DNA of 64,000 nucleotides from Lobulomyces angularis (taxonomy: Eukaryota; Chytridiomycota; Chytridiomycetes; Lobulomycetales; Lobulomycetaceae), in contig JADHYX010000031.1 in the NCBI GenBank assembly GCA_027604685.1, positions 26,746 through 90,745 of the forward strand. The letters run 5' to 3'. The notes under the pieces are model-generated. The model saw only the letters and a program-made list of their open reading frames with translations, was not told the origin of the DNA and ran no database searches. A program made the translations under genes and the position numbers. Shown here in pieces: positions 1 to 64,000 of this stretch (positions within the stretch are counted from its first letter, which is position 1; the number at the start of each line of letters is the position of its first letter).

Positions 1-356
1 TTTCTTTTGTCTCATATTTAATGTATGATTCTAGAGAATAGGTTAAAAATTTGTAATCCAGTACAAAAATTGAGGGCTTCAGAGAGGATTGAAAGAATTT
101 GTCGACATCTAATATTCAAATGAAATTAAATTTAAAAATTTCTTTTTTTACCTTCTTTTGAATTTATCATATAAAGAATTCCTACATTTTTTAGAAAATG
201 ACCACCTCCGAAATTGTTAGTGTTGTTCATTGTTTTCACAGAAGCTAAACTAATCAACTTTTGATATATTTGATTATCCAGTGTTCCCGTATAATCAACT
301 TCTGATATAACATATTTCAGCAGAATGAAAAGTTTAAATATTTCCAAAATATTCAT
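1..356 (-). CDS. Partial nicastrin-like protein, 5' end of gene
   Basis: Two exons are readable, 152..356 and 1..108, joined by a 43-nt GT..AG intron; the frame stays open to the window edge, so the 3' part lies outside. The first Met with a plausible signal peptide is MNILEIFKLFILLKYVISEV. After the signal come an Asn-rich stretch and GGGHFLKNVGILYMINSKE, then VDKFFQSSLKPSIFVLDYKF. The order 'short N-terminal region, VG(I/V)L beta strand, acidic helix, (I/M)VLL/D strand' resembles the mature N-terminus of nicastrin, the glycosylated subunit of gamma-secretase. I infer this from about 35 residues only. The Cys pair usual near the nicastrin N-terminus is not visible. It may instead be another secreted alpha/beta protein. 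Confidence 0.4.
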
Positions 357-407
357 ATTATTTATATTTTTTTTTACAAAAAATATTTTTACTTTATAGA
401 CTAACAA

Positions 408-879
408 GGCTAAGCAGTTATAAAGACTATTTTTTTATTTATTTTTTTCACATCATATATAGCTGCCATATACTAAGTTTTATACTTGACACAGTTGTCA
501 ATGCAGTCAACAGAATGACCACAGTCATCTTTTCATTTAGATAATTTTTTGGATACATGTATCAGGATTTAGTAACATCATTATAAATACTTTGAGTACA
601 TTGTTAGTATATGGAGCCATCAAACGCTGTATGAATAGGGATTAACTGCTTTTTAGTCCTTATCTTGTAAAATTAATATGTTTATCTTGTTCTGTTATAA
701 AAGATAACTTATGGATTATTTATTGAACTTACATTTTACAGAGCAAGTAATAGAGCAAACATAACATGAAACATTGTAAACTCTTCTAATTTTGAAATAA
801 TTAGAGATGTGTGACGAACAATAAAAAAAAAAAAAAAAAAATTAACATTATACTAAACATATAAGAAAAGAAAGTAAAT
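408..879. other. Intergenic, no gene seen
   Basis: A 470-base stretch between the divergent nicastrin-like and Tom6-like genes. I see no ORF with a credible start and no splice-linked exons. It ends in an 18-base A run at about 824-841, roughly 40 bases upstream of the Tom6-like start, which could be a nucleosome-excluding promoter tract. Confidence 0.5.
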
Positions 880-1087
880 ATGGATAGAATTGAGGGTAAC
901 AATGAAAATGAAAAATTTAGCTTGTTAAGGTAAATTAAAGTTGTTATAAAAATTATAATGGTTTTGATTGTTTTTAATTTAAAGAGAATTGTTGAATCCA
1001 GGAAACGTTAAAATTGTATTTCATGGAGGTATTTTCTCATTAGCGGTTTATATGTTCGCCAATCACTCTGAAATGTTTGCTTTATAA
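880..1087 (+). CDS. Tom6-like small tail-anchored membrane protein
   Basis: Exon 1 is 880..929, a 55-nt intron follows, and exon 2 is 985..1087, giving 50 residues. The protein has a short charged N-terminus (MDRIEGNNENEK), an amphipathic FSLLRELLNP segment, one membrane segment (VFHGGIFSLAVYMFANH) and ends SEMFAL. This plan, with an F-x-x-(L/F)-(R/K)-E helix followed by a single TM and a very short tail, resembles Tom6, a small stabilising subunit of the mitochondrial outer-membrane import pore. Tom6 is poorly conserved, so this is a suggestion; another mitochondrial or ER microprotein is possible. The gene is too short to stand out as a long ORF but its splice sites keep the frame. Confidence 0.45.
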
Positions 1088-1241
1088 TTGATTATGTACG
1101 ATTTTATGTATAACTTAAAAAGAAAAATATTTTATTGGTCATACTTGTATAATTAATTTCAGAACTTTTTATTTAATATAATATTTAACAATTTAACTTA
1201 TTATATATCTAAATCAAAATCGCTTTTTTATCTGGGTAAAT

Positions 1242-1559
1242 TTATTGATAGTACAATTCCAATGACATTCCATCACTAATTTCATCTATAAGTAAAAATA
1301 AATAAAATCTAATCAAAAGTAAAAAAACTTACAATCGTCAATAGTAATATGATCTTTGAATATATTGTAACTTTTTTTTAAAACGATTTTTTCAGCCTTG
1401 GTACCAATTTGAGCGGATATTAATTTTTTCAAATCTCCTATAGCTAAAAAATAATAAAGCTTAAGGAGAATAAAAAATCATAAACTTTATACTGTCGTCT
1501 CCGTTGCATTTTACTCTCACTTTCTTTCCAGTTCTGTCGTTGCAAATTACTTCCAGCAT
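1242..1559 (-). CDS. HUB1: Ubiquitin-like splicing modifier Hub1/UBL5
   Basis: Three exons (1493..1559, 1333..1443, 1242..1285) join without frame breaks into exactly 73 residues, the length of Hub1/UBL5. The start [19 protein letters not shown], the middle [19 protein letters not shown] and the end [13 protein letters not shown] follow the family nearly residue for residue, including the C-terminal double Tyr that replaces the Gly-Gly of true ubiquitin. Hub1 is a beta-grasp protein that binds HIND elements in spliceosome proteins such as Snu66/Prp38 non-covalently and influences 5' splice-site choice. Introns are 49 and 47 nt. The call is firm, although no exon is longer than 111 nt. Confidence 0.95.
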
Positions 1560-1650
1560 ATCAAATAAATTTATTAAAAATATTCAAAGTGTTACACATA
1601 TTTATTTACATTAAGAAAGTTTTAGTTATTACAAATTTTTTCCTACATGA

Positions 1651-2017
1651 TTATGATTCTTCCAATAATACATCTAAAACAAACTGCGTTTCATGTAAAT
1701 TTTCAATAAAATACTTCATCAAGTTTGCCTTATTTTTTGCCTCTTGCAGCAAATTGTCCTTTTCCAACTTCAGCTGTTCCAATTCTGAACTTGACTTAAA
1801 AATAATTTTTTTAAGAAAATGAAAAAATTTTTAATTTGATATTTTATAATTATTTTTTTTTTTTTTATACTGTGGGTAAGTTTAAATTATGTAGTAAGGG
1901 AATTAAATTGTTCTTCAAGTTAAAAATTTTATCATCGTTTTTTTCTTGAGATGCCAATATCAATTTTTGTAATAAGTCTTGAACTTCAAATTCAACTTTT
2001 GAAGTTTCTGATTGCAT
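1651..2017 (-). CDS. Small helical protein, Mediator-subunit-like (possibly Med30 type)
   Basis: Two exons, 1871..2017 and 1651..1794, joined in phase 0 across a 76-nt intron, give 96 residues. The N-terminal half (MQSETSKVEFEVQDLLQKLI) is helical; the C-terminal half (SELEQLKLEKDNLLQEAKNK then LMKYFIENLHETQFVLDVLL) is a leucine-rich coiled coil. The final helix pair looks like the C-terminal end of Mediator subunit 30, but small Mediator, BLOC and kinetochore subunits share this appearance, so the family is not settled. Its start lies only 52 bases from the start of the divergent copper transporter, so the two probably share a promoter. Confidence 0.6.
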
Positions 2018-2069
2018 ATAATGTAAATAATTTAACTTTTCTTCAAAAAAAAAAAAAAAAAAAAGTACA
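2018..2069. promoter_or_regulatory. 52-bp head-to-head promoter with poly(A) tract
   Basis: The whole interval between the divergent Mediator-like and Ctr start codons is 52 bases and contains a 20-base A run ending 5 bases before the Ctr ATG. Poly(dA:dT) tracts of this kind exclude nucleosomes in fungi. No TATA box or metal-response site is obvious. Confidence 0.5.
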
Positions 2070-2901
2070 ATGTCAGAAAATTCACATCACCATTCAACTC
2101 ACATGCATTCCAATCATAATATACCAGAAAAATTAGAAAATTCTCATGACCACTCCTCTGATATGTCAATGGTTCTAAATTGGTCATTGAATGGTAGTTA
2201 CTAATAACACAACTGTTAAGGTTTTACTTTTTATTTAGCTACCATAGTGTTTAAATCTTGGACAACTTCATGTAACGAAATTACAATATGAAATAACTAT
2301 GTACTAACAAAAACTGTCAAAAAATCTTATAGCAGAAATTTCGTTGTTTGTATCATGCATAATAATATTTCTTATTGCATATTATCAAGAATATTTGAAA
2401 GTATTCGTATTTGCAGAAGACGTAAAGCTAAAAAATTATATTGAGAATAAAGCTGTAGTCAACTTGAGTGAAGTAAATGTAGTTGATGATAGGGAACAGC
2501 AGGAAGTACTGTTGATAGGAACTAGCGCTAACAATGTTAGAGGGTTTAATAAAATAATAGAAAGTCCACTATTCTTTGAGCAGTTAAGCAACGGGTATAA
2601 AGATGTCATTCAATAACCAATTTTTTAATTCTTGTAATAAGGAGTTTTAGTGTTCAAACTCTGAGAAGTTTTTACTACGGCATTCAACATATAATATCAA
2701 TTTTTCTGAGTAAGTACATGAAGTTACCTTTAACTGATTTTGTTTTGTTTTGTTTTTTTTTTCCTTCTAGTGCTTGTTTTAATGACATATAATATATATA
2801 TAATTTTTTCCTTGATTTTAGGATCCGTATTGGGATTTTATAAATTTAGTAATATTATCTTAGTTGGAAAAAAAAAAATTTCCGGTGGAAGTCACTGTTA
2901 A
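2070..2901 (+). CDS. Ctr-family high-affinity copper transporter
   Basis: Five exons (2070..2193, 2239..2271, 2333..2594, 2651..2709, 2771..2901) join into 202 residues. The N-terminus is the His/Met-rich extracellular copper-binding segment (HHHSTHMHSNHN, then HDHSSDMSM). TM1 follows from about residue 50 (ISLFVSCIIIFLIAYYQEYL); a cytosolic loop of about 80 residues with an acidic patch comes next; TM2 contains the diagnostic MxxxM as MLVLMTYN; TM3 has GSVLG in place of GxxxG. The tail KKKISGGSHC ends in a possible copper-accepting His-Cys. Ctr proteins form trimers that import Cu(I). Intron 2 carries a perfect TACTAAC branch point at about 2301-2308. The 33-nt second exon hides the gene from simple ORF finding. 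Confidence 0.93.
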
Positions 2902-3122
2902 CAGAAAAAAGTCTAAAACAAATTTCTACTTTTTTTCAATTGAATTGCTTGAAGTTTTGTTTAAAAATTTAAATGATGCTAAAATTTTATTTAGTATGCT
3001 GTAAAGAGATTGTTAATTTTGTTTTATTTTTTTTTTTTACATTAAATTTTAAAACAATAAAAAAAAATTGTTTCACTTAAATTATTTAACATCAGTAAGA
3101 TTTTAAAATATAATAATTGATG

Positions 3123-3272
3123 TCATTTCCTACAACAGCAAATTCTGCAACAACAGATTAATAGCGCAAGAATCAGAGTAACGACGCTAACATTTGTATA
3201 AAATTCTGTATATCCAGGTACATCAAATGAATCTCTTTTTTTCAATTCTTGAACCTTTGTCAAAATTATCAT
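3123..3272 (-). CDS. One-TM Cys-tail microprotein, copy 1
   Basis: A single-exon ORF of 49 residues beginning MIILTKVQELKKRDSFDVPG, then a membrane segment (VSVVTLILALLI) and a cysteine-rich tail CCCRICCCRK. I recognise no family. The layout 'helix, KKRD, PG(Y/F)T, membrane segment, Cys cluster, basic end' is shared with the next gene upstream on the same strand, which makes both more credible as genes. The juxtamembrane Cys cluster suggests multiple S-acylation; the KKRD could be a dibasic processing site. Function unknown. Confidence 0.6.
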   Translation of the reverse strand: MIILTKVQELKKRDSFDVPGYTEFYTNVSVVTLILALLICCCRICCCRK

Positions 3273-3511
3273 AAATTTATGAACTGTTTACAGTTGCTAA
3301 ATTTTTTTTTTGGAAATAAAAAAATGAAATTGGTAATGAAGATTAAAAAATTAATTTTAGCTGTATAAATCATATTTATTTTTATAAAAAAAAAATAAAA
3401 TAAAATAAATAACAAGAACAGTTTTGTATGCTTAAAAAAAAAAAAAAAAAAGATATTAAATTGTTTAAATTTACTAAGGTTTCTTAAAACGAAACTGAAA
3501 GAAAAATAGAA

Positions 3512-3700
3512 TCATCGGCAGCAACAGCAACAAATAATGATAATGATAATAACAATGACAACAGCAGTAGTGGATATACCAATTGTAAAGCCAGGAGAAG
3601 ATATTTGAAAGTCTCTTTTTGATAAATGATGTATTAGGTTTGATTGGATTTCGTAACCTCTTACTTTGAGGTTTTCTTTGATTAAAGGTAAAGCTGCCAT
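3512..3700 (-). CDS. One-TM Cys-tail microprotein, copy 2
   Basis: Single-exon ORF of 62 residues. The usable start is the ATG at 3700 (MAALPLIKENLKVRGYEIQS). It continues LSKRDFQISSPGFTIGISTT, a strongly hydrophobic isoleucine/valine run and the tail CCCCCR. Compared with the 3123..3272 protein, the KRD, PG(F/Y)T, membrane span and terminal Cys cluster align in the same order, so I read them as tandem paralogues about 240 bases apart. The extreme Ile run and five consecutive Cys come from simple ATT/ATC and TGC repeats, so part of the similarity could be low-complexity convergence. Confidence 0.6.
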   Translation of the reverse strand: MAALPLIKENLKVRGYEIQSNLIHHLSKRDFQISSPGFTIGISTTAVVIVIIIIIICCCCCR

Positions 3701-3910
3701 CAATAATGTAAATTAATGAAATATGTATTTAAAAAATATTTGTTTTTCTAAAATTTCAATCTTAAGCTTTTATATTGAAGCTGGTACATTTTCCACATCC
3801 AAATTGTGGCTTTTGAATGTTGTGTCTAAACATTATAAATTTTTAAATTTATGTTTTTAAACTAAATTCAACAAAAAAAAAAAAAAAAACTTTTCAAAAT
3901 ACTTCATAAA

Positions 3911-5809
3911 TTATGGAAGTTTTTTCATTAAGTGACGATAGTCATTTCCGTTATCCGCTTTTAAATCAACTTTACCAGGTCTAAGTATCGAAGTTTCTTT
4001 ACCTTTTTCAACATACTCCCTAAACTTTTTTGAACTTTCTGAATACTTCTTTAATTCTTCAAGTTCTCCCTCGTAACTTCCTCTAGGTTGAATATGGCTT
4101 TTAGTTTGCCATAATAACACATTTTCTCCATCTTGCTGATTGCTTTTTAATCTATCCATCATTACAGTAAAAGCTATACATTAGATAAAAAAAAATAAAA
4201 AAGAAACTAAATAGGGTAAGTCTTGTTAAATACCTTTCCCTACAAAATGTCCGCATAACCAAGGTATCGGAATTGAGTCATTTCCCTTTAGCCACTGGGG
4301 TAGTTCCCCTTTTAATTCGATTTTTGCATCCAAACTTGAGGTAATCAAACTTCTTTCAGAGTGAGCTCCATACATTCCAATAACTTCCGCATCTGAAAAG
4401 GCTTCAAATCGCTCCTTCCTATAGTGAATTGGTAAAAAAACATCCAAAAATTTATTACCAAAACTTCAGTGCTTCTTGTTCAATATCAATACAACCAAGA
4501 TTTCTCAAGTACTTTGCAACAGCTGATATTCCATACCTGGGGGTAAGGTGCACAAATCTGGAAAATTCCGACTTGTAAAAGCCTGTAACTTGATGCAATT
4601 TTGCAAAAGAATGATGAATTAAAATTCCAACAACTTTTAACCTATAATTTTATTAGGATTGACTAAACATTTACATAAAATTTTTATTACAGTACCTGGG
4701 AGAGTTAAAAGCATTCATTCCTAAAGCTTTACAAAAACATATTCCGAGAATAATTCCAGTTACAGTACAGCTGCTGCCAACGGCCAGATAGATAGCATCA
4801 ACATCTGGTACTTCGCCTCTCTCAATTTGTTCTCCTAATTCTATTGCTGCTCCAATTTGGCCCAAAACCCCTGTAATATTATTTCCTCCTTTCAATTGAA
4901 CAGAAAAATTTTTTTAGGCACCTTTAAAATTATTTAGTTATTTAGTTTTAATACCCATGTTAAATATTTTGTCAACATTATCTGAATAAAATAGGGTTTT
5001 TAAAATAACTTTCACTCTACTCCCTTCAGAGGGATCAAAATGTAACAGGGTTGACGGTTTAAAGGAAATGGTAGATAGGACATTCAACGTATTGTCCTAT
5101 AAATGAAATAAAAGTATAAAAAGAGTTTAAACTGATAAGATTGTTGGTTACCAATTCGGGTTCATCAGGGCCAGCGTGAATAATGGAAATAGGCAGATTA
5201 TTAGCATATTTACCATGAACCAATGTGGCAACCAGTTGATTCGAACCTACAAGCTTAAAAAAATTATAGTGTATGAAATACTCACCTGAACTTCCAACAG
5301 TAAAAAATTTGGCATGAGGATTTTTAAAATGGTGAACTTCACAAGCCGCTATTTGATACTGAAGGGTCCTAACTTTGTTTCCCCCATAAATCGGCGAGGA
5401 CAAATCTTCCCTTTTAATCCAAAATTTTATACCTTCATAACTCTCCTTGTTAATGGTTGCTTGACTAAAATAAACCAAAAAAAATAAATTAAAAATTAAA
5501 AAATGCAGCGTAAGGAATAAAAGTAAAAAAAATATTTTTAGAAGAAAAATGTATATATATTTTATCATACTGAATGGGTGTAGGATAAACACCAAGCTCT
5601 TTCCAAGCAATCTTATTTTTAAGGATGGGAAATTTACGAAATAATGGATTTCTTTCCATTTCTGTTTCTTCCATAGGCTGCAATAGTTGTGTTGAAGGAT
5701 TAATGCTGTAATAAATTCCAGAAAAAATTGTAGATGCAAGCACTAAAATTAAAAAGATCACAAGTATTAAGCTCAGTAACAGAATGAGGATTATCATAGC
5801 AATGTCCAT
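3911..5809 (-). CDS. Membrane-anchored PLP enzyme, ACC deaminase / D-cysteine desulfhydrase family
   Basis: About seven short exons on one strand. The start at 5809 gives a hydrophobic anchor (residues about 4-35, MIILILLLSLILVIFLILVL). Then come the family blocks in order: W(I)KREDLSSPIYGGNKVR, which holds the PLP Schiff-base lysine in GGNK; a GSSG turn; KGGNNITGVLGQIGAAIELG; AVGSSCTVTGIILG (phosphate-binding loop); the late MYGAHSE motif; and MMDRLKSNQQDGENVLLWQT near the end. These match fold-type II enzymes that split ACC or D-cysteine to 2-oxobutyrate or pyruvate plus ammonia. Substrate cannot be decided here. The N-terminal TM is unusual because family members are normally soluble or mitochondrial. 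Length is roughly 450 residues plus the anchor. Confidence 0.85.
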
Positions 5810-6148
5810 CTTGTATGTGATTCTATCAGTTTATTTAAAAAAAAAATAAAAAATTTGAATAATTTAAGAAAATTTTTTTATTCTTTTTTCAGCCCTTTAC
5901 TTAATCTTCAAGTAACACAAAGAATTTAAATGAAAAAAACTGTTCTCCAACTAACTTACTACATATTTCATTCCCTAAGCATTGAAATAGTATTTAAAAC
6001 CTTAATAAGGAAAACCATCGAAGATATATTCATTAAAAAACTAAAAAATTGAAAAAAATAGTAATATTTATAATTTTATATTTAATGAAAAATTGAAACA
6101 AAAGAGGAAATTATACTTGTAATAGATTACAAACATATCTTATTTTTT
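5810..6148. other. Intergenic, no gene seen
   Basis: AT-rich spacer between two genes on the minus strand: the promoter side of the PLP-enzyme gene and the 3' side of the glucanase gene. I see no ORF or structured element. Confidence 0.5.
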
Positions 6149-8602
6149 CTAATTTATTATAAATTTTGAAACAACACTGGAAAATGCCGCTGTATTTGTT
6201 TCAAAGCCAGCTGTATCTTTTCCATCAATTTGCATCATGTAACTACTACCTATTGTGTTGATACTAATAAATGAAACTTTTTGAGATTTTTCTACAACGG
6301 CCAACAACTTTTGACAGTTTGAAGATTTTAAACATACTTGTTCGTAACGATCAAAAAAACTGTAAAGTCCCAATCCATATACAAAAATATTTGATGAATT
6401 AACAATTCGAAGTCCTAAAGCTTGATTAGCCCCTAATATTGGATCATCAGGTCTTTCTACTGGTTTAATGATTGGGTGTAAACCTGAAGATGCTTGCCAA
6501 TAAGGTGACTCAGATTGAATAACTGACATGAATACATTTTTTGCGTTAACAATTTGATACTGATAGAGGGCGTTATGTTCACTTGAGGTTCCATATAACC
6601 AAACTGGACCATTTTCGGATTCAATTAAAATTCCTCGTCCGGAATAAATGTCGATTTGTGTTTGCGCAAAAACATCCAAATCATGATCTGCAGTCCATCC
6701 CCAGATATTTTCTAAATAAGCTGAACTCTTTTTTGTCAAGTGTAGTAGCATAAAAGCTCCAAAACATTCAACTGGACCACCTTTTGGACAATTTTTTGAA
6801 TTCATTTGTGAATCGATAGAACCACCTACTCGAAAGTGGCAATCCCACATCGCAGCTGAACCTTGACTACTTTGACCTACATTCCATTCAACTAAAATTG
6901 CACCAGCAGTTTGCCCAAGTGGGGAAAACATTAAATCAGATAATTCTATAAGTCCAGTATCTCCTGAATTTCCAATTTTAAATGCTGGTTGGGGATTTGA
7001 AGGATCAGAAAAAAATAAACCAGTTGGTTGTATCAACGACCAAGTTTCTCCTACAATGCGTGAGCCTACTGGAACAAATACTGTACTTTTTATTACATAA
7101 GAACCCATTGGAAAAAATAGTATTTTACAGTGAGCATATGTTGTTAATAACTCATTAATTAATTTAGAATCATCTGTTTTTCCATCTCCTCTTACTCCAA
7201 AATCTTTTACATTTATAAATTGCGATTTTTCGTAATTGTTATATTGAGGACGTGATCTGGTGAAAAAATTTCCTTGAGAATCCAATAAAAGTTGTGACCT
7301 GGGACTAGTATAAGTTCCCTCGGTATACGCTCCATTTACGTCACGCCCAATGGACCAGGCAGATACTGTAGAGGAAGCGGAACCTTTTAGAATTGGTGCT
7401 GACTCTCCTTGCACTATAACGGCCACATTGGAAACCTTCACATTATCTAAAATTAACGTTCCTGCACCAGCATATAAAGATGTACTGCTTTTAACTGTGA
7501 GAATCGCCTTTTCAACTGAGTTAAAATCGGAATCAAGCACTGTTAAAGAAGCTACTTGTTGACCGCTTGAACCACCAGAGGTCATATCAATACCAATTTT
7601 AGAATTGGAAATAGTTAATTTCTGAAAGGACCACTGCCAACCCCAGTTTAAATAAATACCAGTTTGCGCATTACTAATTTGGACATCACGAACAGTGAAT
7701 TGTTGATTGCCCATCCACATAGCAAATTTTCCTCCATTAAAAACTAATTCTGACATGAATCCACCAGACCCATTTTCCATCCAAATGCCTTGATGTCCTG
7801 TAGCAGGATCTGTAGACATTTTAAATGCCAGATAGGTTAAGGAGGTTGCTTGGGCCACCTGCCAGTGAATACAAGTGGTTGTAGCTGTTATAGGTGTAGC
7901 AGTAGTATCGAAGACAAAATTGCGAACTTGGCGAAAAAAGTTATTTTGGTTAATGTACCACTGTGCTCCATTACCACCAGGGATGTATACGTTAGAGTCA
8001 ATTATTGCCATTCCAGAAAAAGAAGGAGCTGCCTTTAATATAGGTCTGTTATGGTATTCTCCAACCAATTGAGTATAGTAATACATGATAATAGGAGAAG
8101 ATACTATATAAGTACCAGCTGGAAAGTACACCAAAGCAGGTAATATAGTGGATGAACCACAATTTTCACCACTAAATGCAATGCATTTAAATTTAAGTCA
8201 TTTATTTTTTATTATTTTTTTCTTACCATCGATTTTGGTCTTTTATTGCTGCATTAATAGCAGCAGTGTCATCAGTTATTCCATCGCCTCTTGCACCATA
8301 ATCTCTTACGTTACGATAAACTTTATAAGAAGATGGATTTAAATGAAAGGCAGATATTCCATTATGAGAAACTTGTGATATCCAAAATGAAGGGTTTGGT
8401 GAAGTCTCAATCTGACAGGAAAGATTTTGTCTCGGAAATATTTTAACACTTGCATCATTCAAAAGTATTTTGTGTTCACTTTGATAATCAGCAATAACTA
8501 TATAAAAAAATTAATATTTATCATTTTTATCTATATTTTACCTTGACCAAAATTTAATGATACTGATAAGCAAAAAATTTGGTAAATAAATTTTACCAAC
8601 AT
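6149..8602 (-). CDS. Secreted GH55-like exo-beta-1,3-glucanase
   Basis: Three exons: a signal-peptide exon (MLVKFIYQIFCLSVSLNFGQ), a second ending in the junction DQNRC-GENCGSS, and a large exon 6149..8134. Total is about 770 residues, the usual GH55 length. Each half carries the pectate-lyase-3 type beta-helix entry motif: VRDYGARGDGITDDTAAINA near residue 70 and VKDFGVRGDGKTDDSKLINE near residue 420. This double beta-helix is the hallmark of GH55 glucan 1,3-beta-glucosidases. Other family blocks are CGSSTILPALVYFPAGTYIV, GIWMENGSGGFMSEL, WGWTADHDLD and GRGILIESENGPVWLYGTSS. It probably remodels or digests laminarin-type glucan outside the cell. No frameshift is seen. Confidence 0.92.
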
Positions 8603-9157
8603 AATTACAAAAAAAATGAATTGGTTTATAGTAATTGAGCTAATATTTAATATATTAAAAAAAATATCATTTCTGAACTTGTATTTATTGAAAAAAAAGT
8701 GAATTATTGGAATTTAATTTTTTATCTATTTAATCGCAAAAAGGTGAATTTTCCCTGAAAATGAACGAAATGAACAAAATAGAGTCAAAAAAGTTACAAA
8801 GGAAGAATAGGAATAAAACTTGAACAGAATATTGGTATAATTCTACGAAATTTCTATATATAGAGAATAATTAGATAGGGTCACTTTTTCAAGATTTGAG
8901 ACACAGCGGATAACGATAACATCAAGATAGTTTTTAGATTGTTTTGAAATTGCCTTATTTACAATCAACTGAACTATAGTTTGAAGAAAGCATTACATTT
9001 AGTATATTTCATATTTTCACATACTTTGTTTATTGCTAATATTATTGAGTTACTACTATTATTTCCAACAGCTTAAGCTGTAACCAAGGTTACACACTCA
9101 TTCCAGCCAAGCAATGGTCAAGGTATACACAACACGATTATCAGATAATACAATATA
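8603..9157. other. Intergenic, with overlapping palindromes near the end
   Basis: Upstream region of the glucanase gene. I see no gene. At 9069-9080 lies the perfect 12-base palindrome CAGCTTAAGCTG, overlapped by a 7-base inverted repeat at 9079-9094 (TGTAACC/GGTTACA with AA between). Confidence 0.5.
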
Positions 9158-9621
9158 ATGTTAATTTCCGAAGTGATAAGGTTTTATACTGATTTTTTAA
9201 TTAACCTTTTTAAAAAAGACGCACGGAAGAAGTACCTTCGAAAAAAAGAAAAGTCCCAAAAAACAAAGGAACAACCTTACATTTACCTCTTTTTTAAAAT
9301 ATATGAAAGCACCTCCACAATTAACACAGATTTGAAGGAGTTATTGTTAAATTTAAACTAAAAGATAAAAAAAGGTTTAAGTGATTCTAAACGAAGAGCA
9401 AATCTTGCCAACTATTTCACAACACTGAAACAGAAGTAAACAACAGCAATTCAATTACTTAGTGAAGTACCCGTTAGATGTAGTATTGCTGGAACATTGG
9501 AACAGCAAACCTTCATGAATTACTGGTATTTTAAAACATGCATTCGCTTACGAGGTGTAGCAGGACCCTTGCTTAAACACAATCTATTTATCAAGACAAG
9601 ACTACCTGTTATGAAGCAGTA
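9158..9621 (+). pseudogene. Decayed ORF of unknown origin
   Basis: One frame reads as normal protein for about 155 codons but is broken by two in-frame TAA codons (near 9359 and 9437). Segments are MLISEVIRFYTDFLINLFKK, then KKGLSDSKRRANLANYFTTL, and a well-composed end segment from about 9440 to 9621 including RCSIAGTLEQQTFMNYWYFK and RGVAGPLLKHNLFIKTRLPV. I recognise no family. The stops and lack of splice signals around them suggest a pseudogene or transposon fragment. It could also be two small exons of an unrecognised gene. Confidence 0.3.
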
Positions 9622-9912
9622 GAACAAGAAAATTAACATCTTACACAATATTACATTTAGAATCTTAAAAACTTTTAAAAAAACCATATGATTCTATGTA
9701 ATCAATTTACTCACAAACACCCATATTACCTACTTTTTTGTTGGAGCAGAATAACCCTTGCCCATTAGTACCATTCTCAACCAATAGCACCATCTATTTA
9801 CCATCCATTTAATCCAACACTTCTTTTTGAGAATTTTTGTTTATATGTTGATTACAATTTAAAAAAATAGGAATTGTGCAGTTATTAATATATTTAGATT
9901 TAACTAAAGTCA

Positions 9913-12900
9913 TTATTCTAAAGAAAGTAAGTTTTCTTGGTCTATAAGACCATCATTACGGGTGCATTCATTTGCAATGATTGCTAATTCATTATTATTT
10001 TCATTTTTTTCTCTAAAAGTTCTTTGGGCTTTTGACATCACCGGTTTACCATTATTTACAGATTTCAAAGATTCCACCTCTCTTTCCAGCGCCATTAATT
10101 TTCTTTTCAAATCATCATTATTTAACTTTAAAGTTTCTTTTTCCTAACATAAAATATATTAACCTCTGAACAGTTATTTTAAAAATACTTTTTTAATCTT
10201 AATGTTATCCTCTTTTAGTCTCTCAAACACTTTAATTTTTTGCCGAGTATTAGAGTGTCCTGCATCGCCTTAAATTTTTTTTTGTTATTTTTTTTTTCTT
10301 CGCAGCAGCTTTTTTTAATTTTTTACCTTGAGCTTTAGATGCATCACATAATTCTTGCGTTAAATATTCTTCTGTGTGCTTGTAAGCAATTAAAGCAGCT
10401 TCAAGCTTTCCTAATTCTTTTTGATGTTTCTTTTTTATCTCATTGAGCTCCCTTTTAGTGCTAGTTTTCATTAAAATGGAAAATGAAAATTAAATTAAAG
10501 AAGTTCAAAAGTTAAGATTAATTACCTATCTCTATCTTGCTTCAAAGTCTTATATTCTGCTTCAATTAAATGTTCCTTTTCTTGGTTAACTCTTCTTTCT
10601 TCCTGAAATTTATACTTAACTCCTTCAACGATTTTTTCTAACTCAAAATTTTTACGTTGTAATTTTTCAAAATCGTACTGCAAATCATTCTTTTCAGATT
10701 TGATTAGTTCTAGTTTTCTTAAATCCTCTTCGACTTTTAAAAAGCTTTCTCTTTTTATTTTTAATTGTTCTTCCAAGGATTTAATTTCAGTATCTTTCTG
10801 ATTATGTACTGTTTGAAAGGTTAATTCTGCCACATGAACTTTTGACTTTAATTGATTGATTAGCTTAACCTTTTCTTCCAAGTTTCTCTCCATAATTTTT
10901 TTCTCCTCTACAGATTTTAAATTATTCTCTTTCAATTCCTCTATTATTTTTTTATTCGTTAAGCTCTCGTTCTTTTGAGTTGCAATCATATTATTTATTG
11001 TTAATGTAATTTCACCGACTTCTTTTTCTTTCCTTTCAAGTGTAGCCTTAAGTTGTTCGATCTCCATTTTGGAAACATTAAAAGATTCAGTTTGCATTTG
11101 TAATTTTTTTTTTTCAGCTTCCAAATCTTCTAAACTAATTCTTAATTTTGCGTTCAGCTTTAGATTGTCCTCTTTGGTACTTTGAATTGACTGGCGCAGC
11201 TCGCCAATTAATTTGGTGGAATTTTCACGGTCTTGAATACTTTGAGCAGATAAAGTTTTAAAATCATTTTGAGAAGAAGTCAACTCACTAGCAAATTCTT
11301 TCAAAGAACTGTTTAACTCTTCAAGTTTTTTCTCCAATTTAACTTTGCATTTCTCTTTGTCTTCTAATTTTTCGCTTATTTCGATAATGCTACATTCTAA
11401 TTGAGCATTTTTCTCTAACAACAAACTGTTTTTTTCTTCCATGAATTCTTTCTCCTTCAACAATTGCTCTGTTTGTTTTTTTACAAGAACTTTATATTCT
11501 TTTTCCTCTGCTTCAGAGGTTCGCTGCTGTTCAATTAAATTGGCAATCTCAATTTTTAAGTTGATGAAAGTTTTTTCCAACTGTTCTTTTTCAGATTGTA
11601 GTTCTTGAATTTTCTTCTCTGACGCTTTGCTTATTATTATTTTTTCTTCTTGAAATTCTTTTTTTTGCACAGATACTGTTAACTCGAATTTCTCTTTTTC
11701 CAAATTCCTTTTTTCTATTAGCATCAAATTTTTTTTATTTAATTCTTTTAACTGAGCCTCTGTACTGACTTTCATTTCTTCAACTTTTTGTTTTAGAATA
11801 TTTTCATTACTAATTAGTTTATTCTGCAATTCCCTGACAGTCTCTACTAAATTTTGACATTCGGAATCTGCATCAAACAACTTAATTTTAATATTACTGA
11901 GTTCGACTTCCAGTTTACCATTCTCATGCTCTAAAGTTTTCACCTTTGAATCTGATAATTTTATGAAATTGGATAATTCTTTAATTTCACTTTGCTTTGA
12001 ACTAAGTTCAAGATTTAAATTTTTACTTGAATCTTCCAAAAGAGAATATTTATCATTCACTAAGTCTAACTTATTTTTGCTTTCAAGATGTAAATTATTT
12101 ATTTCATTTTGATGCGAACTCCTCAACTTTTCAACTTCTTCACCAAATGAATTGTTTAATCTCAAATTTTCATTTTTTAAGGAGTTTAATTTCTCTTCAT
12201 AGCATTCAAGACTTTTTAAGTTATTATTTTTCATTGCTTCAAATTCTCTTTCTTTTTCACAAAACAGTACCTCACTTTTCCTTATAGTTTCTTTTAAAGT
12301 GCAAATTTCACTAGTTTTATTCTCAATTTCCTTTTTTATTTTTTCTGTATTCAAATTGTGATTATTAATTTCAGTATTTAAGAAGGTTTCCAAATTTGCA
12401 ATTTTCAAGTTTAACTCTGTATTGGCATTTTTTTCTGCTTGTAGTAAAGATTCAGTTTGATTTAAAAATGAAGTTAATTCTTCAGTTTGTATACTTTCTG
12501 CTACTTGTTGTTTTTGTAATGTTTCCAATTTTGATAAAAGATCATTTTGAAATTTTTTCTGTATCGCCAATTCATCAATTAGTATTGTTTTCTCTTTACT
12601 GACTTCTTCTAAGCCCTGTGCAAAGTTTGTAAGAGAAGCATGAATTACTTCCTTCTGTGTTTTCAGAACTTGAATTTCAGTCTCAAACTTTATTATTAAA
12701 TTGTCTTTCTCCTTTATGACACCCATAGCCTCCTTTAACTTAAACGCAAAGTTCTCCATATCGTTTGATGCATTTAGATTGCAGTCATTCAACGATGATA
12801 CCTTCTCTTTCAACTCCGATACTTCGCTTCGTAAACAATTAATTTCATCATTTTTACAACATATTTCTCTGTCTTTTTCTGAATTAAGACTCCGCAATTC

Positions 12901-14572
12901 AAATAGATTTTTCCTAACATTTGCCAAATCCAATGTAGTGTGATGTTTATAGTTGTCAAATTCTACAAGCATCTTTGAGAAGTCTGCTTGTAAAGTATTA
13001 TTATCCGTCTCCATTTCCTTTATTTTATCATTTAAATTCACATTAGAATCTGTCACTATATTAAGCTTATTGTTTAGCTCCAAAACATCAAATTCTAATT
13101 TTTTTTTCTGTTCGCCAAGTTCTTCAACTTCCGTGAGGGATTCTGATAATTTTGATTCAAGCTGCTTCATCTGATTGGTTTTTTCTTTAATTTTTTTATT
13201 ACAGGCAGTCTCTACAGTTTGTAATACAGCAGTGGTTTGATTTTTTAACGTTACCAATTCCGTTTGAGATTCCTTAAAAGCAGATTGAAGGTTGGTGATT
13301 GCAGCATCCTTTTCTTCTACTGTGGTAGTAAAGCTATTAATAATGGATGACTTTGAAATAATTTCTTGTTGCAGTGATATAAGGTTATCGTTAAGCTCCA
13401 AAAACAATAGTTTTTTTTGTTCTAATTCATCCAACATACTCGAGTGTTCCGTTTTTAGAGCAGATATTATGGAGTCCCTACTATTCAGTTCTTGCTGTGA
13501 TGCAATGATGGACTCTTCCATTTTTAGAGCTTTATTCTGTAATTCGGTGGTGATACTGTCCTTTGAAGACCGCAATTGACAAAGCTGATCCTCCAGTGAT
13601 GAAATTTTTGTATTCAGTATTTCTTTTGAATTATTAAAATTGGTAGTGTCACTTGTGCTTTGCTCTCTCAAATTTTCTAACTGTTTCGCTAATTCCTTTA
13701 TTTTGTGCATAGCCGAATTTAGATCTTCTTGCAAAGTCAATGTTTCCTTTGATTTTTGCGCATTGGAGGTGTTCAGTTGAGCGACAGAGGCTTCAAGGTC
13801 AGATATTCGTAATTTTAACTGTAAAATTAAGTCTTTGTGATTACGCAATTCAGCGATTAAATTTGACTTTGCTTTTTCTAACTCTTCTGTTAAAGAAATG
13901 TTTTTTCCACTTAATATATGCACTTTTTTTAAAAGATCTTTCTTTTCCTCTTCCAAAGTTTCTATAGAAAAGTTTTGCTGTGAAATTGTGCCTTTTTGCT
14001 TTAATAATTGCTTTTCGCAGTCATCTACCTGAGTTAAATGAAATCTTTTTAAAAAAATGTTTTTTTATTAGCAACAACCTTTTTTTGTAGAATCGTTGTT
14101 TTATTAGACTTTTCTTGACACGAAGAGGACAGTTTTTCTGATTTTTCCAACTTCCCAAAATTTTTTAATTAAATAATTCGCTGTCATAAACTTACATTTA
14201 TTTTTAAAAGGGATTCTTTATGTTTTAATTCACTGACTTCGCTTTCCTTTGATTTTATTAAACTAGAAAGTGCTGATTTTTCTTGCTGTAAAAGGCGAAG
14301 ATTGTTATCCAATCTTTGAATTTCTTGCTCATACTTGGAGATATTTTTTCGGTATCCAATCTCTTGGGTCTCAAAAACAGTTTTTAATTTTTCAATCTTA
14401 AAAGTATAAGTAGTTGTTTAAAAAAAACAAAAAAAACCTCCGCCTTTAGTCGGATAACTTCATCCTTGTCATCTTTGGATGCCATTCTTCTTATAGGCTT
14501 TACAGTAGTAGCATTTACTGTAGGTTGCATATTTTCTTGATTTTCTTGTTCTTGTTCTAAAAAAATATTCAT
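9913..14572 (-). CDS. Giant coiled-coil protein
   Basis: A start exon 14439?..14572 (MNIFLEQEQENQENMQPTVN, with a basic IRRMASKDDKDE patch), several small exons to about 14030, one huge exon containing 10522..13956, and two C-terminal exons (about 10256..10471 and 9913..10140). Total about 1,450-1,500 residues. Almost everything after residue 40 is heptad-repeat coiled coil rich in Glu, Lys, Leu, Asn and Ser, with no motor, kinase or membrane segment. The tail is less helical and ends NDGLIDQENLLSLE. The plan suits a tether or scaffold such as a golgin, centrosomal or nuclear-envelope protein; composition bias prevents a family call. The first intron begins with the weak donor GTTTTT. Confidence 0.8.
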
Positions 14573-15554
14573 CTTTAGTTTTTATTTTATTACTTGAGCA
14601 CCTAAAGGCTTAATTTTAAATCTCTTTGATTTCTCAATAAAACCAAAATGTTTATTTTGGTCTTCACTCAATAAATTACACTTTAAATTGTATTGATTAG
14701 GACCAGGGGTGGCAGAAATTTCTAAAGAAGTAAATGTGCATGATCGACATTTTAGAGAAACTAGTTACCTTTTTTTTCAAATCGCTTTGACTGGGGAAAT
14801 TGCATTATTTTTTAAGCAAATAAAAATGTAAAAAGTTTAAGAGTGAAAACCGTTTTGGAAATTGCCAGTTGTCCTCTTACTTGTCTGAAAATTCACGAAA
14901 AATACAATTCAGTTTTCAAAAAAAAAATCCTTCTTAACTTAAAACCCTTAATTTGGAGTCGGGTTTTTTTAAGAATGATATCGCCATAGTTAAATTATTG
15001 TAAATTAATGAGTTTCTTTTCAATCTCGAATACCAAGAATCTAACTAATAAAAGTGTTTATTAAGACAAACAAATTTGAATTTCATGTGAAAAATTAATC
15101 TTAAGTTAAAAGATCACATAATCTTTAAATGGTTTTTGGGTTTTTTAATTCATGCACATTTATAAACCATTTATTTTTAAGCATCAGTAATAGGGTTATT
15201 TTATTGATGTTAATAGTCTGCCTTATGAAAATTGGCCTTGTTATTGAATAACAATTCTTTAGGACTTGAAACCTATGGTTACCTTAACTTTCCCATTATT
15301 TTACTGCAGCGGTTCTTCTCGTAATCCCTTTTCCACACTGGTATTAAATTCAAAAATTTTTTGTATCTAGATATTTTTGGATAGGTTTGTAACAATCCAT
15401 GATAAAAATTATTTAAGTAACTCAATTATATTTTGCATTAATAGCGCTTAATACATTGGGTAAACTTAGGGAACATATTATATTATAACTTAGATAAAAT
15501 TTTTTTTACCATTCTATTTTTTAATTCATTTAACAGTGTTGATTAATCACAGTG
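14573..15554. other. Intergenic, about 1 kb, nothing recognised
   Basis: Spacer between the coiled-coil and F-box genes, which share the minus strand. I see no long ORF, tRNA-like fold or repeat. Homopolymers are shorter here than elsewhere. Confidence 0.45.
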
Positions 15555-16775
15555 CTATTGAATATCGGGATCTGGGAAATCACTTACTACTTTTATTTTA
15601 AATCGCTTAAACACCGCTAAAATCTCGTATGAAAAACCGTGAAAGTTTGCAGGATTATATATCAACTTTAAATCTTTAAATTTGCTACAAAAATCAACAA
15701 CTGCATTATTACTAAGATTTTTAGATTTTTTTCCAAAGACTAAATTAAATTCTGAGATATTATTGGAAAGATTTTTCAGTGAAGAAAGTACTGTGTCTGA
15801 CAGTTCCTCGTTAAAAAAACACTGCATCGAATTAAGACTCGAATTTGTTAGTAAAATTTCAGTAAAGGCACTCCATGTAATAAAATTAGAATACCAGATT
15901 TGAAGTTTTTTTAATTTCGTAAATTTCTGGCCAATCGCAAATAGCAAGACATCAGTAAAATAATCATCACTTAAAACAGTCAGTTCAGTAATTTTGTTAC
16001 TATTTTGAATGTTTGAAACTAAAATTAAAAAGGAAGTGTCAACTAATTTATGACTAGTGAAATGAATTCCGAAGGTGGTTAAGTTCTTTAGCAATTTTAG
16101 ACGTTTAGAAATCAAATGAGTCACATTTATTGAGTTTGAATTTAAAAATAATCCAGTAATGTTTGTGTTAAATTCAAAATTTTTGTAGAAGGTTTTTGAA
16201 TTTATCAAACTTTCGTTGCTTTCAAAAAAACTCTTCACAAAAAATATCCGTAAATTCCTAAAGTTTCTCACCGCTCCAACAAAATCATTCTCATCTTTTG
16301 TCCTAGATTCACTTACTTTCTGGCTAGTGGAAAATTTATCTTCAAAATGAAACTTTCCTTTATCAAAAAATAAATCTTTTAACTTCACTGAATGCAAATT
16401 ATTTGAATTTGCCATTAACTTAAGAAAAACACTAATTTTCAGTATGTTCTGATCTTGAAATTCTTCCAGATTAAACTTCATACCTTCCAGTTCTTCATAA
16501 AAAGCATTTGCATCTTCTGATGTCATTTTTTTAACATAAATAGAAGTTATTTTTGGTTTAAACCAAAAGCCTTTTTTCTTTTTACTGTACATCAAATTTA
16601 ATTTTAAACAATTGAAAATTGATCTAAAATTTTCTTTGGTAAAAACTAGATTTTTGAATAACCGTTGACGACATACGTTTGACCATCGTTTGTTTACTAG
16701 CGACAGATTATTCAAATCTCTTAAACAATTGATGGAATTTACAATCTTTTCCTGCAGTTCTATTGGTAGTAGCAT
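15555..16775 (-). CDS. F-box protein with degenerate leucine-rich repeats
   Basis: A single uninterrupted exon of 406 residues, rare in this window. Residues 2-48 are an F-box (LLPIELQEKIVNSINCLRDL, then NLSLVNKRWSNVC), with the usual (L)P at the start and the W near the end. Downstream are repeated LxxLxxLxL-type stretches (LRIFFVKSF, LFLNSNSINVTHL, LTTFGIHF, ITELTVLSDD, LKKLQIWYSN), i.e. degenerate leucine-rich repeats. Such proteins bring substrates to SCF ubiquitin ligases through Skp1. The F-box is typical; the substrate is unknown. The lack of introns may mean a young or retrocopied family member. Confidence 0.75.
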   Translation of the reverse strand: MLLPIELQEKIVNSINCLRDLNNLSLVNKRWSNVCRQRLFKNLVFTKENFRSIFNCLKLNLMYSKKKKGFWFKPKITSIYVKKMTSEDANAFYEELEGMKFNLEEFQDQNILKISVFLKLMANSNNLHSVKLKDLFFDKGKFHFEDKFSTSQKVSESRTKDENDFVGAVRNFRNLRIFFVKSFFESNESLINSKTFYKNFEFNTNITGLFLNSNSINVTHLISKRLKLLKNLTTFGIHFTSHKLVDTSFLILVSNIQNSNKITELTVLSDDYFTDVLLFAIGQKFTKLKKLQIWYSNFITWSAFTEILLTNSSLNSMQCFFNEELSDTVLSSLKNLSNNISEFNLVFGKKSKNLSNNAVVDFCSKFKDLKLIYNPANFHGFSYEILAVFKRFKIKVVSDFPDPDIQ

Positions 16776-17066
16776 TTTCTAAGTTGTTTATTTGGTATAA
16801 ATAAAAGAATACTAATTTACAGAGAAAGTACAGTCAAAATTTTAATGTGATTTTTCAAATAATCTGCGCTTACAGAAATTTTTAGTAACTTTAAAATTTT
16901 TTGAATATTCAAATATGAAAATCCTGTACCTAAAAAATGTAAGGTAATTCTAAAGAATAAAATATTTCACAGTAGTTTCAAAGTTGTCAATGGATTTGTT
17001 GTGTAGAGGTTAATTTTTTCTGCTACTAAATTTTGAAACTCCGAACTTCACAATTTAGCAATAATA

Positions 17067-18732
17067 ATGACTGGAAACAAAACTTCGATTGCAATCTCTT
17101 CAACGTTAATTTATGGATATTCAAAAAATAAAATTAATTTTACAAAAAAATATCTCAGATTAATATTTTTATGCATTTTCACAACTTTCCCTTTTATTTT
17201 ATACGTTACATTAAACAAATTTTACAGAAATAACCTTCCAGTTTTCTTTAATAATGATGACGAAAGGTTTATTGTATATAATTCACATTCAGGATTCAAT
17301 AATCAAAAAATTGCATTTGAAAATGCGCTTACCATGTCACTAATTACTAATTCGACGTTGGTGATGCCTTTTCTGCAAACTGTAATTGTTCATAAGGATA
17401 GCTAACTTATTTTTTTTTGAATTAGGGTGGTGTGATTCCATGGGAGGAATTCAATCTTTCTACAAGACATGCCCTAAACTTGGAAGAATATTGTGCATAC
17501 AATAGACCGGTGGAAATTATCCTAAAACCTGAAAATTTGGATATGGCTTCAGGTTTTGGCAAAAATTTACTTAAATTTTAATTTTATTAGTGAGATGCTA
17601 TAGTTTTAATGATTTTTTTGATTTGCACAGGTTGACCAGGCATTTTCCTAATTTGAAGATAATTTCTACGTTGGAGTTTTTTAATATTCTTTCCTTAAAG
17701 GAATATGCAGAAACAAATTTATTTTCGATTGTTTGGTTCCATAAAATTTTAAATAACTATAAAGTAATTAACATAAAAGATGAAAATGGTATATTTGATT
17801 ATAGAATTCAAGACTCTAGTTTCCATTTAAATGAAAAACTTAAGTATAACACTGTAATTAACATGGAAAATTTGTTTAACGCCAGTAACTTTGAAGAAAG
17901 TAATGAAATTCAATCCAACTTTCAAAAAATTAAAAACCTTAATTATATTCATTCCAATAAAATTATCTATAAATTTGGTTCGCTATTTGGATCCAATAGA
18001 CTTAGTTTAAATGAAGAGAACTCTAGGATTAAAAATAGTGTGTCAAGAAATTTGGTGTTTTACGATAAAAATTTATTGAAGATTTCAGATTTTATTGTAC
18101 AAAAATTAGGTGGAAAAGGGACATTCGTGGTATATTCCGTATTATTTTTAAAATTTAATTGTTTTTTTTGTAAGGGAATTCACTATAGAACAAATCATAG
18201 AATTTTTGAATCACAGCCCTTTTTGTCAAAGATACATAATATTATTGATTGTTCGCAATTTAACCCTGTGTGCCCTTACCACCGAAAAGGAAAATTAAGA
18301 AAAATTCAACATCTGAATTCAGTTGAAAAAAAAGTGCTTAGTTGCTTATCAAAAACGAATTACTTTTACTCCTTGAATGAAACAACCAGCAAATTTAACA
18401 TTATTAAACCTTTTGTGGTATATATCGCAACGAATTCAAAAGCATCAGATACTAATGATAATGCCTTCCATTTACTTTTAAAAAATTTTCCTGGATGTGT
18501 TTTTACGTTAAATGATTTTATAAAATATTTTGAGACTAAATTTAATCAAAATAATTTTTTTAATTTTAATGAAACCTCCAGATTAATTAAAGACAATCAA
18601 CACTTCTCATCCATCAAAGGAGACTTGTACCCCTTTATCGATCAGCTAGTGGTTTCTCAAGGAGACTATTTCATTCCTACATTAAAATCCACTTATTCGT
18701 CATATGCAGGCTTTCTGCATGACATTTTGTGA
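17067..18732 (+). CDS. Type II membrane O-fucosyltransferase-like protein
   Basis: Exons 17067..17381, 17426..17552, 17591..18129 and 18175..18732; the last intron is a 45-nt in-frame GT..AG insert that would otherwise be read through. A TM anchor at residues about 30-52 (LRLIFLCIFTTFPFILYVTL) follows a short cytosolic tail. The lumenal part starts with FIVYNSHSGFNNQKIAFENA, matching the GDP-binding (H/Y)xGxxNQ loop of the O-fucosyltransferase family. After the intron is removed it reads FVGIHYRTNHRIF, the FxGxHxR block with the conserved Arg. Near the end is QLVVSQGDYFIPTLKSTYSS, the S(T)F(S) sugar-nucleotide block. Likely a Golgi glycosyltransferase; the donor sugar is inferred, not shown. 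Confidence 0.68.
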
Positions 18733-18999
18733 GAAATAACTCTCTCATCTTTAATTTTTTTATTCTTATTAATTACGCTATAGTCAATGACAATAATAGA
18801 TATTATGTATGATTTTAAATAGAACTGTGAAAATCTTGATACATTGGTTTTTTTTACACAATCAATTATATAAGTCAGTCAATTTCAGTATTAATCAAGT
18901 GTTTAACATTGCAGTGTAATGAATAACTTCTTTATTTCTGCTTTTTATATAAAAAATGAAACGCAATTGTAAAAAAATTTTGAGATAGAGCTTTTTATA

Positions 19000-21549
19000 T
19001 TATGGTTTTGTTTCCCTTTCCAACCATAAATATCCTAAGCTACCTTCCTTTAAGTGATCTTTAACCTTTCCAAAGCATTTTAAGTTATAGTTTTTTACCC
19101 ATTCTGTTTCTTCAGTAGTTAAGAGTTCAAAATTTATTAATTTTTTTTGGATTGGTACAAAGGTAACATGTTCAAACCCTAAGTAACCTTTAAAAACTAG
19201 TTAACAATTTGCTGCAAACTGGAATGGTTAAATACCTGTGGCACCAAAATTAAACTCGGTGTTTTTTTCTTCTATTATCAATACATTTTCAATTCTAATA
19301 CCAAAATTTCCATCCTCATAATAACCAGGTTCATTGGTAACTGTCATACCTGCTTTTAATTCACAAGAAGGTTTTAGTCCAATTCCCTGTGGTCCCTCAT
19401 GAACGTTTAAGTAGTGTCCGACACCTGACATTTAGTGAACCTTTAAAATCACAAAGATATAAAATTTTATTTACCATGACCAGTCCCGTGTCTGTAGTTT
19501 AAACCAACTTTCCAAAGCGCTGTTCTGGCTAGCACATCCAAGGTGGATCCTAGTAACATAATTTAACTAGATATTCAAAAATATAGCTCACCCAAAGTCC
19601 CACTCGGGAAAACTGCCAAATCTAATTGAATATGGCCTTTTAGCACTCTGGTAAAACAATCGATTTCATGCTGTGTAGGGGTTCCAAAATGTAATGTCCT
19701 TGTTACATCTAAAAAAATCTTTTGTTTCAGTTTCCTTTACAACCATAATACCTGTTGTCCCATCTCTATTTACATATTTCAAAATAATAATTAATACAAA
19801 TAAACTCAATGCATACTTGAATTGTGCTCCAGAGTCGCATAAATAAAGTTGATCTACTTTTATTATCGCGCAAGTGTCTTTTTGTGGCTTGTAATGAATT
19901 ATAGCGCCATTTGGTCCAGTAGAGGAAATGGTATCAAAAGATAACCCAACAAAGTCCTTCAGCTCTCTTCTAAATTCTTCAAGCTTCACTGCTGCGTCAT
20001 ATTCCGAAAGTGAGTTATTTTTCTTTACTAATAACTCATTTTCCAACCATGCAAAGTAATTGCACAATGCACTGGCATCTCTAATATGCGATTGCCTTAT
20101 ACCTTCTAATTCTATTTTGTTTTTTATAGCTTTAGAATTCATAACTGCAGAGACAGAAGCTACTTTAACATATTTTGGCCCGCCTATAGCATTTTGTAGT
20201 GCCAAATTGCTAAGTACAATAAAAAAATTAACGAAAATTATCAAATTTTCTAACCATCTAGAATCTATTAAAAGTTTTTTGTCTTCAAATTGACTACTTT
20301 GGAGATCAAGAAATATTTGATTATAAGGAAGAATTGTGACCGAAGAGCCAAGATAATCAATAACCTAAAATTAATGATTAAGTATAATAATCATTTAACA
20401 AAATACATCTTTAGTAAGTTTATTTTTGTTAATGTAAAGTTTGGCAGTATCCTTGGTTATTAATGCATATGCAAAAAAAACTGGATTCTTAATAAAAAAA
20501 AATTGGTTAAAATTAAAAGTATATTTGTTTTTTACATAAATAATATCAGAACCTCTTAAATTAAAGAGCCAAGCGATTTCATCCTAAAAAAGATTAAATT
20601 GAATTGAAACGTGGTGCAATAATTAATATATGTAATTTTTAAACTACCAGTGCAGTTACAGCGCAACCCCAAACATTTTCTTCATCAAAAGTGCTTCTCA
20701 ATTCTGCCATCTTTTCCTTAAAATCTCTTCCACTATATTTTACGTCTAAAATTTCTACACAATTATCAGGTAATGCCGGTTTTTTATCATTTTCCCAGAC
20801 GACATCAACTAAATTTTCTTCAATTGATACTAATGTATGATTGGATTTTTCCAAATTTTTTGTTAAAGTTGTTGCTGCAGCTATGTTTTCAAATTTAATT
20901 CAAAATTTTAGATAAACTCTTCGATAATACTTTTTTTCAGTACTAACCAACTGAAATTAGTTTTGGGTCCAGTCCAACTTTAGAATTTTTTGGTAAAACT
21001 TTGTTTAACCATTCCTCCCTTGTAGGTACACCTTTTTCTCCTGATTTCTGCAAAATCCAATTTTCATCAAGTTGTTTGGAAGCTTTACAAATGATAAACA
21101 AACATTTTGCAATAAAATAAAATAATTACCTTGTAAGAAATACCTTCCGTCGGTCCACAAAGCTGCTGCGTTCTTAGTAACCACTGCAAAGCCGCTGGAG
21201 CCAGTAAAGTTAGAGATGTAACTATGACAAAAAAAAAAAACTTAAATTTTATGGAATATTCCTTGCATGCAAACCCTCTTCTTGCATCAACAGCTGCAAT
21301 ATATTCACTTTGATGCGCTAATTATATATATACAAAAAAAGAGTTTAAATGATTTTGATCTAAGAGAGAAATATGGAAAAATTTAATAAATAGTAGAAAT
21401 AGCTTCTGTAACATAAGAGGAAAAGACAATGAAGCCAATTAATCTCAAAATAAAAGCAAATTACCATCTTCTGAAGGAATTATGTATGCCTCAATGTTGT
21501 ATTTAGTAAACTCTTTTCTCAATCTTGCCAATTTTGATTCGGATGACAT
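19000..21549 (-). CDS. Cytosolic Xaa-Pro aminopeptidase (aminopeptidase P, M24B)
   Basis: At least ten short exons from [20 protein letters not shown] (start 21549) to the stop at 19000, about 600 residues. The catalytic half carries the M24 metal-ligand blocks in order: YLCDSGAQF (first Asp), DGTTG (second Asp), [28 protein letters not shown] (His), [20 protein letters not shown] (Glu) and the final [10 protein letters not shown] with nearby Glu. The N-terminal domain has the creatinase-like [16 protein letters not shown] start. The enzyme removes an N-terminal residue preceding proline, normally with two Mn(II). There is no targeting signal, so it should be cytosolic. Confidence 0.93.
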
Positions 21550-21878
21550 CTTGGTGAAAATTTCAAAAGGTTTTAAAGTTTGTTGAATAAATGTTCGAAA
21601 AATTTTGTGAAAAATTCAGTTAAAGTGGGGAATGTTTTATTAAAATGTTGTTATATTATAATTTATTAATTTTCCGCGTTTTCTAAAAAAGGGAATACAA
21701 CCAAATCGAAATATGGAGAAACCGATTGTTGTTATCAAGCAGATGCGATTTTAATTTTTATATGTTGAAGTAGGTCATAAACTTTAACTCTTAATAATAA
21801 AAAAACCTACTCAAGCTTGAAGGTTCAAAATGTTGACTTGTTACACTTGATTTCCCTACTCATAATTTTTTTTAAAAG
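21550..21878. promoter_or_regulatory. Shared divergent promoter region, aminopeptidase P / dynactin p27
   Basis: The 329 bases between two divergent start codons contain no gene. Poly(T) and poly(A) tracts are present; no recognisable transcription-factor site stands out. Confidence 0.4.
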
Positions 21879-22584
21879 ATGAGTTTAATTTGTTCAAATG
21901 CAATAATTGAAGCACCAGTTACCTTTGGCGAGAATACAACCGTTCATCCAAAAGCACATATTAAAGCAACTGGTGGTAGTTAAGATATTACTATTTCTTT
22001 TTCACTGCACAGTACACTCTCTCTTAACATTTTTTGACTCAAAAATTCATTAATTCTCATTTTTTGAAGGCGGTGCTATTATATTTGGCTCTAATAATAT
22101 AATTAACGAAAGAGCTGTAATAAATAATCTGTAAGTAAGCCAATTGCTTCATTTTTAATGACACCCAATTTTTAAATTTTTTCAACTCTTTTATAGTACC
22201 GCTGCACCTCTAATTATTGGTGACAACAATGTTTTCAATGTTGGGTGCCTTTTTGAAGGGAAGAGAATGGGATCCAACAATACATTAGAGTCGAAATCAT
22301 TTGCAATGAAGAACTCAGTCTTTGGAGATAACATTATTTTAGGATCTAAATGTAGTGTAAATGAGCAGATAGATGATTTTATGGTAATTTATGGAAAAGA
22401 TAATGTTTGGAGAAAAGTGCAAGAAGGAAATAGCATGAAAAAATTTAACGATAATCAAGTTTTGCACTCAAAACATTTGGATTATTTAAAGGAGGTTTAA
22501 AATCTAAATCGTATATTAATTTTAAATTTAATATTTATTTTGCAGGTTCTGCCCAAATATCACACTATCAAAAAGCACGATTAA
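21879..22584 (+). CDS. DCTN6: Dynactin subunit 6 (p27)
   Basis: Four to five exons from MSLICSNAIIEAPVTFGENT to the stop at 22584, about 170 residues. The protein is a left-handed beta helix of hexapeptide repeats: TVHPKAHIKA, GGAIIFGSNNIINERAVINN, LIIGDNNVFNVGCLFEG, then MGSNNTLESKSFAMKNSVFG and NIILGSKCSVNE, ending VLPKYHTIKKHD. This order and length match p27, which with p25 forms the pointed-end cap of dynactin, the dynein cofactor. Losses of p25/p27 are common in yeasts, so its presence fits a zoosporic fungus with full dynactin. The last intron uses the weak donor GTTTAA. Confidence 0.92.
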
Positions 22585-22845
22585 AAACAAACGTGGACTC
22601 TTTTAATTTTTTTAACTAGAGTAGCATATACCATAAGCATCTTTTTTAATTATATAACGAAATGAATTTGAGAGGTTTTTTTTATATGAATTAAAAAGGT
22701 GAAAAATGATTTAGTTATACCATCATTATAGCTCTTTTTACTTTTTCCAAATTTTAATATTTGTATCATTTAATTTTTCTGCAATAAATTTTGTTGAAAT
22801 TTCTAGAAAAAATTTTCTTTTTACTCAATTCAAAACATACTATGC

Positions 22846-23202
22846 ATGAAGCTTAATTATAAAATCATACTATTAGCTCTATCATTTTTTTTAATCGTAT
22901 CCACAGCAAAATTAGCAAAAAATTTGGAAGAGCAAGCAGCTCATTGGACAGTAAAATGCAATTCAATGCTTGAATTGGACAGTATGAAAAACAACGGCCC
23001 CAGAAAAAATCAAGATGAGATGCAAATAATTACAGCCAAGGAAATTTTCATTCAAGAGATAAATGATGAATTATACTGGAATGGTATGTAATAAAAAAAA
23101 AACATTTTTAAACCTATTTACTATGTAGGTGTCCACGCATGGTCAGTGTTAATAAGTGCTGCTTTAAGTTTAATTACTGGAATTATGATTCTAATTTATT
23201 AA
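22846..23202 (+). CDS. Small two-TM or type I membrane protein, unknown
   Basis: Exons 22846..23083 and 23129..23202 join into about 103 residues. A signal peptide or first TM (YKIILLALSFFLIVSTA) is followed by about 55 polar residues (LEEQAAHWTVKCNSMLELDS, ending EIFIQEINDELYWNG) and a C-terminal membrane segment (WSVLISAALSLITGIMILIY) that runs to the last residue. The C-terminal hydrophobic end could be a GPI signal or a true TM; no small-residue omega site is clear, so I favour a TM. I recognise no family. Confidence 0.65.
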
Positions 23203-23398
23203 GAGTAATCATATTGCTAAAAATTTAAGCACTACTTATTCAAAATTACACTTTCGGCAAAAACTGTTTGAAACTTCATAAATAAATGATTTTTTTTTTG
23301 TGTGGAATTCTATTCATAACAATCCCTAGGATTTTCCAAAATACTATAACTCCTAGATGTAACCACAAAAAATTAATATGTTTAAAAAAAATAATAGC

Positions 23399-24898
23399 TT
23401 ACTCATAAATATTTTTATCTAGTTCAAACCAATACTTCAGTTTTGGCTTTTTTAAATCCTATCAATTACATATATTAACATTTAGAATGTAGCAATAAAA
23501 TTAATGCTTTCATTTTTTCAATTACCACATCAACTAATCTAACTTTATATTGCATAATGCTGCCATCTGTTAAATAAAACGTTCCATCTGAATTGTTTTT
23601 ATTAAAAAGGTGCTTTTTAATAAGATTTTTTAAGTTAATGTTCTCGGTTTCCTGGTATCCAGCACCGGCTTAAACAACGATTAACCAAAATAAGATTTTA
23701 AAAGTTACATTTTTCAATTTGAAGTGTAATTAATATAGAACAATCCTTTAACGTCATTGAAATTAGATACTCTAAAATTCTTTGAAAAATTTCTTCCTTT
23801 AATTTTTCATCTGTATGCTGGTGATTCTGAAAGCTAGATACTGAAACTTTTTAATTTTTACCAAAAATTTAATGTAATTACCAACATTTATTTTTTCAAT
23901 TCTTTTTAAGTATTTTTCTACTACCAGATTCCAATCAATTCTATCTGTATCAATATTCTCATCGCCTTCTTCAAAACAAGTTTTGAAAAGTTCATACAAA
24001 ACTTCTATATCTAATTCATCTAACCTGGATTGATGATATTTTACCGTTTTTAGGATGCTGCTAACATTTAACAATTCACATACTAACAGCAGTAAAATTT
24101 TTTTACCCACCTTGGAATTTTCTTCTTTCATCGGAAAAATAGAAGTTAAAACTATTTCTTGAGATTTAAATTCAACTTCGCAAAAGGTTAAATATTAAAA
24201 AAAAAATATATATACTCTTTACTTGTGATAACAAAAAGAAAAGTTGAGTTACCTGGTATTGAATCAACAAAAACTTTCCAGTTATTACTATTAACCTCAC
24301 TCAATAAGTTTACACTCTTAAAAATTCTTTCAAATTCATCGGAAAATAAATCTAATGGACAAAATTCGGAATCATCCTTTTTTTTGTAGTGCAAATGCAT
24401 ATGAAATCTACAAGTTTTAGATTTGATTGGATTACCCTTTACATTCGGTTTATATCCCCTGAAAACAATTGCAGTTAAATAATATCTTCAAAAAATAGCA
24501 TACCATTTAGGTTTAATTTCAATGGAAAAATTTTTGTGTTGTCTTGAAATTATTAAATGATTTTCCATTAAATATGCTTTTTTCGGAATGTAATTTATAC
24601 TTTTATCTAATCTTTTTGATTGCAGTAAAAGCTTTTTTGAAACTTCAGGATCTACTTCTATGACATTCTAAAAAAATTAGAAAAAAAAATCTCTTCTGTA
24701 ATTTAACAGTACCATGTATCCTATAAAAGAGGAGTCTACCAATTTTTTTATAACTTGATCAATAAAATTTTTAGTTTTTTCCAAAGACTCTTGTTCAGAT
24801 TTTGGAATTCTCAATACTTGGTCTTCATCGGTTGAAAAAACTATATTGGCATTGCCTTCGCCAACATATTTTAAGTTCTCAACTTGTATTTTACTCAT
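23399..24898 (-). CDS. IPK1: Inositol-pentakisphosphate 2-kinase (Ipk1)
   Basis: About six exons, start 24898 (MSKIQVENLKYVGEGNANIV), stop 23399. Visible family blocks are the glycine-rich GEGNANIVF ATP loop, a VLRIPK lysine, VEVDP/LMENHL, the strong signature SIEIKPKW, a CRFHMHLHYKKK zinc-site-like motif, CPLDLFS, YLISMTLKDCSILITL, and near the end KVRLVDVDLKKP with the metal-binding Asp, closing YWFELDKNIYE. Ipk1 phosphorylates the 2-hydroxyl of inositol pentakisphosphate to make phytate, an mRNA-export and signalling cofactor. The final two exons are clear only after removing a 60-nt intron inside LVDV|DLKK. Confidence 0.9.
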
Positions 24899-25135
24899 TA
24901 CTGCACCAGAGTGGTGTTTTGTTTTTGGTAAGTACAAATTTTTAAAAAATTTTATACAAAAAAATTTTTATCTCTATATTTAGAAATTCTAATTTTATGA
25001 ATTAAAATTAGCTTATATGCTAGTACTTTTTTTGTTTAAAATCAGTATTGTATAATACTTAAAAATAAAAAAAAAAAGATAATTATAATAATTTAAAAAA
25101 TATTTAAAATAACTTAGAATAAATAACCCAGCAAT

Positions 25136-26382
25136 CTATATTTTAGAGCCACTCCATTTCGCAATACTGTTTCCTAACAACAAATTGTCAATAATTCTGG
25201 TATTTCCAACTTTAACAGCACCACTGAAAATCGCTCCCACATTAGGATCTATAGTGTCATCGATATTTTTTAAATTTATTGGATTGTTTAAACTCAAATA
25301 TTGATATTGTATAACTCCATTTGAATTAGCTTCGCAATCTCTGATAACACTTTCAGCACTTGAAAGAATTTCCTTACAGTTACCACCTTCATCAAAAACA
25401 GATTTGCCTTTATTTAGTGCCTTAAATAAAACAGTCGATAATTGCCTTTCTGTAGCATTCAAATATCGATTTCTTGAAGACATAGCTAAACCATCCTCTT
25501 CTCGCAAAGTCTCACAAATTTCAATTTCAGTAGGAATTAGTAGATCTTGAACTAAAGCTTTAATTACTGAACACTGCTGTGCATCCTTTTGTCCAAAAAA
25601 AGCCTTTGTTGGCTGCGTCAAATTGAACAACTTCGTAACAATTGTAGACACTCCTCTAAAAAAATGAGGTCTAATAGCTCCTTCCCTTTTATAATTTCAA
25701 ATTAATTATAAACTTTTACTAGATTTTAAAAATACATTTGATGGGACATTCCCTTAACTTCTACAAATGCACCAGTTTGTTCAGCAACATTTAATGGAAT
25801 ACCTTGAGGATACAGGTCTTCAACAGTTGGTAACAAGACACAATCAACTCCACTGTTTTTCAAAAACTGGGAGGTTTTAACTTGCCTTAATAGGTTCAAA
25901 TCTTCTTCAATAGTTCTAGGGTATTTTGATAAATCTTCGTTTGGTGCAAATTGAGATGGGTTAACAAATATTGATACTACAACCTTGTCGCACATTTTTA
26001 ATGCATTTTTTACCAAACTAATATGACCATCGTGTAAAGCGCCCTATTAACGCATTATATTTAATTACACTTAACTTTTTTTTACCATAGTTGGAACAAA
26101 TCCGACAGTTAATCCTTCTTGAAACCACTTTTGTCGCAACACCCTATATTCTGGAATGTTTGAAATAACCGCCATTTTTTCCACAGGTCGTATAAGGGTT
26201 TCTAAATCTTGCTGAAAAAAAGGTTTTTCTAAAAATCCGTTTGTAGTAGCTTTCAATGAACATTTTAATGATTTTTTTTTAACTTTTTTTTTTTGTGAAT
26301 TCAGTAAATAAATACCTAACGAAGTTGTAGTAGGTTTTATATTGCACTTTAAGGTAGAGGAATGAAGAAGACGTCTGCCCAT
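25136..26382 (-). CDS. PAN6: Pantothenate synthetase (pantoate-beta-alanine ligase)
   Basis: Three exons: 26086..26382, about 25738..26043, and 25136..about 25690. The upstream frame has a stop, so the first ATG gives [20 protein letters not shown]. This leader of about 60 basic, Ser-rich residues before [14 protein letters not shown] looks like a mitochondrial presequence, longer than in bacterial PanC. Diagnostic blocks: [18 protein letters not shown] (HxGH adenylate site), [50 protein letters not shown] and [10 protein letters not shown] (KMSKS-like). It joins pantoate to beta-alanine using ATP for coenzyme A synthesis, so this organism can make vitamin B5 at least at this step. Confidence 0.95.
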
Positions 26383-26714
26383 GATCGATGTGAATTCTAA
26401 TGGTAATTTCAGTAATTGAAAAGAAAACAAATATTTATAATCAAAAAAAAAAACGAAAAAGATTTTGACGATTTTTAAGGCGCCGGCAAAGGCGTTTCGG
26501 CGTAAAAGGTTAGTCCATTACTCCACTATCAAATCCATTTTTTTTGAAGATCCAAATTGCAATTTCTCACTTGCCAATTATCTTTGAAATCATAAAAAGA
26601 ATCTAAAAGAAAATACTTTAAAAAGTTTGGAATTAGCGTTTGGGCATGATTTGAATTAGAAATTAGAAGTTAAAAAGTTGTCTTGTCGGAGTGTGAAAAT
26701 AGTTAATTTTTGCA
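26383..26714. promoter_or_regulatory. Divergent promoter with a CG-rich island
   Basis: Between the start codons of pantothenate synthetase and the RNF32-like gene. A short island at about 26477-26510 (AAGGCGCCGGCAAAGGCG, then TTTCGGCG) contains GGCGCC and several CG dinucleotides, in contrast to the surrounding AT-rich DNA. It may be a transcription-factor site; the factor is unknown. Confidence 0.4.
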
Positions 26715-28347
26715 ATGCAACCCAGCAAGGAATTGAAGACCAATAGTGCCATTAATGCTAGTGCATTTCAAGATCATTTCATGAAAACTCTAAATTTAGG
26801 AAATCTACAATCGCTGCATACTAAACCAAAATCAAAGCATGTTACTTCTTGTAATAAAATATTTAATAACTCTTTTCATTGTTTTAAAATTTATAAACAC
26901 AGAATACTAATTCTACATCATTTTTTGTTTAGGGTCACAAAAAATTATAGAAAAGAATAAAAATCAACAGAAAAAAGTCAACTCTTTAAATAAAAACGAA
27001 TGTTTTAAAGTAAACTTAAAAAAAAAACTAGAAATTTTGAAATTTGAAGAGGAAAAAGTTTTGGAAGAGGGTAAAATTATTAAAAAGTCACTGGCTGAAA
27101 AAATTGGATTAATTGAACAAAAAAAAAAATTGAGTACATTGGAATGGGAAACTTTGAAAGTGAAATCCATTGAAAGAGGTATAGGAAATTTTTAAGAAAA
27201 CTAATAATTAACGTTCCATAGGGGAATTGGCCAAAAATGGAAATTGCCCTATTTGTCAAGAGGGATTTAAATTTGAGCAGCAGGTTTTATTAAGTTGTTC
27301 ACATGTTTTTCATCGGCAATGGTATTTTTTTGTATCAATAAAATACTTACATTAATTGTAAAAAAATTTTTTCCCTCAGCTTGGAATCCTTTGAAAGGCA
27401 TGTAAATAAAAAATCATGCCCCCTTTGTAGAGCACAAGGGTATGAAAAAAGACTAATTCACCATGGAAAGAAAAGCTGGATTGAAAATTGTATTGTTACG
27501 TAATACATCTTTAGCATACTAATTTTAAATTTAATTATTGGTTTTTAGAATTCAAAAAACTTTCAGAATGTGGAGAATAAGGAAAACTTACCTTCAATAT
27601 AGACAAGCATATCCACCTTCTAATCCTATACTTGCTTCAAAATTTTATCTTGATAAATTAACTAAATGTAATGACGCATTGATAAAAAAAACTAAAATTG
27701 AAAAATTTAATTTGGACAGCTTTTTTAAACAATTGGATTTGGAAGTTGCTAAGTCTAAAGAAATTGTAGAAAGGTGAGAAAAAAAAGAAAATTTTATTAG
27801 TGGAAGTTAAACTATTCCAGTTTGCAACGCCTCCTGAGTTTATTAAATGTATCTTTATTTTTTCATTTTTTTAAGAACTACTGCCGAGATATGCAAATTA
27901 TCTGCACTAAATTCAGATGAATTAACCTTTGAAGAATGGGATCAGGTCTTTGAAAAAGCTAAGAATAGGGAGAAGTTTGAAGAAGGCGATTCAAATTGTT
28001 CAATTTGCTTGAATTTGATGTTAATTAAAGATCCGAGTATTGGTGTTAATGAAAAAGCAAAAATAAACAGTAGCAAATTTGTTACCAACAAAAAAAAAAA
28101 AGTTGAGCAAATAACGAGCTCTAAATGTGTACAACGAATAAAAAAAGAACCGAAGAAACTGGTGCTTTTAAGTTGCTCTCATGTGTTTCATTCAACTTGT
28201 TTAAGTTGTTTTGAAAAGTTGGATTTAAACATTTTCGTTAAATTTTGCCGTAAGTTTTAAATTACTGAGGCTCACTTACATTTAAGAATGTTTTTAGCTA
28301 TTTGTAGGTCAGAATATCAAAAAATGGAAGTTGATGAGATACTCTAA
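26715..28347 (+). CDS. RNF32-like protein: RING-H2, IQ motif, RING-H2
   Basis: About seven exons. The start is MQPSKELKTNSAINASAFQD; a coiled coil follows (KKLEILKFEEEKVLEEG). RING-H2 number 1 is CPICQEGF, CSHVFHRQCLESFE, CPLCRAQ. An IQ motif follows (IQKTFRMWRIRKTYLQYRQA). RING-H2 number 2 is CSICLNLM, CSHVFHSTCLSCFE, then across the last intron CPICRSEY. The RING-IQ-RING order is specific to RNF32, an animal ubiquitin ligase linked to sperm and ciliated cells. The IQ motif would bind calmodulin. A role in the flagellate stage is my inference. The second RING has an insert of about 35 Lys-rich residues between its first two Cys pairs. Confidence 0.88.
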
Positions 28348-28460
28348 ATTGAACTAGTTTTTGGCAATGTATCTTAATATAATTTTTCTAGAATTTATTA
28401 TAAATTTTTATTATAAATTTTTAAGTTTACAAGTTAAATCTAATAAGAAAAGTGGTAGTT

Positions 28461-30254
28461 TTAACCGATCTTTTTAACTCCAAATTGCTTCATATAAACA
28501 GGGCACTGATCATTAAATATTTTTGCCAACGTCGAATTTGGGCTTAGTTCAGTTTTGCTTTTTTTAAATTTAAACATTCTATTCCACCAGTGTATTCCAA
28601 CGGATTTTTTATATATTTGTTTTAATAAGTTACAGTTTTCAGTCCAAGGGGCAGTAAAGAAGCTGCTTTGGGAATAATGAACTATCGAAAATTAATAAAC
28701 AAATTTCGAAAAACTTTTTTTTTTTTATATTATACCTGGGTAAAATCGTGACCTATTAGCAATATCAATTGATTTACAGTAATTTCTCTTTTCGAAATTT
28801 TCAAATTTTAATAAGTTTTTTGATATTTGTTCATTCTGAGGATCATAATCACTAGTATATTTTTCAAATTCATCAATTTTTCCTGTTTTTAATGTTTCCC
28901 AATAGCAGTCTCTCATTATTGCTCTAGTTAGACAAAGCGGTCCGTTATTTGCCCTATGATTTTACAAGAGTGAATAACTATTTAAACAATACACGAACTC
29001 ACCAAGCATAGCCATTAAAATTATTAACAAAAACTTCCATCGATGACCAAATAAATGGATCGTTTGGTGGAAAACTTAAAACGGCATTGTTTACCCTAAC
29101 GGAATCCTGCAAATTTGAAGATGATTAGTGTAGTTTTAAGAACAACAATTACCTCGCGAGCGACTAGCCTCTTTTCCATCAGATCCTTAAACGAGTTTAT
29201 GCTAATAATGTCCATATCAAGGTAAATACCACCTTTTTTCCATATCAAAGCAAGTCTAAAATAGGAATTAAGCATAATACTCGTTTATTAAGCAATTACC
29301 TAAAGGCATTGCCCAAATTTTGATACTGCCAATGACTTTTTAAGTGTTCCTTCATATTATACCAGCTTTCAAACGGAGTTCCTAGAAATACCTCCTTAAA
29401 GTTCAACTCCAAAACATTTAATCTGTTTTTAAATTCGATATTATTTAACCACGCTTCGGTTCTTAAGTTAAAATCTTTAACGTTCATTACATAAATATTT
29501 ATTTTGTGATCCCTATTATGAAACGCGGCTGATTCCAAGGAGCTATATATTAAATTAACAAAAATTAAAAGTTTAAAAAATTAAACCATAAATAAGGAAG
29601 TGTTTCAAAGGTGGGATTATAGTTTAAAAAATGAATGATTTTAGGCACTACTATTGGTTGTGTTACTGATGAAATTAAAAGCTGTTCAGTTATTGGTGAG
29701 ACACTTAAATTCTAACAAAAAAATGATGGATAAAAATAAATAGATTTTAGATTAATTACCGCTTTAATGAATAGCTTAATAGAGTTTTTGTGAAAATCAA
29801 AGCTTTCACCATCGCCGTTATAGATGACAAATGGTTTTTTTCTAGCCTCTAGTTCACAAGTTACAGTTTCCTTTAATTTTTCTTTTAAATCTTCAGCAGC
29901 AAGCTTTTTAATTTCTTTATTATCATTTTCTATACTTTCCGAAATTTTAATATCAACTGTTTTAATTTTTTCAAATTCATTTGAATCAACACCAAAATTA
30001 TTTAATAGTGTAAACTGACTTCTAAGCCACTTAATGTCAAAAGAATTTTTTCTTTTACTTTTCAATACTCTTTTGTTGTGTGGTGCAACACAATACACTG
30101 CAATCAAGGAGAACAGTATACCAAGAAAGAATACTTTACCAAAAAACTATTTTATTTATTTGAAAATTTAGTGTTTAAACAATTTAATGTGAAGTTTTGC
30201 GATTCATTTAGTCAATATTCGTCTAATTACCTTGTATTTTTTTTTTAGTTGCAT
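28461..30254 (-). CDS. DXD-motif glycosyltransferase, type II membrane (Gb3-synthase-like)
   Basis: About seven exons. MQLKKKYK is followed by a TM segment (FFGKVFFLGILFSLIAVYCV) and a long basic/acidic stem. The catalytic part contains KKGGIYLDMDIISINS with the metal-binding DMD, then VREDSVR..NNAVLSFP, WSSMEVFVNNFNGYAWANNG and GPLCLTRAI. This order matches the DXD sugar-binding family plus the alpha-1,4-galactosyltransferase (Gb3 synthase) domain. Expected in the Golgi lumen. The donor sugar cannot be read from the sequence. Confidence 0.82.
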
Positions 30255-30979
30255 AATTTTAAAAAAGTCGGACTTTTAAATTATTCACCATTTAATTTTT
30301 CAACACGAAAAATAATTTACCGCAAAATTGCAAAATTTTTTTTGTTTTGATAATGTTTATAATTAAAATGTTATGATAAGAGCACATTTTTTTTGTTAGA
30401 CAAATGTTTATAAATGAAGAAAAAAAAACAAGTATTTGGCAAGAAAGGAAGAGTAAAAAAAGTTAGTAGTTGGTAAAATGAGCAGAAATGTGAATTCAAC
30501 ACTAGCATGAGAGATATTATGTTGTATTTCCTTTTTGATAGGCACAGTTAATAAGTTTTCCTCAGTATTAGCTTTAAGATAATAAAACTATTTGAGTGGC
30601 AAGTGTTTTTACTAAAATTCAAACACCGTCAATTAACATCTTCGCAGTAGTAAGGATTTTCTACATTTCTCATTAAATAGTATCTTAACTATAATTGCCT
30701 TAAGTCTATGTTAAAAGTACTTTGTTTCTTCGAATGTGTTGTTTGTTCACCCTTTTTGTGTTAAACTTTGCATGTACTGCGCCACTTGCAAATCTTGCTT
30801 TAGACAAAAAAACAAAAAATAAAATCTAATATTTTTGAAAAATTTTAAAATCTTAACTTGAAGATTTTCCCATTCCATTAACTTATTTTTGATTTTTTAA
30901 GTTTTTCCAAAAAAACCTACTTAATTCAACATTTTTCGTAAAAGGCAATTTCAAGTTAAGTTTACAAATCAGCACTTTT
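30255..30979. other. Intergenic promoter region, no gene seen
   Basis: Divergent upstream region of the glycosyltransferase and permease genes, 725 bases. No ORF with splice support and no RNA gene were found. Its size is above average for this window, so it may carry regulatory sites for the permease. Confidence 0.45.
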
Positions 30980-33065
30980 ATGAACAGCGGCACTGTTCAA
31001 CATTCCCAACAGGGACCTCCTAGTCCTGTTGTATCTACCACCTCCACTGTCATTGACGAATCTACTGCATTGTTGAATTGCAGTTCTGTCAACATTTTGG
31101 ATGCGGATGAAATGTTACTTGGTAATTTGAAAATTGACCAAGAAAATAAATTTTTCTTTCTTTATAATTTATTGTTTTGAATTGTCATAACTAAAAAAAG
31201 TATTTTAAATTTTTTTTTTTTTTTTGTAGCCAATATGGGTTATAAGCAAGATCTATACAGAGGATTTGACGCCTTTATGTCATTTAGTTTCTGTTTTACC
31301 ACTGTTGGAGTGATTTCGGGTTTATCTGGATTATTCGTTTATGGAATGAAAACGTATGTCAATTTGTTAAATAACTTCAAATCAAAATTCACAATTAAAA
31401 AATTGTATTTTTAATTTTTCATCAATAATAGTGGTGGTCCCTCCGTATTAATTTGGTCTTGGATCATCGGTGGCATTCTAAATATTATTGTTGCGTTGAA
31501 TCTGGCAGAAATATGCTCCACATATCCATCAGCGGGGTCAGTTTATCATTGGGCCGGATGTCTTTCATCAGAAAAAAATGCTCCGCTCTATAGTTATGTT
31601 ACGGGATGGTTTAACTTTCTGGGAAATGCTGCGGTAAGAAAACCAATCAAAGAATTTCAATATTAAGGTCTAATTTTTTTTTAGGGTGATGCTTTTTTTG
31701 CTCAAAGTTTTTCTACTATGGTTAATGCATTATATCAATTAATATATCCTGAAAATGAACCATTGTCAATGGAGTTTCAAGTTTTCGTTGCTATCTGCAG
31801 CTGTTGTTTCTGTGCATTGCAAAATATAACTAGAATTGATAGAATTGGTTGGCTCAATAACTTTGCTACTTTTTGGTAAGCTGTTGCTGCTATACATCTC
31901 ATTATATCTTATTTGTTGTCAGGCAAGTTGGAACCACGGGAATAATTGTGGCTACACTCTTTGGTACATGTTCTGCTAGTGGAACTACGCTGTCATCTCC
32001 TAAGGAAATATTTTTTACATTTTATAACGGAACTGGATTTGATTCGAAATTCTATGTAGCAATGATTGGTATGCTGACTACCCTATACTCATTCACAGGA
32101 TATGAAGCTGCAGTAAATAAATTACTGCATTTTGCACTCTTTACATCAGAAATTAATTTATAGGGTCATATGAGCGAAGAAACTAAAAACACTCAAACTG
32201 CAAGCCCTTTGGCAATTGCTTATACTGCGCTGGCTGCGATGGTAGTAGGATTATTATATTTGATTGGATTACTTTCTGCAACTGCCAGTAATGTGGAAAA
32301 TTTTGTTCTAAATCAATGGGAAGTTACTAACATTTTTGGACAATGTGCAGGATATACTACTGGAATTTTACTGGCAATTTTATTGACTGTAAATATGTAC
32401 TTTAGTGGTATGAGTAGCTTTACTGTCTCCACTAGAATTGCGTACTCTATGGCTAGGTAAAAAATCTGAAGTATTAGGAATTTTATATTTCCTTTATTCA
32501 GAGATGGCGCTTTTCCATTATCAAAAAAAATTGCATATGTGTCACCTACCAATCAATCGCCCGTTGGAAGTGTCATACTTGTTTTATCAATTGATATAAT
32601 TTTACTATTGTTAAATCTTGTTAATGAAACTACTTTCACCGCAGTGACCTCAATTGCAACTATCGGCTATCAGATTAGTTATGCTATTCCTATTCTACTG
32701 CGCGTTACCACTTCTAAAAATGTTTTTGAGTTAGGAAAGTTCAATTTAGGTACTCTTGGAATTCCTATGGGGTGGTTAAGTTTCATTTGGTATGTTTTGC
32801 TTCTTTTCATATGAGTATGTTTTAACGGTTTAAAAAAAAGGTTGTTTTGCACCTCAGTATTGTTTTTGTTGCCTACTCAAAGTCCTGTCACTCTGTCCAA
32901 CATGAACTATACTGGATTAATTTTACTTTTAACATTCCTTATTGGTGGGTTCTACTGGATCTTTTCAGCCAGATTTTGGTTTAGTAAGTTTTTTTTTAAT
33001 TCTTGCCATTATTGAATTGGTTTCCTTTAGTTGGTCCTCGAAGGCATAGTGCCCTCATACATTAA
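30980..33065 (+). CDS. Amino-acid/choline permease, APC family (ACT type)
   Basis: About nine exons, roughly 540 residues. A polar Ser/Thr-rich cytosolic N-terminus (MNSGTVQHSQQGPPSPVVST) leads to YKQDLYRGFDAFMSFSFCFT, the first half-TM with the GxxSG substrate loop (VISGLSGLF). Other family blocks are NLAEICSTYPSAGSVYHWAG, FTGYEAAGHMSEETKNTQTA (the E-T ligand region of fungal GABA/choline permeases), and the C-terminal GLILLLTFLIGGFYWIFSAR before GPRRHSALIH. Twelve TM segments can be counted. It is a proton-coupled importer of choline, GABA or amino acids at the plasma membrane. Substrate undecided. Confidence 0.92.
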
Positions 33066-33427
33066 AGAACAGTAAGGTAGAAACATTTTATATCTGGCCG
33101 TTATTGTTAGCTTTTTAATTTATACTCTTTAGATTTTTTTTATTATATAAAAGCATTGTATTTTTATAACTTTAATATAATTTTTTTTTAAGATTAATTT
33201 TTATTAATTTAAAAGGCAATATAAAAAAAATTTTGAATATATTCTATACTGATGTATAATACAATTGTTTTTTTAAAAATTATGTAGTAAAGTAACAACA
33301 TTCAGGATTTGTATCTACAGTTTGGTTGTAACTGCAAAAATCATCTGATTGGCTAAAAATTATAAAAAAATAAAAATTTTATCATTAGAGAAAAAAATAA
33401 AATTAGAATAAAAATAAAATATAAAAA
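33066..33427. other. Intergenic, no gene seen
   Basis: AT-rich spacer between the permease stop and the seven-TM gene start, both on the plus strand. Nothing structured was recognised. Confidence 0.45.
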
Positions 33428-34415
33428 ATGATACTCGAAATTTCAGCACAAATGTATATATCAATGATAATAACCATTTTAGCAACAATTTTACCAATAA
33501 ACACGATATATTCCCTAAAATTAAGAAGCGAAAAAAGAATTTCAACTTACAAAACTTTGATTATAGCAACATCAACTTCAGTTATCATTTTTACTTTTAG
33601 TTTATTTGTTTTTCAACTGTCTTCGGTTTTTGCTTTAGATATGGACCTGAACGGCACATTTGTCGTTTTTTTTTATGTCTGCAAAATTGTATTTGCTGCA
33701 ACAAGTTTGGGATTGATAACATTCACAACACTAATTAGATATGAAAAGCTTTTTGGAACTACAAAGAATATGCTGGTAATTTTTAGAAAAAAAAAAAATA
33801 AAGTTGAATTAAAATTATAAACTTATCTTTATTGTTTATTTTAATTTTTTTTTTTATTAGATATTAGTAATAAAAATATTAACTGTTGTTATCTGCACTC
33901 TTGAAATAATTACCGATTTTTTGCAATCTCGATTAATAAAAAACATACTTGAAGAGAATATCCTACTTCCACTCGCAATCTCTTTGAGCATTATTTTTTC
34001 TGTAGTTTCACCATTATTTTGTATTTTTTCAGAGTTGCTATGTCAATATTCACTGCTGAAATTTATGAAGGTGCCAGTTCGATTAAAAAAAAAAATTAAA
34101 TGCTTATTTATTTTGCTGTTGATAGCTGATTTGATTGCGTTGGTTTTATTCACTTTCGCAGAGTTGGAATTTTTTTCTGATGAACTTTCTTTCGTTTTAT
34201 TAAACGTTGCGCAGTGTATGATATCAATCCGTAAGGCATATGGAAATAAAACAACCTTTTCATTTTTTTTTTATGTAGATTGCTGGACCAGCTTTAAACT
34301 TTTATATCTACTTGCAAAAAAGGAAAAAACTGCTAAAAAGAAATCTTCCAAACTTCACATTCCTGTAACTCAGTTAAGTACCGTGCGGTTGAGTACTCAA
34401 AATAGTTTTGACTAA
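33428..34415 (+). CDS. Seven-transmembrane protein, GPCR-like topology
   Basis: Three exons joined by short introns, about 290 residues. Seven hydrophobic segments can be counted: MYISMIITILATILPINTI; TLIIATSTSVIIFTFSLFVF; TFVVFFYVCKIVFAATSLGL; a fourth beginning LVIKILTVVICTLEIITDFL; LLPLAISLSIIFSVVSPLFC; CLFILLLIADLIALVLFTFA; VLLNVAQCMISIHCWTSFKL. Loops are short, loops 3/6 and the tail are basic, and the cytosolic tail (KKEKTAKKKSSKLH then STVRLSTQNSFD) is Ser/Thr-rich, like a phosphorylated receptor tail. I cannot see DRY or NPxxY. It could be an orphan receptor or a channelrhodopsin-unrelated 7TM protein; family unresolved. Confidence 0.7.
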
Positions 34416-34484
34416 AAAAAAAAGAAAAAATCAAAACTATCTATTAGATGTATAAAATAAAATAAAAATAAAATATTATTAAAT

Positions 34485-34516
<32 letters not shown>

Positions 34517-34540
34517 TATATAATTTTTTTTTGTTCAAAG

Positions 34541-35236
34541 ACTAATAGCTATGGAGATATATACGGGCTAAGAAGTTCATATGATATCTGCTTGGTACTT
34601 TGGTATCGTAGAAATACAGTAATTGGAGCGATTTTTATTGCTATCTGCTTATTCGCTATCTTTACGCCAAGTGCGGTAATTGGCTTTGCATATTACAGGT
34701 TTTGATAAGAATTTTTTATTAATTTTTTGTAGAATTTGTGCAGAAGTAAAATCAACTGGAAAAAGTTTAAATGAAGTTTTGAGTCTAAATACAACGATAG
34801 AGGTATCATCTACAGACAATGATGTTCCCAATAGTGAGAACCAGCTGATAAAAATCAATAATACTGATGTGGTAAAACAAGAACCATACTCAAAAGAGAA
34901 TAATTTGGAGTTAAGCTCCAAAAAAAAAATTAAGTCATCACAACTTGAATTGGAAAGAAGACTTCTATTTCAAAGCATTTCTTTATGCCTGTGCTTTCTA
35001 ATTGGAGTAAAATAAATACAATATCATAATTAAATTTAATTTGTTATTGTTAGTGGACCCCAGTAATCTTTATGATAGGATATGAAATTATATCAGGGTT
35101 ACCAGGACCGAATTGGCTTTTACATTTATGCACAGCTAGCCCTGCTTTCGCTATCTTTGTAAATCCATTAGTAATTTGTTACTTTGATTTAAGATTACGA
35201 AAAATCATAAAAAATTTAATTTTTTGGAAGAGTTAA
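34541..35236 (+). pseudogene. 5'-truncated class A (rhodopsin-like) GPCR, TM5-TM7
   Basis: Three exon-like blocks joined by good introns. The first opens directly after an acceptor-like TTTTTTGTTCAAAG with no Met: extracellular loop 2 (SSYDICLVLW), then TM5 with IFTPSAVIGFAYYRI, which has the conserved Pro and Tyr at class A spacing. A long Ser/Asn-rich loop 3 follows, then TM6 (LLFQSISLCLCFLIGWTPVI, with the WxP-like WTP) and TM7 (AFAIFVNPLVICYFD, an NPxx(I) variant of NPxxY), and a helix 8 (LRLRKIIKNL). TM1-TM4 are missing: only A/T runs lie between it and the neighbouring gene. Either a gene fragment or a 3' exon set alternatively spliced to the preceding gene. Confidence 0.6.
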
Positions 35237-35566
35237 ATTGGATTTATTATAGGCATATAGTTCAATAAAAATATTAGAGAAATTTCGGACACACATAAAA
35301 ACAGTTTTGCTTATAAAAAGCTACCATATTCCATAAATAATGCACAGGAAGTATTTCCGACTTTCGTACGATAGTAAGTAAAAATGAGCATCTGCATCAT
35401 TAAGTCATAATAATCTACGATGATCCATAATAATACTATAATTTCAATAATATATCAATAATAATCTAAAATAGTAGTAAAAATTTTGGTGAAAAGCCAC
35501 AAAATCTGCATTTAATTTTGTGTTCAAAGGCCCGAAAATAGAAATATTTCCTGTTTTGAAAAGACA
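35237..35566. other. Intergenic, ATAAT-rich, no gene seen
   Basis: Spacer downstream of the GPCR fragment. From about 35395 to 35480 the sequence is built from imperfect CATAATAAT/ATCAATAAT units. No coding or RNA feature was recognised. Confidence 0.4.
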
Positions 35567-36604
35567 ATGGGTATATTCGACGTTTTTAAATCAAAAGAGT
35601 CCTTAAACATTGACCATTCAAATGTCGAGCTCCCTGCTCCACTCCCTATTCCGGCTGATTTAAGCAACAAAAAGTATCTTGTCCCTAGTGACTTGATGAT
35701 TGATAAAAACGATAATTTACAACTCGCAATATACTATCATGAGCAGGGTTTGTATTTGATTGTCAATTTTCTTTTTATCCTCTATTATAGGTTTTTTAGA
35801 TATTGCTACTTATTATTTTTCGATATCTGCAAGTCAAGGTAATTCAATTGGGCTATTAATGGTTATTTTTTTTAATATTTTTTTTCTTCTAAAAATGATT
35901 GAATATTTATTTTTTTTTTGTGAATATATAGTTTGCGGTTTCCCTAAGGCATGGTTGGGGGGTAGAACAAAATGGTAGTTTGATATTAAATTTTTTTTAT
36001 GTTTAAATTCGTACTTTTTTTTTCATCTTAGAACAGCGAGCGGTTAAACTTTTACAAAAAGCTGCAGATTCAACATTAGAATCCTTAAAATTTGATAGTG
36101 GTATTTCAGGATCTGTAATCAATGGTGACAATAACGAGTTTAAAGGTGCAGTAAGTACCTTGAAGAAGTTCACTGCTAAGACGGAATTGAGTTTAGTCTT
36201 TTTTGAGTTAGGTAAATAAATCTATTTTTACATCTTAGTTTTAAAAAATTGGTGATTTCCAGTTTAATCAAATTTTATGTGCTAAAAAGTATAAAAAAAT
36301 TAAAATTTGTTTTAGGTCAATCATTTAGACAAGGGTGGGGAATAGAAAAGAATAAGCAGAATGCACTCTATTACTTGACGATAGCTGCACAATTGGGGGA
36401 TAGAGATGCTCAGATAGAATTAGGACAGATATATTTAGAGGGTCATTTAGGTGTTAAAGCTGACAAAAAAATTGCCGCAACATGGTTTAGGGAAGCAATA
36501 AAAAATGGTGCAGAGATGGTAACATACTAAATTGGTCGTTTTTCAAATGTTCTTTTTGATAGGTTGGAATGCAATGGGTTCATAAGGAAAAATATGATTT
36601 ATAA
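35567..36604 (+). CDS. Sel1-repeat protein, Dsf2/Nif1-like
   Basis: Six exons, about 255 residues: MGIFDVFKSKESLNIDHSNV, a proline-rich linker, then Sel1-like repeats. Repeat-type segments include LAIYYHEQGFLDIATYYFSI, GNSIGLLMFAVSLRHGWGVE, FRQGWGIEKNKQNALYYLTI, AAQLGDRDAQIELGQIYLEG and KADKKIAATWFREAIKNGAE. The SLRHGWG-type block is typical of the fungal Dsf2/Nif1 family linked to mitosis and cell-size control. There is no kinase or membrane segment, so it is likely an adaptor. Exons 2 and 3 begin after the weak donors GTTTGT and GTTATT, so those joins are the least certain. Confidence 0.78.
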
Positions 36605-36763
36605 ACTGCAGGAATTCAATTAGATCCGTACAACTTTGTTATTTTACCATTTTTTTTAATTTTTTAGCAATTCTATGAATTAATATCTAGACGTTTTAAA
36701 TATCATTTAAATAAACAAGAAAATAAACATTTATAAGATATTTTCTACTTTAATGGTATTCAT

Positions 36764-36868
36764 GCCATTAAAAAACCTTTAACCCTTTTCTTTATGTAGA
36801 AAAAAATGGTTGTAAGAAAAATTTATGCCATTAAAAAACCTTAAACCCTTTTCTTTTGAAGTAAAAAA

Positions 36869-36886
<18 letters not shown>
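36764..36886 (+). repeat. Tandem duplication of the promoter and start codon of the Lsh-type gene
   Basis: Two adjacent copies of about 63 bases (36764-36826 and 36827-36886). Each runs from GCCATTAAAAAACCTT through CCCTTTTCTTT to the ATG and first codons (ATGGT(T/G)GTAAGAAAAAT). The copies differ at a few positions. The first copy's ATG opens an 11-codon frame that ends at a TAA, so only the second copy starts the real protein. Confidence 0.85.
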
Positions 36887-40226
<3,340 letters not shown>

Positions 40227-40440
40227 AAAACCAAAATTTTTTTGTATTTGCTTTCAGTTTTCTTACATTTTTATTTTTATTTTAATCTTTTATTTTTATT
40301 TTAATTTTTATTTTTAATTTTGTAATATGATAATAAATTAATTTTAATACTTTTAAAACTCTTCTTTTAATACTCATTTACAGAATGTAAGACTTTTTCA
40401 AAGATCTTCTTTGTTTCTCAATTTATTCTTCTATATTACA
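40227..40440. other. 3' flank with (TTTTTATT)n microsatellite
   Basis: Just past the remodeller stop, from about 40267 to 40320, units of TTTTTATT/TTTTAATT repeat about six times. No gene is seen. Confidence 0.6.
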
Positions 40441-40467
40441 AAAGCTTTTTGTACCATTTGGGTATAG

Positions 40468-40985
40468 TTAGCGAAAACAGCCAGGAATATTAGCTCTTAA
40501 GAAAGGAGTCGGTCTGTCACCACCACGCATAAATGAATTAACTACACATAGTTGGTTTAAGGTAGCTGCTTCATCTCGATTCCATAGTCTTGATCTATTC
40601 CATTGTTGCTTATTTTCGCTGTGGCAAAGCGCAACAAACCATGAACAGTTTGAAGAGTTTCTCTATGACAAGCAGGACAAACTTTCCAAGTCTTGTATTC
40701 ATCTAGTTACATAACATCAAAACCTCCTCGTCGAAACATCCCTCTAAAACCTTTTCCTTGGTAGTTACTTAACAAATATTGTTCAAAAAAATAACTCAAC
40801 TGAATATATCCATTCAAAATAAGCTTCTGGGCGGATGGTTATATCGTAACGTATGGTAATATCGTAACATATGCGTTTTGCATTAATATCTTGTGGAGGG
40901 ATAGTTATTATGTGACTAACTAAATCTTTACCATCTAATTGAATATTTTCTAGCAATGAAATGTTGTCGAAAATGCAGAGCGAAC
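40468..40985 (-). pseudogene. Decayed Fanzor/TnpB-like RNA-guided nuclease relic, C-terminal half
   Basis: Reading the minus strand from about 40830 to 40468 gives a RuvC/zinc-ribbon C-terminus, broken by an in-frame stop after GGFDVM and a one-base frameshift after HGLLR. Visible blocks: GKGFRGMFRRGGFDVM, then LDEYKTWKVCPACHRE, TVHGLLR, then in the next frame CHSENKQQWN and RLWNRDEAATLNQL, ending GGDRPTPFLRANIPG. The CPAC pair, HGLLRC and the WNRD(x)A block with the third RuvC Asp are the signature of IS605 OrfB/TnpB and its eukaryotic relative Fanzor; the GDRPxPF tail occurs in fungal copies. The N-terminal RuvC-I part is not recognisable. The protein is dead. Confidence 0.72.
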
Positions 40986-40988
40986 GAG

Positions 40989-41558
40989 TTATGCATTTTC
41001 CTTTAAACTCTTTTTTATTACCTCCCTCTCCCTTTTTAATTCTTGAAGTTCTTCTTCTTGCAAACCACTTGGAAAATTACGTGGGGGATATTGATTGACA
41101 ACAACCTGAGTTATAAAAGTTTTTATCTTTTTACAAATTTTCTTTGCACATTAAATAACAAATAACTTTAAATTTTTTCAATTAAGTTTTTTTTTACCTT
41201 TTAATATTGGTTTCAGACATGTAAGTTGCAAGCTGTTGAAGGTGTTTTATTCCTTCTCCATTATATTTAATCAATTCTTCATAGGATTTAATAAAAGGTA
41301 AAAAATGATCAACCAACAGTTTTGTATCACTACTAATTCTCGATATGTTGCTATCGACTTTGTTTAACTCTGATGAAATGACTTGAAAGGTATCTTTATG
41401 TATGGTAGTTGGTGAATAGCTGGACAGTTTAAAAGATAAAGTGGGTGGTGTGGATGTGGATGTTATTACACTTGCACTTCAAAGACAGTAATCGATCAAG
41501 ATGGATTTGAGTACCTTGAAACGCCTTTTGAAAAGAGTTTTATGGTATATGTTGTCAT
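40989..41558 (-). CDS. Possible small coiled-coil gene or gene fragment
   Basis: A well-composed open stretch on the minus strand (about 41215-41480) reads SSYSPTTIHKDTFQVISSEL, DSNISRISSDTKLLVDHFLP, FIKSYEELIKYNGEGIKHLQ, then QLATYMSETNIK before a GTAAAA donor. A later exon could be GLQEEELQELKREREVIKKS ending at 40989. A first exon MTTYTIKLFSKGVS at 41558 is possible but overlaps the transposase relic antisense. I recognise no family; a BLOC-, BORC- or kinetochore-type helical subunit is imaginable. The gene may have been split by transposon insertion. Confidence 0.35.
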
Positions 41559-42644
41559 TTTTCAAATTTATTCAAATTTATAGAATATGCCAATGTATCT
41601 CAAGAATTTCATTTACAAAGTAACAAGAAACATCATTCAGAAGAATTTAAGTTAGCTACTTTGTATGCTTTTCGAAAAGGAGAATCTATCAAGTTAATAT
41701 GTGTCGGAAACAAAATTACTAGAGCTACTTTTTTACAACTGGAGAATGCAATAGGATGAATCGAAAAGGGTTAAACCACTGAAGAAAACAGGTCGAAAAT
41801 TATTCTTGATCAAGATGGGAAACAAGAATTAATTGAGTTTTTCAACAAATATCCAACAGCTACAAAGGAAGGTGGATCAATTCACGTAAACAACAAATTA
41901 AAACCAAGAACAGTACCTGGTTTTCTTTTACGAGAAAACTTCACCCTTAAAAAAAGTATCTGATGAACCAGAAAACTATCCAGATGAACCAATACTACAA
42001 GAAACCAAAGATTATTACTTGACACTAAAAAAATATCCCTAATGAAAAACGAGTATAAATGGATGAAAGCTTTGTTTACGATAATGAAGCTCCTACTTAT
42101 GGAAGAAGTATCAAGGACAACGAATATTAAGACCTAGAAAGCTACATGGAAGGAGGTAGACCTTCTATTTATCTAGCTATTCGATTAAACTAGTGCATGA
42201 TCCATTGATATCGACAGAAAAAGCTAGAGATGAAAATTTTCTTGATTATGTTCGAAACACACTAGTTCCGAATCTTCAAGAAGGAGACGTGGAAATATGG
42301 GATAGACTTAGTAAAGCTGGACGATGCAAGAATCCAAAGAAATAGCACTATAATCCAGAAGCAAAGGCGTTGATAGAGTCAAAAGGAGCGAGGATTATAT
42401 TTCTACCACCACAAAAGAAATATTTTAATCCAACTAAACTGTATTTGGAACAATAAAGACTAACATTCGAAATTCATACACACTATCCGATGCAGGTAAA
42501 GAAAAAAGAGCAAGAACTGAAGAAGAAGTACGATCAATTGTAAAGGAATCTTGTGATAAAATTACAGAAACTGCAATTGAAGGATATTTTAGAGAACGCG
42601 GAGATGGAAGAGAATTTAAAAGGCTATTATCGGATTTGTTGTAG
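41485..42644 (+). mobile_element. Decayed Tc1/IS630-like DDE transposase
   Basis: A transposase can be followed over about 1.15 kb but shifts frame several times and contains stop codons. Segments in order: HSEEFKLATLYAFRKGESIK (HTH domain), a DQDGKQELIEFFNKYPTATK stretch, PGFLLRENFTLKK, then MDESFVYDNEAPTYGRSIKD (first catalytic Asp), NTLVPNLQEGDVEIWDRL (second Asp), IESKGARIIFLPPQKKYFNP (the FLPPxxxYFNPxE block, with the Glu codon mutated or shifted), and a clean final block TLSDAGKEKRARTEEEVRSI to ERGDGREFKRLLSDLL at the stop near 42644. The family is Tc1/mariner-IS630 cut-and-paste transposase. I could not find clear terminal inverted repeats. Confidence 0.8.
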
Positions 42645-42872
42645 CACTTACATTTATTCGTCATCTTCAAATCTTTTTATAATAAATTCATCTCTAATCA
42701 TATCAATTTTGATTATGTTTGTTATAATTTATTTTCGTATGAGTGGAACATTTAGAAAATCCAATAACAAGCTAAAGTACTTGCCAAATTATAATAGAAG
42801 TTGAAAAAGTACAATATCTATCGACGTATTTTTTTTTTTAATAATACATTTAACTATTTAAAATACTATCCT

Positions 42873-43882
42873 TTACTCTTTCACGACAACCTCAACCTTT
42901 TCGCGAGCTGCATCGTTCTCTACAACATCAGCCAATTTATTATTCTTTAACCACTCCTTTAGTAAAGTAGGTCTGTCAGTGCAAATACCATTGGCACCAG
43001 ACAATAAAACTTCCTCAAACCCTTCAATAGTATTTACACCACCATTTGGCAAACCCCATATTACTACTGGGATTCCTAGCTTGTTTAAAGCCTTAAACCA
43101 TTCAGGTTTCATTAACATTGGTTTGTTGGGGATGCACATGAATTGATACCTGTTTCCTGCATACGCCCAAAAAAATCCTATAACCCATAAAAAATATGCC
43201 CAAAGTACTCCTCTTAAACTAAAACACAGGGGAATGGTATTTCCAACTACAATTTATAAATTATTTAAAACAAAATATGATTCGGTTTTACAATGCTTAT
43301 AGCACATGTCATTCCAGTATGAAACTCCTGATCCCCAAATAGTTAAATGCTCTCTTCTGTATTCTTTAATCATATTTCCTACTTTAAGAACCAACTCCTC
43401 AGGACCACTTTAATAAAGCACTGTTAGCATTTTCAGAGTTTTAAACTGTATTATATATGGTTTACGATTTAATATCAATATGCATTTTTTTATCTTTAAA
43501 TTCATCAAATAAGCATTGTAATTTTGGTATAGAAACATGATCAAGATTATTTTTATCAACAGCATTATTTGGTATCAAGTTTTCGCTCAGTAGAAGCTTG
43601 GGTAATTCGTCGAAGTTGTAGTCACTAATTTTCTTATTTTTAATTCCACAAACTCTTCTAATAAATGAATTAGCAATAAAAATTTGGCTTAAAAGAATAC
43701 TGTAAATTTTTATCGTGAAACACAACGACCTGCTTATCTTTAGTTAGGTGACAGTCTAACTCCAAGATGTCAACATCAAGAACATTTGCTGAGTACCGAA
43801 AGGCTGCAATCGTGTTTTCCACATGTTCGTGAGAACCTCCTCTATGGCTCATAAGCTGTACGTTTGAAAGAAAGTTGTTCAT
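42873..43882 (-). CDS. Glycerophosphodiester phosphodiesterase (GDPD1/lysophospholipase D type)
   Basis: About five exons, near 290 residues, MNNFLSNVQLMSHRGGSHEH to the stop at 42873. The active-site blocks are SHRGGSHEHVENTIAAFRYS (first catalytic His, ENT), DILELDCHLTKDKQVVVFHD (Glu/Asp metal ligands and second His), MHIDIKS, REHLTIWGSG and, near the end, LGIPVVIWGLPNGGVNTIEG and GICTDRP. This pattern resembles the animal GDPD1/4 lysophospholipase D group more than yeast Pgc1. There is no clear TM at the N-terminus, unlike animal GDPD1. It would hydrolyse lysophospholipids or glycerophosphodiesters with a divalent metal. Confidence 0.88.
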
Positions 43883-44133
43883 TTTCTAAACTTTTTTCAA
43901 TAAAATTATTCATTTTATTGAAAAATTATTTGAATTTTGGTTAAAAAAAAAATTTTACCATTTTTCCGACAAAAATTTCTCCTATTACATCTTTTAGCAG
44001 ATTTTCCAAAAGTAATCAAAATTTAATTATATTTCATGTACCAATAAAAAAAATATATTTATCATTTTACTAAAATTTTTAACTAATACTAAATAAAAAT
44101 TCAAGAAAACTAAAGAAAAAATTTGAAACCGAT

Positions 44134-44694
44134 TTAAAGAGTAAAGAAAATGCATGATAATAAAGCTATAAAGAGGAAGCCACTAAAATTGGTTAAAGCA
44201 TTTGCCTGATTAGCACTTGGCGTGGTTTCGGATGTTGTGCTGGGCCCTAATGATGATGATGTTTCACTTGTTTCCGTAGTGGTGTTCAAAAAAACAATGT
44301 CAGTGTTGTTTAATATCTCTAGCGAGCTAGAAAAAGGTTTAGTTTCTTTTTTATAAAGTAACTCTTACCCTGCATTACTCAAGCACTGCTCAAAAGTTGA
44401 ATTGACACTCCAACCACATTCACCAGTGGATGGTTGTAAAATGCATAAGCTTGGATCTAAAGCCGCAAAACAGGGAAAATACTAAAGTATTTTTAAAAAA
44501 AACTGAATCAAAAAAATAAAATTAAAAAGATTTACTTTATGGTTATCAGAAGAAGTGGTGTTGCAATCGTTTTCTCTAGGATTAGACACTAATGAACATC
44601 TTGTACTGACACCATGACACGCTGTTGGTACACAGATCTTCTCTGAACGTGAGGAGATCAGAGCAGCAATGGATAAAAGGATTAAATATTTCAT
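44134..44694 (-). CDS. Small Cys-rich GPI-anchored secreted protein, family member A
   Basis: Three exons, about 150 residues. Signal peptide MKYLILLSIAALISSRSEKI; a mature Cys-rich part (CVPTACHGVSTRCSLVS, DCNTTSSDNHK, then FAALDPSLCILQPSTGECGW); N-glycosylation sites (NST, NNT, NTT); a Ser/Thr-rich stalk (TETSETSSSLGPSTTSE); and a C-terminal GPI signal (a small-residue site, NALTNFSG then FLFIALLSCIFFTL). No known family. The protein at 55663..56164 has the same plan. Probably a cell-surface protein exposed to host or environment. Confidence 0.75.
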
Positions 44695-45996
44695 TTTTGA
44701 ACTGGTTTTAACTTAAAATATTTGTTAATACTTTGAATTTGTTTTAACTTAAAAAATTTACTTTTGTTATCTTTTGAACTTGTTTTAAGATTTTATTAAT
44801 CCTTTTGATCTTGGTTTGTGTGAAAATATTTTGTGTTATTATAGGTTATATATATATTATTTTTCTGCCAAAAATAGCATTTTATTTTTGACTCAAAAAA
44901 CGCCCCAAGGTGATACAACGAAATAAAGACTATAATTTTTGAAATATTGTAAAAATGGAAACAAAGAAAGATACACAGGATTTTGTGATAAGAAATCTTT
45001 CCAACAATTAACAATATTTCACTCTCTATTCTTTTTTTTTATATATAAAACTTATGTTCTTTAAAGTATTGAAAATTTAAAAAAAAAAAAAACAATAAAT
45101 GAATAAAAAAAATTAAAAGAAATATTAAAAAAATAAATAAACAACATATCGGAAAATAAAGGAAAAAAAAAGTAAAAATATTAATATGGTGTAGTCTAGG
45201 AAACTTTTGGATCTTAATAAAATATGTTGTGAAACTGGAACTTTAAAAACAAAAACTATCCCAATTTATGAAATTTAAGAGAGTGTATTATTGCTGTGGT
45301 ACAAACCACTATATGTGAGCAAATAGAATAATGAGTTGGGTTAAAAAGGAATTAAAAAAAAATCGTGCCATCACTTATGAATATAAATGCAATAAACAAT
45401 CTTCTTAGTTTCTATTTAACTATCACATAAATACCAATTGATTAAATTAGTTATATCAGACAATGTTCAAATATAATAAATAGCAAATTAACACTTTACC
45501 GTTATAATACTTATTATAATGTTGCTCTATTTGGTAAAAAGGTCCTTCTAGTTGCTCTGTTACTAATCATTTTCTTTGCAAAATATTTACAATGTAGAAT
45601 AGTAAAGTAAAGATGCAAACATATTTTCACTAATGTAATAAGATAAGAAAAAGAAAAAAACAAAGAAAAAAACAAAGAAAAAATAGTATTACTTTAATTA
45701 ATAATGCTTAAAAAAATCTCAACCAGCAAAAAATATATGCTTGAGTTTTTGCAAGTTGGTGATTAACGCATTTAATTACAGTTTCAACTCTTTACAATTG
45801 GAGAAACGACTTTTTTTGTAATGTTTAATTTACATCTCAAACTTAATATAGTAAATGTGTTAAAAACACTTGAATTATCCATCGCATACTAGCAATTTTA
45901 GTGCAATTACATTCTAACAACGGCTCGTTATACAAGATCTCCACAATTCGGAGTAGGAAAAAAAAAAAAAAATTAACTTTAATAAAGAAAACTACA
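44695..45996. other. Intergenic with triplicated promoter motif
   Basis: A 1.3-kb divergent region between the GPI-protein and threonine dehydratase genes. Close to the GPI gene start, the motif TTGAA(C/T)TxGTTTTAACTTAAA occurs about three times (near 44697, 44733 and 44774) at 36-41-base steps. Further right, from 45648 to 45686, AAAGAAAAAAAC units repeat. No gene is seen; the ORFs in it are AT-driven. Confidence 0.5.
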
Positions 45997-48692
45997 ATGG
46001 AAGAAAATTTAAAAAAAGTAAAAAATGAAAAGAATACCGACCAAACATTAAAAAAGAATGCATCAAAAACCTTAATGTCAATAAACAAAGATCCATTATT
46101 TTTATCAACTACAAAATTAGTTTCAATTTATAGAAATAGATTTAAAACTAACGTTACTGAAATGGATTATTTGACTTTGATTTTGGTTTTTTTTTTTTTT
46201 TAGAAAAATAAAAAATAAAATATAAAAAAAAAAAGAAAAAATAAGATTGGAAAAAGAAAAAACTTGAATTATAAAACTTTTTTTTTTTTTTAATAAATTT
46301 TTTTTAAATTTAGAAAGCCAATGTGTATGACGTTGCAAAAGAAACTCCATTAACAGTGGCTTCCAACCTAAGTGATAAATTATCTAGAAATGTTTTTTTA
46401 AAAAGGGAGGATCTTCAACCAGGTAAACAGAAAATAAAAATACTAAAACACAAAAAAAAAATAGCTTTTTCTTTTAAATTAAGAGGAGCCTACAATAGAA
46501 TGCAACAATTAAATGAAATTGAACAAAAAAATGGAGTAATAGCCTGCAGTGCTGGAAATCATGCCCAAGGTATTTTTTTATTTTTTTTTTATAAGTCTTG
46601 ATTTAAATTTAACAAGGCGTTGCATTAAGTGCAAAAAAAATGGGTAATTTCTTTCCCCCAATATCAATAATTATTTAATAATTATATTTTTAGGTTTAAA
46701 GGCTACTATAGTTATGCCTTTAGAAACACCTTCTTTAAAAGTTAAAAATGTAATTAAATTAGGAGGTAATTAATTTTTTTTTTTTTTTTTTTTTTTAAAA
46801 AAAATACAGGAGTTGTAATTTTTTATTAAAAAAAAGATTTTCAATATAGGTAAAGTAGTATTATTTGGAAAAGATTTTGATGAAGCGAAACAAGAATGTA
46901 AAAGATTAAGTTTGTTGGAAGGGTTAACAATAATACATCCATTTGATGATCCTTATGTTATAGCTGGTCAAGGCACTATTGCCCCTGAAATTTTTAGACA
47001 ACATGATCCAAAGGATATCAGTGCTATCTTTGTTTGTATTGGAGGTATTTTGTTTTTTTTTTTAGTTTTATTTAGTTTAATTTTTTATTTTTTAGGTGGA
47101 GGATTAATTTGTGGTATTGCTGCATACACTAAAAAAGTTTTTCCACACATTAAAATCATAGGTTTGTTTTGTTTATTTTTCATTTTTAAATTTTACTCAA
47201 AAAAAAAAATATATACAAAAAAAATTATATTTTTTTAGGAGTTGAAGCATTTGATGCAGCAGGAATGACAAGTTCATTAGAAGTAGGAAAAATAGTTAAC
47301 CTAAGTACCGTTGGATTATTTGCAGATGGTGCAGCTGTTAGAAGTGTAATATAATAAAAAATAGCAATTAAAATGTATAATTTTAATCAAAACAAATTTT
47401 TAAGGTTGGAAATTTGAATTTCTTAATAGCCAAAGATTTAATTGATGGAACAGTATTAGTATCAACGGATGAAATTTGTGCAGCGATAAAGGATGTTTTT
47501 GAAGACACCAGGTCTATTGTGGAACCAGCAGGAGCATTAGCAGTAGCAGGATTAAAAAAATATATCCAGCATTTAAATTTAAACAATGAAAACTTATTGG
47601 AAGTTGGAAAAAATTCTTTGGTAGCAATTTGTTCTGGTGCTAATATGAATTTTGATCGGTTAAAATTTGTTGCAGAAAGAGTAATTCTAATTTTTTTTTC
47701 TTCTTTTTTATTTCTTTTTTATAAACAGGCTGATTTAGGAGAGGATTTAGAAGGTATTTTGTTATACTATTGTAAATTTATGTACATTTATGTGTGTGCT
47801 TTTAGTTTTAATATCAGTTGTGATACCTGAAAAACCAGGCACTTTTGTTCAACTTTATAAAGCAATTAGTCCCAGAAAGGTAAAATAAAATACTGGTTAA
47901 CTTAATATAGATTAAATTTAATGAAAATGTTAAATTTCTATTTTTTTTTTATATTTTATTTTATTTTTTTTTAGATTACAGAATTCGTGTATAGATACGA
48001 AAATACAGAAAAAGCAAATGTAATTTTATCGTTTAAAGTAAATCAAAAAAATGTTACAAGAGAGGAAGATGTAGAAACTGTTTTTAGAGATTTAAATAAC
48101 TTAGGTATTTTTTAAAAAGTTTTTTTTTCTGGTGTTAAAAAAAAAAAAAAGGTTTTTTTGCTAGAGATTTAAGTTATAACGAAATGGCAAAGGCTCATGC
48201 CAGGTATTTAAAAAATTATATACTGTCGTCAAAATATATATATTTTTTTTTTAATTTTTTTCGTTTTTGTAGATACTTTGGTGGTGGTAGAAAAAAAGTA
48301 CCAAGTGAAAGGTAAAAAAAAAAATAAAAAAAAAATTAAAGGAGATGAAACAAAATTTAAATATAATAATAATATCATTTACCATCAAAAGATTATTTCG
48401 ATTTCGATTTAATGAAAAACCAGGGGAATTGGATCTCTTTTTGACAACAATAAGTGAAAATTCAACTAAATATGGATGGAACATTTCATTATGGTAAAAT
48501 TAATTTTTTTTTATTTATTTATTTGTTATTATTAGGCATTATAGATATTTTGGAGGAGACACAGGAACCATTTGTTTAGGGATTCAAGTTTTAGAAGAAA
48601 CTAGAGTGGAGTTTGAAAGTTTTATTCAAGAGTTTCCCTTTCATAGTAAAGAGGAAACTAATAATGAAGTGTACCAAGATTTTTTAACTTAG
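45997..48692 (+). CDS. ILV1: Threonine dehydratase (deaminase), biosynthetic type
   Basis: At least a dozen exons, about 560 residues, starting [20 protein letters not shown] (lysine-rich leader, possibly a weak mitochondrial signal). PLP-fold blocks: [19 protein letters not shown] (PLP lysine), [74 protein letters not shown] (GGGG phosphate loop), VGVEAFDA and [20 protein letters not shown]. Two ACT-like regulatory domains follow ([20 protein letters not shown] and [20 protein letters not shown]). This is the long, isoleucine-feedback-sensitive form that makes 2-oxobutyrate. The first intron begins GTTTTTTTT. Confidence 0.94.
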
Positions 48693-50051
48693 AGAATTCA
48701 GCTTTTAATTAGAAAATAATAGTAATAGTTATTCTTAAAGAGATATTTATTTTATTTGCATAAATAATACTAAAACAATAATGGTATATGCTGGTAAACT
48801 GTTTTCAATAAAAACTTGATATGCAAAATCATTGTTCATAACATATTTTTTTTTGTAACCAAAAAAAAAAGGAAGAACTAAAAAGCTTTTTTTTTGAAAA
48901 AAAAGTTGTATAAAAATGAGCTTATTTTTTTCTGGGATGGAGAAGATGAAATTTATGGGGCAATTTATATACTCTAAGTGAGGAATAGAGAAATAGAGAT
49001 GAACAGAGGAGGTCTAATAGAAATAGGGTGATAATTAAATTAAAATAAAATTAGTAATCAGCAAATTAAAACGGAGGAAGATTTTTTTTTTTGAGTTATT
49101 AGTAGAAAAACATTTTAGATATCAGCACACTTCAAAATGTTTAATCGTTGGAGCAAGATTTAGTAAGTATTTGTTGCAAATTTAAAAGATGAATTTAACT
49201 TAATTTTAACTTGAATTTAACTTAGTTTTAACTTAAACGTTAACTTTAAATTTATTTGAATTCATATTGCCAGATTTTAAGTAATAAAATAAGTAAAAAA
49301 TGACTATAAAATGGTTGCTGTGGGGATTTTAGGCTTGTGTTTGAAATTTTGGAATTTTGAGAGAATTTTGTGGATAAAATTTCGCGTAAAATATGGAAAA
49401 AAATTTAATGGATTTGAAATTTTGAATTTTGAAATTTGCACAGTTAAAAATTTGAAATGAAGCAGGCAACTTGCAGTACTAGAATGCATCAAAAAACACC
49501 AAAAATGCATCAGAAATGCTTCACAAACGCTTCAGAATACAGCCTTAAAAGTTACAAAAAAAAATTGAAAAAAAAAATTGGAAAATAAAGCTAAAAAAAA
49601 TTCCAAAAAAAAATTCGTCACTTTCAAAGCTGCATTTTTTATGTCTTAATTTAGTTTATATTAGCCGCTGAAAAAATTTAAATATCTTACGATGTTTATA
49701 AAAAAAAAAAAAAAAAATTGTTTGTTGCACGTGAAAATTTCTTTCCTTTGATTTCTAAATTTTTTCAATTAATTTTTTTTTTTTTTTTATTTCTAATTAA
49801 AATAAAATTTTTTTTACATTTCAACTTTTTTAATTTTAATTTATTTTTTTTGCAACCATCTACGCACCATCTGAAGTTGCGAATTAAAAATTAGAGCAAC
49901 TGAATCAAGGTTTTCTATTCGTTGTTTTTGCCTTTTGAAACTCTTACTCAAGTTTTCAAACTCCACTATTCTAAATTTTATTCAAACAAGTAACTGAAAG
50001 TTCAAATTTTTTCTTTTATATAATTTCTCCTACTACATTTTACCCTTTTCA
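48693..50051. other. Intergenic, 1.36 kb, degenerate simple repeats
   Basis: No gene recognised. From about 49190 to 49255 the word TTTAACTT/TTTTAACTTAAA repeats five times, the same core as the promoter motif near 44.7 kb. From 49300 to 49470 the GAATTTTG/AAATTTTG word repeats, and at 49484-49540 a short ATGCATCA/GCTTCA series appears. Confidence 0.45.
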
Positions 50052-51057
50052 ATGCCTTCATTTTCTTTAACTACTTTAAATAATTTACGAAGTAAAACTG
50101 GGACTGCAAAATCTTCAAAAGTCCCTACAAACATCTCCATTTTAAATTCGAAAGTAGAAGACGAAACTAAATTTTACCTAATAGATTTTTTATCAAAGCA
50201 GAGTCTACTGTTTGGCCTAGGTGTTTTATTTAGCATAATCATAACCACTTTATTAAATCAGCACAACATTTCAAGAACAATAAATAAAAATAATGAGCAA
50301 CTTTGGCTTCCTATAGTTTGTGGTTTTTCTGCTAGTTTTGTTGGCTCTATTTTTCCTTTTTTTGATCACTATTTTGGAATAAGCAATTTCAAGAGTGACT
50401 GGAGTGGGGTTATTCGGTAAAAAAAAAAAAAAAGAAAAAAAATGTTTTAAGTTATTTTATCTCTTTCATGCACAAAAAACTGTATCCTTTTTTTTTTTTT
50501 TTTGCAAAATAATTTTTTTCGTTAATTTATTATTAATACATATATTAATTTATTCCATAATGTACAGATGCTGTGGTGGATTTTTTGGTGTAAATTATGC
50601 TGCATCCAAATTACCATGGACAAGTTCCGTTCAAGTTTCAATTACCTTAGGTATTTTAAAAAAAAAAAAAAAAATTTTTTTTTTAATTTTAATTTTATTT
50701 TATTTTTTATCAGCATTATTAGGAATTGGCTTATGGTTCTTATTTGATAGAACCATTCACGGTTTCATTTTAAGTCTTGTCTTTTCAACGGTTGGCACTT
50801 GGGTTGGTTTTTTCTTAGCGTACAACGGAACATATACCTATACTAAAGCCGACTTTTTTGGAGTGAGAAGCTGGCTTCCTGCAATTTTATATTGGTAAAA
50901 CATTATACTCGATAATTTTCTTTTTTTTTTAAACTTTCACTTTAAAAATAGTGGTTGTGTATGCTTTGGCGCCATTGGGAGACAACTGGAAAACAGTGAT
51001 ATTGTTTCAAAAAAAAATGGTTTACCAAATTCTACAATTCATTACAAACGTGATTAA
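50052..51057 (+). CDS. INSIG-family ER membrane protein
   Basis: Four exons, about 235 residues. The N-terminus (MPSFSLTTLNNLRSKTGTAK) is polar; TM segments follow (LLFGLGVLFSIIITTLL, LWLPIVCGFSASFVGSIFPF). The family core crosses intron 1: GVIR-CCGGFFGVNYAASKLP, equivalent to the R-C-x-(x)-FxGINHAxAKL block of insulin-induced gene proteins. Then ALLGIGLWFLFDRTIHGFIL, and DFFGVRSWLPAILYCGCVCF followed by GAIGRQLE, the highly conserved C-terminal end. INSIG retains HMG-CoA reductase and SREBP-SCAP in the ER under sterol control. The tail GLPNSTIHYKRD is basic. Call is firm. Confidence 0.92.
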
Positions 51058-51533
51058 ATTAAACAAAAAATAAAAAAACCTTATTTATTTATTGAATTTT
51101 TGTTACTTTGATTCCTTATTTCAATATCTTTTTTTTTTTTTTTTTTTGATAGAGTTATTTTTTCCTGATTTATTATTATTTTTTTTGTAACTTTTTTTTT
51201 AAAAAAAAATATAGATTTTTTTTTTTTTTATTACTACTATTATTATTATTACTTTCCTTCTAAATAAAAAATTTTGGCAATTAATCATAAAATTTTACTA
51301 GGAAAAAAGAATTTTACAAAAAAAAAACTTTTTTTGAATTTAACAAAAAAAATGTCATTTTTTTAAACAATTTTCTAAATTAAAAAAAAAAAAAAAAAGC
51401 AACGTTTTTTCTCCATGATGTTTTAAAATTTTGTAGCTCTTTTTTTTTTGAACTTGGTCTCGAATTTTTTTTTTTTTTTTACATTGTAATTTGTTAAAAT
51501 GTATAACTGAAAACGCCACCATCGAATTTCAAC
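51058..51533. other. Homopolymer desert before a scaffold gap
   Basis: Nearly pure A/T with several runs of 15-21 bases. No gene. The region ends at the 10-N gap at 51534-51543, which probably reflects assembly failure in the homopolymers. Confidence 0.6.
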
Positions 51534-51543
51534 NNNNNNNNNN
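51534..51543. other. Scaffold gap, 10 N
   Basis: Ten undetermined bases, 28 bases before the NOPCHAP1-like ATG. The true gap length is unknown, so the promoter and any upstream exon of that gene may be missing. Confidence 0.99.
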
Positions 51544-51570
51544 AAAAAAAAAAAAAAAAAAGAAAGAAAG

Positions 51571-52244
51571 ATGTCGTCAAATGAATATCTTGAATTCAAA
51601 AAAAAGAGTAATTATATTCCTGAAATGCTTTATATGAAACCGAAAACCTTTAGATTTGAGAAGTCTCAATGTAAATTAAAAAAAAAAAAACAAAAAAGAA
51701 AAATATTAAAAAAAAATATAATATACAATCATTACTAAACTAGGTATATGATTTTAATTTAATTTCTTTCTTTTTTTTTTATAATATCAAGTACTGGAGA
51801 CTGTAGAAAATTTTTTACCCAAGATATCAGAATCAAACGATAAACTATTTAAAAACTTAGATGTTGGTATAATTAAACCTGAAGACGTTGACGTTGAAAA
51901 ATTAAAAATTGATGATGAAAGTTTTATTGAAATGGTAAATTTTTTTCTCTTTTTTTATTTAAAAGTTTATTCTATTTAATTTTTTTTTTTTTTTTTTGAA
52001 GAATTTGGGTCTGGTTGAAAATGAAGTCGAGGTTCAAGAGGACATTACTTACAAAAATAATGATGATCAAGTCGAATTTGATCTGACGGATTCTTTATTA
52101 TTATTAAAAGATAAAAAAAATTTGGAAAAAAAACAAAATAATTTTGAAAAAAAAAAAAAAAAAAAAAATTTGATCTTAAATGATGATGATGATGATGATG
52201 ATGTTGATTTATTAAAAAAAAAAAAAAAATTAAAAATAATTTAA
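51571..52244 (+). CDS. NOPCHAP1-like (DUF4598) snoRNP assembly chaperone
   Basis: Three exons, about 155 residues, MSSNEYLEFKKKSNYIPEML to the stop at 52244. The middle (LLETVENFLPKISESNDKLF, then VDVEKLKIDDESFIEMNLGL) matches the human C12orf45/NOPCHAP1 core, in which a LLxxVxxFLPxxxxxNxKL helix and a following IxxIDxxxxxIEMxLxL segment contact NOP58 and the R2TP co-chaperone. The C-terminus is low-complexity: acidic, then a lysine run, then seven Asp from (GAT)n and a second lysine run. The length of the Lys/Asp runs is set by homopolymer DNA and may contain sequencing error. Confidence 0.72.
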
Positions 52245-52430
52245 AAAAAAAAAATCCTTTGATTCAAGTTTTATAATTTTTTTATTTTTTTTTTTTTTAC
52301 TAATTCTCATTATTATATTTTCAACATTTTTTTTTTTATTATTAATAAACTTAATTGAATATATTTGATTTTTTTATATAAAATAATATTTAAAATAACA
52401 AATAGTAAAATAAATACAAAAAATAATCTT

Positions 52431-54256
52431 CTAATTTATACCAAAGTAACTAAAAAACTCATCCTCAATAAAACCTTTGATTTCCAAAAAGTCAACGTTT
52501 AGCTCAACAAAAAATTTAAAGTATGCTTGAAAGTTGTTATCCAAAAACAACAACAAAAAAAATAAATCGATCAAAGCTTCTTCTTTTTCTCTTTTAGTTT
52601 TAAATTCGTTTAGATTGTTCCATAATATTTTTAAACAAAAAAAAATTTGTAAAAATGTTAGTGGAGAATAAATTTCATATTCTAAAAAATAAAAGTTTAA
52701 AATAAAAAAACTTTTTTCTAGAGTAAAATTAACTTGACTATCATTCAACGTTTCAAATTGCATTTTAGAGATTAACTTGAAACTATTTAAATTCAAAAAA
52801 TTTTTTAATTTAAATTCATTTTTTTCTTCAATTTCAATTTTTTTTAATTCCATTAATTTTTTAATCAGGTTGAGGTGTTGTGTCTCGTAAAAATTTTTAT
52901 CAATTTTAAAAATTTGTTTAAAAGAAGCTCTAGATTTAAAAAAATTATTATTAATTTTTTTTTCAATTAAATTTAATTTAAATTTTTCAAATTCCTGATG
53001 GGGAAGTAAATAAAAAAAAACCAGTCTATTAAATTTAGAAATTGAATCAATCTTTAAATCATCAAAAAAATTTTTTTTTTGAAAAATTGAAAGATATTTT
53101 GAATCCTGTTTTTCAAAAAAATTTTCCACCAATTTTTCTTCCACTCCACTGTTTTCTATTAAAACATCTATTAAATGAAATCCATCTTTTCTGTTTCCTG
53201 CATTTCCGCTGCACCTTTCACATTCACACCTAAAAAAATTAAAAAAAAAAATTAAAAAAAAAAACACAAAGGAAAATTTTTATAATTTTTTTTTTTAATT
53301 TTTAACCAGAAATTATATTTTTCAAATAAAGCATTTCTTCTTTCCTCTTTTGGAATCAACGGATCGATATAAGTGTGAAACAATTCTTCACCAATTTCAA
53401 TATCCCTCAGACTGAAAAATGACTGTTCATCCAATCGGTAACCAACAAACATATTTGGGCAACATGAATGATTAAATAACGATCCTAAAGGAAAGCAACC
53501 TATAATTTTATATTTTTTTAAAATTTTTCTTTAAAAAAAAAAAAAAAAAAAAAAATTTTTTACCTTCAGCAATACTAAAAAATTGAAAATCAGTCAAATT
53601 AAAATTGTTAAATTTAAAAATATTTAAATCTCTAATAAAATTAAATTTATCATCAAAAAGAAAGTTTTTATTTTTTTTTTTTTTTAAAGTTTTAATGGCA
53701 AGTTTTGATTTTTCAAAAAAAATATCTTGATTTTTTTTATAAAGAGGTACGTTAGAATCGCTATGATCCATCAATGTATTGTAGATTGTATCTTGCGTGT
53801 CTTTTAGTTTTAACTTCACCAGCATTTCCAATTCTGGGTCTACCACTTCTGAACATAATAAAGAATGTGAATCTTTCCAATCCATTAATTGGCATTCCTG
53901 TTATAAAAAAAAAGAAAAGTCAGCAGATTTAATTTATATTTGTTTTTTTTTGTTTTTTTTTATTAATGTTAATAAAAGTCTTCTTTTTTTTTTTTTAAAT
54001 TTTTTATTATTTTTACTGTTGAACAATAATACTTTAATTTACATTTGGAGCATCTAAAATTTGAATTTGACTTCAAACAAGTTGAACAAAAGTAACTCTT
54101 CACATTTGCAAAACAGATGCTCCGGTTTACAAATTTTCTTTCCAACGTAGTTATCCTTTTTCTTGTCTTTAACATTCTATATTTCTTTTCATCTTCTTCA
54201 AGTACTAGGTCTAGTCCACTTACTATATTGTTCAAGTCACTTTTTTCTGATTCCAT
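52431..54256 (-). CDS. SET/MYND-domain (SMYD-like) protein lysine methyltransferase
   Basis: About five exons, near 560 residues. A basic N-terminus (MESEKSDLNNIVSGLDLVLE) precedes an interrupted SET domain. The MYND zinc finger reads YFCSTCLKSNSNFRCSKCK, KYYCSTECQLMDWKDSHSLL, C, with the expected Cys/His ligands across intron 1. The SET core follows: FPLGSLFNHSCCPNMFVGYR (NHSCxPN), EIGEELFHTYIDPLIPKEER (GEEL.xxY), and FWCECERCSGN, the Cys-rich post-SET CxCxxC. The C-terminal about 250 residues are a helical, TPR-like region. SMYD proteins methylate histones or chaperones. Lysine-rich homopolymer stretches make a few loop residues uncertain. Confidence 0.85.
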
Positions 54257-54377
54257 TTATTTTTTTTTTTTTTGACATCTTTGCATTAAAATTTAAACTT
54301 TATTTCTTTTATCAACAACAAAAAAAAAAAAAAAATTTAATTTTAACTAAACTACTAATTCCTAATAAATATTTTTT

Positions 54378-55503
54378 TTAAAGTTCTTCTTTTTCTTCTA
54401 AAGGTAATTCACCAGATTCTTTTATAATAATGTCGACCTTAGGCTTATCTCCTCTACAAAAAAAAAATAATAATAAAAAAAAAATAATTATTAATATAAA
54501 AAAAAAAAGAGTTATTTTTTACGGATTAGTAGGAGTGTTTTCGATTTTGTCCAAAACATCTAACCAGAAGTTAAGTTAAACAAAAGAATTTTATATATTT
54601 ATATACCTTCTCCTTCCAATAAAATTCCAAAAACAACATGTTTGCCATCTAACCAAGGAGTTAAAACTGTGGTAACAAAAAACTGTGATCCATTAGTATC
54701 CTTTCCTAAGTTAAAAAGAATTGTGAATTTTTTTGACGACAAAATTCAATATCACCTGCATTTGCCATTGATAATAACCCTTTCTTGTTATGTCTCAATT
54801 TAAAATTTTCATCCCTTGTTTAAGAAAAAAAAAAGAAAATTAAATTTAATTTTTTTTATAAAAAAAAAAAATTCGTACGCAAATTTTTCACCCTAATATA
54901 ATTAAAAAGAAGAAAAAGTAGGTTAGTAGAATTAAAAAAAAAAAAAATTTTTTTGTTTTATTATAATCTTTTTTTCAAGTTTTAATTTTATTTTACATAA
55001 ATAGATTTTCCACCAGTTCCATCACCTCGAGTAAAGTCACCACCCTGGATCATAAAATTTTTTATAACTCTATGAAATTTACCTTTTAAATAAAAAAAAA
55101 AAAAAAGGTAAAAAGAAAAAAAATTTAAAAAAATAAATATTCTCACTTCCAGCATATCCAAAACCTTTTTCACCAGTAGCCTTTTAGTTTTAAATTTCAA
55201 AAATTAAAAAAAAAAAAAAATTAAATAAATTATTATTTTTTTTTTTTTGTTTACTAAGGCACGAAAGTTTTCTGCTGTTTTAGGAGTGGTTTTACCATAG
55301 AGACCTTAAAATTGAATGAATGAAAGATTAATGAAAACAAAAACGATGCTCTGTGAATGATCTTTACCAAAAACTATCCTTCCCAAGCTTTCATCTCCTT
55401 GATAAATGTCAAAGTAAACTTTGTTAGTAATTCGTGGTCCCTTGGCACCAAAAACTGCCAAGATTAGAGTTAAAACAATTAAAGTTAATTTTAGCAATTG
55501 CAT
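54378..55503 (-). CDS. ER-resident cyclophilin (cyclophilin B type) with KEEL tail
   Basis: At least seven exons, about 205 residues. Signal peptide [20 protein letters not shown], then [20 protein letters not shown]. Catalytic PPIase blocks: [37 protein letters not shown] (the catalytic Arg and FMIQGGDF), [40 protein letters not shown] and [15 protein letters not shown] (the cyclosporin-contact Trp). The protein ends [11 protein letters not shown], and KEEL is a KDEL-type ER-retention signal. It should isomerise Xaa-Pro bonds during secretory protein folding. It lies in an ER/secretory-rich part of the window. Confidence 0.94.
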
Positions 55504-55662
55504 TTTTTATTTTGTAGAATTGTTACACCATATTTTTTTTTAAGTAAGTTTTAATGTATTTTTTTTTGTTTTTTTTTAATTAATTCTAGTCTTGAAAAAA
55601 AAATAAAAATAAAATAAATTTAACTTTTTTAAGAAAAAAAAAAAATTTAATAAAAAAGATCT

Positions 55663-56164
55663 TTATAATAGAAAAAAGCAAAAACTTAGCACAATAGCAG
55701 CTAAATTAAAATTGTACATAATTAAGGCGGATGAGATGTTGCTTGCAGTAGCACTTGGATTTTGAGAACTAGTCGCTGTTGCAACACCATCTGTAGTAGT
55801 TGAAGTACTGTTGTCAACAGATGTACTGTTATCATCCAAAACGACATTTAAGAATTCAATATCTTCAAAATCAACATCTTGTTTCTCTAAACAAGAGGTG
55901 AAGTTTTCAGGAACTGGAAATTAAAGAAATTTAATTTAGAAAACTCTTAAAAAAATAGTTACCATGCCATTGACAAGTGGAGTTGGTAGAAGATGTTTCT
56001 CTGCAGGCATCTGCTGGTAGTTTGTTGAAGCATGTAGCAAAAGGGTAAAAAATCTTGATACACATCTCACTTCGAGGTTTTTGAGCGCAATTGACATCGC
56101 AGGAAGCTACACAATTGTTTGCCGCTGCCAATGAGATGATTGAAAGTAGGATAAAAAAGCGCAT
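55663..56164 (-). CDS. Small Cys-rich GPI-anchored secreted protein, family member B
   Basis: Two exons, about 150 residues. Signal peptide MRFFILLSIISLAAANNC; Cys-rich mature part (CVASCDVNCAQKPRSEMCIK, ATCFNKLPADACRETSS, CQWHG); after the intron VPENFTSCLEKQDVDFEDIE; then FLNVVLDDNSTSVDNSTSTT, a Ser/Thr-rich N-glycosylated stalk; and the GPI signal SSALIMYNFNLAAIVLSFCF ending FFLL. The order signal, Cys-rich core, CLx(N/K)x, E(F/I)LN, Ser/Thr stalk and GPI signal matches 44134..44694. Confidence 0.78.
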
Positions 56165-56303
56165 TGTCAATTATGAAATTAAAGTTTAAGAAAAGAAGAT
56201 AGAATTTATAATGGAAAATGGTGTTACAAAATTTTTCAAATTTGTGCCAACTTCGGGAGAAACTTATTACCCGCGATTAATTCTAAATTTTTATTTTAAG
56301 TTT

Positions 56304-57834
56304 TTATATTTCATTGTTTTTAAACTCCCAATTTCCATTTATTTTTTCAAAGTACTTTGCTTCATGTTCCTGCCCTTGTTTTTTTAGATCTTCCACATAG
56401 CATTTCTGCCAATGTTCTAATCTACTTTTTAATTTTTGTGCTTCCTTGTAATTTTTAATCTGCATTAAACTGATCACCTTCTCCCACACTTTATCGCTAC
56501 CAGTACCTAATAGCAATATTTTAAATTTTTATTTAATTTTATTTGGTTTCCTTTACTTTCATCAATAATTGTTCTTAAAGGATAATCTGCGTTTGATATT
56601 GGACAGATATTTCCTAATGCTACTAAATTTTTTTTTTTGGTGTGATAATTTTCAATATACATTTCATTTTTCCAGTCTCCTTCTGTTAAAAAAATAAAAA
56701 TAAAAATAATAATAATTTACATAATCTTTTAATTTTTTTAATTTTTTTAATTTTTTAGGTTTTTTATTAAATTACCAATAATGTACTTGACTTCACCTTT
56801 CGATTTAATTTCACCTGAATTTTTTTTTATTTTAAAAATTAATTTTTTTTTTTTTTTTAACCAGAAATTTTAGTTGAGTAACTTTTCATGAAAGATTTTG
56901 GTTGAAATTTTATACTAGCCTCCACTTCTTCACATTTAATAACCATTTCACCACTTAAAAAAAATAGATATACATCAAACAAAAAAAATTTATAATTGAA
57001 TCTTTTTTTACACTGGATATAACTCAGTTGTCGAATTGAAAATAAAACTGGAGGTAGGTTGAACAGAGATGGAAGGCAGCTCGATCCTAAAAACGTCTCC
57101 TAAAACTGTCATTTTGCACAATCCATAATCCTTAATTATAAAGTTAAAACCTCCCTTTCCCAGACCAAATTTTGAGTCATTAATATGTTGAAAGTTGACA
57201 GAATGATCTTCATTTGAGATGTATATCCCACTTACTGTTGGATTTGTCGATAATAATTCAGAATGAAATTTGATGTTATCGTAATGGCATGAAAAAGTTT
57301 CTGAAAGAATTGGATTAATTGGAGATTTTAATTTATGCTTTAAAAAAAAATTAAGTATAAAAAAAAATTAAAATAAAATAAAAAATTTTTCCAAAAAAAA
57401 AAAAAAAAGAAAAAAAAATATTAAACTTACTGAAAAAAAAGGAAACGAACTTAATTGAAAAATTACTACTTGTAAAATTTTTTCCAGTCTCGTTTTACAT
57501 GTCTTCATTTTGTTAAAGTTGGAAATATTTTTTCTAGAAAAGATCTTTAGTGATGATTCTGGTTCCTTTTTTTTGTAAATTAATTAAATCAAACAAAAAA
57601 AAAAAAATTCATTCATTTTGCATAAAATTTTTATTTCATAAAAAAAAAAATAAATAAAATAATTTTGATTTATACCAAAATATAAATGGGAGCAAAGGAA
57701 CTAATTTCATCCAAACTTCCACTGAAGTTGACAAGTTTTTTTATAAAATTTGAAATCGACCCTGCGTCAAAGGCATCTTCTAATCGTTGATCTGATTCAG
57801 TAGTTAAGAATTCAGATAATTTTATTATAGTCAT
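56304..57834 (-). CDS. Oxysterol-binding-protein-related protein (ORP/Osh, short ORD-only form)
   Basis: About seven exons, near 390 residues. It opens MTIIKLSEFLTTESDQRLED with no PH domain or ankyrin repeats, so it is a short Osh-type ORD. Family blocks: FSCHYDNIKFHSELLSTNPT, GIYISNEDHSVNFQ, KFGLGKGGFNFIIKDYGLCK, GEMVIKCEEVEASIKFQPKS, VKYIIEGDWKNEMYI, CPISNADYPLRTIIDES and the C-terminal GQEHEAKYFEKINGNWEFKN. ORPs exchange sterol or PS for PI4P between ER and other membranes. Oddity: the usual E-Q-V-S-H-H-P-P fingerprint is ELLSTNPT, without the two PI4P-binding His. Confidence 0.85.
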
Positions 57835-58682
57835 GCCAAAAAAGATGTAAAAACAAAATAATAAAAAAAATTTTTTTTTTATTCTTCTTTGTTGTTTTAT
57901 AAAAAAAAAAAATATTTTGCAGAAAAAAAGGGGGTGATTTAAAGAGAAATTATAACAGTTTTGCTCAACTTCAAAATTTACTCGAAATCAAAATAATTTA
58001 GAGGAAAATATGCAAGGACATTGAATTGGTTAAAAAATAGAAAGAATTTTGAAAAAAGATATAGAAAAAACCACCTCAAAAAATAGTTTAATTAAAAGAG
58101 AACAACAATCAAAATTATAGCTGAACAACTTTACTATGATATTATTGATAACTTGTTAAAAAAAAAACGATGCCAAGATATAGTCCAAATTTTTTACAAC
58201 AAAACATTTAAATATTTCATCAATTTAAAGTTCGTTTAATTCACAGGTGTCTATGAAACAAGTTTTTTTTTTTAAGTGAAACTTACCAAAGCTTGTTTCA
58301 ACTGGTGGAAAAATAAATGATCCAAAAAAATTTCAGAGAGCTATTTTTGTAGTCAATGTAAGAAAATGATTGGAACTGATGAAAATGCGGGAAAAGAGAT
58401 ACATTTTAATGAATGGTTTGATTTTAAAATAAAATTTTTGTTGAGGTGAAAAATAAGAAAAAACAAAAATTTCTGTACTCAATGATGATTAAAAACTTGC
58501 AGGTGTGGATTAATTTAACTTTTTCTATTATTACTTTTTTTTTATTACATTTATTAAAATTTGTAGAGCTATACTATAGCTTACCGAGTGCATTATATTA
58601 ATACAAAATTAAAAAAAATAAATAGAATATATAAAAAAGTTTTTGATTTAAAAATAAAATTAAAGAGGAAAATAAGAATTAA
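57835..58682. other. Intergenic, nothing recognised
   Basis: About 850 AT-rich bases between the ORP and the first disordered microprotein, both on the minus strand. A single short frame from 58588 to 58770 looks AT-driven. No RNA gene or repeat recognised. Confidence 0.4.
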
Positions 58683-58907
58683 TCATGAAAAACTCAATTC
58701 AATCTGTCGAAAATTTTTGTGGTCAAAAAGACTTTTTTTTCTATTAACTTTAGGTGGAAGATTTTGTTGAGAATTGATACACGATGAATTTATTAAGTTT
58801 GGTAATGGTTTTTTCCAAGACTTTGAAGGGGGTAAAATATTGTTTTGATTAGCAGAATGATATTTCATATTAAAAGTAATAATTTGTTTTTCATTTTTAG
58901 ATGTCAT
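58683..58907 (-). CDS. Disordered microprotein with shared C-terminal motif, copy 1
   Basis: Single-exon ORF of 74 residues (MTSKNEKQIITFNMKYHSAN to the stop at 58683), Asn/Gln/Ser/Lys-rich and apparently disordered. The second half, KKPLPNLINSSCINSQQNLP then PKVNRKKSLFDHKNFRQIEL and SFS, aligns with the ORF at 60092..60337: KKPLPNL, PP(x)V(x)RK, F-D-x-x-N-F-x-Q-I-E-L-x-F. I recognise no family. Small size and low complexity would normally argue against a gene, but the patterned similarity to a non-adjacent ORF argues for one. Confidence 0.6.
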   Translation of the reverse strand: MTSKNEKQIITFNMKYHSANQNNILPPSKSWKKPLPNLINSSCINSQQNLPPKVNRKKSLFDHKNFRQIELSFS

Positions 58908-59671
58908 TGTTGTTTCTTTTTCTTTTTTTTATTTCAGATAAATAAATAATTTTGCCCAGTTACTTCACTTTATTTGCCAAGTTTTTATTTTTTATAAAAA
59001 CTGATTAAAAAAATTTTTTAAATATCTAGAAGACAGGTATTTTAAAAATCTTTGAGTAAACTGTTTAATTTATTTTTGTCCAGATGTTAAAAAATAAACA
59101 AGGTAAAAATTTGAAAAAATTACTTATATTATGAATTTTTTTCATCTTCCATCATTTAAACAAAAAATTATTATAGAAACACAAATCATAAACAACTTTC
59201 ATTTTTCAATTTAAAATGGGTTCGGACTGTCCTATTAAGAAGTTGTTGTTTTTTTCACTTGTTTTATTCCATCTCTAGAAGTCAAAACCAAATTCAGTTG
59301 TTTTTTGTATTTCATCAATATTTGAAGTCCTTAAAGTCCTCTAAAGTATAAAATACTTTTCCTATATTTTGAGTGTTTTAACTTCTTGGTCTTGCTTGTT
59401 TTACAAAAAAAAAATTCATTTTCTTGAAAAAATTACTTTTGAAACTATTTTGCTTTTCTGAGTAAAGTTGATTTCCCTCAAAATCAAATTGGAAAAATAC
59501 AAAAAAAACTTATTCTAAAGGCAATTCCAAGTTACATATGGAGTCATTTTAAATTGTAAAAAAAATTTTTAATAAATTTTTTAATATATTTGAAATATTT
59601 GTTGCTTAAAATATTTAATCAAATTTTTAAATATGAAATGTAAATCATTCAGAACATATAAAAGTAAATCA
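58908..59671. other. Intergenic, nothing recognised
   Basis: 760 bases upstream of copy 1 and downstream of the tail-anchored microprotein, with no ORF of interest, no RNA fold and no repeat. Confidence 0.4.
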
Positions 59672-59869
59672 TTAATAAAAAAATCTAAGGGTTAAGTAAC
59701 CAAGTACCAGTAATAGTAAAAGACTGAAGTATTTGGTTGCAGAATTTAAGGCAGGTGCATTATTCTTACTCATGTCATCAACAGCAGGATTATTTACATA
59801 ATCTGAATCAATAGTAGGATTAGAAGGCGTTGGAGGTGTGTATGGACCATCACCATGATATAACTCCAT
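59672..59869 (-). CDS. Tail-anchored microprotein
   Basis: Single-exon ORF of 65 residues. The N-terminal about 42 residues are polar and Pro/Asn-rich (MELYHGDGPYTPPTPSNPTI) and the C-terminal segment is a membrane anchor (KYFSLLLLLVLGYLTLRFFY) ending with Phe-Phe-Tyr. Few charges flank the TM, which suits ER or outer-membrane insertion. The same strand and spacing as the two motif-sharing microproteins place it in one cluster. I recognise no family, and it may be lineage-specific. Confidence 0.55.
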   Translation of the reverse strand: MELYHGDGPYTPPTPSNPTIDSDYVNNPAVDDMSKNNAPALNSATKYFSLLLLLVLGYLTLRFFY

Positions 59870-60091
59870 TTTGTAAATTGAAACCTCATTTACTGATGAA
59901 ATTTTTTAAATAATATTTCTGATTATTTTTTTTTTTTCATTATTTATTAAGCTACTCTTAAATTTTTTATTTTATTGTATTTTATTATCTTCATAGAGAT
60001 TGTAAGGTAATTAAAAAAAATTACATAAAATAAAAAAAAAAAAAAATTAATTGTAAATGATAAATATAAATATAAAGAGAATGGTTGTATT

Positions 60092-60337
60092 TTATGTAAA
60101 GCATAGTTCAATTTGATTAAAATTTTGAAAATCAAAAAAGTTATTTTTTCTCTTAACTGCAGGAGGATTATAAGAAACAGAGGAATTAGAAGTATTAAAT
60201 GAATTGAGGTTTGGCAGTGGTTTTTTATGTGAATTTTGGGTATGGGAGGAGCTTTTGGAATTGCACTGATCATTCATTTTGAATACTAGGTTTTTGTTTG
60301 TTGAAATTGCAGGTAAATTTTTATGCTGAAATGCCAT
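60092..60337 (-). CDS. Disordered microprotein with shared C-terminal motif, copy 2
   Basis: Single-exon ORF of 81 residues (MAFQHKNLPAISTNKNLVFK to the stop at 60092). It is His/Asn/Ser-rich in the middle (CNSKSSSHTQNSHKKPLPNL) and ends SYNPPAVKRKNNFFDFQNFN then QIELCFT. KKPLPNL, PP-x-V-x-RK and FD-x-x-NF-x-QIEL-x-F are shared with 58683..58907; the remainder differs in length and sequence, as expected for a disordered protein under selection mainly on two short motifs. Function unknown. A conserved C-terminal peptide suggests a docking or degradation motif. Confidence 0.6.
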   Translation of the reverse strand: MAFQHKNLPAISTNKNLVFKMNDQCNSKSSSHTQNSHKKPLPNLNSFNTSNSSVSYNPPAVKRKNNFFDFQNFNQIELCFT

Positions 60338-62766
60338 TGTTCTTAATTTTTTTAATTTTTTATGTATTTAATTACAAATGTAGTTTTAAATGAGAAAATC
60401 GGAGAGATCTTATATACAATATTTTTTTTTATGGCCACAGACTGCCAGATTAACCCTTGAAATTTTTTTCATAAAAAAAACGTTATTTTTAAGTTTTTCC
60501 AAATTCATTGTTACATTGTTGTGCCATTAGAAGGACAATAATACCTGACAATGCACAGACTAAATTTGAATAGTATACAGAATCGCATTACTGCAATTTG
60601 GAAACATTTATTTACGTATTTAAAAAAAAAAAAAATATATATATAAAGAAAAAAAGAATATAAATTCTACAGTTGCATCCTTTTTGAGTAAACGAGTGTT
60701 GAAGTTGAGAAGGATGTCACCCGCATCCAATCTAGAGCCTTTTTTGCAATTACATTTTTTGCACAAAATATGGAAAAAAATCTCCCTCAAAAATCTTCAA
60801 ACTCAATTCTACTTTTGGAAGGCAAGGATGTTACTCCTCTAAATGTGTGTGATAGGCTGAAGGGTTGGTGGCAGCCAGATTGCTAGCCAATGGCCCGTCA
60901 ATTTGGCTCACCTAGCCACTTTTTTTTGGCTTTCTCAAACAGTCAAATTTTCATATACGAAGAAGACTTATATATAAAGTGACGATAGAAAGCAGGAAAT
61001 AGCGTTAAATTAAGTAGTTTTGAAATAAATGAATGAGATAAGAAGATTGCTTAATCTTCTATAAGAGGGTTTTAGGGTATTTGGCATTTTAGGTCCAGTA
61101 AAATAAACTCAAAACCCTAAAGACTTTAGCCAAAATTGCCATAAGCCCCAATTTTCAGTTAAATAGCCAAGCCAAAGTCAAAGCCATTTGGCTTGCCGCA
61201 CACGTGTACTGAAAATGGACAAAAGCTGGAACTTTTCATAACTGACAAAAGAGTTATTACAGAAGAATTTAATTTTTACAGAGCATCGAAAATAACGCTT
61301 TAGCAGTTACACTAATTTCTCCTTTTTTTTACATTTCAGAAGATTAATACAAGAGACAGTAAAAGAAAAAACACATTACAAACATATTTAAAATAATATA
61401 TGCTTTAAAAAAAAAGAAAATTTTACTTAAAAATGAGATTTCTTCCATCTTTAAGGTCCATGAGTCACTAAGTTACTGGCTTCCATAATTGTTGCCAAGG
61501 GTAGTCAATGGTTCAGGAGTAGTCCAGGCACTGCTCCTTTAATGAGATCTTCAACCTTAATTAAAGTATATGAGTCGAGTCCTTTGATTCCTCATCATAA
61601 CAACAATCAATTATTCAAAGATCGTTGAATTTAAAACATTCATCCCGTACCTTCATCACATCACAGTTTAAATATACTTTATACAAAAATTTCATAAAAA
61701 TATTTACAAAATTTACCCAAATTATTTTTTAACAAAATGCATAGATAGCCAAATTACAAAGGTTTCCGTTTCAATTTACCATTCCTCTTCATGTTCTCAT
61801 GCCATTCCTAAGAAGGGAGAATACTGTAATTCAACAAAAATAAAAAAAAAATGTATTAACACTTTTAATCTTTTAATTTTCTTTTTTTTTAAGTTAAAAA
61901 AAATTTTTTTTATTGCATTCTACTAATAGTTAAACTTATTAAGCCACAATAAACTATTATATAACTTCACAAATTTTAATAAAACTTTTTTTAAAAAAAA
62001 ACTAAAGAAGAAAAAGCTGTCAAAAGTTAATTTAATCCGCAGTTATATTAAGTTCTTTAGCCGCCACTGAGCGCAGACGGTGTTTTTTCACGTAGGGCAA
62101 GTATCATGTTTTATGTTTGTTGAAGGATCTACTTTAAACGGTATTATCAAAAAATATCCAACCCGTTCCTTGCTTAATTTACAATCACTTTTTATTTTGA
62201 AGTCTTGATACTTTTTACCTAACTTTCCATATTTTATTTTTTTATTTTTTTTTTAAATTGTGCAGGATATATTTGTAAAAAACTTTTTTGGTAGCTGATA
62301 GCATGTTTAGGAATATCTATTACTTGATTCAACGCAATTTTTTTTTTGAACTTAATATGAAAATAATTAATTAGTCCTTTACGAAGTTTAGTAAAATTTC
62401 CTTTGTATGACAACTTCCTAGAAACACTAGATTTATAAAGTGAAATCGAAGCTTACTTTTAATTACTTTCGTCCTCTGCATAAGTTCCAACCGGAATTGA
62501 ATTTTAATATCTTCGTATTTGTAAAACTAATTTAGTACCATTATCGTTAAGTCATGTTGATATCTGTACAATTTTTATTATAGGATCTGGAATTATGCGT
62601 GTGTATGATAAAATCAATCTAATATTTTATTTAATATAATTTACTTTTTTTTTTTTAAATTGAAACAAAATTTGTTGATAAAAATTAGAAAATCCATCTT
62701 AAACTTAAAAAAAAATTTTTTTTTTTTTCAATCTCAAAAAAAAAAATTTTAAAACTTTTTTTATTG
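60338..62766. other. Largest intergenic region, with a GCCA/TGGC-rich patch
   Basis: 2.4 kb without a supported gene. From about 60870 to 61205 the base composition rises above background and the words GCCA, TGGC and AGCCAA recur in both orientations. A second less AT-rich patch lies at about 62035-62110 (CAGTTATATTAAG, then GCCGCCACTGAGCGCAGACG). These could be degenerate repeats or non-coding RNA. I could not fold them into a tRNA, U6 or SRP-like RNA. Confidence 0.4.
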
Positions 62767-63886
62767 ATGTCTTCTTCTTCAAACTACTTTGATTTACCAC
62801 CACCACAATACACTGACTTCGATGAAAACAGTGACTTGAACCCATCTTCAACTTTAATTCTACATTCTTATCAACATTCACTTCGTTGTCCTCTAATTAC
62901 CCATGATTCAATAAAAAAGTTATTTAAAGATTATTTAATAGCCAATTCTTCACGATTATTTCCACCTGATCTTTCAAAAATAGGTTTTTTTTTTTTTTAT
63001 TTAATATTTTTTTTAATTTTATTTTTTTAATTATTTTTATTCTTATACTTATTTTATAACAAAAAAAAAATAGAAAACTCTTTCAAGTTAGACTTGATAG
63101 AACCGATTATTGCTTTTCAATCAACTATCCATAGCTTAATTGAAGAAAGAAAAATAAATATAGTAAGAGAGCCAAATGATAAAAATGTTAAAAGAAACAA
63201 TAAAGTGGAGTTTAATAGTAATAATAATCAAAATGTAATTGTAAACAATTATAGTGATGCAAAGGATTATGATCCTTTTGAATTAGTTAAAGTTAAAAAT
63301 TATGAATTTTTTGATAAATTTTTAGCAAAATTTGGTCAGGATGTTAACTGGAAAGAAGGAAAAGCTAGTGTCGATTTAGGTTTTTATTTTTATTTTTTTA
63401 TTTTATTTTTGTTTTTATTTTTATTTTTTTTTATTTGATTTTTATTTTTATTTTTATTTTTTCTATTTTTATTTTTATTTTATTTTTTTCCTATTTTTCT
63501 TTTCTCTCTCTCTAGTTGAAACAACAAATCGTAATGAATGTGAAACTTGTTGTGGAACAGGAAAAGTGCCATGTAAAAGATGTCAATTTCAAAAAGATGA
63601 TAAACTTAATACTTGTGCAAGTTGTTCTAACAGTAAAAAAACTTTATGTGAAGATTGTAGAGGGTGCGGTTTTGTAAAGCGTTATCTAAATTTAAAAATT
63701 TCTCGGTACCTTAAAAGCACCTCGCAAGTAATTTTAAAAAAAAAATTACTGGGACCTGACGAAATTTTTGAAACGATAATAAATGTAGACAACAAAAATG
63801 TAATATCTCAAGAAAAAATTGAAAAAGAATTAAAACATTTAATTTTTGAGCAAAGTAATGAAGGTTTACAAATTTTACCAAAGTAA
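62767..63886 (+). CDS. SSUH2-homologue, DnaJ-type zinc-finger protein
   Basis: Three exons, about 305 residues, MSSSSNYFDLPPPQYTDFDE (Met at 62767; the preceding codon is TTG) to the stop at 63886. The N-terminal half is unstructured and Asn-rich, followed by an alpha/beta part (YDPFELVKVKNYEFFDKFLA). After a U-rich second intron come CETCCGTGKVPCKRCQFQKD, then CASCSNSKKTLCEDCRGCGF, a CxxCxGxG-type zinc region as in DnaJ and in the SSU-2/SSUH2 family. The end reads IEKELKHLIFEQSNEGLQIL. SSUH2 is linked in animals to tooth formation and in worms to RNA-related phenotypes; the role here is unknown. Confidence 0.83.
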
Positions 63887-64000
63887 AAAAAAAAAAACAG
63901 ATAAGAAAAATTTAAATTAAATAAATTTTTTTTTTTTTTTAAGATTGTTTTTTTTTTTAAAGGCATAAAAAAAGGTGAAAATTGGTTAATATGACATTTT
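63887..64000. other. Window end, nothing recognised
   Basis: Downstream of the SSUH2-like stop. A/T homopolymers only; the next gene is outside the window. Confidence 0.5.

Follow-up and report, generated by a model that had tools for sequence, protein, structure and literature searches.

Head-to-head Fanzor1 and Tc1/IS630-like transposase pseudogenes in the chytrid Lobulomyces angularis, and evidence that both belong to one transposon family with shared terminal repeats

Results

Layout of the pseudogene pair

The stretch of DNA analysed here, referred to as the window, comprises 64,000 nucleotides (64 kb) of Lobulomyces angularis and corresponds to C31:26746-90745 within the 20.76-Mb, 533-contig genome that we searched; the original prediction was correct in supposing a chytrid. 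It carries a Fanzor1 pseudogene on the minus strand and a Tc1/IS630-like transposase pseudogene on the plus strand, arranged head-to-head between two other genes. The features are as follows.

Left of the pseudogene pair: helicase gene of the SNF2 type (Helicase_C above the cut-off, SNF2 below it)
40443..40487 (-): remnant of the Fanzor right end, consisting of a post-stop block and a decayed, putative omega-RNA-type hairpin at about 40467-40486
40487..41558 (-): decayed Fanzor1 pseudogene; start codon 41558-41556, zinc-ribbon and RuvC-III at about 40492-40760
40769..40775 (-): deletion junction, at which about 815 bp (the RuvC-I/II region) are gone relative to other copies
41559..41593 (no strand): junction between the pseudogenes, with the Fanzor leader and a TATA-like stretch identified by eye
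41594..42643 (+): decayed Tc1/IS630-like DDE transposase pseudogene with several frameshifts and stops
42644..42808 (+): 3' non-coding stretch common to the transposase copies in C288, C4 and C23
Right of the pseudogene pair: GDPD gene

The original prediction read a Fanzor C-terminus on the minus strand, broken by one stop and one frameshift, at a distance of 500-650 bases from the transposase. The C-terminus is indeed present, and homology with other genomic copies extends farther than was claimed, over 40420-41569 (-), that is, from the start codon to past the stop. Yet the damage is greater than proposed, as the 815-bp deletion attests: in the C5 copy, about 815 bp separate the matches to query stretches 3-752 and 745-1101, and other copies also hold the missing middle. 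Moreover, the two pseudogenes are only 25-35 bp apart, with about 35 bp from the Fanzor1 start codon to the first homologous transposase codon. The translation of 40468-40662 (-) reads RNSSNCSWF...WNRDEAATLNQ...GDRPTPFLRANIPG. The hairpin is one base shorter than those of its relatives, and no terminal repeat was recognisable past it.

A profile match to Fanzor/TnpB had been expected for 40468-40985. With Pfam there was none: the window's Fanzor piece matched no family at E<=1, and the window's contig was not among the 7 matches in a search of the genome with PF07282. The sequences of solved structures did provide matches, to SpuFz1 (8gkh, E=0.0032) and Parasitella Fanzor1 (9cf0, E=0.061), and these were far stronger for a 332-aa relative from C216 (SpuFz1, 5.8e-53; Parasitella Fanzor1, 2.3e-36; Guillardia Fanzor1, 1.6e-6), which itself reached only 0.073 with PF07282, below the cut-off. 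The assignment to Fanzor1 thus reflects the sequence relation of the window piece and the C216 relative to characterised Fanzor1 proteins, and was made via the longer relatives, the window's own pieces matching no Fanzor family in Pfam. Two of these pseudogene fragments gave weak Pfam matches to unrelated families. By eye, we identified RuvC and zinc-ribbon candidates in the C216 relative (DPNKR, NEYLTSSICPGC and WNRD); the window copy lacks the RuvC-I/II region.

Matches to PF07282 over the cut-off were observed at L001 (C78), L002, L003, L005 and C189:3585-3728 (L004). We rejected the PF07282 matches as members of the window's family, as this search finds other copies; L001, L002, L003 and L005 have no match to that family. 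L001, the best of these places, is probably Fanzor2/IS607-like, because its best match among solved structures is the TnpB-like protein L79 (9b0l, 7e-17).

The transposase pseudogene lacks its first 3-4 codons and its leader, and its four pieces matched no transposase family in Pfam. The broken plus-strand Tc1/IS630-like DDE transposase of the original prediction was nevertheless confirmed, at 41594-42643, by way of its family: a family representative matched DDE_3 (1.5e-7) and HTH_23 (1.1e-6), and a second family protein, P0086, matched DDE_3 (1.9e-7) and HTH profiles, so that both display the DDE_3 domain and N-terminal HTH of a Tc1/IS630-like transposon. Several among 50 database relatives carry the name transposase in their source records, and the chytrids Clydaea and Phlyctochytrium have relatives too; the best match to a solved structure was weak (0.047). 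A DNA search with the window locus gave 34 matches, made up of the window, 5 on the Fanzor side only and 28 others, among which some contigs are counted more than once.

Two segments that flank most of the pair in the window, 40443-40757 and 43208-43658, occur again side by side at C23:47724-48491 (L010), with identities of 99.7% and 99.1%, respectively. They represent a recent duplication that took in the 3' end of Fanzor and part of the GDPD gene but not the intervening 2.4 kb. We had considered the near-identity of 40443-40757 as a sign of a recent element, and dropped that idea because the duplication also takes in the neighbouring GDPD gene.

Genomic copies and their co-location

Searches of the genome with the Fanzor1 C-terminus (152 aa; 150 of 175 candidates scored) and with the transposase (282 aa) gave 147 and 53 matches, which after merging within 2.5 kb correspond to 101 Fanzor1 and 29 transposase loci; these counts take in fragments, and a copy split across two contigs is counted twice. 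We saw no full-length Fanzor1 free of interruptions: the longest frame without a stop in the list has 332 aa, although some copies run off contig ends. Nor was an intact transposase seen among the genome copies. One Fanzor copy, L009 (C5:78966-82710), contains an inverted second copy of part of the Fanzor middle just upstream of its start (1325-1457 and 2231-2355, 84% over 134 columns).

Six of the 101 Fanzor loci lie within 3 kb of a transposase locus, as compared with 1.06 expected, and the pairs fall into three classes by relative orientation:

C31 (the window) and C109: divergent
C124, C185 and C189: same strand, transposase first
C61: convergent

These numbers bear on one account of the window, namely that two unrelated dead transposons landed side by side by chance. 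Repeats cluster in genomes, and Fanzor and transposase copies also occur in convergent order (C61) or 3-4.6 kb apart (C137, C96 and C173), as chance would allow. However, such an account is at odds with the excess of co-located pairs, with the terminal repeats that the two families share in at least two sub-types, and with the presence of both genes between common ends in C189 and, divergently, in C109 (see below). For the families, the chance reading is already contradicted; for the window pair we consider it improbable.

A terminal repeat shared by both families

By comparison of copies we found that one inverted repeat, TAGTGCTTGNGCAWTATNTTTTTNAACAT, precedes transposase starts and, in inverted form, follows Fanzor stops. 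At <=3 mismatches it has 160 matches in the genome (82 and 78 on the 2 strands), and the reversed control has 0. Among the 100 repeat matches listed, 28 follow the 3' end of a Fanzor copy within 350 bp and are on the strand predicted, against 0.12 expected. On the wrong strand there are none, and on the outer side of the repeat none of the 100 has a Fanzor match within 350 bp. Four of the 100 are left ends within 250 bp of a transposase match. The 72 listed repeats that have no Fanzor match just behind them include some left ends, and not every one is explained. At least 24 of the 100 begin in the first 1000 bases of a contig, where their content is not fully visible (e.g., C91, C171, C184, C281, C289, C415, C441 and C509), which suggests that the assembly is interrupted by young copies of nearly identical sequence.

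The core of the family's terminal inverted repeat is about 29-33 bp long and begins TAGTGCTTG; insertion is at TA, and TA is present at both element ends. The inverted repeats and TA that characterise Tc1/IS630-like transposons are thus found, at the level of sequence, in the family (46 bp in C70, 61 bp in C280 and 33 bp in C258). At least two sub-types of the repeat are common to Fanzor and transposase copies: the GGACAATATG form in C22, C94, C33 and C55, C302, C350, and the GCGCATTATC form in C70, C280 and C216, C137. A third sub-type accompanies both genes only at C124. In the lists used, 11 inward-facing repeat pairs lie within 3.5 kb, of which 6 enclose Fanzor, 2 transposase and 3 neither; the pair in C216 encloses two outward-pointing Fanzor copies, each of which adjoins one repeat.

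The repeat is rich in A and T and occurs often (160 matches), and 3 of these 11 inward pairs hold neither gene, which might be taken to mean that the repeat is a host sequence targeted by both transposons rather than their end. We regard this as scarcely credible: Fanzor-only copies align repeat to repeat, the repeats face inward, and 0 of the 100 listed have a Fanzor match <=350 bp outside.

Element architectures

The family takes four forms: transposase only, transposase plus Fanzor1, Fanzor1 only, and short derivatives. The copies are listed below; the Fanzor1-only and transposase-only ones are complete elements.

Fanzor1-only, C258 (2006 bp), C1 (1988 bp) and C18 (1982 bp): alike from repeat to repeat, 89-93%; C258 has a perfect 33-bp inverted repeat
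Fanzor1-only, C38 (1839 bp): aligns in two pieces, within the same 89-93%
Fanzor1-only, C64 (2188 bp): more distant
Transposase-only, C70: 1447 bp
Transposase-only, C280: 2513 bp, with further, unassigned reading frames
Two-gene, one strand, C189 (5492-7550, 2059 bp): transposase, then Fanzor1
Two-gene, one strand, C185: right repeat with 2 mismatches, left repeat decayed
Two-gene in part, C124: left repeat, transposase residues 1-119, then Fanzor
Two-gene in part, C33: left repeat, start of transposase, then Fanzor
Two-gene in part, C22 (886 bp): part of transposase and the Fanzor right-end hairpin between repeats
Short derivative, C19 (538 bp): start-side Fanzor remnant, hairpin kept
Divergent, in the window's order, C109 (2274 bp): flanked by repeats that face inward and have 2 and 5 mismatches
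Half-way case, C137: left repeat of a Fanzor element and start of a divergent transposase about 50 bp apart

The repeats of C189 differ from the general pattern by 6 (left) and 7 (right) mismatches, and both are recognisable against those of C33 and C55; its Fanzor is SpuFz1-like (2.6e-13 and 1.9e-16 for two short pieces). Copies in which both genes lie between common ends, whose existence the original prediction had anticipated, were accordingly found at C189 and C109, at C185 with a decayed left end, and in part at C124, C33 and C22. Because terminal repeats are shared and both genes lie between common ends in some copies, the conclusion that the Fanzor1 and transposase families make up one transposon family is supported by the sequence comparisons.

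Origin of the window pair

At the window pair itself we could not recognise such ends. Neither around the pair (39600-43500, <=8 mismatches) nor in the pseudogene junction (41559..41593) was a family repeat found, and the terminal repeats and TA of a Tc1/IS630-like transposon were therefore not seen within 39600-43500, nor were both genes found between common ends there. The whole 64 kb contains 4 repeat matches at <=8 mismatches, and shuffles average 6.0. Alignment of the flanks of many copies revealed no common end outside the window pair; both homologies stop near the start codons.

The original prediction took the pair for parts of one dead element. The family relationship that this implies stands, in that the families share ends and some copies hold both genes between them; what is not supported is its application to the window, where the pair is not demonstrably one element because no repeat was found and where the order of genes differs from the commoner transposase-then-Fanzor arrangement on one strand. 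A single two-gene transposon with divergent genes, whose common ends have since decayed, would fit the spacing of only 25-35 bp and the occurrence of the same order at C109 between inward-facing repeats (2 and 5 mismatches). But the genes of C109 are fused inside their coding parts and its two ends are of different sub-types, so that C109 looks like a fusion of two elements; most two-gene copies (C189, C185, C124 and C33) have both genes on one strand; and no repeat was recognisable around the window pair. We consider a single-element origin of the window pair unlikely.

Fusion of two related elements after nested insertion explains the window at least as well. C137, in which about 50 bp separate the left repeat of a Fanzor element from the start of a divergent transposase, likely represents a forerunner of head-to-head fusions, and together with C109 it makes two-element fusion the simpler history for the window. 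By this account, a Fanzor1 element and a transposase element would have fused head-to-head at the window, probably when one inserted beside the leader of the other and the repeats between them were then deleted; both genes would have decayed thereafter. The whole account, in which the two dead genes in the window come from a single chytrid transposon family and were fused head-to-head there, and in which the mechanism is the one that we propose here and below, seems to us quite probable.

The Fanzor right-end hairpin

The Fanzor 3' end contains a recurrent hairpin with a 6-bp stem and the loop (T)TTTC(A/G). We gathered 41 hairpins (31 distinct) and counted 29, leaving out the window's, which is shifted and missing a base, and that of C35, which is not a proven Fanzor right end. 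Cells of the stem were paired in 87.4% versus 74.7 for shuffled sequences, with 0 of 500 shuffles as high, and covariation was 0.395 versus 0.169 (0 of 500 as high), slid versions reaching at most 0.192. There was no excess in pairs changed on both sides (3 versus 2.9 shuffled) or in further pair types (8 versus 8.8). The outer three pairs vary on both sides; the inner three hardly do, and the selection rule favoured these inner three. This pattern is what a putative omega-RNA overlapping the right end would give. Repeats and duplications have been described inside Fanzor1 guide-RNA scaffolds in a 2023 report (PMC10711439). The original prediction had supposed that the genome might still hold intact Fanzor-bearing copies with a guide-RNA end: a putative end of the guide-RNA type is recognisable, and none of the copies was seen fully intact.

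Bases flanking the elements

Of the 29 left ends, 22 have an A before the TA, versus 15 of 36 Fanzor right ends (p=0.007), and for CA the counts are 9 of 29 versus 4 of 36 (p=0.063); the motif was noticed before counting, and these p-values are descriptive. Either CA or TA stands before 17 of the 29 left ends, and before 6 of the 36 Fanzor right ends. In groups built from the inner sequence of the ends, the A was found before the left TA at 15 of 16 ends in two clusters and one singleton, versus 7 of 13 in the third and largest cluster, in which the bias is absent. An initial count, with 33 of 81 ends unclassified, gave A at 15 of 16 versus 14 of 32 and CA at 8 of 16 versus 4 of 32. The final count leaves out 16 of the 81 ends: 13 that have no proven side, two transposase-only right ends (both A) and the C19 left end (T, assigned by pairing only). 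We rejected a uniform CATA target motif, given the CA counts of 9 of 29 versus 4 of 36 and the unbiased largest cluster. SpuFz1 needs CATA (PMC10432273), and the agreement of the flank bias with that motif is suggestive only.

Discussion

The questions at stake are what benefit Fanzor1 brings to its carriers and which enzyme moves SpuFz1-like copies. Fanzor1 nucleases are under development as genome-editing tools. The 2013 paper on Fanzor1 in Tc/mariner elements is that of Bao and Jurka, and the 2023 paper on SpuFz1 that of Saito et al. That Fanzor1 occurs in Tc/mariner elements, with and without a transposase and with shared repeats, has been known since 2013 (PMC3627910). The kind of element is thus already known, and the family in this chytrid is an added member.

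SPu-1 of Spizellomyces punctatus is described in the 2013 paper as a Fanzor1-only element; it measures about 2.1 kb and has repeats of 33 bp and a TA duplication (PMC3627910). A later paper on SPu-1/SpuFz1 (PMC10432273) gives 'CA' before the left repeat, the TAM CATA and short 'ghost' forms, about 550 nt long, in which the RNA end is retained, and states that no transposase was found flanked by Spu-1 repeats. The elements described here resemble SPu-1 in these described features: Fanzor1-only elements are 1.84-2.19 kb long, C258 has a perfect 33-bp repeat, TA is present, and the 538-bp C19 keeps its hairpin as the ghosts keep their RNA end. In contrast to SPu-1, the copies here are more decayed, and a Tc1/IS630-like transposase has the same repeats as Fanzor1.

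The logic is the same in the Mariner-Fanzor1 elements PUl-1/PUl-4 and PGv-1 (PMC3627910), some of which have Fanzor1 and a Mariner-like transposase and others Fanzor1 only, the latter with repeats identical to Mariner members; TA duplications are present. Their hosts differ from ours, PGv-1 belonging to an algal virus, and here one genome has transposase-only, two-gene, Fanzor-only and short forms with shared repeat sub-types. The host of the PUl elements is, from the abbreviation, an oomycete. Bacterial IS605/IS607 include TnpA-TnpB and TnpB-only elements, and the family described here is similar to them in combining a transposase with an RNA-guided nuclease and in having nuclease-only derivatives; however, its transposase is an unrelated DDE enzyme, and its ends have inverted repeats and TA.

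A literature search for Lobulomyces together with transposition or Fanzor found no paper in the collection searched. New here are a rich family in one chytrid with natural derivatives and hairpin covariation, and a transposase whose ends recur at Fanzor1 copies, one of which (C189) is SpuFz1-like.

The shared ends, the architectures, the covariation of the hairpin and the decay are observed; mobility in trans, nuclease activity and a role in retention, along with the fusion history given above, are inferred. The Tc1/IS630-like transposase would cut and paste, in cis or in trans, whatever DNA these repeats enclose. The right-end RNA of Fanzor1 would take flanking host DNA as its guide, Fanzor1 and this RNA would cut the empty site on the sister or allele, and repair of that cut would copy the element back. 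The family might accordingly be a eukaryotic cut-and-paste counterpart of TnpA/TnpB, in which the transposase moves two-gene elements and, in trans, Fanzor1-only (including SpuFz1-like) and RNA-only derivatives, and Fanzor keeps insertions by cutting empty sites with a short motif ending in ATA; this broader proposal is plausible in our view, though it falls short of being probable, and we advance it tentatively. If true, it names the transposase that is missing from the studied Spizellomyces Fanzor elements, and the shared ends point to this transposase as a candidate for the enzyme that moves such Fanzor genes. As about 100 Fanzor1 loci (fragments included), a same-ended transposase and natural deletion forms occur together, mobility in cis and trans, guide use and the flanking motif are thus testable in one organism.

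Two further observations concern sequences with related ends. An extra group of repeat ends (C35:92405, C171:237, C246:819 and C289:366) has an inner sequence that matches no known left or right end. Also, the same repeats are found with other or no recognised genes at L036 (C280) 311-784, in which a 158-aa frame has only a weak coiled-coil match, at L102 (C280:301-1342) and at L091 (C115:54977-55828).
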